Shown here: piece by piece, positions 1 through 64,000 of the stretch
Numbering within the stretch: position 1 is the first letter of the stretch
How the letters are laid out: each line of letters opens with the position of its first letter
Assembly (NCBI GenBank): GCA_903909605.1
Contig: CAIVWH010000015.1
Span: 1-64,000, forward strand
DNA from: an uncultured Micrococcales bacterium
Lineage (GTDB): Bacteria > Actinomycetota > Actinomycetes > Actinomycetales > Microbacteriaceae
Direction: 5' to 3'
DNA length: 64,000 nt
Position numbers and translations under genes: made by a program
The notes under the pieces: model-generated
The model's database searches: none
What the model was told of the DNA's origin: nothing
The model's input: the letters and a program-made list of their open reading frames with translations, nothing else

Positions 1-1121
1 ACCAGGTTGTAGGCGTTCTTGGTCGCCGTTGTGAACTTGTCGTCGTTGTTCAGGATGTACATCAGGTTGCCGGCATCACCGTCGCCGCCGGCATAGGCAA
101 CCGCATCGGTTTGGAACGCGAAGTCGAGGGCAGAGGGCAAGCCACGATTGCGAACGTAGCTGCTGAGGTTGTCTGCGTTCGAGTCGAAGAACTCGCCGAA
201 TGCAGTCACGTTTGGTTTGGCGGCCTTGGTCGCCGCCACAATCTTTGGCCACCACTTGGCGAAGAATGCGTCATCGACGTGCTTTGCGGTATCAACACGG
301 AAGGCATCGACGCCATAGTCGTTGACCCACTGTGAGTAGACGGCAGCGAAGCCGTTTACAACTTCGGCGTTCTCGGTCTTCACATCGTCTAGGCCGAAGA
401 AATCACCGTTCTGATACTGGTACTTGTTGCTCCAGTCTTGAACGTCACCAATGTTGTGGTAGTTCGAGATTTTGTTGAGCCATGCGGGGTTCTTGACGTT
501 CTGCATGCCTGCGGGAATGTAAGGGGTTCCGAAACCTTTGTAGCGGATGATGTCAGCGGTGTGATTCATCACGATGTCCAGAACCACCTTCATGCCGAGC
601 GAGTGAGCGCAGTCGACCATGTTCTTGAAGTCGGCGTTGGTGCCCCAGTGCGGGTCGATGTTCAAAAAGTCTTCGATCCAGTAGCCGTGGTATGCGGCTG
701 ATTCGCCCTGGACATATTGCTGCTTGAACGGTGGGGTCACCCAAACGGTCGTGAAGCCCATCTTGTGAATTCGGGCGAGTCCGGTGCCGGTCGTGCATCC
801 GCCGGTTAGGCCCTTGAGGTCGCCGCCGTGATAGTAAGAGTCGCTGGTTGGGTCGAAACCATCCGTGGATGGGGTGCCGCCGACAATGCCTGCGTGATCG
901 TTTGTGGTGTCACCGTTTGCGTAGCGATCGGTCATCACGAAATAGATGCTGTCGCTGGCCAGTGAGTTTCGAACCTCGGGCTGCGCCAGGGCTGCTGCTT
1001 CGGCCGCGGTAGGGGCGGCAACGGTGGTGGCGTTCGCAGAATAGGCGATGCCCGGGGCCGCTAGGGCTAGCAGTGAGGCGAAGGCGAGGCTGTACTTGGT
1101 GACTTTACGCAGATTAGGCAT
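1..1121 (-). CDS. Secreted alpha-amylase (GH13), partial at left edge
   Basis: Endo-acting hydrolase of alpha-1,4-glucans, predicted to act outside the cell. The reading frame is open from ATG 1121 to the window edge, giving 373 residues without a stop. The N-terminus is a Sec signal peptide with basic residues then a hydrophobic core, with likely cleavage after the AYSANA stretch near residue 31. GH13 conserved regions appear in order: DIVMNHT near residue 184, DAFRVDTAKH near 274 (nucleophile Asp) and FGEFFD near 309 (acid/base Glu). Region IV, with the transition-state Asp, lies beyond the window edge. The start is 11 bases from the stop of the upstream MFS gene on the same strand, so the two are probably co-transcribed and may link starch breakdown with sugar transport. 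Confidence 0.93.
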   Translation of the reverse strand, partial: MPNLRKVTKYSLAFASLLALAAPGIAYSANATTVAAPTAAEAAALAQPEVRNSLASDSIYFVMTDRYANGDTTNDHAGIVGGTPSTDGFDPTSDSYYHGGDLKGLTGGCTTGTGLARIHKMGFTTVWVTPPFKQQYVQGESAAYHGYWIEDFLNIDPHWGTNADFKNMVDCAHSLGMKVVLDIVMNHTADIIRYKGFGTPYIPAGMQNVKNPAWLNKISNYHNIGDVQDWSNKYQYQNGDFFGLDDVKTENAEVVNGFAAVYSQWVNDYGVDAFRVDTAKHVDDAFFAKWWPKIVAATKAAKPNVTAFGEFFDSNADNLSSYVRNRGLPSALDFAFQTDAVAYAGGDGDAGNLMYILNNDDKFTTATKNAYNL

Positions 1122-1132
1122 CTGCCAATTAT

Positions 1133-2323
1133 CTAGGACTGGGCTGGGCTTTTGGCGTAGACCGGAATATATCGATACATGAGCCAAACCGAACCGAGGC
1201 CGAGCACACCGAAGCTGGCCATGCCGGCCGCCAAGCCGATGGTGGCAGCCATCAACGAGAGAACAGGTGGGGCGGCGGCTACACCGGTGTCGATCAAAAG
1301 GCGATAGCCGGCCAGGAACTCCGAGCGCGCATCCGCGGGGGCGAGGTCGCTTCCGAGGGTGAGCACGAGGCCTGAGCCAAGCCCGTTCGCCAGAGACATC
1401 AGAACTGCAAGAACCAGGAACATCGGTTCATTTGTTGCGAGGAACAGCCCGATGTGAGTGAGGCCCAGGCCGATCATGGTCGGCACTGCCGAGGCGCGCC
1501 TGCCAAAGCGATCCATGATTTGACCTGAGGTGTAGAACAGCGCGAAATCGATGATGGCCGCGATGCCGATATAGAAGGTTGACTTGTCTGGCGACAATCC
1601 AATGACGATTGCCCAAAGCGGAAGGCCAATCTGCCTTGTCGTTCGAAGAACGCCGATCATCATCGCACCGACACCAACCGTTGCCAGTTTCTTGCGCTCG
1701 CGATAAGCGACGTGGAAGGTGTGGCGCATAGGCGTCGGGCTCGGTTCGAACACCCGGTCATCCTTGGTTGTAACCAACGAGAGTGCAGTAGCCACCCAAA
1801 CGACGAGGCTGAAAACGAACACGGCCGGCACGCCAAAAAGCGCGATGATGCCCGCGCTCACCAGTGGGCCAATGAATGCGCCTGCGCGGAATGTTCCTCC
1901 GAGCAGCGAAAGAGCCCGCGCACGGTGACTGTGCGGAACGTGCTCGGTCATGTAAGCGTGTCGCGCAAGGTAGAAGACCGCGCTTGATGAACCGACTATG
2001 GTCACCGCAAGGCCGAGCACCCAAATGTTTTGAACCAAAAAGCCAAGCAGCACCGCGACGAACGCCGAAACAGAGGCCCAGGCCATCGCCTTGCGCTCTC
2101 CGATGCTGGCTACAAGTCGGGCTGCGGGCAAGTCGGCAAGCAGCAGGCCGAACATCACCATTCCGGCGATGAATCCTGCGAGGGGAATGCTAGCCCCGAG
2201 TCGCTCAGCGCTCGCCGGAATTACAGGAATCAGCGCGTACTCGCCAATCGAATAGAGCGTTGAAGGAATGAATACCGAACCGACCAGGCTGGCAATCCTG
2301 AATGGAGGCGTTGGGTTCGACAC
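1133..2323 (-). CDS. MFS transporter
   Basis: Membrane carrier of 396 residues with about 12 hydrophobic segments, the usual length for a major facilitator. A degraded motif A (around ASIGERK) follows the second helix, and a clear second-half copy (MDRFGRR) lies near residue 268. The substrate cannot be read from sequence. The amylase gene starts 11 bases downstream on the same strand, so a sugar is one guess. It is divergent from prfB with only about 32 bases between starts, so the two promoters must overlap or lie inside the coding regions. Confidence 0.85.
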
Positions 2324-2355
2324 CCGTCAATTATCGCCCGCCTAAACTTGGAGCG

Positions 2356-3459
2356 ATGGCCGACCTCGATCTTTCTCAAGAACTCAAAGAATTGAGTTCG
2401 ACGTTGGCATCGATTGTTCAGGTAATCGACCTGCCAAAGGTCACCGCCGAAGTCGAGCAGTTGAAGGTTGCCGCTGGCGAGCCAAATCTGTGGGATGACC
2501 AGGCCAACGCCCAAAAGGTGACCAGCGCGCTGTCGCAAAAGCAGGCCCTGCTGACAAAAATCGTCGAGACTCAGGTGCGGTTGGCCGACCTGCCAGTGCT
2601 CATCGAAATGGCGAATGCCGAAAACGACGAAAATTCCCGCAAGGATGCCCGTGCCGAGCTTTCGTCGCTGACCGAGGAGATCTCCAAACTTGAAGTCCAG
2701 ACCCTGCTCAACGGCGAGTTCGACGCGCGCGGGGCGGTGGTGACCATCCGATCTGGGGCTGGCGGCGACGACGCCACCGACTTCGCCGAGATGCTTCTTC
2801 GCATGTATCTGCGTTGGGCTGAAAAGCACAAATACTCGGTTCAGGTGCTCGACACCTCTTATGCAGAAGGCGCGGGCATTAAGTCGGCGACCTTCGAGGT
2901 CGATGCCCCGTTTGCCTTTGGCACCCTAAGCGTCGAGGGCGGCACGCATCGCCTGGTGCGCATGAGCCCATTCAACGCAGCCGGAAAACGGCAGACTTCC
3001 TTCGCGGCAGTAGAGGTCGTCCCGCTGATCGAGCAAACCGATTCCATCGAGATTCCGGAATCCGAGGTGCGCGTTGACGTGTTTCGCTCATCCGGGCCTG
3101 GCGGTCAGTCGGTGAACACCACGGATTCAGCAGTCCGCCTAACCCACATTCCGACCGGCATCGTGGTGTCTTGCCAGAACGAGAAGAGCCAGTTGCAAAA
3201 CAAGGTGGCAGCGATGCGCGTTCTGCAGTCGCGACTGCTCGAAATTCGCCGCCGCGAAGAAGAAGCCAAGAAGAAACAGATTGCCGGCGATGTGAAGGCA
3301 TCCTGGGGAGAGCAGATGCGCAGCTATGTGCTAGCCCCATATCAAATGGTGAAAGACCTGCGCACCGACTTTGAGGTGAACAACCCGAGTGCGGTGTTTG
3401 ACGGCGACCTTGACGGTTTCATTGCCGCTGGAATTCGTTGGCGCAAGTTAGCCTTGTAG
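2356..3459 (+). CDS. prfB: Peptide chain release factor 2
   Basis: Class I release factor, recognising UGA and UAA and triggering peptidyl-tRNA hydrolysis in the ribosome. It has 367 residues. The RF2 tripeptide SPF is at residues 204-206 and the catalytic GGQ at 249-251, within [12 protein letters not shown] chose ATG 2356 (MADLDLS) because the upstream in-frame residues would lie in the promoter region and do not look like RF2. The gene reads through in one frame, so the autoregulatory +1 frameshift known from many bacteria is absent. It heads the group prfB-ftsE-ftsX-smpB-ssrA, with ftsE starting 2 bases after the stop. Confidence 0.96.
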
Positions 3460-3461
3460 CA

Positions 3462-4139
3462 ATGATCCGCATCGAAAACGTCAGCAAGAACTACCGAGGC
3501 TCGAACCGCCCGGCGCTTGCCGACGTTTCGCTCGAAATAGAAAAAGGCGACTTTGTCTTTCTCGTTGGAGCATCTGGTTCTGGCAAATCCTCGCTGCTGC
3601 GTCTGATTCTGCGCGAAGAGATTCCTTCCAGCGGTGCCGTTCACGTGCTTGGCGAAAACCTGGTCGGCATTCCAAGCCGCCGCATCCCGTTCTTTCGCCG
3701 CAAGCTCGGTGTGGTTTTTCAGGACTTCCGCCTGCTGCCGAACAAGACCGTTGGACAAAACGTTGCCTTCAGTATGGAGGTAATCGGACAATCGGCAGGC
3801 CTGATTGAGGCCGCGGTTCCCGAGGTGCTTCGCCTTGTCGGCCTGGATGGCAAGGCCGACCGACTGCCATCTGAACTCTCCGGTGGCGAGCAACAGCGAG
3901 TTGCCCTGGCCCGAGCCATCGTGAATAAGCCGGCGATTTTGCTTGCCGATGAACCAACCGGAAATCTTGACCCGAAGACCAGCGAAGAAATCATGGCGCT
4001 GCTCGATTCGATCAACCAGACCGGCACCACAGTTGTTATGGCCACCCACGACAGCGGCATCGTGAATCGCTACCGCAAGCGCGTGATTGAACTGCGCGAG
4101 GGTCAAATCGTGCGCGACGAGAAGTCGGCGGGTTACTGA
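3462..4139 (+). CDS. ftsE: Cell division ATP-binding protein FtsE
   Basis: ATPase subunit of the FtsEX complex, which sits at the inner face of the membrane and controls peptidoglycan hydrolases at the division site. It has 225 residues. Visible motifs are Walker A GASGSGKSSL near residue 36, the ABC signature ELSGGEQQRVALARA, and Walker B ILLADEPTGNLD. ATG 3462 (MIRIENV) is the family-typical start. Its stop overlaps the ftsX start (TGATG), which suggests translational coupling and equal supply of the two subunits. Confidence 0.96.
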   Translation: MIRIENVSKNYRGSNRPALADVSLEIEKGDFVFLVGASGSGKSSLLRLILREEIPSSGAVHVLGENLVGIPSRRIPFFRRKLGVVFQDFRLLPNKTVGQNVAFSMEVIGQSAGLIEAAVPEVLRLVGLDGKADRLPSELSGGEQQRVALARAIVNKPAILLADEPTGNLDPKTSEEIMALLDSINQTGTTVVMATHDSGIVNRYRKRVIELREGQIVRDEKSAGY

Positions 4140-5047
4140 TGCGTTTTGTTTGGAGCGAGGTTCGGCAGGGCATCCGGCGCAACTTGTCGATGGTGATTTC
4201 GGTCATCCTGGTGACCTTTATTTCGCTGACCTTTGTTGGCACCGCTGGCCTGCTTCAGATGCAAATTGGCCAGATGAAGAACTACTGGTACGACAAGGCT
4301 GAGGTTGCGATTTATCTGTGCAGCAATGTCTCGCCTGCCGACGTTTGCCCGCAGGGCGAGGCCTCGGCTGATCTCAAGACCGCGGTCGAAAATCAGCTGA
4401 AATCGCCGACACTTGCACCGTTCATTCAGCGCTACTATTTCGAAGATCATGCCGCGGCTTATCAAAAGTTTCAGCAGGAATTCGCCGGCAACTCGGTTGC
4501 TAAGTATGTGACCGCAGAGCAGCTGAACGAAACCTACTGGGTCAAGCTCAAAGACCCAAGCCAGAGCGCAATCATCACCGAGAGCTTCACCGGGTTCGCG
4601 GGTGTCGAAGAGGTGCGCGACCAGCGAAGTTACCTCGATCAAATCTTTGGGATCTTGAACGCGGCTTCGATTGCGGCAATCTCGGTGGCAGCACTGATGC
4701 TCGCCTCGGCCGCGCTGTTGATCTCAACCACCATTCGCCTAAGTGCCTTCGCGCGTCGCCGCGAACTGGGCATCATGCGTCTGGTTGGTGCGAGCAACTT
4801 CTACATTCAGTTGCCGTTCATCCTTGAAGGTGTTTTCGCGGCCATCATCGGAAGCCTGCTGGCAAGTGGGGCGGTTGTCGGGATTGTTCAGTTCTTCGTT
4901 CAGGGCTATCTGGCTCAGCAGTTGCCGTTCACCAATTTTGTCGATCTAGGCTCGGCCCTGCTCCTCGTTCCAGCGCTGATTGGTTCCGGTGTGATTCTCG
5001 CTGCTGCCGCCAGCGGCCTGGCAATTCGTCGCTATCTGCGAATATAG
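4139..5047 (+). CDS. ftsX: Cell division protein FtsX
   Basis: Membrane partner of FtsE, of 302 residues. There is one N-terminal transmembrane helix (about 20-42), a large outside loop of about 125 residues with two cysteines near residues 61 and 69, then three more helices, which is the FtsX topology. The RRRELGIMRLVGAS stretch before the last pair of helices is typical of the FtsX/MacB permease fold. The outside loop is the part expected to contact a NlpC/P60 or M23 hydrolase. None lies next to it, though an M23-like protein is encoded at 55980-56513. Confidence 0.95.
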   Translation: MRFVWSEVRQGIRRNLSMVISVILVTFISLTFVGTAGLLQMQIGQMKNYWYDKAEVAIYLCSNVSPADVCPQGEASADLKTAVENQLKSPTLAPFIQRYYFEDHAAAYQKFQQEFAGNSVAKYVTAEQLNETYWVKLKDPSQSAIITESFTGFAGVEEVRDQRSYLDQIFGILNAASIAAISVAALMLASAALLISTTIRLSAFARRRELGIMRLVGASNFYIQLPFILEGVFAAIIGSLLASGAVVGIVQFFVQGYLAQQLPFTNFVDLGSALLLVPALIGSGVILAAAASGLAIRRYLRI

Positions 5048-5053
5048 GTTCTT

Positions 5054-5527
5054 ATGCCTAGGGAACGCGGAGAAAAGGTTGTCGCGAGCAACCGCAAAGC
5101 GCGCCACGACTATCACATTGAAGACACCTATGAGTGCGGCATCGTGCTCATGGGAACCGAAGTGAAGTCGTTGCGCGCCGGTCGAGCATCCCTGGTCGAC
5201 GGATTCGCCTCTGTCGAGAACGGCGAAGTTTGGCTCGAGAACGTGCACATTCCTGAGTACACCCAGGGCACCTGGAACAACCATTCGACCCGCCGCCGCC
5301 GAAAGCTGCTGCTGAACCGCGTCGAGATCGCCAAGCTCGCCGGCAAGGTCAAAGAGTCTGGCTACACACTGATTCCGCTTTCGCTCTATTTCAAGGATGG
5401 CTACGCCAAGGTCGAGCTAGCCCTCGCGAAAGGCAAGCGCGAATACGACAAGCGCCAAACCCTCAAAGAGCAGCAGGATAAGCGCGAGGCAGACCGCGCG
5501 ATGTCGACCAAGGGCAAAGACTGGTAA
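5054..5527 (+). CDS. smpB: SsrA-binding protein SmpB
   Basis: Small RNA-binding protein that brings tmRNA to stalled ribosomes. It has 157 residues and starts 6 bases after ftsX. Family features are the early KARHDY and [16 protein letters not shown] stretches and a basic C-terminal tail ([14 protein letters not shown]) that becomes helical in the mRNA channel. Its RNA partner, ssrA, lies 100 bases downstream on the same strand. Confidence 0.97.
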
Positions 5528-5590
5528 CTCGGACATCACAGGGCATTGGCAGGTTCCAGCCCTTACTAATGTCGGCGACTCCACGTATCC

Positions 5591-5620
5591 TTGAGGAGTC
5601 TTGAAAAAGGCGTTTGATAA
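5591..5620 (+). promoter_or_regulatory. Probable ssrA promoter
   Basis: TTGAGG (5591-5596) and TTGATA (5614-5619) are 17 bases apart and end about 9 bases before the tmRNA 5' end at 5629. The -35 element sits beside an inverted repeat, GACTCC (5577-5582)/GGAGTC (5595-5600). This implies that ssrA has its own promoter in addition to any readthrough from smpB. It is assigned by eye only. Confidence 0.55.
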
Positions 5621-5628
5621 CTCAACAT

Positions 5629-5998
5629 GGGGATGATCGGTTTCGACAACGCAATTTGTGATTGGAAGAAGCGGGTCGAGAATGTAGCGTCAACTCGTTA
5701 ATGTCCGCTGCAAACTATAGGTGCCAAATCAAACAGCACCGACTTCGCCCTAGCCGCATAGGTTAGCCCCGAAGTCCGTCAGACCGTTTGTGATTTCGTA
5801 ACGGAGCCTGGCGTCATCTAGAAATCTTGCTGAGTGTTTATGTCTTAGGGGCACTCGGGACTTTAACTAAGGCTGGGCCTGTCGGATATGTCGCTTTACG
5901 CTAGCGCCGGGGCCGAGTAGAACCTCAGTAAAGCTACACCCGTAGAAGTGCCAAGATCATTGCGATGGACGGGGGTTCAATTCCCCCCATCTCCACCA
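5629..5998 (+). ncRNA. ssrA: Transfer-messenger RNA (tmRNA)
   Basis: Ribosome-rescue RNA of about 370 nt with a tRNA-like end and an internal tag frame. The 5' GGGGATG pairs with CATCTCC just before the 3' ACCA (5995-5998), with one G-U pair. A T-arm with loop TTCAATT closed by a G5/C5 stem precedes it. The tag frame begins at GCC 5723, reads AKSNSTDFALAA and stops at TAG 5759, matching the actinobacterial tag pattern that ends in ALAA for ClpXP-type proteolysis. The ends were set from the acceptor stem, and the 3' end is encoded as CCA. Confidence 0.97.
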
Positions 5999-6010
5999 TT
6001 TCCCGATGGA

Positions 6011-6048
6011 AGAGAGCCACCTCGTTCGCGAGAGTGGCTCTCTTGTTT
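6011..6048 (+). terminator. Rho-independent terminator after ssrA
   Basis: AGAGAGCCAC (6011-6020) pairs perfectly with GTGGCTCTCT (6034-6043), with an inner CTCG/CGAG stem closed by a TTCG tetraloop, followed by TGTTTT. It ends the tmRNA transcript just before the next gene. Confidence 0.85.
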
Positions 6049-6071
6049 TAACTGCTGTGTAGCCTTTTGCT

Positions 6072-6626
6072 ATGACAACTCTTTCGAATCGCGGCAAGAC
6101 CGCACTCATGGTCATCGATGTTCAAAACGGAGTGGTGCCTGACGCCTATAACCTCGATGCCGTTCTGGCGAACATCAACGTCGCCGTGGCAAAGGCGCGC
6201 GAGGCGGGCATCCCTGTTATTTGGGTGCAGCACTCTGACTCTGAAATGCCAATCGACTCGGATGCTTGGCAAATCGTTGAGCAACTATCGCCGCAGTCAA
6301 CCGATTCGTTCGTTCGCAAGCTGTACCCGGGCTCATTTGAAGGCACTGACCTCGAGTCGATCCTCCAGGGTCTGCAAATTTCACACCTCGTGATCACCGG
6401 GATGCAGACCAACAATTGCGTGCGTCACACCACCCACTCGGCTCTCGATCGTGGCTATGACGTGACCTTCGTCACCGACGCACACACCACAACCTCATAC
6501 TCATGGAACGGCCACACTGTAGACGCCAAGAACCTAGTCGACGAGGCAAACGACAACCTCGGTGGCCAGGTGTTGCCAGGCCGTTCTTCGCGCGGTGTTT
6601 CCGCAGCGGCCCTGACCTTCGCCTAG
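6072..6626 (+). CDS. Isochorismatase-family cysteine hydrolase
   Basis: Cytoplasmic hydrolase of 184 residues. It carries the family triad: Asp16 in VIDVQNG, a Lys in FVRKLYPGSF near residue 85, and the nucleophile Cys in GMQTNNCVRHTT near residue 118, preceded by the usual cis-peptide neighbourhood. Members include nicotinamidases, N-carbamoylsarcosine amidases and isochorismatases, and the substrate cannot be told here. No menaquinone or siderophore genes are adjacent. It lies just after the ssrA terminator, so it probably has its own promoter in the short gap. The next gene, a VOC protein, follows 12 bases after the stop. Confidence 0.88.
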   Translation: MTTLSNRGKTALMVIDVQNGVVPDAYNLDAVLANINVAVAKAREAGIPVIWVQHSDSEMPIDSDAWQIVEQLSPQSTDSFVRKLYPGSFEGTDLESILQGLQISHLVITGMQTNNCVRHTTHSALDRGYDVTFVTDAHTTTSYSWNGHTVDAKNLVDEANDNLGGQVLPGRSSRGVSAAALTFA

Positions 6627-6638
6627 TCGTTGCCAGCA

Positions 6639-7016
6639 ATGAGCCACGACATCTTCGCAATCACCCTCGTCACCCGCGACCTAGTCGCGGCCGAGAAGTT
6701 CTATCGCGAGGTGTTCGACGCCAAAACCGTGCACAGCGATGAAGTCAGCCGAGTCTTCAAGTTCGGCTCTGTGCTGATCAACTGCCTCGACAGCCAGGAT
6801 GCCGAAGGTCTTTTCGCGCCGGCCGCCGTCGCAGCCGGACCTGGCCACGCTTCGATGCTGACCATCCAGGTTGAAAGCGCTGATGACGAGGCTGCTCGCT
6901 TAGAGACGCTCGGCGTGAAACTTAACACCCCACCAACCGATAAGGCTTGGGGCATTCGCACCATCACGTTCGTTGATCCGAGCGGGCAGCTCTGGGAGTT
7001 CAGCAACCCGATTTAG
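6639..7016 (+). CDS. VOC (glyoxalase/bleomycin-resistance) superfamily protein
   Basis: Small beta-alpha-beta-beta-beta fold protein of about 125 residues. It opens with FAITLVTRDLVAAEKFYREVF and ends with FVDPSGQLWEFSNP, the two halves of a VOC metal-binding cup; the Glu in LWEF is a typical metal ligand. I preferred ATG 6639 over the in-frame TTG nine bases upstream. It is probably co-transcribed with the isochorismatase-like gene. The specific reaction is unknown. Confidence 0.85.
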   Translation: MSHDIFAITLVTRDLVAAEKFYREVFDAKTVHSDEVSRVFKFGSVLINCLDSQDAEGLFAPAAVAAGPGHASMLTIQVESADDEAARLETLGVKLNTPPTDKAWGIRTITFVDPSGQLWEFSNPI

Positions 7017-7035
7017 TGGGCGAGGCGCGGGGTCG

Positions 7036-7314
7036 TTAGCGCTTTAGGTCGCGGTAGAAGTTCTCGTGCGGCCCGAGATCTTCTAGGTAGAGCACTCGAA
7101 TCACCGAGTCTTTCGTGTAGCCAAGCAGATACAACTGCCCCTGGTGTCGGAACTTGTAGACGTAGAGCTTGGCGAGATCGCCCTTTTTCTTTACTCCAAC
7201 AGATGGGTCTGCAGCAATCTTTTCGACGGCGCTATCGACCGCTTTGGCTAGCGAATCGTTCAGCCGTTTATAGGTGCGACTGAAGCGCGTGCTCTGCCGA
7301 ACCTGCCAGGTCAT
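7036..7314 (-). CDS. RelE/ParE-family toxin
   Basis: Protein of 92 residues with the RelE/ParE layout: an N-terminal strand (TWQVRQSTRFSRTYKRL), two basic helices, then the beta-sheet core with a C-terminal RVLYLEDLGPHENFYRDLKR stretch. Members cleave mRNA on the ribosome or poison gyrase, and which applies is not readable. Its ATG overlaps the antitoxin stop (ATGA), the classic coupled order antitoxin then toxin. Confidence in the family is good; activity is inferred. Confidence 0.8.
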   Translation of the reverse strand: MTWQVRQSTRFSRTYKRLNDSLAKAVDSAVEKIAADPSVGVKKKGDLAKLYVYKFRHQGQLYLLGYTKDSVIRVLYLEDLGPHENFYRDLKR

Positions 7315-7544
7315 TTGGCTTTCTTAGAGCGCGGCACAAACGGGGTAGCGAGTTCGCGCGGCTCGGCCATGCTCTGCAATGTCTCTGCGACGAAGCTCAC
7401 CGGAAGGTCGGGGTTGTCGAGCGCCGCTCGGCCAACCTTTGCCCAAAATTCGAGTTGACCCTGCACTGTTCGAAACTCAGAAAGGGCCGCCTTGCGAGCC
7501 GAGTCGACTAATTCTTGATCTATGCGCACTGAAATCGTTGCCAT
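7311..7544 (-). CDS. ParD-like antitoxin
   Basis: Protein of 77 residues beginning MATISVRIDQELVDSARKAA, a ribbon-helix-helix-like start, followed by RTVQGQLEFWAKVGRAALDNPDLP. This resembles the ParD-like antitoxin family (PF11903), from memory. I chose ATG 7544 rather than GTG 7550 because GAGGGTGAG is correctly spaced before it. It is expected to bind the RelE-like toxin encoded directly downstream and repress their shared promoter. The C-terminal region (PRELATPFVPRSKKAK) is the likely toxin-binding tail. Confidence 0.8.
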   Translation of the reverse strand: MATISVRIDQELVDSARKAALSEFRTVQGQLEFWAKVGRAALDNPDLPVSFVAETLQSMAEPRELATPFVPRSKKAK

Positions 7545-7668
7545 TCTCACCCTCGCTTATTTACCACAAATGTAGCAAACGCCACCGACTTTGGTCAGGA
7601 GATGGTTTGGCTGGGTTTGGCAGGCGGGGCTTCGGGGCCAGGCCAACCCCGCGCAATAAACTCGAGCC

Positions 7669-8313
7669 GTGAACAACGATTTAGCCACCTGGTTGGTTGC
7701 CAACTTTCTCAACGCATTCGAAGTGCTTGGAGTCTTGGCGTTCGCGCTATCCGGGTTGATTGAGGCAAAGCGCAAAGGCCTCGACATCGTTGGTGTTGCC
7801 ATGGTTACCGCGGCGACCGCATTTGGTGGTGGCACTCTGCGCGACATCCTGTTGAATCGCCGCCCGCTGTTTTGGGTCGAGCACGACTGGTGGATCTGGG
7901 TCATCATCGGGCTCACCGTAGCCGCGCTTTTGTTCCTCCGCTCCAGCCACCTCGAAATCACCGAGCGGGCCATGAAGTGGCCAGACGCCATTGGCCTCGG
8001 GGTTTTCGCTGCCTCCGGCACGCAGATAGCGCTCGACCTGGGCAAGAGCGCAATTGTGGCCGTCATCATGGGTGTGCTCACCGCAATTATTGGCGGAGTG
8101 CTTCGCGACCTGTTCACCAACCAACTTCCTCGAGCCTTCTCAGATCAAGAGCCTTACGCGGCCGTGGCCTTCGTCGGCGGCTGGTTCGTCGTGCTGGCCA
8201 ATTCACTCGGATTACCATCCATGTGGTCTGTGGCGTTCGGTGGAGCGATCATCATCACACTTCGGGTGCTGGTAATTGCCTTGAAGTGGCGCGTGCCGAG
8301 CTGGCGGAAGTAG
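7669..8313 (+). CDS. UPF0126/TRIC family membrane protein
   Basis: Integral membrane protein of 214 residues with about seven hydrophobic segments and an internal duplication, marked by FGGGTLRDILLN in the first half and IGGVLRDLFTN in the second. This is the UPF0126 (YadS/YicG) signature. The family is related to trimeric intracellular cation channels, and some members are proposed glycine transporters. The start is GTG 7669 with no strong ribosome-binding site. The next gene begins 23 bases after the stop on the same strand. Confidence 0.88.
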   Translation: MNNDLATWLVANFLNAFEVLGVLAFALSGLIEAKRKGLDIVGVAMVTAATAFGGGTLRDILLNRRPLFWVEHDWWIWVIIGLTVAALLFLRSSHLEITERAMKWPDAIGLGVFAASGTQIALDLGKSAIVAVIMGVLTAIIGGVLRDLFTNQLPRAFSDQEPYAAVAFVGGWFVVLANSLGLPSMWSVAFGGAIIITLRVLVIALKWRVPSWRK

Positions 8314-8336
8314 CCCGACCGCCTATCCTGTTGCAG

Positions 8337-9887
8337 ATGACTGAATCGAGTGCCGCACAGCCGACTGCCGAGACTAAGCCGGCTGCTGGCGAATCGCTCA
8401 CTCAGACAACCGGCCAGTGGCTCAAGGCCTGGTTGAACTCGGATGACCATACCAAGATTGCATCAGGCAAACGTGGGCAGTACGCACTTCTGCTGGATGC
8501 GGTTTTGGTCGAGTGCCGGTTCGGTAACTCGCAATTGGCCACTGTTGGCAGTGCTCAGTTGCACGATTTTTATCGCAAGAAACTTCGCAAGACCCTGCCC
8601 CACGCGGTGGCTGATCTAATCTATGGCTACGCGCACTTCGCGCTTCGAGCAGCCGCGAAACAGGGCAGGGCGAAAGCCGACCTCGACTTCGATGCCAGGT
8701 GGGTTGCTCATCTCGTTGCGAAAACAGTTCGGCAGACCATGGTTAGTTTGCTCGGCATTCTGATTTTGCTTGGCGGCGGGTTTCTGGCCAACTCAGCGAT
8801 TATTGCGGCGCGAGACGGCGAAGACTTGGTTGGCACGGTGGTCACCCAGGCTCGCGAATTGGGACTTGGCCCGGTGGTGGCAACTATCGAAAACTTCTAC
8901 TACCAATACATTGAGCGCCCGGTAGTAGGAGGAACTCCTTCGGAGGCAGCCAACTTTGGCGGCGCCACTGCAGCATCATCGCCGACGCCTAGCACCAGCT
9001 ACAAGCCGGCCACCATCGCAAACGAACCGCAGTGGGGGGTGGCTAGCCCAGCTTCGACTCTGCCGCCGCAGGTCTCAACTCCGGCGCAGACTCCGATGCC
9101 AGATGAGGGCATCTGGGAGCCAACCAAGATTCAGGTGAACGGATCGACCGCGGTTTACGTTGCTCGCATTCGACCAGATGACGTTCACACCTCCTATTAC
9201 GCGAACCTAGTGTGGTTCGATCCGAAGCAGCTGGCCTTCGAGCAAATTCCCGGCACCCACGTTCCCGAAGGAAACTACGACCACGGCACCGGCCAGGTTG
9301 CTCTAGATCGCCGCCCCTATTACGTTGCGGGTCTCGCAGATGCATTCTTGCTTGGCGACAGCCAAGGCGGCTACATGCTTGGCGACAAAGTGATTCGCAA
9401 AATGGTTGACGGCCGCGCGACCCTGGTCACCTACACGGATGGAAGCATCGACGTTGTTCAGTGGGGTCGCGATCCGGTGCGCAGCAACATCCAGGCGGCA
9501 AGGCAGAATCTTTCGCTAAACGTTGATGGCGGCGTTAGTCAGGTGCTGAGTGAAACCCAGAATAAATGGGGTTGGGTCTGGCATGGAGTTGGCAGCGGCG
9601 GGAACCTCGTTTGGCGTTCAGCAATTGGCGTGCGCGCAGACGGCACGGTTGTCTACTGCGTTGGAAACTGGTTGAGTGCCAAGTCACTTGCCGACATGAT
9701 GGTTCGTGCCGGGGCAGTGCGCTCGATGATTCTCGACATGAACTCCGGATACGCCAACGGCTATTTCTATGGCCCGTATCCAGGCGGACAGAAAATCGAC
9801 CCGACAATTCCTCGCGAGGTTACTCGCTTTTGGAACCCGAGCACTCGTGACTTCATCGCTGTGTTCATGAAGTCACCGGCAAACTAA
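8337..9887 (+). CDS. Membrane-anchored phosphodiester glycosidase-like protein (DUF2233)
   Basis: 516 residues in three parts. First, an N-terminal region of about 125 residues, predicted cytoplasmic, that I do not recognise. Second, one transmembrane helix (around MVSLLGILILLGGGFLANSA). Third, after a Pro/Ser/Thr-rich linker, a C-terminal outside domain. That domain carries NVDGGVSQ, the WRSAIGVRADGTVVY strand pair and the LADMMVRAGAVRSMILDMNSG block, which resemble the NAGPA/DUF2233 phosphodiester glycosidase fold. Such enzymes remove sugars linked through phosphodiesters, so a cell-wall or teichoic-type polymer is a plausible substrate. ATG 8337 was chosen because the longer frame runs into the upstream gene. 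It converges on dprE2 with a 4-base overlap. Confidence 0.72.
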   Translation: MTESSAAQPTAETKPAAGESLTQTTGQWLKAWLNSDDHTKIASGKRGQYALLLDAVLVECRFGNSQLATVGSAQLHDFYRKKLRKTLPHAVADLIYGYAHFALRAAAKQGRAKADLDFDARWVAHLVAKTVRQTMVSLLGILILLGGGFLANSAIIAARDGEDLVGTVVTQARELGLGPVVATIENFYYQYIERPVVGGTPSEAANFGGATAASSPTPSTSYKPATIANEPQWGVASPASTLPPQVSTPAQTPMPDEGIWEPTKIQVNGSTAVYVARIRPDDVHTSYYANLVWFDPKQLAFEQIPGTHVPEGNYDHGTGQVALDRRPYYVAGLADAFLLGDSQGGYMLGDKVIRKMVDGRATLVTYTDGSIDVVQWGRDPVRSNIQAARQNLSLNVDGGVSQVLSETQNKWGWVWHGVGSGGNLVWRSAIGVRADGTVVYCVGNWLSAKSLADMMVRAGAVRSMILDMNSGYANGYFYGPYPGGQKIDPTIPREVTRFWNPSTRDFIAVFMKSPAN

Positions 9888-10627
9888 ATCGATAGTCGGT
9901 CGTAGATTCGATTCGGAATCAACCCGGCGATAAACATGACAACTCTCCAGCGGCCGGGTAGGTAAACCTTACGCTTGCCCCGCTCCATCGCTTTGATGCC
10001 AATGGCGGCAACTCGCTCCGGCGAGGCGATCAGCGGCTTGGGGCCCTGAGAGCTGGTCATCATCGGGGTATCGGTCGGCCCCGGCTTCCAGATCGTCAGG
10101 CTCGCCTTTGTGCCAGTCAGTCGGCCGGCGGCTCCCTCCACAAAGGTTTCGAGGAACGACTTCGAAGCCCCGTAGGTGTAGAGCTCACGCCGCCCGCGAT
10201 CTGCAGCAACCGAGCCGATGATTGCGAGGCGACCGAATTTCTGCTTTTCAAACACACCAAGGATGCGCTCGGCAAACATGGCCGGTGAGGTTGCGTTGAT
10301 GGCAATCGAGTCGGCCAGAACCTCCAAGCTGCTTGACGCGTCGCTCTGAACAGTGAGCACACCCTGGGCGATTAGGGCAAGGTCAATCGGGCCATCCTTG
10401 ACGATTGAATCGATGGTCTTCACGATTTTCCTTTGATCGAGAAAATCAATCACAATCTGATGGGCAACCGTGCCGGGGTTGCGCAAGCTTAGATTCTCGG
10501 CCATGCGGGCAAGCTTTTTCTTGTCGCGCGCGATCAGGTAGAACTCGGATGCTTCGCGCGCAGCCCAGATCTGCGCTGCGGCCTCGGCGATTGCAGAGGT
10601 TGCGGCCGTGATGACGATTCGCTTCAC
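9884..10627 (-). CDS. dprE2: Decaprenylphosphoryl-2-keto-ribose reductase (SDR), DprE2-like
   Basis: Short-chain dehydrogenase of 247 residues, proposed to reduce decaprenylphosphoryl-2-keto-erythro-pentose to decaprenylphosphoryl-arabinose with NAD(P)H. It has an N-terminal nucleotide-binding strand (RIVITAATSAIAEAAA, with the usual Gly motif altered), the catalytic Ser in IIGSVAAD and Tyr-Lys in YGASK. Assignment to DprE2 rather than a generic SDR rests on its 1-base overlap (TAGTG, GTG start) with the dprE1-like gene and on the nearby UbiA gene. Confidence 0.85.
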   Translation of the reverse strand: MKRIVITAATSAIAEAAAQIWAAREASEFYLIARDKKKLARMAENLSLRNPGTVAHQIVIDFLDQRKIVKTIDSIVKDGPIDLALIAQGVLTVQSDASSSLEVLADSIAINATSPAMFAERILGVFEKQKFGRLAIIGSVAADRGRRELYTYGASKSFLETFVEGAAGRLTGTKASLTIWKPGPTDTPMMTSSQGPKPLIASPERVAAIGIKAMERGKRKVYLPGRWRVVMFIAGLIPNRIYDRLSI

Positions 10628-11928
10628 TATTTTCCTAACAGTCGTTTGGATTGCGCCGAGCTAATTCCCGGATCGCGCTGTTTGTTGAACTTCCTGATTG
10701 CATCTTCGCCGAAACTTGCGGCGAAGGTCTCTTGAGACATAGCCGCATCCTTCGACGGATTTACTCGGCCGCCGAATTCGGTGGTGATTTCATCCAGGCG
10801 CTTTAACAACTTTCGGGTGCTGTCGCCGCGATTGGCAAAGTCCAGCGCCAGGGTTACCCCCTCAATTGGGTAAGTCAGCAACCCCGGACGTTTGCGTTTG
10901 CCGGTGGTCTTCAGCACTGAAACTGCCGAACGTTCACTTGAGTTTCTTACGGCTGCGACAAGTGCCTCGAGACCTTCGCGGGCAGCGTCAGCGGGGATGA
11001 GCGCCTGATGCTGATAGAAGCCGCGTGGTCCGTAGGCCCGGTTCCAGTGCTTGATGGCGTCGAGTGGGTAGAAGAAGGGCTTGTAGTGGGCGACCGTGCG
11101 GCCGAGACCACGCTTGCCCAACTGCCAGTACCCCTCGGCCAATGCGCCAACGGTTAGGCCATTGATGAAACCGATTGGTGGGGTAAATGGCACCGACACC
11201 GAGCGGTCAGAAGGTGCAGGTCGGTCGGGGTTATCCGTGCTGTCATCGCCGCGATTGAAGATACCGCGAACCGCATTGCGCTTGATGTCGAGCCACGAGA
11301 CCGTGTATTCGTTTGAAGACGACTCTTGGGTCAGCGACCAGAATTCATCGAGTGAGCCAAAGGAGAGTGATTCGGCATCGATCCATGGGCCGGCAACTTT
11401 CTTCAGCTTGATGCTTGCGCTCACAATGAACCCGGTCAGGCCAAGTCCACCGATGGTCGCGGCAAAGAGGTCTCGGTGCCAAAGTTTTGAAAGGCTCAGC
11501 AAAGTGCCGTCGGTGCGCATCAGCTCGATTGCGGTGATGTGTTCACCGATGGTTCCGTGGCTGTGGTGGTTCTTTCCGTGAACGTCATTTGCGATCGCGC
11601 CACCGACGGTCACGAACTGGGTACCCGGGGTCACGGGCAAGGCAAAGCCGCGAGGCATAAAAATAGCCTGAAGTTCACCGAGCGTCACTCCGGCCTCAAC
11701 GGTGACCACGCCGGTGCGCTCGTTGAAATCTAGGATGTGATCCAGCCGCCGCGATGACCAGACCGTGTCGCTCAAGGCCTGATCGCCGTATGCGCGGCCA
11801 TTGCCACGGGGAATCGCAGGAGTCAGATTGCTTGCGTTTTTTAACGCTTTAGCGAAGGTTGGCGCATCCGAGATGGTGACCAGGCGAGCATCTGCTCGGT
11901 TGGTCAAACCCCAACCTGAAAATTTCAT
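10627..11928 (-). CDS. dprE1: Decaprenylphosphoryl-ribose 2'-oxidase (FAD), DprE1-like
   Basis: Flavoenzyme of 433 residues that oxidises decaprenylphosphoryl-ribose at C2. The FAD-binding half includes PRGNGRAYGDQ, VTVGGAIANDVHGKNHHSHGT and IELMRTDG. The C-terminal half carries FGGRVNPSKDA, whose Lys matches the active-site Lys of the mycobacterial enzyme. The segment equivalent to the benzothiazinone-binding Cys (Cys387 in M. tuberculosis) reads GVTLALDF, with Ala near residue 361 in its place. ATG 11928 is preferred because TTAGGAG lies just before it; an in-frame start lies 30 bases further upstream. It is divergent from the UbiA gene across about 70 bases. Confidence 0.9.
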   Translation of the reverse strand: MKFSGWGLTNRADARLVTISDAPTFAKALKNASNLTPAIPRGNGRAYGDQALSDTVWSSRRLDHILDFNERTGVVTVEAGVTLGELQAIFMPRGFALPVTPGTQFVTVGGAIANDVHGKNHHSHGTIGEHITAIELMRTDGTLLSLSKLWHRDLFAATIGGLGLTGFIVSASIKLKKVAGPWIDAESLSFGSLDEFWSLTQESSSNEYTVSWLDIKRNAVRGIFNRGDDSTDNPDRPAPSDRSVSVPFTPPIGFINGLTVGALAEGYWQLGKRGLGRTVAHYKPFFYPLDAIKHWNRAYGPRGFYQHQALIPADAAREGLEALVAAVRNSSERSAVSVLKTTGKRKRPGLLTYPIEGVTLALDFANRGDSTRKLLKRLDEITTEFGGRVNPSKDAAMSQETFAASFGEDAIRKFNKQRDPGISSAQSKRLLGK

Positions 11929-11998
11929 TTCGCTCCTAACCTGCATAAGCCTAGACACCTCTGGTTGACCTAGGCTGAAGGAGTTGTTGGGAGTAGCG

Positions 11999-12847
11999 AT
12001 GAAGAAATGGCCGGCTTGGTTGAGGCTGCTTCGCCCAACCCAGTGGGTGAAGAATCTCTTCGTTTTTGCGCCGGCTCTCTTCGGCAGTCGCCTTGGCGAC
12101 CTGAGCGCTTGGGGCCTTTCGACCTTCGCATTTGTAAGTTTCTGCCTTGCGGCCTCGCTGGTCTACGTCGTGAACGACTATTTAGACGTCGAAGCCGATC
12201 GCGCTCATCCGACGAAGCGATTTACTCGCCCAATTGCAGCCGGGCAGGTGGGCGTTGGTCAGGCACGGATGCTCGCGCTGATCTTGCTGGCACTGGTCGC
12301 GCTCGCGATGGTGGTTGAGCCGGCTTTGGCTGCCCCGACTATCGCGTACCTCCTTGTGAATGTTGTCTACAGCCTGATTTTGCGCGGAGTACCGGTGGTT
12401 GATCTGGTCATCATTTCGCTCGGATTTGTTGCTCGCGTTTGGGCTGGCGCGCAGATCATCGCCGTGCCACTTACCCCGTGGATTCTGATTGACACATTCT
12501 TCTTAGCGCTTTATCTTTCGGCGATGAAGCGTCGAAGCGAATTCCTGCGTGACCTATCGAACACTCGCAAGTCACTTGGTCGTTACAACCTTGGTTTGAT
12601 AAACACGCTGGTTGGGCTAGGCGCAATCGGGGCAGTGCTTGGTTACAGCGTCTTCGCTTTCCAGGTGCGCGGCGAACTCGCTTTCACTGCCGTGTTTGTG
12701 GTTCTTGGGGTTGCCCGCTTCTGGCGCCTAGCAAACTCAATTTCTGACTCACAGTCGCCGACCGATCGCATAATTCACGACCCTTGGATGCTTGTCATCA
12801 CCGGCGGTTGGGCGTTGAGCTGTCTGCTAATCCTGGTGTCGATCTAG
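11999..12847 (+). CDS. UbiA-family decaprenyl-phosphate phosphoribosyltransferase
   Basis: Membrane prenyltransferase-fold enzyme of 282 residues, equivalent to Rv3806c (DPPR synthase), which transfers 5-phosphoribose from PRPP to decaprenyl phosphate. It has about nine helices. The first Asp-rich motif is NDYLDVEADRAHPTKRF and the second region is LGFVARVWAGAQ...SAMKRRSEF. The NDxxDxxxDrxHPtKR form is the one seen in DPPR synthases rather than in quinone or heme prenyltransferases. ATG 11999 has GGGAG five bases upstream. With the divergent dprE1-dprE2 pair it gives a complete route to decaprenylphosphoryl-arabinose, except for the phosphatase step. Confidence 0.88.
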   Translation: MKKWPAWLRLLRPTQWVKNLFVFAPALFGSRLGDLSAWGLSTFAFVSFCLAASLVYVVNDYLDVEADRAHPTKRFTRPIAAGQVGVGQARMLALILLALVALAMVVEPALAAPTIAYLLVNVVYSLILRGVPVVDLVIISLGFVARVWAGAQIIAVPLTPWILIDTFFLALYLSAMKRRSEFLRDLSNTRKSLGRYNLGLINTLVGLGAIGAVLGYSVFAFQVRGELAFTAVFVVLGVARFWRLANSISDSQSPTDRIIHDPWMLVITGGWALSCLLILVSI

Positions 12848-12872
12848 GCAAAGTCTGCTGACCAAGCAAATT

Positions 12873-12896
12873 CGAAATGGCTATTCGGCCATTTCG
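12873..12896. terminator. Hairpin between convergent genes
   Basis: CGAAATGGC (12873-12881) and GCCATTTCG (12888-12896) form a perfect 9-bp stem with a 6-base loop, between the UbiA gene and the convergent HicB-like gene, whose stop lies inside it. There is no long T-run on either strand, so it may be a weak bidirectional terminator. Confidence 0.5.
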
Positions 12897-13270
12897 GTAG
12901 AACATGGCGCAAGCTGCGCAACGCGCTGAGGGCTAACCCCGAGCAACACCGCGATGTCGCGCATCGTGAGCCCTTCGTCGCGCATTCGCGAAACTACATC
13001 GCGAATCTCATTTGACGCCTCGTCTTGCAAGCGAGCTGCCTCACGTGATTTTTCCTGTGCAGACTCTAGGTCGCAAATGATTCCCGGCATAACCGCTTCA
13101 ACCTTGATGATGATGTCGCAGCGTGATTCTCCGGTTGCGGCTTCGGCCAGGTCTTTGATCTGCTCGGTGGCCTTATCCAGGCGCTTTGCGGTGGTGACCA
13201 GGTTGCCAAGTTGCGGCACCTCGACACGCCAACCGTCGGCCTGTCGTTCGAACTTTGCCTTGATTTCCAA
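12881..13270 (-). CDS. HicB-like protein with C-terminal helix-turn-helix
   Basis: Small protein of about 129 residues. The first 45 residues (IKAKFERQADGWRVEVPQL followed by TTAKRLDKATEQIKDL) resemble the HicB partial RNase H fold. A charged helical linker follows. The end, EGLTMRDIAVLLGVSPQRVAQL, is a clear helix-turn-helix. I place the start at TTG 13270 because GGAGGTG stands 4 bases before it; an in-frame ATG at 13285 would bury that site inside the gene. No HicA-like toxin is adjacent, so it may be a solitary regulator, and the divergent DoxX-like gene is a candidate target. Confidence 0.7.
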   Translation of the reverse strand: MEIKAKFERQADGWRVEVPQLGNLVTTAKRLDKATEQIKDLAEAATGESRCDIIIKVEAVMPGIICDLESAQEKSREAARLQDEASNEIRDVVSRMRDEGLTMRDIAVLLGVSPQRVAQLAPCSTEMAE

Positions 13271-13308
13271 GGGGCACCTCCGCATCCAAGAATCTTGTCT
13301 AGGGCTAC

Positions 13309-13338
13309 TTGACTAAATCTGTCTAGTAGTGCTTTACT
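13309..13338 (+). promoter_or_regulatory. Probable promoter of the DoxX-like gene
   Basis: TTGACT (13309-13314) and TTTACT (13333-13338) are separated by 18 bases, 48 bases before the DoxX-like start. The same stretch lies just upstream of the divergent HicB-like gene. Confidence 0.5.
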
Positions 13339-13386
13339 TACAACCATAAAGGCGGGAACCCGCCAAGACAATAGAAAGGCAGACAA

Positions 13387-13806
13387 ATGCTAAGTCTCAT
13401 CATCGCCCTGGCGGGCATCGCCCTCGGAATCTTCGTTGCCATCGCCTTCTTCAAGGCTGGCCGCTTCAAGCTCACCGGAACCAAAGAGGCATTCGCCGCT
13501 GCACAGTGGGGCTGGGCTGAGAAGATCTCGCTCGGCACCATCCGTTTGATCGGTCTGCTCGAAGTACTCGGCGCAATCGGCGCTGTTGTCGCACCAATCG
13601 TTGCGCTCATCCCAGGTTTCGAGTGGGCTCAGGGCTTCGGTGTTGCAGCAACCGGCGGCCTCGCACTGACCATGGTTGGCGCAATCATCGTTCACCAGTC
13701 GCGCGGCGAGTCAAAGTACACCTTGAAGATGAACCTTGGCCTGTTGGCACCGGCAGTTATCGCAGCAGTGCTCGATGCACTGGTTGCTCTGCCAATCAAG
13801 TTCTAA
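13387..13806 (+). CDS. DoxX-like family membrane protein
   Basis: Membrane protein of 139 residues with four hydrophobic helices, typical of the DoxX-like family (PF13564). Conserved-looking elements are FFKAGRFKLTGTKEAF after the first helix and GLLEVLGAIGAV at the second. The biochemical role of the family is unclear; some DoxX proteins take part in thiol/quinone redox chemistry. GAAAGG lies 8 bases before ATG 13387. Its stop overlaps the stop of the convergent S-component gene by 3 bases. Confidence 0.8.
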   Translation: MLSLIIALAGIALGIFVAIAFFKAGRFKLTGTKEAFAAAQWGWAEKISLGTIRLIGLLEVLGAIGAVVAPIVALIPGFEWAQGFGVAATGGLALTMVGAIIVHQSRGESKYTLKMNLGLLAPAVIAAVLDALVALPIKF

Positions 13807-14573
13807 AGCTTCTTTTCAAATCCGGCCCTGTTCGCCGCACGTCTTAGTGTCGGCAGCAGGGCCGGTGCAGTTAAGGCAAGCAGCACGCAGGTTGTAGCGG
13901 CGCGCCCCGTGTCCCAGAGCAACCCTCCGGTGAACAACTCAAATTTCAGAAAAGTCTGCAAGTTTTCTAGGATGCCCGCGCCGGCAACATAACTCAGGCT
14001 CGAGTGATCGCCGGCTAAAAACGGCCAGTTCCACAACGTCATCAGCGCTCCGTAGAAGTATGCGCCCACGATTGCGAAGACAACCAGGATAGCAATCTGG
14101 CTCCATTTGTTTCTGGTGCGCGGAAGTAACCCAGCACCAAGACCGACCAAACCTGCTGCCATCATCTGGAACGGCAACCACGGGCCGACTCCCGCGCCGA
14201 TGAGTGCAGAAACCAAAAGCGACAGAGAGCCAATTAGGTAACCGAACGCCGAGCGAAATACGTAGCCCGCAATGATGATCAGAAAAAATACGGTTTCGAT
14301 TCCGGCCATACCGGCGCCAAGCAAACGCACCAAAGAGTTCACGGCAGTCAGCACCGCCAGGGTCGCGAGTTTCTTGCTGTCGAGTGCTCCCGCCGAAAGT
14401 TCAACCAGCCCGAAGATCACGAGAGCGGGCATCAAGGCCATCAGTAGGGTCTGGGCAACGGCATCCTGGCTCGGGTTCACAATCACCAGTGGCCAGGCGA
14501 AGGCAAGCAGCGATGCGCCGGCCATGAGGGTCAGTGCCAGCTTGGCTGCTAATGACTTATTGCTGGTAATCAT
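13803..14573 (-). CDS. ECF transporter S component, probably for cobalamin
   Basis: Substrate-binding membrane subunit of an energy-coupling-factor transporter: 256 residues with about eight hydrophobic segments and little charge between them. The cobalamin assignment is inferred. It is the last gene of an operon that begins with a B12 riboswitch and two intrinsic-factor-like proteins, and it resembles CbrT-type S components in size. Its ATG overlaps the stop of the double ATPase gene (ATGA), so it is translationally coupled to its partners. Confidence 0.78.
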   Translation of the reverse strand: MITSNKSLAAKLALTLMAGASLLAFAWPLVIVNPSQDAVAQTLLMALMPALVIFGLVELSAGALDSKKLATLAVLTAVNSLVRLLGAGMAGIETVFFLIIIAGYVFRSAFGYLIGSLSLLVSALIGAGVGPWLPFQMMAAGLVGLGAGLLPRTRNKWSQIAILVVFAIVGAYFYGALMTLWNWPFLAGDHSSLSYVAGAGILENLQTFLKFELFTGGLLWDTGRAATTCVLLALTAPALLPTLRRAANRAGFEKKL

Positions 14574-15817
14574 CGGCTCACCTGCTCAAGACCGGTTTCT
14601 GTCAGGCGTAGCTCTCGGTCGATAAGACCAGCCAGGAATGCCCGATTGTGACTCACCACAACAACGGCGGTGCCTGCGGCCGCGAGGTTGGCGATTGCCT
14701 GGCGCAACAGGTTGAGGGTTGCGTGTTCGAGGCCCCGGTTTGGCTCATCGAGAAGCAAGAGGTCGGCCTCGCGGCTCAGCTGAATGGCAAGCACGAGAGC
14801 TAGTTGCTGGCCCGCACTCAGGTCTCGCGGATGCGCATCCGGTTGAAGATCGAAACCGAGCGCTCGCAATCGCGCAAAGGTAGTGCCGGGGTCTGTGTCA
14901 CGAAGTTTGTCTGCGTCTGTAAGTTCGAGTGCAACAGTCTCGAAAATCAAAAGGTCTGCCGGCTCCTGTGGCACCATCACGCACCGGATGCCGGAAGAAG
15001 CCCCGTCATAGATTGCATCTAGCAATCTGCTCTTACCGATTGCATTTGGCCCAGTTAGGCCAACAATCTCACCGGCGCGCATAGTGAATCGATCAAGGTC
15101 GTAGTTCTCAACTTGATCGGGCCCGCGAGTTTTTGCAACCTGATTGAAGCTGCGCTCTGGTATCGAGGTCGAGCCAAGGTTTATCACTCGGTCAAACTTC
15201 AGGTTGCCTTGCTCTGAGTCGTGCGTGGTCAACACAACACAAATTTTCTTTTCATCGGCCAGCCGGCTAAGCGTCGAGTTGATTCGTTTCGAATTGATTT
15301 CATCGAGGCGCGAAGTTGGTTCGTCGAGCAGCACATAATCGGCTCCGCTTGCAAGTGCGGCTGCAATCGCGACAAGCTGTTGCTCTCCACCTGAGAGTTC
15401 TTGCACCCGTCGGTCAAGCAGGTCGGCAATCTCCAATTGGCTGGCGACATCGAGGATGCGGGCGCTGACTGAATTCGCAGCCAGCCCCAATTGGGTCGGG
15501 CCAAAGGCAATCTCGTCGCGCACGGTTTCTGCCACGAAGCCGAGGGTTGGCTGCTGGCTCACGAAGCTGATTCGAGCCGCTGTCTCGTGCGGCTTGAGAC
15601 CGGATATGCCAAGCGAATCAAGCACGCGCCTGCCGCTAACCTCTGCGTTCCAAAACTCTGGAACAAGACCACAAATGGCGCGCAGCAGGGTGGTTTTTCC
15701 AGAGCCCACCGGCCCTGCGACAGCCACCAATTCACCGGGAACAAAATCGACATTCAACTCACTCCACAGGGGTCGACCGGTCGAATCAGTGCAGGTGAAG
15801 TCTCGAAGCTGAAGCAT
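14570..15817 (-). CDS. ECF transporter ATPase, fused A-A'
   Basis: 415-residue protein with two ABC domains in one chain, giving the two motor halves of an ECF transporter. Domain 1 has Walker A GPVGSGKTTLLRA, signature ELSGGEQQLVAIAAAL and Walker B VLLDEPTSRLD. Domain 2 has GPNAIGKSRLLDA, signature DLSAGQQLALVLAIQL and LLLLDEPNRGLE. The second domain's P-loop and signature are slightly degenerate, common in fused EcfA proteins. Start and stop overlap the neighbouring T and S genes by 1 and 3 bases, as expected for a complex made in fixed ratio. Confidence 0.9.
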   Translation of the reverse strand: MLQLRDFTCTDSTGRPLWSELNVDFVPGELVAVAGPVGSGKTTLLRAICGLVPEFWNAEVSGRRVLDSLGISGLKPHETAARISFVSQQPTLGFVAETVRDEIAFGPTQLGLAANSVSARILDVASQLEIADLLDRRVQELSGGEQQLVAIAAALASGADYVLLDEPTSRLDEINSKRINSTLSRLADEKKICVVLTTHDSEQGNLKFDRVINLGSTSIPERSFNQVAKTRGPDQVENYDLDRFTMRAGEIVGLTGPNAIGKSRLLDAIYDGASSGIRCVMVPQEPADLLIFETVALELTDADKLRDTDPGTTFARLRALGFDLQPDAHPRDLSAGQQLALVLAIQLSREADLLLLDEPNRGLEHATLNLLRQAIANLAAAGTAVVVVSHNRAFLAGLIDRELRLTETGLEQVSR

Positions 15818-16650
15818 TATCCAGCCACTCGTCTGCGCAGGGCTAGCGAGCCGGCGCCCAGGCCAAGCCCAATTGCCACCAGGGCGATTGCGAACGGTGG
15901 CTGCCCAAAGAGCAATTGGCTGATGCCAAGCGCATCTACGAGCATGCCGGCAGCTGCGAGGAATCGAGCCAGGCGCAGCCGAGCAGGCGACAGTTTTCCC
16001 TGAGAGCCGAACCCGCGAACATCCATGCTGGCGGCCAAGTGAATTGAGCGTTCGAAGGCATCCTCGAAAACTGGAACGACTATCGCGCTAAAGCCAAGGC
16101 CTCTTGCGTGGCCGCGCAGTCGCGACGAGCGCCTGATTCGAGCGATGCTCTCGGTGAGTTGCGGAATGAAATTCAGGGCAAGCACCACGCTCGTTGCAAT
16201 TTCAAAAAGTGCGCCAGGTGCCTTACGCAGTAGCCTCCTCGAATCAACAAGCAGGTTGGCGGCAGTGACTACCGCAACGATTGCCGCAAGGCGCGAGCCA
16301 TCGAAGAAGGCCTTAGCTAACTCGCTAGCCGAAATCGGGCCGAGCAGGTCAAGATTGCCAAGGCCGAAATTCACACGGATGTCTGGCAACTGAAAAAGCG
16401 CATCGGGCTCGGACCCACCCGAGAACACCACGCGGAACAAGACACGAATCAGAATGATGCCGATGGTTAGCGAAAGAATTAGGCGAACTGGAACAGCAGA
16501 CTTGCGAACTCTGCTGACCAGCCAAACCAAAAGCACCGAACCGATCAGCACCGTCAAGTTGAGCCAGAGTGAGGTGGAAAGCGAGATCTCAAAGACTGTG
16601 CCGATGGCCACCAGCCAAACGGCACCAGGAAAGCGCGCGACTACTTGCAT
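15817..16650 (-). CDS. ECF transporter T component (EcfT)
   Basis: Transmembrane scaffold of an ECF transporter, 277 residues, with N-terminal helices, a cytoplasmic coupling region and further helices. The coupling region carries the two Arg-Gly motifs that contact the ATPases: RLRGHARGLGFS and MDVRGFGSQ. It overlaps the preceding secreted-protein gene by 10 bases and the ATPase gene by 1 base (TAATG). Confidence 0.9.
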   Translation of the reverse strand: MQVVARFPGAVWLVAIGTVFEISLSTSLWLNLTVLIGSVLLVWLVSRVRKSAVPVRLILSLTIGIILIRVLFRVVFSGGSEPDALFQLPDIRVNFGLGNLDLLGPISASELAKAFFDGSRLAAIVAVVTAANLLVDSRRLLRKAPGALFEIATSVVLALNFIPQLTESIARIRRSSRLRGHARGLGFSAIVVPVFEDAFERSIHLAASMDVRGFGSQGKLSPARLRLARFLAAAGMLVDALGISQLLFGQPPFAIALVAIGLGLGAGSLALRRRVAG

Positions 16651-17162
16651 GAGTAAGGTTTCGGCTCTTGTCTCGGCGGATTAGTCGCTGGGGCTTCATC
16701 GGGCAGCAGGAAGCGCCAGCCATCCCAGTTGCCGCACGCCGGCTTGCGTATGCCAGCGCCCTGCAGGCTGTAGTGCCAGATCGGGCTGGCAGCGGTTGCA
16801 TAGAAATAGGCCCAGTGGCCGGTCTTGGCGCCCGGGGTGTTCAGGCAGGTGTCGCTCGACGGGGCCGGAACCTGCTCAATTCGGCAGACGAAACCTGTCG
16901 GGTATTGACTCGTGCCTTCAACGCGAAAGCCCGTCGCCGCAAATAGCTGCCAGCCGGTTCCGCTGAAGTTGCTTGCGCAACGAAGGCTACTGCGCGGAGT
17001 TGCACCCGTGCCGAAGTCCACGAGCAGGGTGGTGCTCTGCACAGAGCAGTCCTTGCTCGAGTAGAAGCCCAGGTCGACGTTTGGCACGCGCGAGATGAGT
17101 CCGCCGATGGCAACGAGGGCGAGAAGTGCAATCAGCACGGTGCGCAATCTGATTCGAGACAC
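16641..17162 (-). CDS. Secreted transcobalamin beta-domain-like protein (DUF4430-like)
   Basis: 173 residues with one N-terminal hydrophobic helix (about 8-24) serving as signal or anchor. The rest is predicted outside and Cys-rich. The stretch TGHWAYFYATAASPIWHYSL, then GAGIRKPACGNWDGWRFLLP, matches the aromatic pattern of DUF4430/transcobalamin C-terminal-like domains (PF14478, from memory): a W-a-Y strand, a W-x-Y-S strand and a terminal G-W-R-F strand. It starts with GTG one base after the stop of the toroid protein. I infer it forms the second half of a two-part B12 binder with that protein and hands cobalamin to the ECF transporter. The family match is by eye. Confidence 0.68.
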   Translation of the reverse strand: MSRIRLRTVLIALLALVAIGGLISRVPNVDLGFYSSKDCSVQSTTLLVDFGTGATPRSSLRCASNFSGTGWQLFAATGFRVEGTSQYPTGFVCRIEQVPAPSSDTCLNTPGAKTGHWAYFYATAASPIWHYSLQGAGIRKPACGNWDGWRFLLPDEAPATNPPRQEPKPYSCK

Positions 17163-17163
17163 G

Positions 17164-18144
17164 TTACTTCTTTATTAGGTCGAGGTAACTCATCGAACGC
17201 AAAGCCAGGTAGCCCTGCACGGTCGCGTAGGTGTCGCCACTGGTTGACCAAGGTGTCGTTATTCCGCCATCCGGTGCAATGCGCGAAGCGAGGTACTTGG
17301 CATAAGCAATCGTGGTAACCGAATAACTTGACAGTCCCATTCCGGCATATGCAGTTCCGTTCACATCGATGTCGCCCCACGATTCAAAGTGATCTGCGAT
17401 GACATTTTTCTTTAACCACTTCACCGCAGCAATCACTGCCGCTTTGCGCGCTGCGAGTTGAGCGGAGGTGCCAACCACTTTCACGGATGCGTATGCCATC
17501 AGTGCGATGCCCGTCGCATCCGGGGCGCTGGTCGCGGTGTCTGCGGTTAGGTCGGTGCCGTATCCTCCGTCGGCTCGCGCCAAGCTCGCAAGCCTTGTAG
17601 CGTTTGCGCTTGCCAAAGTTATTTCGCCATTTGCGACCAGTCCGAGAGTGGCCCACGAATAGTTAAAGGTATTCCCTGCATCGCGAGCGATCACGCCGTT
17701 CTTGGCAACAGCATTTTTAAGCGATGCAAGCGTCGATTTGCACGCGGGGGTGGCGGTTAGCGCAAAGACCTTGCAGGCGAATAGGTGCTGGCCGGCACGC
17801 CCAACCAGCAGTGCCTTATCTGGTGCATATAAAAAGCCAACCGGATTCGATGCCGTGCCGAGATTGGTCAACGAGGTCAGGTTGAATGCAATCGCCTTGG
17901 CCAGGCTCGAGCTGGTGTAACCAGCGCCCTTCAGCTGAAGCAGCCCCTCCACGCTGAAGCCCCAATCCGGCTTGCCAGGCGTGAAGCCCTCAATGTATTT
18001 GCCGTCGACGAACTTGCTCGCGATGAACGCAGCGGTGCTCGAAAAAGTGTTGGCCGCCTGAACCGGGGTTGTGGGGGCGCCAAGAGTCAGCATGGCCACA
18101 GCCAGTGCAGCGACAAACTTGCGGGTAACGAGAGGCTTTCGCAT
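17164..18144 (-). CDS. Secreted alpha/alpha-toroid protein, intrinsic-factor alpha-domain-like
   Basis: 326 residues. A signal peptide with cleavage after TPVQA (near residue 30) is followed by repeated helical units of the prenyltransferase/terpene-cyclase toroid type. These units include DWGFSVEGLLQLKGAGY, NYSWATLGLVANGE, RADGGYGTDL...DATGIALMAYASV, SSYSVTTIAYAKYLAS and YATVQGYLALRSMSY. The alternating G-G-Y/F and A-L repeats resemble the cobalamin-binding domain of intrinsic factor and transcobalamin. It is the first gene after the B12 riboswitch and heads the ECF operon, so extracellular cobalamin capture is the best reading. There is no lipobox, so retention at the surface would need a partner. 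Confidence 0.78.
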   Translation of the reverse strand: MRKPLVTRKFVAALAVAMLTLGAPTTPVQAANTFSSTAAFIASKFVDGKYIEGFTPGKPDWGFSVEGLLQLKGAGYTSSSLAKAIAFNLTSLTNLGTASNPVGFLYAPDKALLVGRAGQHLFACKVFALTATPACKSTLASLKNAVAKNGVIARDAGNTFNYSWATLGLVANGEITLASANATRLASLARADGGYGTDLTADTATSAPDATGIALMAYASVKVVGTSAQLAARKAAVIAAVKWLKKNVIADHFESWGDIDVNGTAYAGMGLSSYSVTTIAYAKYLASRIAPDGGITTPWSTSGDTYATVQGYLALRSMSYLDLIKK

Positions 18145-18415
18145 TTCGCCCTTCTAACTTGGCAGGGCGAAGCGAAAGGCGGGCGGCAGGCGCATCCAAG
18201 GATGCCTGACCACCAGTGCCGTTGCGCTCCAACCGCAGACCTAGACGGATAAAGGAGTTACTGCTTCGAGCGGGCACTCCGACTTATCGTCAAGACGACT
18301 CACGGTTGCTGGTCAGCGCGGGATTCACACCCGACTTTCCCCGAACAAAGCATCAACTGCAGCAAGCTGCGTTTCAAGACTAACCGAGTGGCTTTGAAGT
18401 GAAAATGCGCGCCAG
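18145..18415 (-). promoter_or_regulatory. Cobalamin riboswitch with ribosome-site-masking hairpin
   Basis: On the minus strand this 5' leader contains the cobalamin aptamer core: GGGGAAAGTCGGGTGTGAAT then CCCGCGCTGACCAGCAACCGTGA (about 18302-18346), and a B12-box-like AAGTCGGAGTGCCCGC (about 18272-18287). Nearest the gene, TTCGCCCT (complement of 18164-18171) pairs perfectly with AGGGCGAA (complement of 18145-18152), which contains the ribosome-binding site and touches the start codon. This suggests translational OFF control when B12 is bound. The aptamer's 5' limit is approximate. It lies between the CPBP protease gene and the capture/ECF operon it should control. Confidence 0.9.
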
Positions 18416-18435
18416 CCGTATTTCCTTGTTTGACT

Positions 18436-19197
18436 TCACCAACCGAGGTTGGCGAGTTGCCTAGACAAAAGTGCGAAGCCGACGAACACAACGACATCCA
18501 GGACGAAGTGCGCGATCACCAGGGGAGCGATGCGGCCCCAGCGGCGATAACACCAACCGAATGCCAGTCCGAGCGCAATGTTGCCGAAGAATCCGCCAAG
18601 GCCCTGGTATGCGTGATAGCAACCGCGAATGACTGCGCTGATTGCCTGACGCTTGGCAAATGAAAACCCGAGTTGCTCGAGTCGCCGAAACAAAAAGCCC
18701 ACCATGATTACTTCTTCGGTGAGCCCTGCGCGAAGCGCCGAAAGCAATAACACCGGGATGCTCCACCAGTAGTTGTTCGCGCTCGCGGCAACGACCTGGG
18801 TAGCCAGCCCGGCTCCTCTTGCAAGCGCGTATAGCGCAACCCCGGGAATTCCAATTGCCGCGGCAAGGCCGAGGCCTCGAGCTAAATCGTTTGCCCGAAT
18901 CGGCCAACCACCAATTCGCAGCTCGCTCTCCCGAAGGCGCAAAAAGTAAATCGCCAGTGCAACCGGAACGAGTGCGAAAGCGATGTCAACAAGTTGCAGT
19001 GCGAGATCGAAAATCTGGTTGGCTGACTGGCTCTGGTTCAGCGCAGCAGTGGACCCAGCGATTCCCTTAGGCGAGAGTGCAGTTTGCAAAAGTTGCAGCA
19101 AGGAATAAACGGCGCTGGCGCCGAGGCTCACACCAAGCACCAAACCGATTTCGGCCCAGAGTTGCTTGCGCTGGCTCGTTTGCTGGAAGTTAGGCAT
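18436..19197 (-). CDS. CPBP-family intramembrane protease
   Basis: Membrane protein of 253 residues with about eight hydrophobic segments. The Abi/CPBP motifs are present: a Glu-Glu pair in GLTEEVIMVGFLFRRLE, an aromatic segment ending CYHAYQGLGGFFGNIALGL, and the final HFVLDVVVF with its His. ATG 19197 (MPNFQQT) was chosen because the upstream in-frame residues overlap the neighbouring gene and are hydrophilic. Targets are unknown. It stands 20 bases downstream of the DCC gene on the same strand. The B12 riboswitch follows. Confidence 0.85.
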   Translation of the reverse strand: MPNFQQTSQRKQLWAEIGLVLGVSLGASAVYSLLQLLQTALSPKGIAGSTAALNQSQSANQIFDLALQLVDIAFALVPVALAIYFLRLRESELRIGGWPIRANDLARGLGLAAAIGIPGVALYALARGAGLATQVVAASANNYWWSIPVLLLSALRAGLTEEVIMVGFLFRRLEQLGFSFAKRQAISAVIRGCYHAYQGLGGFFGNIALGLAFGWCYRRWGRIAPLVIAHFVLDVVVFVGFALLSRQLANLGW

Positions 19198-19217
19198 GTG
19201 GGTTTCGCGGGTTCGGG

Positions 19218-19571
19218 CTACTTTTTGGCAATCATTTTGCTCAGGTGTCCGCGGTTCTTGGCAACCCATCTATATAGAAGGTTCGATAGCGGTAGTGCTG
19301 CCACAATCAACCAGCCCAGGATGCGCCAGCCGAGGTTCGGCTGCATCCGAAAGACATAGGCAACCGCACTGGCTCCGCCCAAGCGCAGCCCATCACCAAG
19401 CAACCAAACCTGAGCCTGAAGTTCGGCTTCACTCAGTCCATAGGCCTTGGCGCGAGCCTCCTGGTTGGCCAGGAATGCGGGAAACGCGGTTAGTCGATTG
19501 AGCCCCCAATTGAGGCACTGCTTGCAAAAGCCGCAGTCGCCGTCGTAGATAAGCACGGGGGAGTTGGTCAT
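19218..19571 (-). CDS. DCC-family thiol-disulfide oxidoreductase-like protein (DUF393)
   Basis: 117 residues with the family-defining N-terminal YDGDCGFCKQCLNW, in which DGDC-x-x-C is the presumed redox centre. The later GASAVAYVFR and a hydrophobic C-terminal half with KNRGHLSK are also typical. The physiological partner is unknown. It is upstream of the CPBP protease and divergent from the oppA-like gene. Confidence 0.85.
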   Translation of the reverse strand: MTNSPVLIYDGDCGFCKQCLNWGLNRLTAFPAFLANQEARAKAYGLSEAELQAQVWLLGDGLRLGGASAVAYVFRMQPNLGWRILGWLIVAALPLSNLLYRWVAKNRGHLSKMIAKK

Positions 19572-19699
19572 GGGTTCAAGATATCAGCCAAAGCAGGCTG
19601 CTTTGCCGTTTGTAACAAGAATGTAAAGACAGGTAACTTTCGGGATTTACCATTTGTTTGCCTGTCGTTTTCCCCTAGTCTTGCTATACCCAAGGCTTA

Positions 19700-19768
19700 A
19701 CTGGTGTAGCTCCTTGTTATGAGGATCTAGACCTCTGGGTGACACCAGTGAGCTGAAACAACAAGGAG
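19700..19768 (+). promoter_or_regulatory. Structured leader of the first opp gene, can mask its ribosome-binding site
   Basis: Two mutually crossing pairings are visible. ACTGGTGT (19700-19707) pairs with ACACCAGT (19742-19749), enclosing GAGG (19721-19724)/CCTC (19732-19735). CTCCTTGTT (19710-19718) pairs perfectly over 9 bases with AACAAGGAG (19760-19768), which is the ribosome-binding site of ATG 19779. The two long stems cannot nest, so they form either a pseudoknot or two exclusive states. A promoter-like TTGCCT...TGCTAT lies at about 19660-19686. Confidence 0.6.
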
Positions 19769-19778
19769 AAACAACTAC

Positions 19779-21638
19779 ATGAAAGCAACTCGCATTGTGC
19801 GTTCGGTTGCCGTTGCAGCTGTTGCCGGTTTGACCATTGCAGGCCTCTCGGCCGTAGCAGTGGCTCCAGCTGGTGCTGCCGCACGTTCAACCGTCGTGAT
19901 GATGGAGACCACCGCTATGACTTCGCTCAACAGCGGCACTCCAGACACCAACCTCGTCACTAACACTGACGTTGGCTACCTCACCGGCAACGGATTCACC
20001 TACTACGACAACAAGCCAAACCTGATCGCTAACACCGCATTCGGTACTTTGGCTGTTGTAAAGAACACCGCAACTGACTTCGAGGTCAAGTACACCGTTC
20101 GCAAGGGCCAGGTCTGGTCAGACGGCACCCCAATCGATGGCGTTGACCTTCTGCTCTCGCACATTCTTACGAGCGGCGCATACTCGAAGGCTGCGGGTCT
20201 TGGCGACCCAAGCACCGGCACCCCTGCATTCGACAGCATCGGTTACGGCGGTTCGTATGACTCGCACATCGTTGGCACTCCAACCTTGAGCGCCGACCAC
20301 ATGTCGGTAACCCTGAAGTACGACTCAGTTCAGCCTGACTACAAGATCCAGGGTCCTGGCCCATCGCCAGTACACGCACTGGAGCTTCTTGCTGCTGGCA
20401 AGACCAAGCTCGGCACTGCTGCAGAGAACTTGGCTGCTAAGGCACAGTTCCTCAAGGACTTCACCACGAAGAACACTGCTGCACTGAAGAAGATGGGTGC
20501 CGTATGGTCAACCGCTTACAACATCAAGACTGTTGACTCGTCGACCAACCCATTGCTTCTCGTTGGCAACGGCGCATTCATCGTGCAGTCGGCAGTAGCT
20601 GACCAGTCGGTTACCTTGGTTCGCAACCCGAAGTACACCTCGGGCCCAGCAATGGCCAAGACCAACCCAATCAACAAGGTCATCTTCTCGTTCATCGCTG
20701 ACGGCTCGCCTGCATTCCAGGCACTGCGCAACGGCGACATCGACATCTACGATGGCCAGCCAGACACCGCAGGTCTTGCACAGCTCCAGGCAATCAAGTC
20801 GGCAACCGTTTACGGTGGCGTCTCGTCAACCTACGAGCACGTAGACCTTCGCGTTGGCGCTGCCCAGGGTGACACCACTGCATACAACGGTCCATTCGCT
20901 GGCAACAGCCAGAAGGCTAAGGACTTGCGTCACGCCTTCTTGCTCGCACTGCCACGCGACGCGATCTTGGCTGCAGAAGTAACCCCGTTCAACCCAAAGG
21001 GTGTTGTGATGAACTCGCAGTTCACCCTCCCAGGTCAGACCGGTTACGACACCATTACCAAGAACTCGGGTAACGCAGAGTACGTTGCTGGAACCCAGGC
21101 CGACCGCACCGCTGCGGCTTTGGCTCTCGTCAAGAAGTACTACCCATCGGCATCGGCTAGCAACCAGGTTGTTAACATCAGCTTCCTGTTCAAGGGCAGC
21201 CAGCGTCGTATCGACGAGAACAAGCTGATTGCTGCAGAAGAGGCCAAGGCTGGTTTCGCAGTCTCGACCACTCCTAACAGCAAGTGGAGCACCCTGCTCA
21301 GTGACGTAAGTTACGACGCAGCGATGTTCGCATGGGCTCCTTCGAGCGTCAGCCAGACCGGTACCAACGCAAACTTCCAGACCGATGGTGGCAACAACCA
21401 CTACGGTTGGGGAAATGCTGCGCTGGACACCGTGCTGCACTCACTCGAGTCGTACCTGACTCCTTCACAGATCACTGCAAAGTACCTCGCAGCTGAGAAG
21501 ATCGTCCACGACAACTACTACACCCTGCCTCTGTACCAGTGGCCAGCAATTGCTGCGGCAAGCACTTCCTTGAAGGGCATCTCGTTTGCACCACTGTCTC
21601 CAAACGTTGTTTGGAACTACTGGCAGTGGCACTTCTAA
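19779..21638 (+). CDS. ABC transporter substrate-binding protein, family 5
   Basis: Solute-binding protein for oligopeptides, nickel or similar ligands: 619 residues, of usual family size. A signal peptide ends near APAGAAA (about residue 34). There is no lipobox Cys, unlike the second binding protein of this locus, so it is predicted to be released or held only by its transporter. Family features include VRKGQVWSDGTPIDGVDLLL near residue 108, the RNGDIDIYDGQ segment, and a C-terminal LPLYQWPAIAA. Codons are strongly biased to the set used by ribosomal protein genes here, suggesting high expression. A structured leader precedes it and a strong terminator follows. Confidence 0.92.
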   Translation: MKATRIVRSVAVAAVAGLTIAGLSAVAVAPAGAAARSTVVMMETTAMTSLNSGTPDTNLVTNTDVGYLTGNGFTYYDNKPNLIANTAFGTLAVVKNTATDFEVKYTVRKGQVWSDGTPIDGVDLLLSHILTSGAYSKAAGLGDPSTGTPAFDSIGYGGSYDSHIVGTPTLSADHMSVTLKYDSVQPDYKIQGPGPSPVHALELLAAGKTKLGTAAENLAAKAQFLKDFTTKNTAALKKMGAVWSTAYNIKTVDSSTNPLLLVGNGAFIVQSAVADQSVTLVRNPKYTSGPAMAKTNPINKVIFSFIADGSPAFQALRNGDIDIYDGQPDTAGLAQLQAIKSATVYGGVSSTYEHVDLRVGAAQGDTTAYNGPFAGNSQKAKDLRHAFLLALPRDAILAAEVTPFNPKGVVMNSQFTLPGQTGYDTITKNSGNAEYVAGTQADRTAAALALVKKYYPSASASNQVVNISFLFKGSQRRIDENKLIAAEEAKAGFAVSTTPNSKWSTLLSDVSYDAAMFAWAPSSVSQTGTNANFQTDGGNNHYGWGNAALDTVLHSLESYLTPSQITAKYLAAEKIVHDNYYTLPLYQWPAIAAASTSLKGISFAPLSPNVVWNYWQWHF

Positions 21639-21666
21639 GAGCTAATTCTTAGAAGCAGCTCTAAAG

Positions 21667-21699
21667 AAAGGGCCCCGGGAAACCGGGGCCCTTTTTCCA
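21667..21699 (+). terminator. Strong rho-independent terminator
   Basis: AAAGGGCCCCGG (21667-21678), GAAA tetraloop, CCGGGGCCCTTT (21683-21694), then TT. It separates the binding-protein gene from the permease genes, so the binding protein can be made in excess. Some readthrough, or the promoter region before 21791, must feed the permeases. Confidence 0.92.
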
Positions 21700-21790
21700 T
21701 AACGAATGGGCCAGGTCCTCCTAAAAAGGCAAAAGCGAGGTGAACATAACCTAAACTTTTCTAGGTTCACGAAAGTGGGCGAGGAACAGA

Positions 21791-23371
21791 GTGCGGCAGG
21801 GCTGCCGCGGCAAGGTTGGCAAGTTGTTTGCTTACATCACCCGTCGAGTCGGGATGCTTCTTCTAATCGTGTTTGGCGCGAGCTTCATGGTCTACAACCT
21901 AGAAGCGGTGTCGAGCGACCCGTTGGCAGATCTGCAGCAGAGCACTGCAGTCAACAAGCAATTCCTAATCAACACTCTGAGTCGCGAACTCCAACTTGAT
22001 GTGCCACCACCGCTTCGTTACTTCACGTGGTTGAAGGGGCTCGTCGCAGGTCTGTGGGGCCACTTCGATCTCGGCATGACTCGCGACCAGCACCCCGTTG
22101 TCGAATACATCGCCACTGCTATTCCAACCACATTCCGTTTGGTGATCGGTTCAACCGTTCTTGCCATCGTGCTCGGAATCACCATCGGTATGGTTACTGC
22201 CCTTCGTCAGTACAGCCGCTTCGACTACTCGATGACCTTCGTATCGTTCTTGCTGTTCTCGTTGCCAATCTTCTGGGTAGCAGTGCTGCTTAAGCAATAC
22301 ATGGCGATTCAGTTCAACGACTTCTTGGCCGATCCAACAATTTCCCCTTCGTTCCTGATTCCGTTCGCCCTCATTGGCGGATTGATAATGGCGGGAATCA
22401 TCGGCGGTGAACGCCGTCGTTTCTTCACCACCTGGGCGGTCGTAGCAGTCGGAATTGCTGGCTTGCTTACCTTGATGAGCATGACCAAGTGGTTCATCCA
22501 CCCGGGCCTTGGCATTATCGGAATCGGTGTGTTCGCTTTCGGTTTCGCCGTCGCGATGACACACCTCTCAACCGGGCTCGACGACAAGAAGTCGCTGAAC
22601 GCATCCCTGATTACCGCTGGTGCAGTCACGCTGCTGTACTACCCGATGCAGTGGGTCATGAACGAGAAGGGTTCGCTGCTTTCTGTGGTTGAAGTGCTGC
22701 TGATCATCCAGCTGGTTGCAGCGGCGATTGGCTACTTCATTACCAAGGTTGACCGTCGCAGCATCATGAGAACTGCGATGCTCACCGCGCTGCTTTCCAG
22801 CATCCCGTTGATTTTCGACCGCTTCATGCAAGAGTTCGGCGCCTACATGAACTCGGATGCCATCAATGGTCGCCCTGTGCCAACCGTCGGGCAGGCCAAT
22901 CAGATTCTCGACCCAAGTCAGTCGGGCAACTTCTGGATCAACAGCCTGGACGGAATCATGCACGTGATTCTGCCGACCATCGCGCTGACACTGATCTCGT
23001 TTGCCGGCTACGTGCGTTTCTCGCGCGGTTCGCTGCTCGAGGTTCTCAACATGGACTACATTCGCACCGCCCGCGCCAAGGGCTTGACCGAGCGCACAGT
23101 TATCGTTCGCCACGCAATGCGTAACGCGATGTTGCCGCTGACTACCATCCTGGTCAACGACTTCGCGGGAGTGCTCGGTGGCGCGATCATCACCGAGGGT
23201 GTATTCGGCTGGAAAGGTATGGGTCAGCTGTTTGCCCAGGCCATCGGCAGCTACGACCTCAACCTGTTCATGGGTGTTTTCATCATCGGAGCGATGTTGA
23301 CCGTTGTTGCAAACCTCGTCGCCGACCTGCTTTTCGGCGTAGTCGACCCTCGAATTCGAATCAGAAAGTAA
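21791..23371 (+). CDS. ABC transporter permease, OppB-type, enlarged
   Basis: Membrane subunit of an oligopeptide-type importer. The ends are ordinary OppB: FAYITRRVGMLLLIVFGASF at the start and DYIRTARAKGLTERTVIVRH (ATPase-coupling loop) near the end. At 526 residues it is about 200 longer than usual. The extra part, roughly residues 178-340, lies after the third helix and has about six extra hydrophobic segments, starting near LIPFALIGGLIMAGIIGG and ending near LSSIPLIFDRF. The start is GTG 21791 with GAGGAA upstream. A hairpin-forming repeat (GTGAAC...TAGGTTCAC, about 21739-21769) precedes it. Confidence 0.9.
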   Translation: MRQGCRGKVGKLFAYITRRVGMLLLIVFGASFMVYNLEAVSSDPLADLQQSTAVNKQFLINTLSRELQLDVPPPLRYFTWLKGLVAGLWGHFDLGMTRDQHPVVEYIATAIPTTFRLVIGSTVLAIVLGITIGMVTALRQYSRFDYSMTFVSFLLFSLPIFWVAVLLKQYMAIQFNDFLADPTISPSFLIPFALIGGLIMAGIIGGERRRFFTTWAVVAVGIAGLLTLMSMTKWFIHPGLGIIGIGVFAFGFAVAMTHLSTGLDDKKSLNASLITAGAVTLLYYPMQWVMNEKGSLLSVVEVLLIIQLVAAAIGYFITKVDRRSIMRTAMLTALLSSIPLIFDRFMQEFGAYMNSDAINGRPVPTVGQANQILDPSQSGNFWINSLDGIMHVILPTIALTLISFAGYVRFSRGSLLEVLNMDYIRTARAKGLTERTVIVRHAMRNAMLPLTTILVNDFAGVLGGAIITEGVFGWKGMGQLFAQAIGSYDLNLFMGVFIIGAMLTVVANLVADLLFGVVDPRIRIRK

Positions 23372-23375
23372 GACA

Positions 23376-24464
23376 ATGGCTCGCAATCCTAAAGAACTCG
23401 AAAAGACTGTCGAGAAGAACGAAAACGAGATTTCGCTGCGCGAGACCGAAGGTCTCAGCCAGGGTCAGATCATCTTCCGTCGCTTTGTTCGCCACCGCGC
23501 GGCAATGGCGTCGCTTATCTCGCTGGTGTTCATCATCCTGTTCGTGTTTTCGGCTTCGGGGCTTCACCTCGGTTCAGACAAGCACCCTGTAACCATTCCT
23601 GGATGGTGGCCACACACCATCACCGAGATCGATGTGAACGCCGCCACCTCAGACCTTTGTGAGAATGGCATCCCTGGTTGCCCGACCCTCGACATCTTGC
23701 CGTCGTTCATCGACAAGACCGGTGTTGGCTTCGGCGCCCACCCATTCGGCATGGACAACCTTGGAACCGACTACCTCGCCCTAGTAATGCGTGGCGCTGA
23801 GCAGTCGATCATGGTGATGCTCATCGTAGGAATCATGGGCGTGGTCCTAGGTGCCGTTGTCGGTGCTATCGCCGGATTCTACGGGGGCGTGGTGGACGCA
23901 ATCCTGATGCGTATGACCGACATGTTCCTGGTTACCCCGGTGATTGTGCTCGGTTCGGTTATCGGTTACCGCTTCGGAAACCTCGGCGTGGTGCCGCTTG
24001 CGGTCATGCTTGGTTTCTTCTCCTGGATGGGCCTAGCCCGTTTCGTGCGCACCGAGTTCTTGACCCTGCGTGAGCGTGAATTCGTAGACGCCGCCCGAGT
24101 TGCCGGTGCCTCTAACCGACGCATCATCTTCAAGCACATTTTGCCTAACGCGGTAGGTGTCATCATCGTTGCCGGAACGCTTTTGATGTCTGGCGCTATC
24201 CTGCTTGAATCGGCACTGAGCTACCTTGGCTTCGGCGTGCAGTCACCAGACGTTTCGCTGGGCCTATTGATCTCGAAGTATCAAGACACCTTCACCGTGA
24301 GCCCATGGCTGTTCTGGTGGCCTGGTCTGTTCATCATCAGCATTGCCCTTTGCATCAACTTCATCGGTGATGGATTGCGCGATGCGTTCGATCCTCGTCA
24401 GAAGCGCCGCATCACCAAGAAGGACCGCATCAAGGCCAGTGACGTTTCGAAGGTTGGCGCCTAA
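23376..24464 (+). CDS. ABC transporter permease, OppC-type
   Basis: Second membrane subunit, 362 residues. It has an N-terminal cytoplasmic tail, a first helix (SLISLVFIILFVFSASGLHL), a soluble outside loop of about 70 residues with two cysteines, then the permease core. The coupling loop REREFVDAARVAGASNRRII followed by FKHILPN is clear. It starts 4 bases after the OppB-type gene. Its stop overlaps the stop of the opposite-strand PH-domain gene by 3 bases. Confidence 0.93.
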   Translation: MARNPKELEKTVEKNENEISLRETEGLSQGQIIFRRFVRHRAAMASLISLVFIILFVFSASGLHLGSDKHPVTIPGWWPHTITEIDVNAATSDLCENGIPGCPTLDILPSFIDKTGVGFGAHPFGMDNLGTDYLALVMRGAEQSIMVMLIVGIMGVVLGAVVGAIAGFYGGVVDAILMRMTDMFLVTPVIVLGSVIGYRFGNLGVVPLAVMLGFFSWMGLARFVRTEFLTLREREFVDAARVAGASNRRIIFKHILPNAVGVIIVAGTLLMSGAILLESALSYLGFGVQSPDVSLGLLISKYQDTFTVSPWLFWWPGLFIISIALCINFIGDGLRDAFDPRQKRRITKKDRIKASDVSKVGA

Positions 24465-24967
24465 TGACGACCCAGCTCATCCATGCGTCGGCGGATCAGC
24501 AATGCTGCCAAACCGCTGTCGCTCTGGACGCTGTGGCTGGCGGGAGTGAACTCTTCTCGGCCGGCGCTGCTTGCTGTGTTGCTGACTCGGCTCTTCCAGT
24601 TGCCGCCAGTGTTGGCGGCCCAGCGAACGCGACCGGATGCGGGTGCAACCCAGACGCGAGTGTGACCGCCGCTGTGGCGAATCAAAAGCGCCCATTTAGT
24701 CTCGAGCTCCTCGATGTCTCGGTAGGCGATGGTTCGGCTACTCAGCGGGTTGACGACGCGAAGTTCGGTTTCTCCGAGAACCAACTTGGGTCTAATCCAG
24801 AGAAGTGCTGCGGCGATGGCGACTGCCAGTGCAATCGCGATGGTGGCGGCAACAGCGGTGCCATCAGGGTAGGCGATGGCCTGAGTAACAAAGAGGCCAT
24901 CAAGAACCAGGGCTGCTGCGGCGAAAGCGTAGTTGGACTTGGGTTTAAAAACTTCGACAGTAGTCAT
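24461..24967 (-). CDS. Small membrane protein with PH-like domain
   Basis: 168 residues. Two N-terminal transmembrane helices (about 13-33 and 38-57) are followed by a beta-rich region resembling bacterial PH-like domains: RPKLVLGETELRVVNPLSSR, TIAYRDIEELET and GHTRVWVAPASGR. The function is unknown. It lies on the opposite strand inside the oligopeptide transporter locus, sharing stop bases with the OppC-type gene and starting 48 bases from the ATPase gene on the other strand. The frame on the plus strand over the same bases is Cys/Gly/Ala-rich and lacks recognisable features, so this strand is preferred. Confidence 0.72.
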   Translation of the reverse strand: MTTVEVFKPKSNYAFAAAALVLDGLFVTQAIAYPDGTAVAATIAIALAVAIAAALLWIRPKLVLGETELRVVNPLSSRTIAYRDIEELETKWALLIRHSGGHTRVWVAPASGRVRWAANTGGNWKSRVSNTASSAGREEFTPASHSVQSDSGLAALLIRRRMDELGRH

Positions 24968-25015
24968 GTATCAATCTTTGCAGGCGCGCCTGTGAATGTA
25001 GAAGGAAAGTAACCA

Positions 25016-26662
25016 ATGACTGAACCAGTACTGAAGGTCAAGAACTACAACGTCGACTTCTGGGTCGACGGAGTTTGGTACCCGGCTGCCATCGACATGA
25101 ACTACGAGGTCTACCCAGGCCGCACCCTCGCCATCGTGGGTGAGTCTGGCTCAGGAAAGTCATCGTCGTCGATGGGTCTGATGGGCCTTCTCGCCTCGAA
25201 CGCGCGCACCAGCGGCACGGTAGAGGTCAAAGGCACCGACATGCTCAAGGCCAGCCCAACCACGGTACGCAAGTTCCGCGGAAAGGAAGTCGCCTACATC
25301 TTCCAGGAGCCGATGACCGCGCTGAACCCGGTTTACACAATCGGTTTCCAGATCGTCGAAACCCTACGCACTCACTTCACCATGGGGCCAACCGCTGCGC
25401 GCGAACGCGCTGTAGAGCTGATCACCATGGTCGGCATCCCAGAGCCAGACAAGTCATTCGATAAGTACCCGCACCAGCTTTCCGGTGGTCAGAAGCAGCG
25501 CGCCATGATCGCCGTTGCTCTTGCCTGTGACCCGGCACTGTTGATCGCCGATGAGCCAACCACTGCGCTTGACGTGACCATCCAGGCTGAAATTCTTGAC
25601 CTGATGCGCGATTTGCGCACCAAGCTCAACTCGGGCATCTTGCTGATCACCCACGACATGGGTGTGGTTGCCGACATGGCCGATGAGATTCTGGTGATGA
25701 AGGATGGTCTGACCGTCGAGCACGACACTGCAGACAACATCTTCAACCGCCCGAAGCACCCATACACTCAGCAGCTGCTGGCCGCGGTGCCAAAGCTGGG
25801 TTCGGTAAAGGTTCGCGAGCTCAAGCACGTTGGTTCCATCAAGCCTGAGCCAGTGCTTCGCATCACCGATGTCGACATCGAGTACCCGAAGCGCGGCCGC
25901 ATCCCGGCATTCAAGGCTGTGCAGGACTTCAGCCTCGAAATCTACCCGGGTGAAATTGTCGGTTTGGTAGGCGAGTCGGGTTCGGGCAAGACCACCATCG
26001 GTCGTGCATCGATCGGTCTGTTGCCAATCAAGAACGGAACCATCTCGGTTGCCGGCAACGACATCTCGAGCGGAAACACCAAGGCGCTCACTCAGATTCG
26101 TCGCCACACCGGAATCGTTTTCCAAGACCCAGCCTCTTCGCTGAACCCGCGTTTGCCAATTGGTGAGAGCATCGGCGAGCCGCTGTTCCTTGCCAAGCTG
26201 GCCAAGGGCGATGAGTTGAACCGTCGGGTTGAGGAGCTTCTCGACTCGGTTGAGTTGCCGCGCTCATACCGCAACCGCTACCCACACGAACTTTCAGGTG
26301 GTCAGCGTCAGCGCGTAGGTATTGCGCGAGCCCTTGCGCTCACCCCAGACCTGTTGATCGCCGATGAGCCAACCTCAGCTCTCGACGTGTCGGTGCAGGC
26401 CCGATTCCTCGAACTCCTGCAGCGCCTGCAAGACGAACTGAAGTTTGCTTGTCTCTTCATCACCCACGACCTCGGTGTTGTCGACATCCTGTCGCACCGC
26501 ATCGCAGTGATGCAGCACGGTCGTTTGGTTGAGGTCGGTGCTCGTGATGAGATCCTGAAGCACCCGAAGGATCCGTACACCCAGCGTCTGATTGCAGCCG
26601 TTCCGGTGCCAGACCCAGCTGAGCAGCGTCGCCGCCGCGAAGCACGTTTGGCTGCCAAGTAA
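25016..26662 (+). CDS. Fused double ABC ATPase, OppD-OppF type
   Basis: Energy-supplying subunit, 548 residues with two complete ABC domains in one chain. Domain 1: [40 protein letters not shown], ending in [11 protein letters not shown]. Domain 2: [40 protein letters not shown], ending in [11 protein letters not shown]. The PYTxxLL/I-AAVP endings are typical of dipeptide/oligopeptide/nickel ATPases. It should power the two permeases encoded at 21791-24464. The opposite-strand gene between means it needs its own promoter in the 48-base gap or readthrough across it. Confidence 0.94.
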
Positions 26663-26673
26663 TTCACAGGCTG

Positions 26674-26716
26674 AGCGGGCGGGTCAAGGTAATCTTGATT
26701 CGCCCGCTTAGTTTTT
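26674..26716 (+). terminator. Terminator after the double ATPase gene
   Basis: AGCGGGCG (26674-26681) pairs with CGCCCGCT (26701-26708), with an inner TCAAG/CTTGA stem, followed by TAGTTTTT. Confidence 0.8.
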
Positions 26717-26726
26717 AAGAGACGTT

Positions 26727-28457
26727 TTGAAAAGAATCTTCGCCACCCTCGCAGCCGTTGCCCTAATGGGTCTTGGTCTCACTGGCTGCACCGCCGGCTC
26801 ATCCCTGGTTGCTGGCAGCGCCATCTCGATTGCAGAACTTTCGGCCCTGAACAATTTCAACTCGGATGTGCCAGCCAGCGCCGAATCAGAGCAGGCGAAT
26901 CGTGACCTTGCCAACCTGATTCGCCCAAGCTTCTTCAGTCTCGATGCCACCGGCAAAGAGATCGCCAACAAAGACTTTGGCTCGGTCAAGGTGGTTTCGC
27001 AGTCGCCGTTTACCGTTGCATACAAGCTCACTGGCAAGGCCAAGTGGAGCGATGGCGTTCAGGTGACGGCAGATGACCTGCTGGTGTCCTGGCTGGCCGC
27101 ACGCGACCCGCTGAAGGCCGGGTTTGCCTCGGTGGCAGCCAATACCGGTTTGAAGTACACCACTGACACACCGGTCGCCTCAGCCGACCACCTGACTCTG
27201 ACGGTGACCTATGACCACCAGGTAGCCGACTGGCAAACCGCCCTGCAGGTGAACGCCCCGGCCCACATTGTCGCCGAGCGCGCCTTTAGGTTGACCGACC
27301 CTGTTCAGGCCATCACTCAGTTCGAAGCCGCCGTTAGCCAGGCGAGCCTTTCAGATCAGCAGGCGCTGGCCGGCGATTACTTCGCGGCTTTCTCGTTCAA
27401 TGCACAAAACAAGAACAACCCGGGTCTCAAAGTTTCGGCCGGTGCATACAACATCGTGCAGTTCACTCCGGGTGACTCAATTACTCTCAAGGCCAACCCC
27501 TCGTTCAACTGGGGCAATTCCGCTCGTGTCGAGAACGTGGCTCTTCGCTTGTTCTCAGACGCCACAAGTGCTCTTGCTGCAATGCAGGCAAAGGCAGTCG
27601 ATATCGCAAGCCTTCAGGAATCTGGCCTGGCAACCCTTAGCTCGCTGGTCGCTGTTGCCAAGGGCAACGGTTCGAACTACAAGGTGACTGCATCAAACGA
27701 CATCGAGTCGGTGCTGATCAACTTCGGTTCGCAAAGCGTGTTTGCAAATGGCAACAACCCGACTCGCGCTGCGGCCCTGCGTGCGACGATGCTGAACCTG
27801 GTGCCGCGCACCAAGATTCAGTCTGCGATGCTTTCAGACACTCCGGTCATCGACGCACGCTCATGGATTTACTCGAGCAACTCGAACTACTACCAGCCAT
27901 TCGTGCAGGCAAACGGCTCGCAAAGCTACATCGTGCAGAACGCAGAACTCGCGGCCGAGCAGATGAGCGCAATCAGCATTTCGAAGCCAGTGTCGGTTCG
28001 CGTTCTCTATGACTCGACCAACCCGCGCGCAAAGCAAGAGTTCACGCTGCTCGGCCAGTACGCCGCAAGTGCCGGATTCACGCTTGTCGATATCTCCACT
28101 CAGACTCCGAGCGAGACCGCTGCAACCGGCGCATTTGATCTCTACATAACAGCAGTTCCGCTCGGTGGCGAAGACGGCGGCAACCCATACTGGTTCGCAG
28201 GCAACACTCTGAATAACTTCAGCGACGCCAAGCTCGATGCCCTTTTGGTGGCCTATGGGTCGAAAACTAAGCAAATCGACCAGATTTCAGCCCTAAAAGA
28301 CATTGATACCGAACTTTATGCGGCCCAGTTCGGCCTGCCGCTTTACCAGGTGCCCTCTCTTCTGGTTTACTCGAAGAAGATTTCGGCACTGGTGCCGGCC
28401 CCGTATGGCGCAAGCGCCACCTACGGATACTGGAACTGGCAAGTCGCCGGCAACTAA
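26727..28457 (+). CDS. ABC transporter substrate-binding lipoprotein, family 5
   Basis: Second binding protein of the locus: 576 residues, probably anchored to the membrane by lipid at Cys20 of LGLTGC, and starting with TTG 26727. It shares the family layout of the first protein, with KLTGKAKWSDGVQVTADDLL near residue 100 and the ending YGYWNWQV. The two differ enough in sequence to suggest different ligands or roles. It follows the ATPase gene but lies behind a terminator, so it may be transcribed separately. Confidence 0.92.
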   Translation: MKRIFATLAAVALMGLGLTGCTAGSSLVAGSAISIAELSALNNFNSDVPASAESEQANRDLANLIRPSFFSLDATGKEIANKDFGSVKVVSQSPFTVAYKLTGKAKWSDGVQVTADDLLVSWLAARDPLKAGFASVAANTGLKYTTDTPVASADHLTLTVTYDHQVADWQTALQVNAPAHIVAERAFRLTDPVQAITQFEAAVSQASLSDQQALAGDYFAAFSFNAQNKNNPGLKVSAGAYNIVQFTPGDSITLKANPSFNWGNSARVENVALRLFSDATSALAAMQAKAVDIASLQESGLATLSSLVAVAKGNGSNYKVTASNDIESVLINFGSQSVFANGNNPTRAAALRATMLNLVPRTKIQSAMLSDTPVIDARSWIYSSNSNYYQPFVQANGSQSYIVQNAELAAEQMSAISISKPVSVRVLYDSTNPRAKQEFTLLGQYAASAGFTLVDISTQTPSETAATGAFDLYITAVPLGGEDGGNPYWFAGNTLNNFSDAKLDALLVAYGSKTKQIDQISALKDIDTELYAAQFGLPLYQVPSLLVYSKKISALVPAPYGASATYGYWNWQVAGN

Positions 28458-28478
28458 TTAATCAAAGGAACCAAAAAG

Positions 28479-30389
28479 ATGGCTATTGCCTCGCGCTCAG
28501 ACCTGCGCAACGTTGCGATTGTTGCGCACGTTGACCACGGCAAGACCACCCTGGTCGATGCCATGCTTCGCCAGACCGGCTCGTTCAGCGACCACTCGAA
28601 CGTAGGCGAGCGCGTGATGGACTCGGGCGACCTCGAGCGCGAAAAGGGAATCACCATCTTGGCCAAGAACACAGCGATTGCCTACAAGGGCAAGTCGAGC
28701 GGTGGTCAAGAGATCACCATCAACGTGATCGACACCCCAGGCCACGCTGACTTCGGTGGCGAGGTTGAGCGCGGTCTCTCGATGGTTGACGGCGTTGTCC
28801 TCTTGGTTGATGCATCCGAAGGCCCGTTGCCACAGACTCGCTTCGTTCTGCGCAAGGCTCTCGAGTCGAACCTGCCAGTGATTCTTTTGGTCAACAAGAC
28901 CGACCGCCCGGATGCACGCATCGACGAAGTCGTTGAAGAGACTCACGACTTGCTGCTCGGCCTTGCAAGCGACATTCACGAGGATGTTCCTGACCTAGAC
29001 GTCGACGCAATTCTCGACCTTCCGGTTATTTATGCATCGGGTCGTGCCGGCCGCGCTTCGTTCAACAAGCCAGCCGACGGCACCCTGCCAGACAACGAAG
29101 ACCTCGAGCCTCTTTTCGAGGCAATCATGAAGTACATCCCGGCTCCGAAGTATGACGACGAGCACCCGCTTCAGGCGCACGTCACCAACTTGGATGCATC
29201 GCCGTTCCTCGGTCGTCTTGCACTTCTACGCATTTTCAACGGCACCTTGAAGAAGGGCCAGCAGGTTGCATGGGTTCGCCACGATGGCACCACCCAGAAC
29301 GTAAAGATCACCGAGCTGCTCAAGACCAAGGCGCTCGACCGTTTCCCAACGGATGAGGCAAACCCTGGCGACATCGTCGCAGTTGCCGGCATCGAAGACA
29401 TCACCATCGGTGAGACCCTTGCCGACCCGAACGACGTTCGCCCGCTGCCGCTGATCAAGGTTGACGACCCTGCAATTTCGATGACTATCGGTATCAACAC
29501 CTCGCCTATGGCAGGTCGCGTTAAGGGCGCAAAGGTCACCGCACGTTTGGTGAAAGACCGTCTAGACCGCGAGCTCATCGGTAACGTATCGCTCAAGGTT
29601 TTGCCTACCGACCGCCCAGATGCCTGGGAGGTTCAGGGACGCGGCGAACTTGCTCTTGCCATCCTGGTTGAGCAGATGCGTCGCGAGGGCTATGAGCTCA
29701 CCGTGGGCAAGCCACAGGTAGTTACCAAGAAGATTGACGGCAAGCTGCACGAGCCTGTTGAAGACCTGACCATCGACGTGCCAGAGGAGTTCCTCGGCGC
29801 AATGACTCAGCTGATGGCTGCTCGCAAGGGTCGCATGAAGAACATGATCAACCACTCAACCGGTTGGGTTCGCATGGAGTTTATGGTTCCGAGCCGTGGC
29901 CTCATCGGCTTCCGCACCGAGTTCCTGACCACCACCAAGGGCACCGGAATCGCCAACGCGCTTTCGGCAGGCTACGAGCCTTGGGCAGGCGAAATCGTTA
30001 CCCGTCAAAACGGTTCGATGGTTGCCGACCGTGCCGGAGTTGCAACCCCGTTTGCGATGATCGCACTTCAGGAGCGCGGTTCGTTCTTCGTTCAGCCGAC
30101 CGAAGAGGTTTACATGGGCATGGTCGTGGGCGAGAACTCACGTGCCGATGACATGGAAGTCAACATCACCAAGGAAAAGAAGCTAACCAACATGCGTGCA
30201 GCTTCTAGCGATGAGTTCCAGGCGCTGACCCCACCGAAGAAGCTTTCGCTGGAAGAGTGTCTCGAGTTCGCTCGCGAAGACGAGTGTGTTGAGGTTACCC
30301 CTGAGGCAACCCGCATTCGCAAGGTTGAGCTTGACCCGAACCTGCGTGCGCGTGCTGCAAGCGCTCGCAAGCGTGCTAACGACAACTAG
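28479..30389 (+). CDS. typA: Ribosome-associated GTPase TypA/BipA
   Basis: Translational GTPase of 636 residues related to EF-G, implicated in ribosome assembly and stress adaptation. G motifs are AHVDHGKTTL near residue 18, DTPGHADF and NKTDRPDA. The C-terminal part contains the family-specific GRLMK-like stretch MAARKGRMKNMINHSTGWVR and SRGLIGFRTEFLT. AAAGGAA precedes ATG 28479. A shared terminator separates it from the convergent iron permease gene. Confidence 0.96.
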   Translation: MAIASRSDLRNVAIVAHVDHGKTTLVDAMLRQTGSFSDHSNVGERVMDSGDLEREKGITILAKNTAIAYKGKSSGGQEITINVIDTPGHADFGGEVERGLSMVDGVVLLVDASEGPLPQTRFVLRKALESNLPVILLVNKTDRPDARIDEVVEETHDLLLGLASDIHEDVPDLDVDAILDLPVIYASGRAGRASFNKPADGTLPDNEDLEPLFEAIMKYIPAPKYDDEHPLQAHVTNLDASPFLGRLALLRIFNGTLKKGQQVAWVRHDGTTQNVKITELLKTKALDRFPTDEANPGDIVAVAGIEDITIGETLADPNDVRPLPLIKVDDPAISMTIGINTSPMAGRVKGAKVTARLVKDRLDRELIGNVSLKVLPTDRPDAWEVQGRGELALAILVEQMRREGYELTVGKPQVVTKKIDGKLHEPVEDLTIDVPEEFLGAMTQLMAARKGRMKNMINHSTGWVRMEFMVPSRGLIGFRTEFLTTTKGTGIANALSAGYEPWAGEIVTRQNGSMVADRAGVATPFAMIALQERGSFFVQPTEEVYMGMVVGENSRADDMEVNITKEKKLTNMRAASSDEFQALTPPKKLSLEECLEFAREDECVEVTPEATRIRKVELDPNLRARAASARKRANDN

Positions 30390-30402
30390 TTTGTGGTTTG
30401 TG

Positions 30403-30438
30403 AAAAGCGTCGCGCCTAGTGTGCGGCGCTTTTTGCTT
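30403..30438. terminator. Bidirectional terminator between typA and efeU
   Basis: AAAAGCGTCGC (30403-30413) pairs with GCGGCGCTTTT (30423-30433) including one G-U pair. A-rich and T-rich ends allow it to work in both directions. The stop codon of the convergent efeU gene (30416-30418) lies in its loop. Confidence 0.8.
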
Positions 30439-31225
30439 TTGCCGAGCGTAGGTATAGAACGCTGACCGGAATCAGGTAGGCGAACCAAACCAGCGTCTGA
30501 AGCACGGATGGTGCCGGATTGAAGCTGATCAGACCGTGCAGCACTGCCTCGAGAGGCGAACCGTTTGGCAAGCCCGCAGACAGGTCGTAGGTGTGGTTCT
30601 GCAGCGGCAGCGTGAGAATCTCCTCAAACTCTGAAACTGCATAGGCCAAGATGCCGGCCGAAACGATGATTAGAAACACTCCGGTGTAGCGAAAGAATTT
30701 CGCCAGGTTGATGCCGAGTGCGCCGCGAAAGCTGAGGTAGCCAAGCACGGCTGCAAGACCTATTCCAAGCGCGGCGCCGATCACCGGATTGTCACCCTCC
30801 GCTGTTGCGCGAGCTGCGCTCCACAAAAAGATTGAGGTTTCGACGCCCTCGCGAATCACGGCAAGGAAGGCGATGGTCGCCAGGCCGAAGGTTGCGGTGC
30901 CGGTTGCATCGACTTTGCCGCGCAGTTCGGCTCCCATGCCGCGGCTCTGCGATTTCATCCAGAAGACCATCCAGGTGACGAAGGCAACCGCGATGATGCT
31001 GGTCGTGCCACCGATGATTTGATTGAGCCCGCCCTCGACGTTTTCGACGGTCAGGTTGAGAATTAGGCCAAGTGCAACCGAGAGCACCAGCGCTAGGGCA
31101 ACGCCTGCCATTACCTGGGGGACTGCCTTGCGGCGGTCGGTTTTGGCTAGATAGGCCACGAGGATGCCGATGATCAGCGCGGCTTCTAAGCCCTCGCGCA
31201 GACCAATCAAAAAGTTAGCCAGCAT
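30416..31225 (-). CDS. efeU: FTR1-family iron permease EfeU
   Basis: Membrane permease of 269 residues with seven hydrophobic segments. Both REXXE iron-binding motifs are present: REGLEA at residues 9-14 in the first helix and REGVET near 126. In known systems EfeU works with the EfeO and EfeB (Dyp peroxidase) partners; neither is encoded nearby, so this is a lone permease. GAAAGG precedes the ATG. The 97-base region to the divergent PIG-L gene holds two DtxR-like boxes, pointing to repression by iron. Confidence 0.92.
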   Translation of the reverse strand: MLANFLIGLREGLEAALIIGILVAYLAKTDRRKAVPQVMAGVALALVLSVALGLILNLTVENVEGGLNQIIGGTTSIIAVAFVTWMVFWMKSQSRGMGAELRGKVDATGTATFGLATIAFLAVIREGVETSIFLWSAARATAEGDNPVIGAALGIGLAAVLGYLSFRGALGINLAKFFRYTGVFLIIVSAGILAYAVSEFEEILTLPLQNHTYDLSAGLPNGSPLEAVLHGLISFNPAPSVLQTLVWFAYLIPVSVLYLRSAKAKSAAH

Positions 31226-31237
31226 GGTGCCTTTCTC

Positions 31238-31257
31238 GTCCCAGTATCATCTGGGAC
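31238..31257. repeat. Inverted repeat in the efeU leader
   Basis: GTCCCAG (31238-31244), 6 bases, CTGGGAC (31251-31257): a perfect palindromic repeat 12 bases before the efeU start. It could be an RNA hairpin or an operator; nothing in the sequence decides between them. Confidence 0.6.
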
Positions 31258-31265
31258 TTGAACAG

Positions 31266-31296
31266 TAAGGCAAGCCTAAGTTAGGCCAACCTAACT
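31266..31296. promoter_or_regulatory. DtxR/IdeR-like iron boxes
   Basis: AGTTAGGCCAACCTAACT (31279-31296) has perfect 7-base arms and resembles the known DtxR/IdeR box TTAGGTTAGSCTAACCTAA. An overlapping half, TAAGGCAAGCCTAA (31266-31279), reads TTAGGCTTGCCTTA on the other strand. The position fits the promoters of efeU and possibly of the divergent PIG-L gene, which begins 27 bases away. Confidence 0.72.
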
Positions 31297-31322
31297 CGTC
31301 AAGCCTGGCTTAAAGTAGAGGG

Positions 31323-32465
31323 ATGCCAAAGCAAACTCTCAACGCCCGCCGTGTGCTCATCGTGCACGCGCATCCAGACGATGAAAGTCTGTTTACTGGC
31401 AACATCATCGCCGAGCGCTTGGCAGCCGGGGCAGAGGTTTTCGTTTTGACCCTCACTCGCGGCGAGCGAGGCACAGTGAAGCTGGAAGAGCTCAAGGGGC
31501 TTGAAGGGCAACTCGGCCCAATGGGGGCATTCCGCGAGGGTGAACTTCGCGTTGCAATTTCAGAACTCGGCAAAGCGGGCCACGGCACTTTGCAGCACGC
31601 GTTTGCCGGCACCCGCGCCTATCTCGATAGCGGCATGCGCATGACTCCGCTTGGCAAGCCCGCAAAACCTCGCCGGCTCGACGAACTCGCGCTTTCCTCG
31701 GCAAGCACGCCGATCATCGCAGAAGATATCGTGCGGGTGATGAATGCATTCAAACCGGATGCCGTCATCACCTACAACGCGAAGGGTGGCTACGGTCATC
31801 CCGATCACAAGCAGGCGCACCAGGCAACCGCCATGGCTTTGCGCCAGTTTCGACGCACGCGTCGACGCGCGCCACAGTTTTGGGTAATCGCCGAACCTAA
31901 CGAACGTTTTGAAGTCGCGATTGGCGATGCGAACACCGCAAAAATCAAGAAGGCCGCGCTGGAGGCGCACGCATCCCAGGTAACGGTGAACAGCGAAACC
32001 TATTCGGTGGTGCCTGGTCACGAGATTCGCTACGACGCCCCAGAGCGAATTCGTCGTGCCAACCCAAGCCCTTGGGTTTTGCTTCGCCCGGTGCTCACCT
32101 TCTTCTGGGCTGCGCCTCTCGGAATCTTGCTTGGGCTTGCCGGCACACTGCTGCACTCGGTCACGGCCACTACCAAAGACCATTACCCAATCGGGCTGGT
32201 GGTAGCGCTAGTCATGGTGGCGGCGCTAGCTTTGGCGCTGCGCCTGCTTAGAAACAGTCGCGGTGCGCTTTACCTGATGACCGCAGCTTTTATCTCGACT
32301 GTTTTCTGGCTGGCACAGAAGCAACCCGGTGGCGAGGTTCTGATTCTCGGCAACCAGATTGGCGATACCTGGGCTTATGGCTCGATGATCATCTGCGCGG
32401 TTGTCATGCTGTTTCCGAGAATTCGGCCGGGCAGCTGGCGCCGCAGCGCGGCCGGTCACCGTTAA
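31323..32465 (+). CDS. PIG-L deacetylase fused to a membrane domain
   Basis: 380 residues. The N-terminal 240 or so form a zinc-dependent PIG-L/LmbE deacetylase: HAHPDDES at residues 15-22 (zinc ligands His17 and Asp20), RGERGT, and GGYGHPDHKQAH with the third His. This resembles MshB, which deacetylates GlcNAc-inositol in mycothiol synthesis. The C-terminal 130 residues hold four transmembrane helices (from TFFWAAPLGILLGLAGTLLH to GSMIICAVVMLFPRI). In Streptomyces, from memory, mshB, a small four-helix membrane protein and fdxA are neighbours, so this may be a fusion of the first two. fdxA follows here. Confidence 0.85.
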   Translation: MPKQTLNARRVLIVHAHPDDESLFTGNIIAERLAAGAEVFVLTLTRGERGTVKLEELKGLEGQLGPMGAFREGELRVAISELGKAGHGTLQHAFAGTRAYLDSGMRMTPLGKPAKPRRLDELALSSASTPIIAEDIVRVMNAFKPDAVITYNAKGGYGHPDHKQAHQATAMALRQFRRTRRRAPQFWVIAEPNERFEVAIGDANTAKIKKAALEAHASQVTVNSETYSVVPGHEIRYDAPERIRRANPSPWVLLRPVLTFFWAAPLGILLGLAGTLLHSVTATTKDHYPIGLVVALVMVAALALALRLLRNSRGALYLMTAAFISTVFWLAQKQPGGEVLILGNQIGDTWAYGSMIICAVVMLFPRIRPGSWRRSAAGHR

Positions 32466-32491
32466 ACTATTCGCAGGTTTAGGAGCAAATC

Positions 32492-32812
32492 GTGACTTAT
32501 GTAATCGCACTTCCTTGCGTCGATGTCAAAGACAAGGCGTGCATCGAAGAGTGCCCGGTTGACTGCATCTATGAGGGCGACCGCATGCTCTACATCCACC
32601 CAGACGAGTGTGTCGACTGCGGTGCCTGCGAGCCGGTTTGCCCAGTCGAAGCCATTTACTACGAGGATGACCTGCCAAGTCAGTGGGCCGACTACTACAA
32701 GGCAAACGTCGAATTCTTCAGCATGGTAGGTTCGCCCGGTGGCGCTGCCAAGGTTGGCAAGATTGCCGGCGATCATCCGGTAGTCGAGGCCGTAGCTCCT
32801 CAGGGCAACTAG
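32492..32812 (+). CDS. fdxA: Seven-iron ferredoxin FdxA
   Basis: Electron carrier of 106 residues. Cys9-x7-Cys17-x3-Cys21-Pro provides ligands of the [3Fe-4S] cluster, and CVDCGACEPVCP those of the [4Fe-4S] cluster. The C-terminal tail is of the long actinobacterial type. The start is GTG 32492 with TAGGAG upstream. The dapC start is 2 bases after its stop, so the two are co-transcribed. Confidence 0.94.
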   Translation: MTYVIALPCVDVKDKACIEECPVDCIYEGDRMLYIHPDECVDCGACEPVCPVEAIYYEDDLPSQWADYYKANVEFFSMVGSPGGAAKVGKIAGDHPVVEAVAPQGN

Positions 32813-32814
32813 TC

Positions 32815-33912
32815 GTGTTCGACCGCCTGCCCGAGTATCCGTGGGAGCTGTTGACCCCATACAAGCAAAAGGCGAGCGCTCACGCGGGCGGATTGGTTGA
32901 TCTTTCGGTTGGTTCGCCTGTCGACCCAACACCTTCTGTGATTCAGGATGCGCTCATCGCTGGTTCAAACTCACCGGGATATCCTTCAACCGGTGGATCG
33001 CCCGAATTCAAAAACGCGGTTGTCGAATGGTTTGCTCGCCGTCGCGGCGTCGAGGGTATAAAACCCGAGCAGGTAATGCCAAGCATCGGTTCGAAAGAAC
33101 TGATTTCTTGGTTGCCACTGATGCTCGGGCTTGGGCCTGGCGATGTGGTTGTTCAGCCCGAGGCGGCATACACGGCCTATGCGGTCGGAGCTGCGCTCTG
33201 CGGTGCCGAGATCGTGAGTGAAAACGATCCGGCCAAGTGGCCAACCAACGCCAAGCTGATTTGGATCAACTCGCCGGGTAACCCAGATGGTCGCGTGCTT
33301 TCAGTTGAACAGATGAAGGCAGCGGTCGATCGCGCTCGCGAACTCGGTGCTCTGTTGGCAAGCGACGAGTGCTACGCAGAACTCGGCTGGGATGAGTGGG
33401 CTGACCAGACGATTCCGAGCGCACTCGATCCGCGCGTCTGTGGCAACTCGCCTGCCGGCGTTCTTGTGCTCTACTCGCTGAGCAAGCAGTCGAACCTCGC
33501 CGGCTACCGCGCTGCATTTGCCGTTGGCGAGGCGAGTCTGGTGAAGCAGTTGGTGAACATTCGCATGCACGCTGGCCTGAACACTCCCGGCCCAGTGCAG
33601 AAGGTCATGGCGGTGGCCCTCGGCGACTACGAGCACGTTGCAATCGAGCGAGAACTTTACCGCGAACGCCGCGAGGTGCTGCTCGGGGCTCTTCGGGCTT
33701 ACGGCTTCGAACTTAGCGAGAGCAAGGCCGGCCTTTACCTTTGGGCCACCCTCGGCGAAGACTGCTGGCAAACAGTTGCCAGGATGGCGGAACTGGGCAT
33801 CCTGGTTGGGCCCGGTGAGTTCTACGGCGCCAAGAATTCGAACTACGTTCGCTTTGCTCTAACGGCCACGGATGAACGTATTGCCGAGGCTGCACGTCGG
33901 CTAATCGGTTAG
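32815..33912 (+). CDS. dapC: Succinyldiaminopimelate transaminase
   Basis: PLP-dependent class I/II aminotransferase of 365 residues in the lysine/meso-diaminopimelate branch. Visible features are DLSVGSPVDPTP near the N-terminus, the substrate-domain YPSTGGSPEF, NSPGNPDG, SDECYAELGW, and the PLP lysine in YSLSKQSNLAGYR. GTG 32815 was chosen because it directly follows fdxA and matches the family N-terminus (FDRLPEYPWE). The fdxA-dapC order is widely conserved in actinobacteria. Confidence 0.93.
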   Translation: MFDRLPEYPWELLTPYKQKASAHAGGLVDLSVGSPVDPTPSVIQDALIAGSNSPGYPSTGGSPEFKNAVVEWFARRRGVEGIKPEQVMPSIGSKELISWLPLMLGLGPGDVVVQPEAAYTAYAVGAALCGAEIVSENDPAKWPTNAKLIWINSPGNPDGRVLSVEQMKAAVDRARELGALLASDECYAELGWDEWADQTIPSALDPRVCGNSPAGVLVLYSLSKQSNLAGYRAAFAVGEASLVKQLVNIRMHAGLNTPGPVQKVMAVALGDYEHVAIERELYRERREVLLGALRAYGFELSESKAGLYLWATLGEDCWQTVARMAELGILVGPGEFYGAKNSNYVRFALTATDERIAEAARRLIG

Positions 33913-33945
33913 CATTAAGCCGCAAAACACCTAGCCTGGAGCCAA

Positions 33946-35232
33946 ATGACCGAGACTGTGCCTACCGACACCGCGTCGATCAAGATTGGCGACCTCACCG
34001 CAAGCCTGCCAATCATTCGCGCCACCGATGGGCATCCGGCAATAGACATTTCGAAGCTTGGCGCACAACTCGGCTACAACACTTTCGATCAGGGATTCGT
34101 TAACACCGCATCGACCCGCAGCGCAATCACCTACATCGATGGCGATAATGGCATTCTTCGCTACCGCGGTTACCCAATCGAAGAACTGGCCGGCAAGAAG
34201 TCGTTCACCGAGGTGGCGCACCTACTGATTTTTGGCGAGCTGCCAGAGGCGCCCGAGTTGCAGAATTTCGAAGAAGACCTGCGCTCGCACACTTTGATTC
34301 ACGAAGACTTGAAGAACCTGTTCCACTCGATGCCGCAGAACGCGCATCCGATGTCGGTCTTGTCTGCCGGAGTTTCTGCGCTTTCGACTTTCTACCAAGA
34401 CTCACTGAACGTGCACGACGAGGAGCAGGTTCAGCTCTCGACTATTCGCCTACTTGCAAAGTTTCCGGTGCTCACCGCTTATGCGCACAAGAATTCAGCG
34501 GGGCAGGCGTTGCTCTACCCAGACAACTCGTTGTCGTATGTCGAAAACTTCTTGCGTCTGTGCTTTGGCACCATGGCCGAGCCATACGCGCAGAACCCTG
34601 TGGTAACCCACGCGCTCGACACTCTGTTTACCCTGCACGCAGATCACGAACAGAACGCGTCAACCTCGACAGTGCGCCTGGTTGGTTCAACCCAGGCCAA
34701 CCTGTTCGCCTCTGTATCTGCCGGAATCAACGCGCTGTTTGGTCCGCTTCACGGCGGTGCCAACGAGGCTGTTATCGAAATGCTCAAGCACATCCAGGCA
34801 AGTGGCGAAACGGTTCAGCAGTACATTGCTCGCGTGAAGAACAAGGAAGACGGCATGAAGCTGATGGGCTTCGGGCACCGCGTCTACAAGTCGTTCGACC
34901 CCCGCGCCAAGATTGTCAAGGCTCACGCCGACTCGGTGCTGCACGACCTGGGTATTGACGACCCGCTGATCGACATCGCCAAGCAGCTCGAAGAGGCTGC
35001 ACTCAACGACCAGTACTTCATCGAGCGCAAGCTTTACCCGAACGTCGACTTCTACAGCGGCATCATCTACAAGGCGCTCGGCTTCCCGGCGCACATGTTC
35101 ACGCCGCTATTCGCCCTTGGCCGACTGCCGGGCTGGATCGCACACTGGCGCGAAATGATGACCGACAGCCACACCAAGATCGGTCGCCCGCAGCAGGTCT
35201 ACATCGGCCCTGGCCTGCGTCACGTCAAATAG
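33946..35232 (+). CDS. gltA: Citrate synthase
   Basis: First enzyme of the TCA cycle, condensing acetyl-CoA with oxaloacetate. It has 428 residues, the length of the large hexameric bacterial type. It contains GILRYRGYPIEELA near residue 65, LHGGANEAV with a catalytic His, and GFGHRVYKSFDPRA with the second active-site His. It converges on rsmD with only 14 bases between stops. Confidence 0.96.
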   Translation: MTETVPTDTASIKIGDLTASLPIIRATDGHPAIDISKLGAQLGYNTFDQGFVNTASTRSAITYIDGDNGILRYRGYPIEELAGKKSFTEVAHLLIFGELPEAPELQNFEEDLRSHTLIHEDLKNLFHSMPQNAHPMSVLSAGVSALSTFYQDSLNVHDEEQVQLSTIRLLAKFPVLTAYAHKNSAGQALLYPDNSLSYVENFLRLCFGTMAEPYAQNPVVTHALDTLFTLHADHEQNASTSTVRLVGSTQANLFASVSAGINALFGPLHGGANEAVIEMLKHIQASGETVQQYIARVKNKEDGMKLMGFGHRVYKSFDPRAKIVKAHADSVLHDLGIDDPLIDIAKQLEEAALNDQYFIERKLYPNVDFYSGIIYKALGFPAHMFTPLFALGRLPGWIAHWREMMTDSHTKIGRPQQVYIGPGLRHVK

Positions 35233-35246
35233 TTATTCGGCAGCGG

Positions 35247-35816
35247 TTATTCGGAGCTCAGCCAGTAAACGTCGGTATCGCCGTAGTTTTTGATTTCTTC
35301 GAGCATGTACCCGGCCGGCAACTGCAGTTTCTCGCCTCGGCTCGAACGCTCAACCACGACGCAAGCGCCTTTGCTCAGCAGCGAGGAAAGGGCCGTCAGG
35401 TTCGATTCGACATCGACATTTGGAACCTCGTAGGGCGGGTCGATAAAAACCAGATCGAATTCACCGGATGCGCTCGCCAGATGGGCGGCAACCGCCTGGT
35501 GCTGCACTTTGAATTCGAGTTCGAAACCCTCTTTAGCGAGGGCCTTTTCGATCTGCAGCGCATTCTGCTTGCACACCGCAGCTGCCTTGCCGTCCTTGTC
35601 CACAAGCACCACTGGCGAGGCGCCACGACTTGCAGCTTCCAAGGCGAGAGCGCCGGTTCCCGCATACAGGTCGAGAACTGCAGCGTTCTCGAGAATGTTT
35701 CGCGACTCGAGGCGCGAGAAAATGCTCTCGCGAATGCGGTCCGAGGTTGGGCGAGTGGCCTTCGCCGGGGATGCGAGACGAAGAGAGCCCGCGATGCCGC
35801 CAATTATCCGTGTCAT
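35247..35816 (-). CDS. rsmD: 16S rRNA (guanine-966-N2)-methyltransferase RsmD
   Basis: SAM-dependent methyltransferase of 189 residues. Early RIIGG, RPTSDRIRESIFSRL, the SAM site DLYAGTGALALEAASRGA, and the catalytic DPPY in FIDPPYE are all present. It is divergent from recG across 37 bases, matching the frequent recG/rsmD/coaD neighbourhood. Confidence 0.94.
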   Translation of the reverse strand: MTRIIGGIAGSLRLASPAKATRPTSDRIRESIFSRLESRNILENAAVLDLYAGTGALALEAASRGASPVVLVDKDGKAAAVCKQNALQIEKALAKEGFELEFKVQHQAVAAHLASASGEFDLVFIDPPYEVPNVDVESNLTALSSLLSKGACVVVERSSRGEKLQLPAGYMLEEIKNYGDTDVYWLSSE

Positions 35817-35853
35817 TTGTGCCCAAGCCTAACCTGTCAGCAAAGATTGAAGC

Positions 35854-38004
35854 ATGCTGCTGCCATCGGATTCTCTGGTCAACCTGCTCGGTGACCGAAC
35901 GGCAAAGGCATTCGCGAAACATCTCGGGGTCAAGACCGCAAGCGATTTGCTTCAGCATTTTCCACGGCGCTATTCGAGTCGCGGTGAGCTGACGCCAATT
36001 GCCGAGATTCCAATTGGCGATGCCGTAAGCGTTGTGGCCGATGTGGTCGATGTGCGCGAACGACACATGCGCGGGCGTGCCGGCAACTTGCTTGAGGTGC
36101 GCATCACCGATGGTGAGGGCATGCTCTCATTAACGTTCTTTAATCAGGCCTGGCGCGCCAAGGAGCTGAAGCCAGGCGCACGCGGACTGTTCGCCGGCAA
36201 AATCTCTGCCTATCAGGGCAAGCTGCAGCTGGCGCATCCCGACTATGAGCTGTTCCCAGAGGAAATCAGCGACGAGGATGCCAAGGCCTGGGCCGATCTG
36301 CCGATTCCGATTTACCCGGCAACCTCAAAAGTCACAACCTGGATGATTCAACGAGCAATCGGTGTGCTGCTCGATGTCATCGGGGTGATTCCCGAAGAAC
36401 TTCCCAAGGATGTGGTGGCTGCGAACAACCTGTTGCCCTTGGATGTGGCCATCCGCCAGATTCACCAGCCAGACAATCATGGGCAGTGGCAGCAGGCCAG
36501 AGACACCTTGCGGTTCCACGAGGCCTTCTTGCTTCAGGCGACTTTGGTTTCGCGCCGAAAGTTCAATGCGAGCATCCAAGCAACCGCGCGGGTTGCCGGA
36601 AAACTGCTGGCGGATTTCGATGCGGCCTTGCCGTTCGCTCTTACCCGTGGGCAGACCGAGGTTGGAAATCAGCTGCTCGAAGATCTGGGCCGCGACCATC
36701 CGATGCATCGAATGCTTCAGGGCGAGGTCGGCAGTGGAAAAACCCTGGTCGCGGTTCGTGCCATGCTCGCGGTTGCCGAAAGCGGCGGCCAGTCTGCGCT
36801 GCTTGCCCCGACCGAGGTTCTGGCTTCTCAACATCTGCGCTCAATTCGCAAGACTCTCGGTGACAAACTCGCAGACGAACTTGGCCTGACGCTGCTGACC
36901 GGTCAGATGTCAACCGCCGATCACAAACGCGCGCTGCTTCAGGTTGTCAGTGGCAAGGCTCGCATTGTTGTCGGAACCCACGCACTGATGTCGAACAAGG
37001 TCGAGTTTTTCGACCTCGGCCTGATCGTGGTCGATGAGCAACATCGTTTCGGCGTTGAGCAGCGTGAGGCGCTGCGACTCAAGGGCAAGTTGCCTCCCCA
37101 TGTGCTAACCATGACAGCCACGCCGATTCCGCGAACTCTTGCGGTCAGTGTTTTTGGTGATCTCGACATTTCAACCCTGGATGAACTGCCCGCCGGCCGA
37201 CAGCCAATCGTGAGCCACGTGGTTCGCCAGGCGCAGAGCGCACTGGTTGCGCGCACCTGGTCGCGCATCCGTGAAGAGGTTGACGCAGGGCATCAGGCCT
37301 TCGTGGTGTGCTCGCGTATTGACGACCAGGATGAACCCGACGACGAGGTCGATGACCCGAGCGAGGAACTGCTCGAGGACCAGCCAAAGCAGAAGCCGGC
37401 AACCGTGGTTGGAATGCTCGAGGCGCTGCGTGCCATCGAGTCGCTCAAAGGTTTGCGCGTCGAAGCTCTGCACGGTCGAATGACCAGCGAAGACAAGGAT
37501 GAGGTGATGAATCGATTCGCTGCCGGCGATATCGACATCCTGGTTTCGACCACGGTTATTGAAGTTGGCGTCGACGTGCCCAATGCCACAGTGATGGTGG
37601 TGGTCGACGCGGACCGTTTTGGCATGAGTCAGTTGCACCAGTTGCGCGGCCGTGTTGGTCGCGGCGGCAACGCCGGCCTGTGCCTGCTGCTCACTGCAGC
37701 CGAGGATGGCTCGCTGGCGCTCGAACGGGTGCAAGCGGTTGCCGAGACTCTCGACGGTTTCAAGCTGAGCGAAATCGACCTCGAGCTGCGCCGCGAGGGT
37801 GACGTGCTCGGCACCACTCAAAGCGGCGGTCGCAGCAGCCTGAAACTGTTGCGCGTGATTCGAGACGCCGAGCTGATTAGTAGCGCGAGGGCCCAGGCCG
37901 AGACCGTGCTCGATGCCGACCCGACGCTTGAAAAGCATCCTGCCCTAGCTGCGGCTCTTGCCGAACTTGAGGAAGCCGCCCAAGACAACCTCAGCAAAAA
38001 CTAA
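35854..38004 (+). CDS. recG: ATP-dependent DNA helicase RecG
   Basis: Branch-migrating helicase for stalled forks and Holliday junctions, 716 residues. An N-terminal wedge (OB-fold) domain contains the LLQHFPRRY start. Helicase motifs follow: GEVGSGKTLVAVRAM (I), VVDEQHRFGVEQR (II, DEQH), MTATPIPRTLA (III), TTVIEVGVDVPNA (V) and QLRGRVGRGG (VI). An acidic insert (DDQDEPDDEVDDPSEELLED) sits in the second helicase domain. coaD starts 12 bases downstream. Confidence 0.96.
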   Translation: MLLPSDSLVNLLGDRTAKAFAKHLGVKTASDLLQHFPRRYSSRGELTPIAEIPIGDAVSVVADVVDVRERHMRGRAGNLLEVRITDGEGMLSLTFFNQAWRAKELKPGARGLFAGKISAYQGKLQLAHPDYELFPEEISDEDAKAWADLPIPIYPATSKVTTWMIQRAIGVLLDVIGVIPEELPKDVVAANNLLPLDVAIRQIHQPDNHGQWQQARDTLRFHEAFLLQATLVSRRKFNASIQATARVAGKLLADFDAALPFALTRGQTEVGNQLLEDLGRDHPMHRMLQGEVGSGKTLVAVRAMLAVAESGGQSALLAPTEVLASQHLRSIRKTLGDKLADELGLTLLTGQMSTADHKRALLQVVSGKARIVVGTHALMSNKVEFFDLGLIVVDEQHRFGVEQREALRLKGKLPPHVLTMTATPIPRTLAVSVFGDLDISTLDELPAGRQPIVSHVVRQAQSALVARTWSRIREEVDAGHQAFVVCSRIDDQDEPDDEVDDPSEELLEDQPKQKPATVVGMLEALRAIESLKGLRVEALHGRMTSEDKDEVMNRFAAGDIDILVSTTVIEVGVDVPNATVMVVVDADRFGMSQLHQLRGRVGRGGNAGLCLLLTAAEDGSLALERVQAVAETLDGFKLSEIDLELRREGDVLGTTQSGGRSSLKLLRVIRDAELISSARAQAETVLDADPTLEKHPALAAALAELEEAAQDNLSKN

Positions 38005-38016
38005 TAGCCTTGAGCA

Positions 38017-38532
38017 ATGAGCAAAATCGCTGTGTATCCGGGCAGCTTCGACCCGATTACTTTTGGTCACCTCGACATCGCTGCCCGAGCCGCGGTGCTG
38101 TTCGACGAACTCCACATCGTGGTGGTGCACAACCCGAATAAGACCCCGTTTTTTACCAGCGAGCAGCGCGTCAGCCTCATCGAAGACAGCCTGTCTGAGG
38201 CAGCGCGCTTCGGTCGTTCGATTCCGCCGAGCACCAAGATCGTCATAGCCACCCTCGACAGCGGCCTGCTGGTCGACTACTGCCGCAAAGTTGGGGCAGG
38301 CGCCCTGATCAAGGGGGTCCGCAACAACGCCGACCTCGAATACGAACTGCCAATGGCTCGAGTCAACCGCGACCTAGCCAACGTGGAAACCGTCTTTCTG
38401 CCTGCCGACCCTGGCCAGGGTTTTGTCTCGAGCAGTCTGGTGCGCCAGGTTGCCGAGCTTGGCGGTTCAGTCGACAAGTATGTGCCTGCCGCCGTCGTGC
38501 GTGCTCTGAAGGCCCGAGCGAAGGCCCTGTAA
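38017..38532 (+). CDS. coaD: Phosphopantetheine adenylyltransferase
   Basis: Fourth step of coenzyme A synthesis, 171 residues. GSFDPITFGHLDI at residues 8-20 contains the T/HxGH nucleotidyl-transfer motif. IKGVRNNADLEYELPMARVN and the C-terminal FVSSSLVRQVAELGG are also typical. Its stop overlaps the next start (TAATG). Confidence 0.96.
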   Translation: MSKIAVYPGSFDPITFGHLDIAARAAVLFDELHIVVVHNPNKTPFFTSEQRVSLIEDSLSEAARFGRSIPPSTKIVIATLDSGLLVDYCRKVGAGALIKGVRNNADLEYELPMARVNRDLANVETVFLPADPGQGFVSSSLVRQVAELGGSVDKYVPAAVVRALKARAKAL

Positions 38533-39041
38533 TGACTAACTCGCCCTTCGTGCAGAACGTGCATGACCTAATGCACAAGCCCGGCCAGATGCGCGAGCTC
38601 GAGCTGGACATCAATCTGCCAAAGGCCATGGGGAACGGGGCGACTGAGGTGCCCGCAGGCGACATCCTGGAATTGGATTTGCGCCTTGAATCGGTGCACG
38701 AGGGCATCTTGGCCACCGGCGAGGTCTTCGCGGAGGCTAAAGCCGAGTGCAGCCGCTGCCTAGAGCCGGTTATTCACGAGGTAGAGGTGGATTTCCAGGA
38801 GCTTTTCACCTATTCTTATGTGAGCGAAGACGAGCTTGTCATTGTCGATGAAACTATCGATTTGGAGCAAGCAGTCCTAGATGCGGTGGTTCTAAACCTC
38901 CCACTCCAACCAATTTGCAGCCCAGACTGTCTAGGTCTATGCCCAGATTGCGGATTCCGGATGGCAGACGACCCAACTCATCAACATGAAGCCGCGATCG
39001 ATTCACGGTGGAATGCACTAAAGAACTTGAAGGAAGATTGA
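38532..39041 (+). CDS. YceD/DUF177 family protein
   Basis: 169 residues. Conserved Cys pairs are in AKAECSRCLEP and in CSPDCLGLCPDCG, suggesting metal binding. YceD proteins are nearly always encoded just before rpmF and are thought to help 23S rRNA or large-subunit maturation. That order holds here, with rpmF 1 base after the stop. Confidence 0.9.
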   Translation: MTNSPFVQNVHDLMHKPGQMRELELDINLPKAMGNGATEVPAGDILELDLRLESVHEGILATGEVFAEAKAECSRCLEPVIHEVEVDFQELFTYSYVSEDELVIVDETIDLEQAVLDAVVLNLPLQPICSPDCLGLCPDCGFRMADDPTHQHEAAIDSRWNALKNLKED

Positions 39042-39042
39042 C

Positions 39043-39246
39043 ATGGCAGTACCAAAGCGCCGCCTCAGCCGCAGCCGTATCCACTCGCGTCGTTCGCAGT
39101 GGAAGGCAAACCCTGTTGCTCTCGTCAAGACTGTTGAGAATGGCAAGGTTGTTTACAGCCTGCCTCACCGCGCCAAGGAAGTTGTTGACTCAACTGGCGC
39201 AGTTCAGTTCTTGGAGTACAAGGGCCGCAAGGTCGCTGACGCCTAA
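39043..39246 (+). CDS. rpmF: 50S ribosomal protein L32
   Basis: 67 residues, beginning AVPKRRLSRSRIHSRRSQWK, the L32 signature. No CxxC pairs are present, so this is the zinc-independent form. Together with YceD and RNase III (15 bases downstream) it forms a ribosome-biogenesis cluster. Confidence 0.96.
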   Translation: MAVPKRRLSRSRIHSRRSQWKANPVALVKTVENGKVVYSLPHRAKEVVDSTGAVQFLEYKGRKVADA

Positions 39247-39261
39247 ACACTTTAGGTCAGC

Positions 39262-39966
39262 GTGAATCTCGATGAACTGGGCGCAAAGCTCGGAGTAGAG
39301 ATCGACCGCGAACTCTTACAGCTCGCACTCACGCACCGCTCATACTCTTATGAGCACGGCAACATACCCAACAACGAGCGCCTCGAATTTCTCGGCGATT
39401 CGGTGTTGGGTTTTGTCGTTACCAGCCACATTTACGAAACCCTCAATCTTCCAGAGGGCGAAATGACCAAAATCAAAAACGCGGTTGTCTCTGCACGCGC
39501 GCTCGCGGTTATTGCCGGCGCACTGGGCATCGGAGATTATCTGCTGCTCGGTAAGGGCGAGCTCGCCACCGACGGACGCAACAAACCAAACTTGCTCGCA
39601 GATGGCTTCGAGGCAATTCTCGGCGCAGCCTATGTCTCTGCAGGTTTCGATGCCGCTCGCTCGTTGGTCGAGAAGTTTGTTTTTCCGCTGCTCGATAACC
39701 CGGATGACCTTCGCGCTAACTCGGATCCGAAGACCACGCTGCAGGAGCGCATCCAGGCACTCGGCAAGGGAACCCCGGTCTACAAGACCACATTTGACGG
39801 CCCGGATCACGACCGCACCTATTACTCGACGTTGTTGATCAACGGCGAGGAGATCAGTCACGGCGTTGGCCGCACCAAGAAAACCGCCGAGACCGCGGCT
39901 GCCGTGACTGCGCTCGATGCGCTAGTCGATGCCGTGCCGGCCAAGAAGAAGCGTAAGCGCCGCTAG
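39262..39966 (+). CDS. rnc: Ribonuclease III
   Basis: Double-strand-specific endoribonuclease that processes rRNA precursors, 234 residues. The catalytic signature NERLEFLGDSVLGFV lies near residue 34, with the second acidic cluster in LADGFEAILGAAYVSAGF. A C-terminal double-stranded-RNA-binding domain spans about 155-225, ending in a basic KKKRKRR tail. The start is GTG 39262. The stop overlaps the mutM start (TAGTG). Confidence 0.96.
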   Translation: MNLDELGAKLGVEIDRELLQLALTHRSYSYEHGNIPNNERLEFLGDSVLGFVVTSHIYETLNLPEGEMTKIKNAVVSARALAVIAGALGIGDYLLLGKGELATDGRNKPNLLADGFEAILGAAYVSAGFDAARSLVEKFVFPLLDNPDDLRANSDPKTTLQERIQALGKGTPVYKTTFDGPDHDRTYYSTLLINGEEISHGVGRTKKTAETAAAVTALDALVDAVPAKKKRKRR

Positions 39967-40922
39967 TGCCCGAGCTGCCAGAAGTCGAGACGGTTCGCGC
40001 CGGACTTGCCCCGGCGCTGACCGGTGCGCGCGTGTTGGCCATCGAGATATTTGATGAGCGTTCGCTAAAACGGCACAGGTCGGGGCCGGCCGATTTCGTG
40101 CAAACTCTGGTTGGCGCGCGCATTGCGTCGGTGGTTCGACGCGGCAAGTTCATCTGGATGCCGCTTGAGTTCGACTCGAAGTCAGCTACTCAACAGGCGG
40201 GAACACCGCAGCTGGCCCTGGTCGGCCACCTGGGTATGAGCGGCCAGATGTTGCTTCGCAAACGTGGGGATGCACCCGACAAGCTCACTCGGGTGATCAT
40301 CAACTGCGAGACCAAGCGCGGAAAACTAATCGAGTTTCGTTTCATCGACCAGAGGCTCTTTGGCGGTCTGCAGCTCGACGAGCTGGTTGCGACTCCGGAT
40401 GCTCGTGCCGGCGGGTTTTCGCCGAACGCAGCCAAGGCAAAGTGGTGGACTAACCTGATTCCCGCAAGCGCTGCGCACATCGCGCGCGACCCGCTGGATG
40501 AGTTCTTCGACGCGGACGCAGTTTGGTTGCGTTTCCACAAAAAGCACTCTGGGGTAAAGCGCGTGCTGCTCGATCAGCAATTGCTCAGCGGAATCGGCAA
40601 CATCTATGCGGATGAAGCACTCTGGCAGGCAAAACTGCACTACGACCAACCTGCCGACACCATCAAGCGAACTACATTCGATTCGCTACTGGCTTCGGTG
40701 AGGAGCATCCTTGAAAAGGCGGTTGCTGAGGGTGGCACCTCGTTCGACGAGCAGTACAAAAATGTAAACGGCGAGAGCGGCTATTTCGACGTCTCGCTAA
40801 ATGCCTACGGCATGACCGATCAGCCCTGCGGCCGATGTGGCAAGGCAATTCGCCGAGACTCCTGGATGAACCGCGGCTCACACTTCTGCCCGAATTGCCA
40901 GCGGCTTCGCAAAACCGCGTAA
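39966..40922 (+). CDS. mutM: Formamidopyrimidine-DNA glycosylase
   Basis: Base-excision repair enzyme for 8-oxoguanine, 318 residues. After the initiator comes PELPEVETVRAGL, in which Pro2 is the Schiff-base nucleophile and Glu3 the acid. The H2TH region holds LLDQQLLSGIGNIYADEALW. The C-terminal zinc finger CGRCGKAIRRD...HFCPNC is intact. It is slightly longer than the usual 270-290 residues because of a loop around residues 60-75 and 140-160. The start is GTG 39966, coupled to rnc. Confidence 0.95.
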   Translation: MPELPEVETVRAGLAPALTGARVLAIEIFDERSLKRHRSGPADFVQTLVGARIASVVRRGKFIWMPLEFDSKSATQQAGTPQLALVGHLGMSGQMLLRKRGDAPDKLTRVIINCETKRGKLIEFRFIDQRLFGGLQLDELVATPDARAGGFSPNAAKAKWWTNLIPASAAHIARDPLDEFFDADAVWLRFHKKHSGVKRVLLDQQLLSGIGNIYADEALWQAKLHYDQPADTIKRTTFDSLLASVRSILEKAVAEGGTSFDEQYKNVNGESGYFDVSLNAYGMTDQPCGRCGKAIRRDSWMNRGSHFCPNCQRLRKTA

Positions 40923-41033
40923 CTTCGGGCGCTCTGGCCCGCAGATTTGTAATTCAGACCCCAAATCATGCGGTAATTTTGAGGGGTTAGGCGAGCACTC
41001 TGCCGCCGTAAAAGACCAAAAGGGGTGTAGCGC

Positions 41034-44000
41034 TTGTATCTCAAAAGCCTCACCCTGAAGGGCTTCAAGTCTTTCGCCCAGCCAACCACCTTCCAGTTTG
41101 AGCCCGGCGTGACCGCCGTGATCGGCAAGAACGGCCACGGCAAGTCAAACGTCTTCGATGCAATCGCCTGGGTAATGGGCGAGCAGGGCGCCAAGTCGCT
41201 TCGTGGCGACAAGATGGAAGACGTAATTTTCAAGGGTTCGGCGACCAAGGGGCCGCTTGGCCGCGCCGAAGTTGAATTGACCATCGACAACGCTGATGGC
41301 GCGCTGCCAATTGACTACAGCGAAGTCACCATTTCTCGCACGCTTTTCCGCAACGGTCAGAGCGAGTACGCAATCAACGGCGACACCGTGCGCCTGCTCG
41401 ATGTTCAAGAGCTGCTAAGCGACTCCGGTCTCGGCCGAGAGATGCACGTCATCGTTCCTCAGGGACGACTCAAAGACATCTTCCAGGCTTCTCCGCTTGA
41501 GCGTCGCGGCTTTATCGAAGAAGCTGCGGGAATTCTGAAGCACCGTCGCCGCAAGGAGAAAACGGAGCGCAAGCTCGAATCGATGCAGGCAAACTTCACT
41601 CGCTTGAACGACCTGGCCGGCGAAGTTCGACGTCAACTTAAACCGCTTGGGCAGCAGGCCGAGGTGGCTCGACAGGCTCAGGGAATCGCATCGCGCGTTC
41701 GCGATTCGAAGGCGCGCCTGCTGGCGGCAGACATCGCCGAACTGAATGCCGCTCTCGAGAGCGAGTCGAAGAACGAAAACGACAGCAAGGCCGAGCGAAA
41801 CATCCTGCAGCAGGTTGTTGAAACCAACACTCGCCGCATTCGCGACCTCGAAGCCGCACTGATTTCAACCGAATACGATGCCGCGCGCAACGTTTCGTTC
41901 TCATTCGATTCACTCTCAGATCGACTTCGATCACTGCTCACCCTTGCGAATCAGAGAGTGGCACTGCTCGGCTCGCGCGCAGAGGCCAGCGGCGCGACCA
42001 TTGACCCCGCTGCAATTGATGCAGAGGCAACCGCTGCAGAAGCGTCACTTGTTGAACTTGCCGCTGCGGCCACCGCCCTTGAGCAGCGGCTCCGCGAGGC
42101 CGAGGCGAAGCGTTCGACAGCCCGAGACGCGCTGGAGGAATACGATGCGCAAATCGCAGAGCAGAACCAGCTTCTCTCGGCATTCGACCTTGAAAAGGCG
42201 CGACTGCTCAACGAAGTGACCGTAGCCGAGTCGAAGGTGGCAGGCTTGCGCAGCGAGCTGGTGCGTCACGATGCTGCCCTTGGCGAGGCGCGCGATCGTC
42301 GCAATGCCGCACAGGGCGAACTTGAATCCTTGGATGCCCGCTTGCAGTCGCAGCAGTCAACCGGCGACAACTCGCTTCAGCAGCGCCATGACGCCGCTGT
42401 TCGCGCTGTTTCAGAGACCCTTGCACAGATTGAGCGCATCCGCGATGAAATTCACACCGCTGAGCGCGAGCGCGACTCGCTCGAGGCAAAGCGCTCTGCG
42501 CTCGATCTCACTCTTGCGCAGAAGGACGGCGCCAGTGAGCTGACCGCAGCTGGGCTGCGAGGCATCCGTGGTTTGGTTGCGAACCACATGAAGATTGAGG
42601 TCGGCTTCGAAGTTGCAATCGCAGCCGCGCTTGGCCCATTGGCTGACGCTTTGGTCGCAGACACCAGGGATGAGGGGCTCGCTGCGCTCGAGCACCTGAA
42701 GAAGAGCGACGGCGGTCGAGTAGAGCTCATCGTGGCAGATGTCGATGCGATGGCCTCACACAATGCCGCTGATCAAATCGCCGGAGCTCGCGCAGCGGCA
42801 TCTGTGGTCGAGGCTCCTGCGGGTGTTGCCGCGCTGCTTCGCGATGTTGTAATCGTCGACGACCTGGCCGCAGCGCAGGAACTCTACCGTCGTGACAAGT
42901 CGGTCACCAAGCTCACCGTGATCACCAAGGATGGCGACGTACTCACCGAATCGATTCTTCGAGGCGGTTCGCAGAGCAAGCCATCGAAGGTTCAGTTGGT
43001 CGCCGAGCGCGACACCGCGGCCGCTCGAATCTCTCAGGTCAACTCAAAGCTCGAGACTCTTCGCGGTGAACTGACTCAGGCGCGCGCAACCGAAGACGCT
43101 GCCAAGCAAACTGAAAAGCAGGCACTTGCCGAACTTAAGAACCACGATGCAGAACTGGCCAAGAACGCGGATGCGGTCGGCCGCGCTCGCGTCGCCGTTG
43201 AAGCAATCGATTCTGAGCTATCCCGCCTAAGCGCGAATGTGGAGCAGTCACGTTCGGCAATCGACGACGCCGAAGCGTCGCTGCAGAGTGCGATTGCCGC
43301 TCATGACAACTTTGCGTCGCAGCAACGTCCAGTGGTTTCATACGAAGATCGAGCAGTGCTTGCCGAGAATGTCGAGCAGGAGCGAAGCAACGAAACCCAG
43401 ATTCGCATCGAGCTGGGTTCGGCGGCTGAACGACTGCGTGTCGAGCAAGAGCGAGCCCGCAGTCTTCGCGAGCAGGTAGCCCAAGCGCAGGAGGCAATCG
43501 AGCGTGCCAAGGCCGCCGTTGCGGCCCAGAAGGCCCAGCTTGACTCGGCGCAAAAGGTGCTGGCCGCCTTGCCAATTCTGATGGATGCGGTTGCCGATGG
43601 CGCCGCCGCGGCCAAGGCCAAGTTGCACGAAATCGATCACGAGCGCAACAACCAGAACGGCGAATTGGTTCGCCTTCGCGGTGAGACCGCCGAGCTGCAG
43701 ATGCGTCTGAGCGGCCTGACCCAGGGCGTGCACGACCTCGAGCTGCGCACGCACGAAAAGCGCATAAACCTCGCCAACCTAATTGTGAAGTCCTCTGACG
43801 AACTCGGTCTTGACGAGGCAACTTTGCTTGCCGAATATGGCCCATCCGTGCCAATTGAAGACCCAGAAAACCCGGGAGAGTTCAAGGCATTCGTGCGCGA
43901 GGAGCAGGTCAAGTTGCTGCGCGAGAGCGAACGCCTTCTTGAGCGTCTCGGCCGAGTCAACCCGCTTGCTCTCGAAGAATTTGCGGCGCTCGAGGAGCGA

Positions 44001-44549
44001 CACAAGTTCCTGACCGAACAGCTGAACGACCTGGTTCAGGCCCGTGCGGACCTGCAGCAAATCATCAAAGACCTCGACGAGAAGATGCAGGTGATATTCA
44101 AGAGCGCCTTCGATGACACCAAGCGTGAGTTCGAGTCGATCCTTCCTGTGCTGTTCCCCGGCGGCCAGGGGCAGATGACTTTGACCGAGCCAGACAACCT
44201 ACTTGCCACTGGTATCGATGTGCGCGTCAAGCCAGCCGGCAAGCAGTGGATGCCGATGAGCCTGCTATCCGGTGGAGAGCAGTCGCTCGGCGCGGTTGCC
44301 TTCTTAACCGCAATCTTCAAATCACGTCCTTCGCCGTTCTACATCATGGATGAGGTTGAAGCCGCTCTCGATGACGTGAACCTCACGCGCCTGCTGCACA
44401 TCTTCCAAGACCTGCGCAAGAACTCTCAGCTGATTCTGGTTACTCACCAGAAGCGCACTATGGAGATCGCCGACGTCGTCTATGGCGTGACCATGTTGAA
44501 CGATGGAATCTCTCGCATTGTCGGACAGCGCCTAGAACATCAGGCCTAA
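41034..44549 (+). CDS. smc: Chromosome segregation protein SMC
   Basis: Condensin ATPase that organises the chromosome, 1171 residues. Layout: N-terminal ABC half with Walker A GKNGHGKSNVFDA, first coiled coil (about 165-490), hinge near 500-650 (around AAGLRGIRGLVANHM to GDVLTESILRGG), second coiled coil (about 660-990), and C-terminal half with LLSGGEQSLGAVAFL and Walker B FYIMDEVEAALDDVN. The start is TTG 41034 with AAAAGGGGTG upstream. The 111-base gap before it shows no clear promoter. ftsY begins on the base after its stop. Confidence 0.96.
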   Translation: MYLKSLTLKGFKSFAQPTTFQFEPGVTAVIGKNGHGKSNVFDAIAWVMGEQGAKSLRGDKMEDVIFKGSATKGPLGRAEVELTIDNADGALPIDYSEVTISRTLFRNGQSEYAINGDTVRLLDVQELLSDSGLGREMHVIVPQGRLKDIFQASPLERRGFIEEAAGILKHRRRKEKTERKLESMQANFTRLNDLAGEVRRQLKPLGQQAEVARQAQGIASRVRDSKARLLAADIAELNAALESESKNENDSKAERNILQQVVETNTRRIRDLEAALISTEYDAARNVSFSFDSLSDRLRSLLTLANQRVALLGSRAEASGATIDPAAIDAEATAAEASLVELAAAATALEQRLREAEAKRSTARDALEEYDAQIAEQNQLLSAFDLEKARLLNEVTVAESKVAGLRSELVRHDAALGEARDRRNAAQGELESLDARLQSQQSTGDNSLQQRHDAAVRAVSETLAQIERIRDEIHTAERERDSLEAKRSALDLTLAQKDGASELTAAGLRGIRGLVANHMKIEVGFEVAIAAALGPLADALVADTRDEGLAALEHLKKSDGGRVELIVADVDAMASHNAADQIAGARAAASVVEAPAGVAALLRDVVIVDDLAAAQELYRRDKSVTKLTVITKDGDVLTESILRGGSQSKPSKVQLVAERDTAAARISQVNSKLETLRGELTQARATEDAAKQTEKQALAELKNHDAELAKNADAVGRARVAVEAIDSELSRLSANVEQSRSAIDDAEASLQSAIAAHDNFASQQRPVVSYEDRAVLAENVEQERSNETQIRIELGSAAERLRVEQERARSLREQVAQAQEAIERAKAAVAAQKAQLDSAQKVLAALPILMDAVADGAAAAKAKLHEIDHERNNQNGELVRLRGETAELQMRLSGLTQGVHDLELRTHEKRINLANLIVKSSDELGLDEATLLAEYGPSVPIEDPENPGEFKAFVREEQVKLLRESERLLERLGRVNPLALEEFAALEERHKFLTEQLNDLVQARADLQQIIKDLDEKMQVIFKSAFDDTKREFESILPVLFPGGQGQMTLTEPDNLLATGIDVRVKPAGKQWMPMSLLSGGEQSLGAVAFLTAIFKSRPSPFYIMDEVEAALDDVNLTRLLHIFQDLRKNSQLILVTHQKRTMEIADVVYGVTMLNDGISRIVGQRLEHQA

Positions 44550-45779
44550 ATGGGGCTGCTGTTCTGGCGTAAGAAACGCGAGCCCCGAGCGATTGCGGAT
44601 GAAGCGCTGCCAAGCTATGGCAGTGCGCCGGAATCGGTGGGCGAGACCACCACTGGTGTCGAGGTACTCAATGAGCCGGATGTGCTGCTCGACGCGCCGG
44701 ATTCGAAGCCTCGAAAAGCTAAAGCTCATCGACCGGAGCAGCCTTCGGCATCTGAAGAAGTCGTTACTGCAGAAGTTACGCCAGAGCCAGCTGCAGAAGA
44801 AGTTACGCCAGAACCAGAACCAGAGCAAGAACCAGCGGTAGAGGTTGAACCCGAGCCCGAGCCCGAGCCCGAGGTCGAGGTCGAGGACGAGCTTGAGGCG
44901 GTGGAACTGCCGAAGCGAAGTTTCGGCAAGAACCTAAAGTCGCTATTTACCCGAATCAAGTTCGACATCGACAATCTCGACGAACTTGAGGAAACGCTCA
45001 TCCAAGCCGATTTTGGTTTGGATACCGCAGAGGCGATCGTTGAAGGCGTGAAGCAGCGTGCGAAAAAGCAAGGTGCCCGCACCGAGGCTGAGCTCAAGCG
45101 GATTTTGGTTTCACTCATCGCAGATCAGCTTCGCCGCGAAGACTCGGCACTGAATTTGCAAGATGGAAAATTGCCCTATGTGATCTTGGTCGTTGGCGTG
45201 AACGGCGTTGGCAAGACCACAACTATCGGCAAGCTGGCTAATTGGTTGAGTGAGGGAAATTGGCGAGTCGTGATTGGCGCGGCAGACACGTTCCGTGCCG
45301 CGGCTGTTGAGCAGATTGCAACCTGGGCCGAGCGTGCAAACGCAAAGCTGATTCGTCCGAAGTCTGAGGGGCAAGACCCGGCGAGCGTTGCCTTTGAAAC
45401 CGTAGAGCTCGCACTGCGGGATGACGCCGATATCGCAATCATCGATACGGCCGGGCGCCTGCAGAACAAGAAAGACCTGATGGCCGAGCTTGAGAAGATC
45501 AAGCGGGTAGTCGAGAAAAACGCCAAAATCAGCGAAACGCTTCTGGTTATCGACGCAACCACTGGTCAAAATGGTCTAGCCCAGGCTAAGGCCTTTGCCG
45601 AAGTTGCGAATGTCACCGGAATCGTTCTCACCAAACTCGACGGAACGGCCAAAGGCGGAATCGTGTTTTCGATTCAGCGGGAGTTGGGCATCCCGGTTAA
45701 ATTGGTAGGGGTTGGCGAAGGTATCAAAGACTTCGCATTCTTCGACCCAGAAGAGTTCGCCAAAGGATTGGTCGGTTAG
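44550..45779 (+). CDS. ftsY: Signal recognition particle receptor FtsY
   Basis: SRP receptor GTPase, docking Ffh-ribosome complexes at the membrane; 409 residues. The first 115 or so are an acidic region rich in Glu and Pro (EPEPEPEPEVEVEDE), then the N domain helices and the G domain with GVNGVGKTTTIGKLA, DTAGRLQNK and TKLDGTAKGG. Coupled by overlap (TAGTG) to ffh, its partner. Confidence 0.95.
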   Translation: MGLLFWRKKREPRAIADEALPSYGSAPESVGETTTGVEVLNEPDVLLDAPDSKPRKAKAHRPEQPSASEEVVTAEVTPEPAAEEVTPEPEPEQEPAVEVEPEPEPEPEVEVEDELEAVELPKRSFGKNLKSLFTRIKFDIDNLDELEETLIQADFGLDTAEAIVEGVKQRAKKQGARTEAELKRILVSLIADQLRREDSALNLQDGKLPYVILVVGVNGVGKTTTIGKLANWLSEGNWRVVIGAADTFRAAAVEQIATWAERANAKLIRPKSEGQDPASVAFETVELALRDDADIAIIDTAGRLQNKKDLMAELEKIKRVVEKNAKISETLLVIDATTGQNGLAQAKAFAEVANVTGIVLTKLDGTAKGGIVFSIQRELGIPVKLVGVGEGIKDFAFFDPEEFAKGLVG

Positions 45780-47281
45780 TGTTCGGAAATCTCTCGCAGC
45801 GTCTTACCGAGACGTTCCGCAACCTGCGAACCAAGGGCAAGCTCACGCCAGCTGATATCGACGCCACCCTGCGCGAGATTCGCAAGGCCCTGCTCGAGGC
45901 TGACGTCGCCTTGGATGTCGTCAAAGACTTCGTCACTTCGATTCGCGATCGCGCCCTGGGCGATGAGGTATCCAAGGCACTGAACCCTGCCCAGCAGGTT
46001 GTTCAGATCGTCAATGAAGAACTGGTGCGCATTCTTGGCGGGCAGCAACGCCAACTCAAATTTTCGGCGAAGCCACCAACCGTAATCATGCTGGCCGGTC
46101 TGCAGGGTAGCGGTAAGACTACGCTCGCCGGCAAGTTATCGAAGTGGTTGAAAGACCAGGGGCAATCGGTGTTGCTCGTCGCCGCCGACTTGCAGCGGCC
46201 GAACGCGGTTAACCAGTTGCAGGTTGTTGGCGAACGTGCCGGCGTCGAGGTGTTTGCACCCGAGCCGGGCAACGGGGTCGGCGACCCGGTAAAGGTTTCT
46301 GCTCAGTCGCTGAAGCACGCCGAGAAGAACAAGTTCAGCGTGGTGATTATTGACACCGCCGGTCGCCTCGGCATCGACGAAGAGTTGATGAAGCAGGCAA
46401 GCGACATTCGCAAGGCCACCAACCCCGATGAAGTCTTGTTCGTCATCGACTCGATGATCGGCCAGGATGCCGTCAACGTAGCCAAGGCTTTCGAAGACGG
46501 CGTTGGTATCACCGGCGTGGTGCTGACCAAGCTCGACGGTGACGCTCGCGGTGGTGCGGCTCTTTCGGTGGCTTCGGTAACCGGCAAGCCAATCATTTTC
46601 TCGTCGACCGGTGAGAGCCTGGATGCGTTTGAGCCGTTCTATCCAGATCGCATGGCATCGCGCATCCTAGATATGGGTGACGTTCTAACCCTCATCGAAA
46701 AGACCCAGGCCGCATTCGACGAGGCCGATGCCAAGAAGATGGCAGAAAAGATTGCCAGCGACAGCTTCACACTCGAAGACTTCCTCGACCAGATGCAGCA
46801 GCTGCGCAAGATGGGCTCTATGAAGGGGTTGCTCGCGATGATGCCTGGTGCTCAGCAGATGCGGCAGCAGCTCGAGAACTTCGACGAGAAAGAGATTGAC
46901 CGAACCGAGGCGATCATTCGCTCGATGACTCCGGCAGAGCGCCGCCAGCCTAAGGTGCTCAATGGTTCGCGAAGGCTTCGCATTGCCAAGGGTTCGGGCA
47001 CCTCGGTCACCGAGGTCAACTCGCTGGTCAACCGCTTCGAGCAGGCCGCCAAGATGATGAAGTCGGTAGCCAAGGGCGGCATGCCCCAGCTTCCTGGTAT
47101 GCCGAACCTGCCTGGCATGGGCATGGGTGGCGGAAGTAGCTCGGGCAAGAATAAGAAGAAGGACAAGGGCAATAAGGGCTCGAAGTCTGGAAACCCGGCG
47201 AAACGCGCTGCAGAGGAAGCGGCTCGCGCAGCTGGAACGAAGCCAAACCAAAATAACGGTGGCTCGGCCTTTGGCATTTAG
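45779..47281 (+). CDS. ffh: Signal recognition particle protein Ffh
   Basis: GTPase that binds signal sequences and 4.5S RNA, 500 residues. N domain, G domain (LQGSGKTTLAGKLS, DTAGRLGIDEE, TKLDGDARGG), and a Met-rich M domain (MGSMKGLLAMMPGAQQMRQ, then KMMKSVAKGGMPQLPGMPNL and the GMGMGGG tail), ending in a Lys/Gly-rich region. The start is GTG 45779. The -35 element of the rpsP promoter lies inside its last codons. Confidence 0.96.
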   Translation: MFGNLSQRLTETFRNLRTKGKLTPADIDATLREIRKALLEADVALDVVKDFVTSIRDRALGDEVSKALNPAQQVVQIVNEELVRILGGQQRQLKFSAKPPTVIMLAGLQGSGKTTLAGKLSKWLKDQGQSVLLVAADLQRPNAVNQLQVVGERAGVEVFAPEPGNGVGDPVKVSAQSLKHAEKNKFSVVIIDTAGRLGIDEELMKQASDIRKATNPDEVLFVIDSMIGQDAVNVAKAFEDGVGITGVVLTKLDGDARGGAALSVASVTGKPIIFSSTGESLDAFEPFYPDRMASRILDMGDVLTLIEKTQAAFDEADAKKMAEKIASDSFTLEDFLDQMQQLRKMGSMKGLLAMMPGAQQMRQQLENFDEKEIDRTEAIIRSMTPAERRQPKVLNGSRRLRIAKGSGTSVTEVNSLVNRFEQAAKMMKSVAKGGMPQLPGMPNLPGMGMGGGSSSGKNKKKDKGNKGSKSGNPAKRAAEEAARAAGTKPNQNNGGSAFGI

Positions 47282-47299
47282 CGCTATTTCTGGCAGAAT
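47271..47299 (+). promoter_or_regulatory. Probable rpsP operon promoter
   Basis: TTGGCA (47271-47276), 17 bases, CAGAAT (47294-47299). It is followed by a leader of about 115 bases before the rpsP start. The same TGGCA(A)GA(A/T)A pattern occurs before rplS. Confidence 0.6.
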
Positions 47300-47422
47300 A
47301 GAGCGGTTGTCTGCGCTTGACCCTCTAACCAAGCGATTTTGATAACCCATAGAGCTTGAATACCGAGTGTGCCCCCACGCTCACGGTTGATTGTTCGCCC
47401 CAATACAAATAACAGGAGCATT

Positions 47423-48022
47423 GTGGCTGTAAAAATCCGCCTCGCGCGTCACGGAAAGATCCGTGCACCGCACTACCGCATCGTCGTAGCAGACTCGCGT
47501 ACTCACCGCGACGGTCGCGTAATTGAAGAAATTGGTCGTTACGTTCCGACCGAGCACCCATCGATCATCGAGGTGAACTCTGAGCGTGCACAGTACTGGC
47601 TCGGCGTTGGCGCACAGCCAACCGAGCAGGTCGCGGCCCTTCTCAAGCTGACTGGTGACTACCAGGCATCGAAGGGCGACAAGAACGCAAAGAACGTTGT
47701 TCAGACCAAGGAAGCAAAGGCTGCATTCGTAGTTGACTCTGCGAAGAAGCCAGTGCTTCAGGCTCGTGAAGAGTTGGTTGCCAAGAAGGCAAAGGCCGCC
47801 GCTGAGGCAGCCGAGGCCGAGGCAGCTGCAAACGCAGCCGCAGCCGCAGCAGAAGCAGCGGCTAACGCAAGCGCCGAAGAGGCACCTGCGGCAGAAGCAG
47901 CAGCGGAGGCAGCAGCCGAAGTTGCAGCTGAAGAAGCAGCAGACGTAGTCGTAGCAGCCGAGGAAGTTGTCGAAGCTGCAGAAGTAGTAGCTGAGGCAGA
48001 AGCCGCAGCAGAAGAGGCTTAG
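47423..48022 (+). CDS. rpsP: 30S ribosomal protein S16 with long acidic tail
   Basis: 199 residues. The first 80 or so are ordinary S16 ([20 protein letters not shown], then [13 protein letters not shown]). Residues 85-115 are a Lys-containing linker. Residues 115-199 are almost only Ala, Glu and Val, a low-complexity acidic tail about as long as the S16 core. Actinobacterial S16 proteins often carry shorter tails of this kind. GTG 47423 was chosen because ACAGGAG precedes it and the family N-terminus follows. khpA, rimM and trmD follow in the same operon. Confidence 0.95.
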
Positions 48023-48025
48023 TAA

Positions 48026-48262
48026 GTGCTTGCCACTGCGCTCGAACATTTGGTCAAAGGGATCGTCGATCACCCAGACGATGCAACCGTAACTCTGCAC
48101 AGCTCGCGTAATGGCGACGTGCTCGACGTTCACGTGCACCCTGAAGACTTTGGTCGAGTGATCGGGCGTAGTGGACGCACTGCAAAAGCTTTGCGCACCG
48201 TGATTAACGCGCTTGCCGATGGCAAGAAGGTTCGCGTTAACGTGGTGGACACCGATTTCTAG
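48026..48262 (+). CDS. khpA: KH-domain RNA-binding protein KhpA
   Basis: 78-residue single KH-domain protein with the GxxG loop in RVIGRSGRTAKALR. KhpA proteins bind RNA and act with KhpB in cell-envelope and ribosome-related control. The start is GTG 48026, 3 bases after rpsP. Its last codons overlap the region where rimM begins. Confidence 0.93.
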   Translation: MLATALEHLVKGIVDHPDDATVTLHSSRNGDVLDVHVHPEDFGRVIGRSGRTAKALRTVINALADGKKVRVNVVDTDF

Positions 48263-48842
48263 CACCCAGCTCCGGGTAGGCCGACTGGTCAAGGCTCACG
48301 GCCTAAAGGGAGCATTCAAACTCGAGCTTTACACCGACAGCCCCAAGCTGCGCTTTGCGCCAGGCTCGGTGCTCGACCTTCAGGTTCCAGAAACCTCACC
48401 CTGGCACGGCAAGACTGTGACCGTCAAAGAGCTGCGCTGGTACAACACCATGCCGGTGCTCTTTCTCAACGAGGTCGAAGATCGCAACGCCGCCGATGTT
48501 CTGGTTCGCGCCATCTTGCTCAAGGATGTGCCTGACAACGAGGTAACCGGCGAGGCTGACACCTGGTTCGATCATCAACTCGTCGGGTTGCGAGTCATCC
48601 GTGACGCTGTTGAGGTTGGCAAGATTGATCGCCTCGAGCACATGCCAGCACAAGACCTTTTGGTGGTGAACACCGGCGAGCGCGAAGTGATGATTCCGTT
48701 TGTCAAAGAAATAGTTCCCGTTGTCGACATTAAGAACGGCACGGTCACTGTCACTCCGCCGCGCGGTTTGTTTGAAGAAATCGAAGATGATGGCGCAGAA
48801 ACCAGCGGCCCCGCCCGCAACAAGGATGAGAGCGCGGAATAA
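48213..48842 (+). CDS. rimM: Ribosome maturation factor RimM
   Basis: 30S maturation factor that binds S19, 209 residues from the first ATG. The RimM fold begins at [20 protein letters not shown] and the C-terminal PRC-barrel half contains [10 protein letters not shown] and the RGLFEE ending. The start is uncertain. ATG 48213 overlaps khpA by 50 bases and adds 14 residues (ending [11 protein letters not shown]) unlike any RimM I know. No ATG, GTG or TTG exists closer, but ATT at 48255, giving ISSTQLRVG, fits the family length and would overlap the khpA stop. The stop is coupled to trmD (TAATG). Confidence 0.9.
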
Positions 48843-49531
48843 TGCGCATCGATGCCGTCACGATTTTTCCTGATTATTTCTCGGCTCTCGACCTATCACT
48901 GCTCGGCAAGGCGCGCGAAAAGTCGCTGATCGAGTTCAAGGCTTACGACCTGCGCGACTACACCCACGACAAACACCGCACGGTTGACGACTCGCCATAC
49001 GGTGGCGGCGCCGGCATGCTCATGAAGCCTGAGCCCTGGGGCGAGGCCTTCGACGAAATTCTCACTCCTGAGACCACCGTGATTTTTACCTCTCCAGCCG
49101 GCGAACTGTTCAAGCAGGCAACGGCCGAAGAACTGGCTAGCCAAAAACACATCGTCTTCGCCTGCGGTCGCTACGAAGGCATCGACCAGCGAGTTGTCGA
49201 CTATGCCAAGACCCAGTGCAAGGTTCGCATGATCAGCTTGGGCGACTACGTGCTCAACGGCGGCGAGGTGGCCGCCATCGCCATGATTGAGGCGATCGCT
49301 CGGCTCATCCCAGGGGTGATCGGCAACGCCGAAAGCCTGGTCGAAGAGAGCCACTCGGCTGGCCTGCTCGAATACCCGAGCTACACCAAGCCGGCCAGCT
49401 GGCGAGGCCTAGATGTGCCCGAGGTACTTACCTCTGGCAACCACGCGGCCATCGCGGCTTGGCGGCACGAACAGGCCGTAGAGCGCACCAAGGCTGTGCG
49501 CCCAGACCTGCTCGACCCAGAATCTCGCTAG
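48842..49531 (+). CDS. trmD: tRNA (guanine-37-N1)-methyltransferase TrmD
   Basis: SPOUT methyltransferase of 229 residues that modifies G37 next to the anticodon. Features: [12 protein letters not shown] start, [30 protein letters not shown], and the knot [21 protein letters not shown]. The C-terminal ends in the usual HxxW-x-RxxAxxRTxxxRPDLL pattern. Confidence 0.97.
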
Positions 49532-49555
49532 TTCGAGCATCCTGGCCGGATGGGC

Positions 49556-49585
49556 TTGGCTTAGCCCCAGTCATTGTGGCAAGAT
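49556..49585 (+). promoter_or_regulatory. Probable rplS promoter
   Basis: TTGGCT (49556-49561), 18 bases, CAAGAT (49580-49585), within the 158-base gap between trmD and rplS. The remaining leader of about 95 bases has no clear ribosome-site-masking structure. Confidence 0.55.
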
Positions 49586-49689
49586 AGACAGGTTGCCAGC
49601 CGCAAGGTGCTCTGCCGCAGGGGAGCGAGGCAAAACCCAAAGAAACTAGATGTTATCGACCTGCGCGCGGTGACAGAGAGCGATTCAAA

Positions 49690-50040
49690 ATGCACATCCT
49701 TGACTCAGTAGACGCCAAGAGCCTCAAGTCAGACATCCCAGAATTTCGTGTCGGCGACACCGTAAAGGTGCACGTAAACATCATCGAAGGTAACCGCAGC
49801 CGTGTTCAGGTTTTCCAGGGCGTAGTAATTCGTCGCTCAGGTGAGAGCGTTCGCGAGACCTTCACCGTTCGCAAGGTTTCATTCCAGGTTGGCGTTGAGC
49901 GAACCTTCCCAGTTCACGCACCGGTCATCGAGAAGATCGAACTCGTCACCAAGGGTGACGTTCGTCGCGCCAAGCTTTACTACTTGCGCGAACTTCGCGG
50001 CAAGAAGGCCAAGATACGCGAAAAGCGCGAAAACGCCTAA
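49690..50040 (+). CDS. rplS: 50S ribosomal protein L19
   Basis: 116 residues with the L19 core ([53 protein letters not shown]) and the basic tail [15 protein letters not shown]. It lies at the subunit interface near bridge B8. It is probably co-transcribed with lepB, which begins 20 bases later. Confidence 0.97.
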
Positions 50041-50060
50041 ATAGCGTTTAGCCTTTTTCT

Positions 50061-50798
50061 ATGGCAAAGCACGGGTTAAACCCGCAAGAAGCATCAGGTA
50101 AAACTTCGACGTGGCAGCGTTTGAAGAAGAATGTATTTTTCGCATTCTTCTTAGATTTGCTCAGCATCGTTGCAGTTGCCCTGGTGCTTTCGCTTTTGGT
50201 CAAGACTTTCCTGGTTCGCTCGTTTTTCATTCCTAGCGACTCGATGAACAACACCCTCGTTCAGCAAGACCGCATCATCGTCAACGAGCTCGTGCCAAAC
50301 ATCGTTCCGCTCAATCGCGGCGATGTTGTGGTGTTCCGCGACCCTGGCGATTGGCTAGGGCCAATCACCACCAAGCCTGCTAATCCCGTTGCCGGCGCAG
50401 TCGACTGGTTCTTGTCAGCCTTTGGTTTCACCGCGCCAGACTCTGAGCAGCACCTGGTCAAGCGAGTTATCGGCGTTGCGGGCGACCACATCGTTTGCAC
50501 CGCGGTTTCAGCGAAACTTCAGATCAACGGGCACACCATCACAGAGCCATACCTTGCACCCGCAAGCGACCCCTGTGGCATGATCTTCGACGTCACCGTG
50601 CCCAAGGGTAAGTTCTGGGTGATGGGCGATAACCGCAATAACAGCGCCGATTCGCGCTACCACCAAGACCTTCCTTCGAAAGGGTTTGTCGACTCACAGT
50701 ATGTGGTCGGCCGCGCCTTCGTGCTGTCCTGGCCCTTCTCGCACTTCAAGTGGCTCGACGACTATCCAAATGTCTTCAAAGACCTATCCAAGCCTTAG
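50061..50798 (+). CDS. lepB: Signal peptidase I
   Basis: Membrane protease of 245 residues that removes Sec signal peptides outside the cell. One N-terminal transmembrane helix (about 30-50). The catalytic Ser is in FIPSDSMNNTL and the general-base Lys in LVKRVIGVAGDH, followed by box E GDNRNNSADSR. It likely processes the secreted proteins encoded in this window. Its last 29 bases overlap the start of rnhB. Confidence 0.95.
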   Translation: MAKHGLNPQEASGKTSTWQRLKKNVFFAFFLDLLSIVAVALVLSLLVKTFLVRSFFIPSDSMNNTLVQQDRIIVNELVPNIVPLNRGDVVVFRDPGDWLGPITTKPANPVAGAVDWFLSAFGFTAPDSEQHLVKRVIGVAGDHIVCTAVSAKLQINGHTITEPYLAPASDPCGMIFDVTVPKGKFWVMGDNRNNSADSRYHQDLPSKGFVDSQYVVGRAFVLSWPFSHFKWLDDYPNVFKDLSKP

Positions 50799-51456
50799 TT
50801 TCGAAACCGAACTCTTTGGCTCCGGTGCCAAGTTCGTTCTTGGCATCGATGAGGTTGGCCGAGGCGCAATCGCCGGCCCGGTCGCCGTTGGAGTCGCTCT
50901 AATCACCAGATCACAGTTGTCCGAACCTGCCTGGCCGGCCGAGCTGCGCGACTCCAAATTGCTTACCGAACCCAGCCGCGAAAGACTTTTCGAGCCGACC
51001 GGCCAGTGGGTGAGCGCCTGGGCAATCGGCATGGCCTCGGCTGCCGAAATTGACGAGCATGGAATTGTCTGGAGCCTGGCTACCGCTGCCGCTCGCGCAT
51101 TGAACCAGCTGGTTGGCAAGTTCGATCCGCGTGAGACCGTGGCAATCCTTGACGGCTCGCACAACTGGCTCAACGAGATGCCCTTCAATGTGGTGGTTCG
51201 CCCGAAAGCAGACCGCGACTGCGTGAGCGTTGCTGCCGCATCCGTGCTGGGGAAGGTGACCCGAGACAGATTGATGGTCGAGCTTGCTGCCGAGCATCCC
51301 GGTTTTGGGCTCGAGGGACACAAGGGCTATGCCAGTGCCGCCCACATGGATGCCGTGCGCGCTCTTGGCCCGAGTGCCTTGCACCGCATTACCTGGTTGG
51401 GCCGCATTCTCGCCGTCGAGGCTTCGCCGGAATCTGATGTCGAAGGTGAAGCGTAA
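50770..51456 (+). CDS. rnhB: Ribonuclease HII
   Basis: Removes RNA from RNA-DNA hybrids and misincorporated ribonucleotides, 228 residues. GIDEVGRGAIAGPV near residue 21 provides the first Asp-Glu pair. Asp in ILDGSHNWL and in KADRDCVSVAAASVLGKVTRD complete the DEDD centre. ATG 50770 gives the family-sized protein and lies inside the lepB gene. Confidence 0.94.
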   Translation: MSSKTYPSLSFETELFGSGAKFVLGIDEVGRGAIAGPVAVGVALITRSQLSEPAWPAELRDSKLLTEPSRERLFEPTGQWVSAWAIGMASAAEIDEHGIVWSLATAAARALNQLVGKFDPRETVAILDGSHNWLNEMPFNVVVRPKADRDCVSVAAASVLGKVTRDRLMVELAAEHPGFGLEGHKGYASAAHMDAVRALGPSALHRITWLGRILAVEASPESDVEGEA

Positions 51457-51465
51457 AATCAAACC

Positions 51466-51789
51466 ATGGATGAGAACGAAATCGACGACTACGACCGCGA
51501 GGCCGAGTTAGCTCTATACAAGGAGTACAAAGCCGTCGTTGGCACGTTCAAGTACGTCATCGAAACCGAACGTCGCTTCTATCTCGCAAACGATGTCGAT
51601 CTCAAGCGCATCGATACCCCAACTGATTTTTACTTCGAACTAACCATGAGCGACGTCTGGGTGTGGGACATCTATCGCACCGACCGTTTTGTTAAGTCGG
51701 TTCGTGTACTCACCTTCAAAGATGTCAACGTCGAAGAGATTACCGGCAAGGCGTACGAGCTGCCAAAGGAGCTCGCTGTAGGCGAGTAG
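51466..51789 (+). CDS. DUF2469 family protein
   Basis: 107 residues, beginning MDENEIDDYDREAELALYKE and rich in Tyr, Phe and acidic residues, as in the actinobacterial DUF2469 family. Function unknown. Its place between rnhB and yraN is conserved across actinobacteria. The 120-base stretch after it (51790-51909) shows no gene. Confidence 0.92.
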   Translation: MDENEIDDYDREAELALYKEYKAVVGTFKYVIETERRFYLANDVDLKRIDTPTDFYFELTMSDVWVWDIYRTDRFVKSVRVLTFKDVNVEEITGKAYELPKELAVGE

Positions 51790-51909
51790 TTCTTCTCTGT
51801 GGGTCGATTCGGCCCGCTGGCAGTTTCGCACAGGCCTTAGCCTTGCCCGCTTTTACACACATTTTCAAAATGACAACTTCCGCAATCTTGCTTTGGTGAT
51901 GCTTGCCTG

Positions 51910-52263
51910 GTGAATCAAAACCAGAACATCGGCCGATATGGCGAAGATCGCGCCGTCGAGTTTCTCAAGCGTTTGGGTTATGGCCTGGTTGAGCGAAATT
52001 GGCGCGGCCCGAGCGGCGAAATCGACATAGTTGCCAAGGATGGCGATTGCCTCGTTTTCGCCGAGGTCAAAACCAGGACTCGCCTGGGCTTTGGGCATCC
52101 CTTCGAGGCGATCACAGAAGACAAAATTAGGCGCATGCGCGCGCTGGCGTCTCAGTGGTGCCAGGCTCACAACCTCGGGGTCGCCCTGGTGCGGCTCGAC
52201 GCAATTAGCGTGCTTGTGCGTGACGGCCGAGTGACCATCGAACACCTAAAGCAGGTGTTCTAG
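51910..52263 (+). CDS. YraN/UPF0102 family nuclease-fold protein
   Basis: 117 residues with a restriction-endonuclease-like core: GRYGEDRAVEFLKRLGY, NWRGPSGEIDIVAKDGDCLVFAEVKTR, where the E-x-D...E-V-K pattern is the presumed metal site. The role is unclear, possibly linked to DNA processing given the comM-dprA neighbours. The start is GTG 51910. The stop is coupled to comM (TAGTG). Confidence 0.9.
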   Translation: MNQNQNIGRYGEDRAVEFLKRLGYGLVERNWRGPSGEIDIVAKDGDCLVFAEVKTRTRLGFGHPFEAITEDKIRRMRALASQWCQAHNLGVALVRLDAISVLVRDGRVTIEHLKQVF

Positions 52264-53822
52264 TGCCACTGGCTAAGAGCTATGCCATCAGCCTGATTGG
52301 TCTGAACGGATCGTTAGTTGAGGTCGAGGCCGACATTTCAAGCAATCTGCCAGGTTTTGTCATAGTTGGCCTGCCTGATGCCTCGCTTTCGGAGGCTACT
52401 GCCCGCGTTCGTGCCGCTACCGTGAACAGTTCGCTTCCGCTTCCAAATCGCAAGTTGACCGTAAACCTTTCGCCCGCGGCCATTCCGAAGTTCGGCTCAA
52501 GCTTCGACTTGGCCATTGCGATTGCAGCACTGCGAGCGGCCGGCACAATCAAGAACCAGGAGAGGTTTTTGTATGTCGGAGAACTTGGTCTGGACGGCAG
52601 CGTTAGACCGGTTCGAGGCGTCTTGCCATCCGTGCTTTCTGCAACGCACCTCGGTTTCGAAAAGGTCATGGTGCCACAGGCGAACTTTGCGGAGGCGTCT
52701 TTGGTCGGCGATATCGAAGTTGTCGGAGTCGATTCGTTGAGCGAAGCAGTGGCTCGTTTGGCAGCTGGCAGTAGTCAGCGTCGCATTCAGGTGCAACCCT
52801 CGCACACCTTGACTGATTCTGCGGGTGAGAGTCAAGAATCGTCGCTCGCCAAAGATGTTGCAGACATTTACGGACAACCATTCGCGATAGAAGCGCTCAA
52901 GATTGCGGCTGCAGGTGGGCACCATATGCTCATGATTGGCTCGCCGGGGGTCGGCAAGACAATGATGGCCGAGCGATTGCCTGGCCTGTTGCCCGATCTG
53001 GCAATCGAGTGCGCGCTCGAAACCACCGCATTGCATTCGATTTCCGCCTCTCGAAATCGAATCGGCAGCCAACTCGTGGTCAGGCCGCCATTCGAGGCGC
53101 CGCACCACTCGGCCAGTTCTGCGGCCATGATCGGTGGTGGCAAAGGGGTACCCACTCCCGGGTTGGTTTCGCTTGCCCACAACGGCGTTCTGTTTCTCGA
53201 TGAAGCCCCTGAGTTTCAGCTGCCTGCGCTCGAATCGCTGAGGCAAGCCATCGAAAGTGGTGAAGTCACGATTGCCAGGTCGGCCGGTATAGCAAGGTTT
53301 CCCGCTCGATTCCAGTTGGTGTTGGCAGCCAACCCGTGCCCCTGCGGTTTTGCTATGTCAAAGAAGGCGAGCTGTCGTTGCACGCCCATGGCTAGACAGC
53401 GTTACCTTACGCGACTGTCTGGCCCGCTTCTGGATCGAATCGACATTCGGTTGCGCATCACCGAGGTGAACTCGGCTCAGGTAGAGCTCGATCGCAAGAA
53501 CCCGAACCGGGCAGACAGCGCACGGCTTCGGGCGCAGATTGCCAGAGCCCGCGAGGCTGGGGCCGCACGCAATCGTATTTTCGGTTTTGAGCTCAACGCC
53601 CAGGCTCCAACATCAGCGCTTCGTGCCATTTACGCCGACAAAGTGGCGCTGACGGCCACGCTTGATCGGGCGCTCAGAGCAGGCCAGATCAATCTGCGCG
53701 GATACGACCGTTGCCTGCGTGTAGCGCTAACCATTGCAGACCTTGCTGGGCGCGAGGTCGAGGCCAGCGACATCGCCCAGGCGATGATCTTGCGCGGAGA
53801 GGACCAATTAGGAGCAGCGTGA
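52263..53822 (+). CDS. comM: YifB/ComM family magnesium-chelatase-like ATPase
   Basis: AAA+ ATPase of 519 residues; ComM is a branch-migration helicase that assists uptake-dependent recombination in naturally competent bacteria. An N-terminal Lon-like domain (ISLIGLNGSLVEVEADIS) is followed by the Mg-chelatase domain with GSPGVGKTMMAERLPG and LFLDEAPEF, and the Cys cluster CPCGF...CRC. The start is GTG 52263. The stop overlaps the dprA start (GTGA). Confidence 0.93.
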   Translation: MPLAKSYAISLIGLNGSLVEVEADISSNLPGFVIVGLPDASLSEATARVRAATVNSSLPLPNRKLTVNLSPAAIPKFGSSFDLAIAIAALRAAGTIKNQERFLYVGELGLDGSVRPVRGVLPSVLSATHLGFEKVMVPQANFAEASLVGDIEVVGVDSLSEAVARLAAGSSQRRIQVQPSHTLTDSAGESQESSLAKDVADIYGQPFAIEALKIAAAGGHHMLMIGSPGVGKTMMAERLPGLLPDLAIECALETTALHSISASRNRIGSQLVVRPPFEAPHHSASSAAMIGGGKGVPTPGLVSLAHNGVLFLDEAPEFQLPALESLRQAIESGEVTIARSAGIARFPARFQLVLAANPCPCGFAMSKKASCRCTPMARQRYLTRLSGPLLDRIDIRLRITEVNSAQVELDRKNPNRADSARLRAQIARAREAGAARNRIFGFELNAQAPTSALRAIYADKVALTATLDRALRAGQINLRGYDRCLRVALTIADLAGREVEASDIAQAMILRGEDQLGAA

Positions 53823-55045
53823 GAAAAATCATGAAACTTAGCCCCGGGCAAATCGCCAAGGCACTGGGTGGTGTCGTCGAGCAGAGCGTTCTTGACGACG
53901 AGGCGCAGGCTGCAGGTGTGCTTGCTCGAGCAACCTTCTCAGTGCTCACCGAACCGGGCGATCGCTTTGCTGGCTGGTTGCTTGCAAGATACCCGGCGGT
54001 CGAGGTGGTTGAGACACTGCAATCTGATTTCGATTTCCGCGCCTTGCTTGACGGTTCGGCTCGCGATCAATTGAGCCAGCTCTTCGGCGACACCGCCTCG
54101 CTATTTGCTGCGGCTCGCGAACGTTGGCAGCCGAGGCTCTCATTTTCTGCCGTAGAGAAGGCGCTCGAGGCCGCGCGCAGATTAGGCGCGCAGTTGATTG
54201 TTCCAACGCATAGTCACTGGCCTGCTTCAATTTCACTGCTTGGCGAAGGCGCGCCGCACTGTCTTTGGGTGCGCGGCGACACCAGAGTGTTGCCACTGGT
54301 TGCAAGGGCACTGGCTCTAGTGGGGTCACGTTTGGCAACCAGCTATGGCGAAATGGCTACCACAGAGCTGGTCTCAGTTGCCGTGGAGAAATCGTTAGCG
54401 ATTGTCTCCGGTGGTGCATACGGAATCGATGCCATCGCCCACAGGGCAACTCTGGCACTGGATGGCTTCACCGTCGCGGTATTGGCTGGCGGTATCGACA
54501 GGCTTTACCCCGCTGGCAATCTTGAATTGCTCAACAAAATTGGCGAGCAAAACATTTTGCTGACCGAGCAGCCACCTGGGGCAAGCCCGACAAAGTGGAG
54601 GTTCTTGCAGCGCAATCGTTTGATCGCAGCACTGGGCTCGGCAACGGTCGTAGTCGAAGCAGGTGCTCGATCCGGTGCGCTGAGCACTGCAAACCACGCA
54701 ATTCAAATTGGTCGCCCAGTAGGTGCAATTCCCGGCCGCTTTGACTCGCCCCAATCCGCAGGTTGCCACGAGTTGATTCGTCGCGCACACGCCACCCTAA
54801 TTGCCACTCCAGAGCAGGCCATCGACCTTGCCCTTGGCAGCGAATCTGAGGCCTTAAGCCCTTTCGAAGATTCGCTCGGCGCCATTGAGACGCGCCTGCT
54901 TGACGCCTTGGGCAGTCGAGCTTTGACGATTGAAAACATTGCCTTCAAGGCCGGCCTTACCTCGGCCGAACTGTCTATCGGACTAGGCAATCTTGAACTC
55001 CGCGGTTTGATTCGCAGGCGCGGCGCTGGGTGGGTCAAGGCCTAA
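53819..55045 (+). CDS. dprA: DNA-processing protein DprA
   Basis: Loads RecA on incoming single-stranded DNA; 408 residues from GTG 53819. The N-terminal part is divergent. The Rossmann-like core carries IVSGGAYGIDAIAHRATL, VAVLAGGIDRLYPAGN, LTEQPPGASP, RNRLIAALGSATVVVEA and GRPVGAIPGRFDSPQSAGCH. A C-terminal winged-helix region ends ELRGLIRRRGAGWVK. Joined to comM by a 4-base overlap. An in-frame ATG at 53831 is an alternative start. Confidence 0.94.
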   Translation: MRKIMKLSPGQIAKALGGVVEQSVLDDEAQAAGVLARATFSVLTEPGDRFAGWLLARYPAVEVVETLQSDFDFRALLDGSARDQLSQLFGDTASLFAAARERWQPRLSFSAVEKALEAARRLGAQLIVPTHSHWPASISLLGEGAPHCLWVRGDTRVLPLVARALALVGSRLATSYGEMATTELVSVAVEKSLAIVSGGAYGIDAIAHRATLALDGFTVAVLAGGIDRLYPAGNLELLNKIGEQNILLTEQPPGASPTKWRFLQRNRLIAALGSATVVVEAGARSGALSTANHAIQIGRPVGAIPGRFDSPQSAGCHELIRRAHATLIATPEQAIDLALGSESEALSPFEDSLGAIETRLLDALGSRALTIENIAFKAGLTSAELSIGLGNLELRGLIRRRGAGWVKA

Positions 55046-55074
55046 AAGTTCTCGGCTCAAACTAGCCTGAGTGT

Positions 55075-55983
55075 ATGAACCAAAGGCTGCTCGACCTGGC
55101 AAACCAATTTGCCGAGTATCTGCGGGCTGCGCGGGGCTATTCGCCAAACACGATCAAGGGCTACTCGACCGATATCGAAGGCCTGATTGCCTTTTGTGCG
55201 AAGCAAGAAATCGTCACTTTGGAGCAACTGAGCATCGACCAGATTCGAGACTGGCTCTATGAAATCGATCAGCGGGGACTGGCCAAGTCGACGATGGCGC
55301 GCAAGAGCGCGGCTATCCGCTCGTTCACCGGCTGGATGCAGAAGGTCGAGATTACTGAGAATGACATTGCCGGACGCCTAAAGTCACCGAAATCAGGTCG
55401 CACATTGCCAAAGGTTGTGTCGCGCGATTCGCTGAACGACATCTTTGCAAAATTGTCAGAGCAGGCAACGGCTGAGAACCCAAACGGCATCAGAAATCTT
55501 CTTTCAATAGAAGTTCTTTATGCAACCGGATGTCGAGTCAGCGAATTGGTTGGCCTGAATCTTGAAGACGTCGATTTTTCTCGAAATATCTTGCGGGTGA
55601 TGGGTAAAGGCTCAAAACAGCGAATGGTCCCCTTTGGTCTTCCAGCCAGACAAGCACTAGACAGCTGGTTGCAAGTCGGCAGATCGCAACTCGTTGGCGA
55701 AAACTCGGGACAGGCGCTTCTGATTAATTCTCGGGGTGCGCGTCTTGGCGTGCGACAGGTTTATGCACTGGTTGCAGATCTTTTGAAGGATACCCCTACC
55801 GGCGCTGCTGGTCCACACACTCTTCGCCACTCGGCGGCAACACATCTGCTCGATGGTGGGGCAGATCTTCGCGCGGTCCAGGAGCTTCTAGGTCACGCGA
55901 GTCTCGGTACCACTCAGATTTATACGCACGTCTCGGTTGAGCGACTCAAAGCCGGTTATGCAAAGGCGCACCCGCGAGCTTAG
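55075..55983 (+). CDS. xerC: Tyrosine recombinase XerC
   Basis: Chromosome-dimer resolvase, 302 residues. An N-terminal SAM-like core-binding domain (YLRAARGYSPNTIKGYSTDI) precedes the catalytic domain with Arg in ATGCRVSELVG, HTLRHSAATHLLDGG, then the final His and Tyr in LGHASLGTTQIYTHV. All catalytic residues are present. XerC rather than XerD is inferred from its place in the comM-dprA-xerC block. Its stop overlaps that of the convergent M23 gene. Confidence 0.92.
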   Translation: MNQRLLDLANQFAEYLRAARGYSPNTIKGYSTDIEGLIAFCAKQEIVTLEQLSIDQIRDWLYEIDQRGLAKSTMARKSAAIRSFTGWMQKVEITENDIAGRLKSPKSGRTLPKVVSRDSLNDIFAKLSEQATAENPNGIRNLLSIEVLYATGCRVSELVGLNLEDVDFSRNILRVMGKGSKQRMVPFGLPARQALDSWLQVGRSQLVGENSGQALLINSRGARLGVRQVYALVADLLKDTPTGAAGPHTLRHSAATHLLDGGADLRAVQELLGHASLGTTQIYTHVSVERLKAGYAKAHPRA

Positions 55984-56513
55984 AAAGTCATGCCCGTTCG
56001 TGGCAGAAGCACGGATGACTCAAGTTCACCGGTTCTAGTCAGGGGCGAGAGATACCCGGCCGCGGTTCTCAGCGAGTAATGGAGGCATCGTGCCATTGCG
56101 CAGTGTTGCAAATAACTCGCGTCTGCATCGCAGACGGTGGCAACTGGTTGGCCCAGCTTTACCCAGCTGCCGGCTTGAAGGTCGGTGCAAACGGGTTCGA
56201 ACTCGATCAACTCACCATTGCCCGTTCGCAGACTCAGCACCTGACGATTCACGACCTTTCCGGCAAACCAAACCTGGGCAGCAGTTGGAGCAAAGATGGT
56301 CTGGCCAAGGTTGACTCGATAGTCGACTCCGCGGTGACCCGCAGAGTAATCACTGGTCGGCTGAAAGTACGGGTTCACCAGCGCAAGGGGAGCAGACAGC
56401 GGCGGCTGCCATTGGGTGGCCGCGTGTGCCACAGCGGGGTTGTGCCAAAGTGCGATGGCCAGGCTGAAGCCGAGGGCTAGCCCAATCAGTCGGAATCTCT
56501 TTATTTGCCTCAT
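55980..56513 (-). CDS. Secreted M23-family (LytM) peptidase-like protein
   Basis: 177 residues from ATG 56513, which leads straight into a signal peptide (MRQIKRFRLIGLALGFSLA). The LytM fold has the zinc motif GHRGVDYRV. The usual H-x-H motif reads C-L-H (ARCLHYSL), so the second His is kept and the first is replaced by Cys; I recall the same change in relatives encoded at this locus in other actinobacteria. It may bind rather than cut peptidoglycan, or be a partner for FtsEX-type control. Confidence 0.82.
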   Translation of the reverse strand: MRQIKRFRLIGLALGFSLAIALWHNPAVAHAATQWQPPLSAPLALVNPYFQPTSDYSAGHRGVDYRVNLGQTIFAPTAAQVWFAGKVVNRQVLSLRTGNGELIEFEPVCTDLQAGSWVKLGQPVATVCDADASYLQHCAMARCLHYSLRTAAGYLSPLTRTGELESSVLLPRTGMTF

Positions 56514-56881
56514 TTGCCAAGGTTGGTCTTGAGCGCCCCCATTTGGCAGGGAAACGATCAATCTGTGGATAACTTTCCGGACGAGCATCCCTGTTAAGGA
56601 GAAGGTCGCCAGCTGGGAGCTAAGTATGTCGACTCGAGGCTTGTGGCAATTGCCTGTGGCGCTGGCCCGAAGCCCGCTGTTATGCTTGCTGCTAGCGGCA
56701 TCCGCTAAAGAATCCTCTGTTGAGACCTTTCTTTTGCTGTGCCGACTTCGCGTGTTGACCAACATCCGTGTTCTTCAGTCACCAAGCAATTGGTGCGAAC
56801 TCGATGCGACACCAGGTGCGACTAACAACCGTTTGATCGCAATTAACTGAGGGGTGCGTTCGCGCGCCCAAAAGGAGAAAC
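56514..56881 (+). promoter_or_regulatory. Leader/promoter region of rpsB
   Basis: 368 bases without a convincing gene, divergent from the M23 gene. On the plus strand it holds two weak promoter candidates: TTGGCA (56542-56547) with TGGATA 17 bases later, and TATGCT near 56682. A small hairpin GGTGCG/CGCGCC with TTCG loop (about 56853-56867) stands directly before the AAAAGGAG ribosome-binding site. It probably includes a long 5' untranslated region controlling S2/EF-Ts synthesis. Confidence 0.45.
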
Positions 56882-57691
56882 ATGGCAGTCGTAACTGTCC
56901 GCCAGCTGCTCGATGCAGGTGTCCACTTTGGTCACCAGACTCGCCGCTGGAACCCGAAAATGCGTCGCTTCATCTTGACCGACCGTTCAGGCATCTACAT
57001 CATCGACCTGCAGAAGTCGCTTAGCCACATTGACAAGGCCTATGACTTCGTCAAGGAGACCGTTGCACACGGTGGCTCGATTTTGTTCGTGGGAACCAAG
57101 AAGCAGGCTCAGGAAGCAATCGCTTCTGAAGCAATGCGCGTCGGTCAGCCATACATCAACCAGCGTTGGTTGGGTGGCTTGCTCACCAACTTCGGCACCA
57201 TCCAGAAGCGTCTTGCACGCCTGAAGGAACTCGAAGTCATGGACTTCTCTGGTGCCACCAAGACCGGTCTCACCAAGAAGGAACTCTTGATCCTTCGCCG
57301 CGAGAAGGACAAGCTTGAGAAGTCACTCGGCGGTATCCGCACTGTGACCAAGACCCCTTCGGCAATCTGGGTTGTAGACACCAACAAGGAGCACCTCGCG
57401 ATCACTGAAGCCAAGAAGCTTGGCATCCCAGTTATCGGTGTGCTCGACACCAACTGTGACCCAGACGAGGTCACCTACGGAATCCCTGGCAACGACGATG
57501 CAATCCGTTCGGTTCAGCTGCTTACTCGCGTCATCGCGGATGCAGTTGCCGAAGGTCTGATTGCACGCCACTCGAAGCCAGAAGAGGCAGCAGAGCCACT
57601 GGCTGAGTGGGAGCGCGAACTGCTAGAGCAGAGCGCAGCCCCAGCACCAGTTGCAGAAGCAGCCGCACCAGCAGCAGAAGAGGCTAACTAA
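56882..57691 (+). CDS. rpsB: 30S ribosomal protein S2
   Basis: 269 residues. Typical stretches are [30 protein letters not shown] and [12 protein letters not shown]. An Ala/Glu/Pro-rich tail (about 237-269) extends beyond the usual core. It starts 7 bases after AAAAGGAG and its stop overlaps the tsf start (TAATG). Confidence 0.97.
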
Positions 57692-58515
57692 TGTCATACA
57701 CCGCAGCAGACGTAAAGGCGCTCCGCGACAAGTCGGGCGCAGGAATGATGGACTGCAAGGCAGCCCTCGATGAGGCCGGCGGCGACGTCGACAAGGCTCT
57801 CGAGGTTCTTCGCCTGAAGGGTCTCAAGGGCGTTACCAAGCGCGAAGGTCGCACCACCACCAATGGTTTGGTTGTTGCCCGCGTTGCAGGTGGCACCGGT
57901 TACATGATTGAGCTCGCCTGCGAGACCGACTTCGTGGCTAAGGCCGACAAGTTCGTTGCACTGGCTGAGAACATCGCAGACGCTGTGGTTGCAGCTGGCG
58001 CAAAGACCGTTGAGGCAGCACTTGGTGCGAGCGTAAACGGTAAGACCGTATCTGAGGCAATCACCGACGAAGCGGCAATCATGGGCGAGAAGGTTGAACT
58101 TCGCAAGCTCGTGGTTGTCGAGGGCGACAAGGTTGACGCTTACCTGCACCGCACCAGCAAGGACCTACCTCCACAGGTTGGCGTCTTGGTTGCCTACTCG
58201 GGCGCAGATGACGCAACTGCTCACGACGTAGCTGTTCACATCGCTGCCTATTCACCAACCGCGCTGAACCGCGACGAGATCGACGCAGAGGTTATTGCAA
58301 CCGAGCGTCGCATCGCCGAGGAGACCGCACGCAATGAAGGCAAGCCTGAGGCTGCACTCACCAAGATCGTTGAAGGTCGCCTTGTCGGTTACTTCAAGGA
58401 GAACGTGCTTCTCGACCAGGACTTCGCTAAGGACTCTAAGCAGACCGTTGGCAAGGTTCTCGAGAACGCCGGCGTCACCGTATCTGGCTTCGGCCGCATC
58501 CGCGTCGGCGCATAG
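57691..58515 (+). CDS. tsf: Elongation factor Ts
   Basis: Nucleotide-exchange factor for EF-Tu, 274 residues. The N-terminal UBA-like domain (ADVKALRDKSGAGMMDCKAAL) and the EF-Tu contact motif CETDFVAKADKF near residue 70 are clear. It is followed by a strong terminator, so rpsB-tsf forms its own unit. Confidence 0.97.
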   Translation: MSYTAADVKALRDKSGAGMMDCKAALDEAGGDVDKALEVLRLKGLKGVTKREGRTTTNGLVVARVAGGTGYMIELACETDFVAKADKFVALAENIADAVVAAGAKTVEAALGASVNGKTVSEAITDEAAIMGEKVELRKLVVVEGDKVDAYLHRTSKDLPPQVGVLVAYSGADDATAHDVAVHIAAYSPTALNRDEIDAEVIATERRIAEETARNEGKPEAALTKIVEGRLVGYFKENVLLDQDFAKDSKQTVGKVLENAGVTVSGFGRIRVGA

Positions 58516-58532
58516 TTCAAGAATCATCGAAC

Positions 58533-58562
58533 AGGGCTCGGTCAGTTGACCGGGCCCTTTTC
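58533..58562 (+). terminator. Terminator after tsf
   Basis: AGGGCTCGGTC (58533-58543) pairs with GACCGGGCCCT (58548-58558), followed by TTTTC. One G-U pair within the stem. Confidence 0.85.
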
Positions 58563-58610
58563 GCTATCCGCCTAGGATAGACAGAGGAAACCACCAGTCT
58601 GGGAGGGCAA

Positions 58611-59321
58611 ATGCCGGGTAAAAAGCGACGAGTTCTACTCAAACTTTCGGGCGAGGCATTTGGCGCAGGCAGTCTTGGTGTGAATCCAGATGTCGTTGCC
58701 GAGATGGCCGCTGAGATTGCAGAAGGCGCAAAAAGTGCTGAAGTGGCGATCGTTGTCGGTGGTGGCAATTTCTTCAGGGGTGCAGAGCTCTCGCAGCGCG
58801 GCATGGACCGCGGCCGCGCCGACTACATGGGCATGCTCGGCACCGTGATGAATGCACTCGCGCTCCAAGACTTCCTCGAGCAGGCCGGCGTTGACACTCG
58901 CGTGCAGAGTGCAATCACCATGGCGCAGGTCACTGAGCCCTACATTCCACTTCGCGCAATTCGTCACCTTGAAAAGGGTCGAGTTGTGATCTTCGGAGCC
59001 GGCGCAGGGCTTCCATACTTTTCCACGGACACCGTGGCAGCTCAGCGTGCGCTTGAGATTCACGCAGACGAGGTGCTTGTTGCCAAGAATGGCGTCGACG
59101 GCGTTTATTCGGCCGACCCGAAGAAAGACTCGAACGCCAAGAAACTTGAGACCCTCACTTACCAAGAGGCGCTCATCCAAGGGCTAAAGGTTGTCGACGC
59201 GACTGCATTCAGCCTCTGCATGGACAACAAGATGCCAATGCGCGTCTTCGGAATGCAGGGCAAGAGCAATGTCACCGACGCCATCAAGGGAAAGAAAATC
59301 GGCACTCTGGTGAGTGCCTAA
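58611..59321 (+). CDS. pyrH: UMP kinase
   Basis: Makes UDP from UMP, a hexameric amino-acid-kinase-fold enzyme of 236 residues. [13 protein letters not shown] at the start, [29 protein letters not shown], and the C-terminal [16 protein letters not shown] are diagnostic. First gene after the tsf terminator, followed by frr. Confidence 0.97.
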
Positions 59322-59330
59322 GGAAAGCAA

Positions 59331-59891
59331 ATGATCGCAGAAATTCTTGCCACCGCAAACGACAAAATGAACAAGGCCATCGAGTCGGCCAAAGAAGACT
59401 TCGGCACGATTCGTACCGGCCGCGCCAACCCTCAGTTGTTCCAGAAGGTGATGGTCGACTACTACGGCACGCCAACTCCGCTTGCGCAGCTCGGCCAGAT
59501 TGCCAACCCAGAGGCGCGAACCATCATCATCACGCCTTACGACAAGAGTGCGCTGAAGGCTATCGAGCAGGCGCTCCGCGAAATGCCAAACATGGATGCG
59601 AACCCTCAGAACGATGGCAACATGATTCGCATCACCCTCCCTGACCTGACCGAAGAGCGTCGCAAGGAATACGTGAAGCTGGCTAAGGCTAAGGCCGAGG
59701 ATGCTCGCGTAGCGGTTCGTAACATCCGCCGCAAAGGAAACGATGACCTTGCCGCCCTCAAGAAGGACGGCCTTGCCGGTGACGACGATCTTGCCCGCGC
59801 CGAGAAGGATCTGGACGCTGCAACTAAGACTCACGTCGATGCAATCGACGAAGCGCTCAAGCGCAAAGAAGCAGAGCTGCTCGAGGTTTAG
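59331..59891 (+). CDS. frr: Ribosome recycling factor
   Basis: 186 residues, the standard length. [29 protein letters not shown], and [17 protein letters not shown] are typical. It splits post-termination ribosomes with EF-G. cdsA begins on the next base after its stop. Confidence 0.97.
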
Positions 59892-60749
59892 TTGAGCAAC
59901 CCCAAGCCCGAGGGGCGCAATTTCTCGCAGTCGATTACCGTCGGCCTGCTCATTGGCGGAGTTTTTCTCGCCACGATTTTGACCTTCAACGGTTTTCTAT
60001 TCATGGCTCTTGCGGCAGTTGCCTGTGCCGCTGGCGCGTGGGAACTTTCAACTGCTCTGCGCACCGCTGGATGGTACGTGCCCCGTGTGCCTGCGGTAGT
60101 CGGCTCGTTCTTGATCATGCCCGCCACCTATTTCTGGGGGCACAGGGCTCAGTGGCTAACCTCGCTTGCGATTACCGGAGCGCTTATTATTTGGCGCCTG
60201 GTCCACATCCTGTGGGAGCGCCGGGAGGCGCCAATTCAACGAGTGGTGCACACGCTTCGCGATTTTGCCGCTGCCGTCTTCGTGGTTGCCTATTTGCCGC
60301 TTACCTGCTCTTTCGCCGTGATGCTGCTTCGACGCCCTCATGATGGGCAGTGGTGGGTGCTAACTTTCGTGCTCACGGTTTCAATGGTTGACACCTTCGG
60401 ATATCTGGTTGGTCGCAAACTGGGGCGCCACAAGTTGGCGCCTGGGGTGAGCCCCAAGAAGACCATCGAAGGTTTGCTTGCGTCGATAGCCGCGGCTCTA
60501 GTGGCAGCGATTGCCTCGGCTGTCTTTTGGCTGCACATTGACTGGTGGTGGGGCATCGTGATTGCCGCTGCTATGACGCTGACAGCGGTGTTTGGCGACC
60601 TTGCCGAATCGATGATCAAGCGCGATCTAGGCGTCAAGGACATGAGTTCGATTTTGCCCGGCCATGGTGGAGTCATGGACCGGCTCGACTCAATTCTTCC
60701 TTCGGCCTTGGTTGCCTACGCAATCGCGACCGTATTCTTCCCGCTATAG
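59892..60749 (+). CDS. cdsA: Phosphatidate cytidylyltransferase
   Basis: Makes CDP-diacylglycerol, the precursor of phospholipids; membrane protein of 285 residues with about eight helices. The family signature is the C-terminal KRDLGVKDMSSILPGHGGVM followed by DRLDS. SPKKTIEG is also present. The start is TTG 59892, directly after frr. Confidence 0.94.
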   Translation: MSNPKPEGRNFSQSITVGLLIGGVFLATILTFNGFLFMALAAVACAAGAWELSTALRTAGWYVPRVPAVVGSFLIMPATYFWGHRAQWLTSLAITGALIIWRLVHILWERREAPIQRVVHTLRDFAAAVFVVAYLPLTCSFAVMLLRRPHDGQWWVLTFVLTVSMVDTFGYLVGRKLGRHKLAPGVSPKKTIEGLLASIAAALVAAIASAVFWLHIDWWWGIVIAAAMTLTAVFGDLAESMIKRDLGVKDMSSILPGHGGVMDRLDSILPSALVAYAIATVFFPL

Positions 60750-60784
60750 ACCGCAATCCAAGCCGCGCCTGAGAGAATAGCCGA

Positions 60785-61336
60785 GTGTCAAATCAGTTCC
60801 CGATAACCGCCAAGTCGAAGCTCGGCTATGAGCCAGCGCAGGTAGATGCCTTCATCGAGATGGCTCGCCAGCAGTATGAGCATCCTGAGGGGCACATGCT
60901 AACGGCCGCACGCATTCGCGAGACCGAGTTTGACATGGTCAAGGCGGGGTATCAGGTCGAAAAGGTTGATGCCGCTCTTGATCGCATCGAGGATGCGCTG
61001 GCGGACAACGAGATTGCCCGCAAGATCGAGCAGCGCGGCAAGTTTGCGGTCGACGACCAGCTTGAGCGCGTCACCGAACTCGTGCGCGGTCGTCTCGACC
61101 GACCGAAGGCTAAGCGCTTTTCGCGAACCAAGTGGCCGTCGCGTGGCTATAACCGCAAGCAGGTTGACAAACTTTGTAATTTGATTCTTGAACACCTTGT
61201 CAATAACGAACAGCTACTGATGGCAGAAGTTCGCCGAACCGTGTTCACTGCGCAGAGGGGTGGCTATGCAGAAAACCAAGTGGATGCGTTCATCGACCGC
61301 GTCATTGAAATTCTTCACAACGAACGCAATAGGTAA
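60785..61336 (+). CDS. DivIVA-domain protein
   Basis: 183 residues with two or three repeats of a short motif: GYEPAQVDAFIEMARQQYE, AGYQVEKVDAALDRIEDAL, then SRGYNRKQVDKLCNLIL and GGYAENQVDAFIDRVIEIL. The G-Y-x-x-x-x-V-D-x-x-x pattern is that of the DivI1A/DivIVA domain, without the long coiled coil of full Wag31/DivIVA. Function is unknown, possibly linked to polar growth or division. The start is GTG 60785. Its last 71 bases overlap the next gene. Confidence 0.8.
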   Translation: MSNQFPITAKSKLGYEPAQVDAFIEMARQQYEHPEGHMLTAARIRETEFDMVKAGYQVEKVDAALDRIEDALADNEIARKIEQRGKFAVDDQLERVTELVRGRLDRPKAKRFSRTKWPSRGYNRKQVDKLCNLILEHLVNNEQLLMAEVRRTVFTAQRGGYAENQVDAFIDRVIEILHNERNR

Positions 61337-62003
61337 ACCGCTCGCGCTATTCGCGGCGCTATGTCTGAGCCTTGTCTCGATTGGCTCCAGCGGGGCCGCA
61401 ATAGCAATCTCTAATCCAGCGCAGGCTTCGACCGCCGTGAAGGCGAGCACCGCTCTAGCAGCCCTCAAGGTTCAGCCGTGGGCATCCCACGCGGGTTATG
61501 CACGTTCGCAATTTAGCGATGGATGGGGAAACATCGGTTCATGTGACACCCGCAACTTCATTCTTCAGCGCGACCTCAGCTCCGTTACTTGGCGCTCCGG
61601 AGCCAGCTGCGAGGTTGCAACCGGAGTGCTAAACGATCCGTACACCGGAAAGGTGATTCACTTTGTGCGCGGGGTGCAAACATCGCTCGCGGTGCAAATC
61701 GATCACGTCGTGCCGCTTTCAAATGCCTGGATGACTGGCGCCCAGTTGATTTCGGCGGCTGGTCGCAACAGCCTCTACAACGACCCCCTGAATCTGCTTG
61801 CGGTCGATGGGCCGACAAACGAGGCTAAGAGCGACTCGGATGCCTCGGCCTGGTTGCCGCCCAGAGCGGCCTTCAGGTGCAGTTATGTGGCCCGCCAGAT
61901 TGCCGTGAAGCGCAAGTATCACCTATGGGTGACCGGCACCGAGAAGGCGGCAATGCAGGGTGTTTTGGCTGGTTGCCCTGCCCAGTTGCTACCAACCCGC
62001 TGA
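61266..62003 (+). CDS. Secreted HNH nuclease-like protein (DUF1524)
   Basis: 245 residues. An N-terminal hydrophobic stretch (LALFAALCLSLVSIGSSGAA) acts as signal peptide. The catalytic region reads QIDHVVPLSNAW then LYNDPLNLLAVDGPTNEAK, ending SDSDASAWLPP, the D-H-x-x-P and N-x-x-N-L pattern of secreted HNH/DUF1524 endonucleases. ATG 61266 is preferred because GAGGGG stands 6 bases before it; it lies within the DivIVA-like gene in another frame. A nutritional role in extracellular DNA degradation is likely. Confidence 0.82.
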   Translation: MQKTKWMRSSTASLKFFTTNAIGKPLALFAALCLSLVSIGSSGAAIAISNPAQASTAVKASTALAALKVQPWASHAGYARSQFSDGWGNIGSCDTRNFILQRDLSSVTWRSGASCEVATGVLNDPYTGKVIHFVRGVQTSLAVQIDHVVPLSNAWMTGAQLISAAGRNSLYNDPLNLLAVDGPTNEAKSDSDASAWLPPRAAFRCSYVARQIAVKRKYHLWVTGTEKAAMQGVLAGCPAQLLPTR

Positions 62004-62054
62004 TTCAGCCTTGTCGGGGCTCTGACCCGCGGTTAAACTGGCTTCAGGACTCCA

Positions 62055-62705
62055 ATGGGCAGACACGTACTCGAAAAACCAACGCTTTCTCAGCGCGCAT
62101 TTCCGCGGATGCATGCGTTTTGGGCTCGGCACAGCAGCGTGCTGCCGATGCTCACTCGTCGAACCGTGAAGGCCGGATGGGGATTCGCGGCGGTGGTGGC
62201 CTGGTCGCTCGTTTCGGTGGTCGACCCATACTCGGGAACCATGGTTAGCGCCTCTGCTTCGATGATTTTCGATTCTTCCGACCCGAGCCAAAGCTATGGC
62301 CTTGCCTCCACTCAGACCATCTCCTTCGCTCGAGGCGGCTTTAACATCGTCACGGGCAGCGACGCCAGCGCCCTGTTCGTGGCAAATGCCGATCTTCCGG
62401 CCCCCGGCACATCCAAGCAATACGCACTGGCTCAGCTCTTAAGCATGGGCTTCGATTCAGACCAATACTCCTGTCTGGTCACCCTTTGGGATCGTGAATC
62501 AAACTGGCGAGTGAATGCAGTCAACTCGGGCTCGGGTGCCTACGGAATTCCGCAAGCGCTACCTGGGGCCAAGATGGCATCCGAGGGCGAAGACTGGCTA
62601 ACCAACCCACGTACGCAAATCAACTGGGGTTTGAATTACATCAAGGGTCGCTACGGAGCTCCGTGTGGCGCTCTTGCCCACTCGAATAAATTCGGCTGGT
62701 ACTAG
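62055..62705 (+). CDS. Lytic-transglycosylase-like secreted protein
   Basis: 216 residues. A hydrophobic segment around GWGFAAVVAWSLVSVV (about 55-70) anchors or exports it. The C-terminal domain (about 120-216) carries LVTLWDRESNWRVNAVNSGS, SGAYGIPQALPG and WGLNYIKGRYG, the Glu-Ser-x-W and G-x-x-Q/P pattern of SLT-type lysozyme folds, as in actinobacterial resuscitation/aggregation-promoting proteins. It probably cuts peptidoglycan glycan strands. Confidence 0.83.
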   Translation: MGRHVLEKPTLSQRAFPRMHAFWARHSSVLPMLTRRTVKAGWGFAAVVAWSLVSVVDPYSGTMVSASASMIFDSSDPSQSYGLASTQTISFARGGFNIVTGSDASALFVANADLPAPGTSKQYALAQLLSMGFDSDQYSCLVTLWDRESNWRVNAVNSGSGAYGIPQALPGAKMASEGEDWLTNPRTQINWGLNYIKGRYGAPCGALAHSNKFGWY

Positions 62706-63010
62706 TGCCTCGCAGCAACCGACCTAAGCGCTCTAAGGGCGCCAAGCGCGAGGAGCCTGTCGACCTAGACCTCGACCGCGCGCTTCGCGGCATCAAGCGC
62801 ACCGAAATCAAAAACGGCGTCGAATACAACGTGCAGTCGTCCTCCGGGGCCAACGCCGAAGACGGCAAGACGTGGGTCTGCCCACACTGCAACGTAAATA
62901 TTCAGAAGGGTCTCAGCCACATCGTTGCCTGGGATGCCCACCGCGGAGTTGACAGTCGCCGTCATTTTCACGGCGCCTGCTGGAAATCTTTCCAAGGGAA
63001 ATTGCTTTGA
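62705..63010 (+). CDS. Small Cys/His protein, possible zinc binding
   Basis: 101 residues. A Lys/Arg-rich start (PRSNRPKRSKGAKREE) precedes WVCPHCNVNIQKGLSHIVAW and a later HFHGACW. The C-x-x-C...H...H-x-x-x-C arrangement suggests one zinc site. I recall similar short actinobacterial proteins annotated only as hypothetical or ATP/GTP-binding. Function unknown. The start is GTG 62705, overlapping the previous stop (TAGTG). Confidence 0.75.
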   Translation: MPRSNRPKRSKGAKREEPVDLDLDRALRGIKRTEIKNGVEYNVQSSSGANAEDGKTWVCPHCNVNIQKGLSHIVAWDAHRGVDSRRHFHGACWKSFQGKLL

Positions 63011-63729
63011 GTGAGGTCATCGAGGTTCGTTCCTCGATTGAACTGCCAAGCAAGCGCGAGCAAATCGTGCTGCATACCGAAGATGGCCTCAATCTCGTTG
63101 GCGAACTCGCGCTGCCGGTTGATCGCGCACCAATCGCAACGCTGATCATGCTGCATCCGCTGCCGACGCACGGTGGTTTCATGGATTCCCACGTCTATCG
63201 CAAGGCGGCCAACCGCCTGCCGGCACAGGCCGATTTGGCCATCCTTCGTTTCAACACTCGCGGCACTCAGTCGCCACACGGCAAGAGTGACGGGCAGTTT
63301 GGCGAGGGCATCACAGAGCGCTTGGATGTTCGCGCTGCTGTGCAATTTGCCACAGATCTTGGTTTGCCGAATCTCTGGCTGGTGGGCTGGAGCTTTGGCA
63401 CCGAGCTGGCTCTAAAGTATGGAGTCGACGAGCCCGTGCTTGGCGCAATTCTGCTCTCACCACCGCTGCACCGCACCTCGGAGGCCGAGTTGGCTCGCTG
63501 GGGCGGCAGCGGCAAGCGAGTGGTTGCGTTGGTTCCGGAGCTTGACGATTATTTGAAGCCCGCCGAGGCAACCGAGCGCTTTGCCGCACTGCCGCAGGCC
63601 GAGATAATCGGAGTTGATGGCGCAAAACACCTGTGGGTTGGCGAGGTCGCAACCAAGCGTGTGCTCGACGAAATCGTGAAAGTGGTAAATCCGGCGGCCT
63701 ATCCGCTGCCGACCACCTGGTCGAATTAG
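63007..63729 (+). CDS. Alpha/beta hydrolase
   Basis: 240 residues of the dienelactone-hydrolase/serine-aminopeptidase-like type. MLHPLPTHGGFMD carries the oxyanion region. LVGWSFGTELALKYG has the nucleophile elbow G-W-S-F-G. Asp in ALVPELDDYLKP and His in GAKHLWVG complete a likely triad. The substrate is unknown. The start is TTG 63007 overlapping the preceding stop. It converges on the AI-2E transporter gene with stops adjacent. Confidence 0.85.
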   Translation: MSEVIEVRSSIELPSKREQIVLHTEDGLNLVGELALPVDRAPIATLIMLHPLPTHGGFMDSHVYRKAANRLPAQADLAILRFNTRGTQSPHGKSDGQFGEGITERLDVRAAVQFATDLGLPNLWLVGWSFGTELALKYGVDEPVLGAILLSPPLHRTSEAELARWGGSGKRVVALVPELDDYLKPAEATERFAALPQAEIIGVDGAKHLWVGEVATKRVLDEIVKVVNPAAYPLPTTWSN

Positions 63730-64000
63730 CTAGACCTCGAGGTCTTGCTTCGGCATCCAGACCTGGCGAACAATCAAAATGATCGACGCTGCAACCGGGA
63801 TGGCCACCAGCGCACCGAGCACACCGAGAAGCGTTCCGCCGGCCAGCGCGGCCACAACCACAACAGCCCCTGGCACGTCTACCGCGCGACGCATTACTCG
63901 AGGGCTGACCACGTATGCCTCAAACTGCATGTAGATCAGATAGTAAATCGCCATGATCAACGATGCAGTCGGTGAGGTCGATAGTGCGACCAGAGCGACG
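63730..64000 (-). CDS. AI-2E family transporter, partial at right edge
   Basis: The last 89 residues are visible; the rest lies beyond the window. The frame is open to base 64000. The end contains ASLIMAIYYLIYMQFEAYVV, then SPRVMRRAVDVPGAVVVVAA and GGTLLGVLGALVAIPVAASI, the typical C-terminal helices of the TqsA/AI-2E exporter (UPF0118) family. Confidence 0.88.
   Translation of the reverse strand, partial: VALVALSTSPTASLIMAIYYLIYMQFEAYVVSPRVMRRAVDVPGAVVVVAALAGGTLLGVLGALVAIPVAASIILIVRQVWMPKQDLEV

What the first reader, a model, noticed from the sequence alone, without database searches (positions are those of the whole stretch)
13803..18415. Two-part intrinsic-factor-like B12 capture proteins encoded with an ECF transporter under a cobalamin riboswitch
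Seen: in order on the minus strand are a cobalamin aptamer, a secreted alpha/alpha-toroid protein, a secreted protein with a DUF4430/transcobalamin-beta-like pattern, EcfT, a fused EcfA-A' and an S component. The genes are separated by 1 base or overlap by 1 to 10 bases. Known: human intrinsic factor and transcobalamin are one chain with an alpha/alpha-barrel and a beta domain that clamp B12 between them, and ECF transporters import vitamins. Inference: here the two domains are separate proteins that close around cobalamin outside the cell and pass it to the ECF S component, a scavenging route for a cell that may not make B12. Neither capture protein has a lipobox. The beta-like protein may be held by an uncleaved N-terminal helix and so tether the complex.
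Basis: partly seen in the sequence, partly recalled or inferred. Interest (0 to 1): 0.86.

Follow-up and report, generated by a model that had tools for sequence, protein, structure and literature searches.

The report
Two-part bacterial vitamin B12 clamp operon
A tiny freshwater bacterium that seems unable to make vitamin B12 carries a B12-controlled operon with a membrane importer and two exported proteins, one of which is predicted to fold like the B12-gripping half of the human B12 carrier proteins, so a capture strategy known from animals can be tested in bacteria.

Summary

In the genus (Rhodoluna by record titles) a model of this riboswitch hits 51 of 67 genomes, once each. S-component presence tracks B12-dependent MetH or NrdJ (45 of 47 versus 9 of 20). 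The own genome has MetH; no CbiC or CobS was found. The unit recurs across Actinomycetes, sometimes with beta and toroid in one gene.

Most likely this is a B12 scavenging system. Binding, clamping and hand-over are inferred. The general idea is in print as a prediction (Burroughs et al. 2007, PMC1796856): a new variant of a known kind.

The parts
18223..18365 (-). Cobalamin (AdoCbl-type) riboswitch aptamer in front of the operon
   Evidence: RF01482 40 bits, E 5.7e-6, below gathering score 50; own covariance model R1 hits 18235-18367 at 103.9 bits (the window is among the sequences R1 was built from)
17164..18144 (-). Exported alpha/alpha-toroid protein ('alpha'), 326 aa; Sec-type signal peptide about residues 1-30 (my reading)
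   Evidence: ORF; 41-member profile matches squalene-hopene cyclase E 6.8e-9 in PDB; genus members match SQHop_cyclase, Prenyltrans and TED families, and PF01122 in 2 of 41; distant operon relatives match NCBIfam SCO2321_fam in 28 of 30 at E 0.001
16641..17162 (-). Transcobalamin-beta-like protein ('beta'), 173 aa, GTG start
17091..17147 (-). N-terminal membrane helix of beta (residues 6-24), probably an uncleaved anchor
   Evidence: helix 6-24 in the model; hydrophobic stretch kept in alignment A2; relative L049 has a lipobox there
16701..17045 (-). Beta-grasp (transcobalamin C-terminal type) domain, residues 40-154
   Evidence: aligned range 40/41-154/155 in most of the 15 best rows
15817..16650 (-). 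EcfT transmembrane coupling protein
   Evidence: PF02361 E 6.4e-10, 39.5 bits over cut-off 25
14570..15817 (-). Fused double ATPase EcfA-A'
   Evidence: ABC_tran E 1.1e-37, two stretches; two Walker A and two signature-like motifs
13803..14573 (-). Substrate-specific S component (putative B12 S component)
   Evidence: 29-member genus alignment, mean column identity 67%; TIGR04518 ECF S family E 0.15 here and 5.2e-6 in distant relative L102, both below cut-off
14385..14573 (-). N-terminal extension of about 63 residues of S, missing in the genus variant that has no toroid gene in its operon
   Evidence: S matches begin at model position 64 in L152, L153, L155 and L156

Best explanation
This is a vitamin B12 (cobamide) scavenging operon switched by a cobalamin riboswitch. 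Shown: gene order, riboswitch core, ECF parts, predicted transcobalamin-type fold of beta, toroid homology of alpha, presence of B12-dependent MetH, and that two B12-synthesis marker families were searched for and not found. Inferred: alpha is exported and beta sits on the outer face of the membrane by its N-terminal helix; the toroid cavity and the beta-grasp domain together clamp one B12 molecule, as the two domains of transcobalamin do in one chain; the loaded pair docks on or near the S protein, which takes B12, and EcfT plus EcfA-A' drive import with ATP. High internal coenzyme then shuts the operon through the riboswitch.
For: Riboswitch: 51 of 67 genus genomes, one hit each; 16 of 20 distant loci on the operon strand; 30 of 40 named distant loci on the operon strand; these two tallies are my reading of the tables. 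Beta fold. Beta to DUF4430. Toroid. Co-occurrence of S with MetH or NrdJ. MetH present, CbiC and CobS not found in the own genome. Beta and toroid in one reading frame elsewhere, once under its own riboswitch. Surface location: lipobox-like motifs in 14 of 41 toroids; beta with 6 cysteines in 30 of 35 and 4 in 5, one pair missing together. Prior prediction of the same kind of system: PMC1796856 (abstract, passages, part 1 of 2 of section 7, and section 10 read).
Against: No binding data. The toroid is not specifically transcobalamin-like by sequence and its structure was not predicted. S resembles no solved S component, and its faint NCBIfam similarity is to a folate-type family. Within the genus, toroid presence does not track MetH (p = 1) and tracks 'MetH or NrdJ' only weakly (p = 0.077; 0.17 at 90% completeness or more). 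Some operons have beta and ECF but no toroid (L152, L154, L155, L156), and three toroid genes stand without beta, ECF or riboswitch (L057, L067, L069), so the toroid is not always needed or not always for this job. Four genomes have a B12 enzyme but neither S nor riboswitch was found (G009, G015, G044, G061). Co-occurrence counts species, not independent events.
Confidence: 0.76

Rival explanations
1. An ordinary ECF B12 importer in which S alone binds B12; alpha and beta are accessory surface proteins, for instance beta alone presents B12 and the toroid does something else (remodelling the ligand, or an enzyme).
For: Beta plus ECF without a toroid gene in the operon occurs in the genus (L152, L154, L155, L156); orphan toroids persist in genomes where MetH, NrdJ over cut-off, S and riboswitch were not found (G041, G062); the toroid's nearest solved relatives are cyclases.
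Against: Toroid and beta genes stand side by side in 37 of 40 genus loci and share one reading frame in some distant species; beta has the fold of the transcobalamin half that closes on B12 over a toroid.
Confidence: 0.35
2. The substrate is another corrinoid or cobalt: cobinamide, a non-B12 cobamide, or Co2+.
For: EcfT matches the cobalt-type family CbiQ above cut-off and EcfA matches cbiO below its cut-off; the characterised ECF-CbrT also takes up cobinamide (PMC5997447, passages read).
Against: No CobS was found in the own genome, so cobinamide could not be completed by that route, and no CbiC, so cobalt could not feed a corrin pathway. MetH needs a complete cobamide. The beta fold is that of proteins solved with cobalamin.
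Confidence: 0.15
3. The capture proteins are released to hoard B12 as a shared or competitive siderophore-like trap rather than for cell-bound delivery.
For: The window's alpha has a cleavable-looking signal peptide and no lipobox (sequence).
Against: Beta carries a conserved N-terminal membrane helix, and relatives have lipoprotein-like or sortase-type anchors.
Confidence: 0.1

Closest known systems
Animal transcobalamin / intrinsic factor / haptocorrin
   Different: Here two separate genes, the toroid is not PF01122 by sequence, and delivery would be to an ECF transporter instead of a receptor and endocytosis
Bacterial transcobalamin-like SLBB proteins in CbiO/CbiQ operons (Burroughs et al. 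2007, PMC1796856)
   Same: Secreted beta-grasp domain, toroid domain fused N- or C-terminally in some species, CbiO-like ATPase and CbiQ-like protein, hosts usually lacking key B12-synthesis enzymes, B12 scavenging proposed
   Different: In the passages read they report the clade from low-GC Gram-positives, planctomycetes and, less often, euryarchaea; 'riboswitch' occurs nowhere in the main text. Here: Actinomycetota, a split pair, a cobalamin riboswitch in front, an S component, and a beta family that Pfam's DUF4430 model misses
NCBIfam SCO2321 (NF053823) and SCO2322 (NF040672) families
   Same: 28 of 30 distant toroids match SCO2321 at E 0.001; the L120 beta matches SCO2322 above cut-off (153.6 vs 85 bits)
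   Different: The window's toroid gives no match and its beta scores 22.9 against 85; the outputs seen state no function for these families
ECF-CbrT of Lactobacillus delbrueckii (PMC5997447)
   Same: ECF transporter for cobalamin with EcfT, EcfA, EcfA' and an S component
   Different: No capture proteins are named in the passages read; the A3 S profile matches no solved chain at E up to 10; here the S gene sits in one operon with its own ECF module

Membership tests
Transcobalamin-type beta domain (fold) | Beta-grasp fold with the transcobalamin C-terminal arrangement | tested here: met
PF14478 DUF4430 | Pfam gathering score reached by the protein itself | tested here: not met
   No match in the window beta and PF14478 not in the list for 35 genus betas at E up to 1; related only by wide profile: hhalign 94.6%, E 7e-8
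PF01122 Cobalamin_bind | Pfam gathering score reached by the toroid | tested here: not met
   Window toroid no match at E up to 1; 2 of 41 genus members, best E 0.0021; not in the list for 30 distant ones at E 0.01
Transcobalamin/intrinsic factor (whole protein) | Toroid and beta domain in one chain | tested here: not met
   Separate genes in the window; one reading frame, mostly in beta-toroid order, in a few relatives
Transcobalamin/intrinsic factor (whole protein) | Binds cobalamin between the two domains | not testable with these tools
   No complex prediction or assay available
ECF transporter | EcfT plus two ABC ATPase domains | tested here: met
   PF02361 and two ABC_tran stretches
ECF transporter | Recognised S component | tested here: inconclusive
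   No Pfam match; weak TIGR04518 below cut-off; no solved relative at E up to 10
Cobalamin riboswitch (RF01482/RF00174) | Rfam gathering score | tested here: not met
   40 vs 50 bits in the window; relatives L120 and L121 exceed it with 54.6 and 61.1 bits
Cobalamin riboswitch (RF01482/RF00174) | Conserved core kept upstream of homologous operons | tested here: met
   37 of 40 loci above the best of 50 shuffles; R1 in 51 of 67 genomes
SLBB B12-scavenging operons (PMC1796856) | Secreted transcobalamin-like domain with CbiO/CbiQ genes | tested here: met
SLBB B12-scavenging operons (PMC1796856) | Host lacks key B12-synthesis enzymes | tested here: met
   CbiC and CobS not found in the 98% complete genome; the same searches ring in 7 and 10 of 14 control genomes; only these two families were tested
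CbrT | Sequence kinship of S to CbrT | tested here: inconclusive
   No PDB sequence match of A3 at E up to 10

The most novel reading that the evidence does not exclude
An ECF transporter, whose S component is normally the only substrate binder, is here fed by a two-piece extracellular B12 clamp that assembles only around its ligand. The same two modules exist split, fused, duplicated and apparently permuted across Actinomycetota, which would make this a bacterial lineage of, and an assembly model for, the animal intrinsic-factor/transcobalamin proteins.
Probability: 0.5. Interest if true: 0.82.

Novelty: new variant of a known kind. Interest (0 to 1): 0.64.

Why it matters
How streamlined freshwater bacteria and many other Actinomycetes capture trace B12 is, to my knowledge, poorly known. 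The finding ties families without a stated function (SCO2321, SCO2322) to B12 uptake, extends a 2007 prediction to another phylum with riboswitch, co-occurrence and fold evidence, and points to a genus, Rhodoluna, in which genome editing of R. lacicola has been reported (PMC11577799, start of abstract and passages seen), so it can be tested.
Full report
What is there. The five ORFs and their spacing are as described. The aptamer is at 18365..18223 on the minus strand, an AdoCbl-type match of 40 bits against a gathering score of 50; no cobalamin family is reported at gathering thresholds. EcfT and the double ATPase are clear. The S protein and the two exported proteins have no significant Pfam family by themselves.

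The genus. The window lies in a 1.34 Mb genome, 98% complete. A search with the toroid found it in 50 of 149 related genomes, all 50 in the same genus of 67 genomes. Named records of the closest loci are titled Rhodoluna, Microbacteriaceae or Micrococcales, with two labelled Auritidibacter; contig lengths of three Rhodoluna-titled records equal those of genus genomes G029, G047 and G053. I fetched 40 loci. Beta lies beside the toroid in 37 of 40 and ECF genes follow unless the contig ends; the three others, L057, L067 and L069, have the toroid without beta or the ECF set. The aptamer core is found upstream of 37 of 40, and the three that lack it are the same three. A covariance model from the window and 31 of these loci hits 51 of 67 genomes, once each; one of the 51, G004, is a partial hit of 28.6 bits. 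By comparing coordinates across, 50 of the 51 lie on the same contig as operon genes; in G026 the hit and the toroid fragment are on different contigs. Sequences used to build the model match it by construction.

B12 need. The B12-binding domain PF02310, by ORF length mostly MetH, exceeds its cut-off in 40 of 67 genomes, NrdJ in 38 of 67, and the S profile matches 47 of 67. Of S-bearing genomes 45 of 47 have one of the two enzymes; of the others 9 of 20 (p 7.4e-6). Among the 25 genomes at 90% completeness or more it is 19 of 19 against 2 of 6 (p 0.0012), and for the riboswitch 20 of 20 against 1 of 5 (p 0.0004). These are species counts, not independent events. Toroid presence alone does not follow MetH (p = 1). 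The own genome encodes a MetH (PF00809, PF02607, PF02310, PF02965) and no CbiC or CobS was found. MetE, BtuR and other importers were not tested.

The toroid. Its profile matches squalene-hopene cyclases (E 6.8e-9; wide profile 2.5e-37). PF01122 is hit by 2 of 41. Its structure job was never accepted.

Further afield. The beta profile matches 147 of 393 genomes of the class. I fetched 20 loci: an S match is present in 17, a toroid in 12, and an R1 riboswitch hit on the operon strand in 16 (L109, L116, L118 and L119 have none). An S-profile scan kept 80 of 126 loci. I analysed the 40 of these 80 whose titles or identity set them apart from the freshwater genus: toroid in 33, beta in 35 (the profiles were partly trained on these loci) and an R1 hit on the operon strand in 30 (in L201 it lies after S, in front of the toroid-beta pair). 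Of the 10 without, 8 have the first detected operon gene within about 1.2 kb of the end of the stretch; L218 and L231 do not. They include Streptomyces, Amycolatopsis, Actinomadura, Nocardioides, Lentzea, Aeromicrobium and Tessaracoccus. Beta and toroid share one reading frame in L108, L112, L113 and L229 (beta first) and perhaps L218 (toroid first; not checked further). L229 holds a 519-aa frame in Actinomadura hibisca with its own riboswitch at 77.8 bits. Pfam-recognised DUF4430 genes in other Actinomycetota also sit near ECF genes: an S match in 13 of 16 extended loci and a toroid in 7 of 16 (one of them, L274, is a Streptomyces-type operon already seen as L104); Rfam cobalamin riboswitches occur in 5 of 12 scanned.

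Tethering. Fourteen of 41 toroids have lipobox-like motifs, and one beta clearly does (L049); the pattern also flagged L045, which I read as a chance match. Betas have six cysteines in 30 of 35 and four in 5, with C39 and C62 missing together, which suggests a disulfide and an extracellular domain.

Prior work. Burroughs et al. 2007 (PMC1796856; abstract, passages, part 1 of 2 of section 7, and section 10 read) already propose that secreted transcobalamin-like beta-grasp proteins, some fused to toroids and encoded with CbiO and CbiQ, scavenge B12 or its precursors in bacteria that usually lack key synthesis enzymes. This finding is therefore not a new kind. What is added here is the split pair, the riboswitch, the S component, the Actinomycetota distribution, the co-occurrence test and a confident fold for a family that Pfam's model misses.

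Mechanism and limits. Capture by a two-part clamp and hand-over to S is the likeliest reading, but it is inference. The operons without a toroid (L152, L154, L155, L156), whose S lacks about 63 N-terminal residues where it was seen (L152, L153, L155, L156), hint that this extension might serve the toroid; this is untested.

Noticed in passing
L119 2105-5161 (-); L118 about 2169-5060 (-): A single 1018-aa ORF carries EcfT, two ATPase domains and an S match, directly after a beta gene and without an R1 riboswitch hit: an ECF transporter in one chain. L118 has T, A and S matches in one frame too.
   Followed up: partly
L152, L153, L154, L155, L156: Genus variant with a compact operon: beta, fused EcfT-EcfA, S shortened by about 63 N-terminal residues, no toroid gene. 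L153 and L154 are two contigs of one genome. Riboswitch in front in L152, L154, L155, and only a cut-off 3' piece at the contig end in L156.
   Followed up: partly
L057, L067, L069: Orphan toroid genes without beta, ECF set or riboswitch, in genomes where MetH, NrdJ over cut-off and S were not found (G019, G062, G041). The L069 protein has a lipobox-like motif.
   Followed up: partly
L120 5253-5834 (+): Beta of a 1.3 Mb genome of another family looks circularly permuted: profile positions 120-172 precede 44-114. It is a full SCO2322-family match, with an AdoCbl riboswitch just upstream.
   Followed up: partly
L112 4818-7703 (+): Long frame with beta and two toroid stretches, ending in an LASTG-type motif, a hydrophobic stretch and a basic tail: probably sortase-anchored, my reading.
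   Followed up: no
L285 2948-5494 (+): An 848-aa beta-propeller-like protein (PQQ_2) lies between a cobalamin riboswitch and a DUF4430-ECF-toroid operon.
   Followed up: no
L205, L209, L210, L212, L213, L215, L216, L217, L219: Nine Amycolatopsis loci have a second toroid match on the opposite strand; eight of the nine, all but L205, also show a minus-strand riboswitch hit there.
   Followed up: no
window 5629-5998 (+): tmRNA gene, tag AKSNSTDFALAA.
   Followed up: no
window 19779-21638 (+): Family 5 extracellular solute-binding protein near the operon (PF00496); relatives of it recur beside the operon in many genus loci.
   Followed up: no
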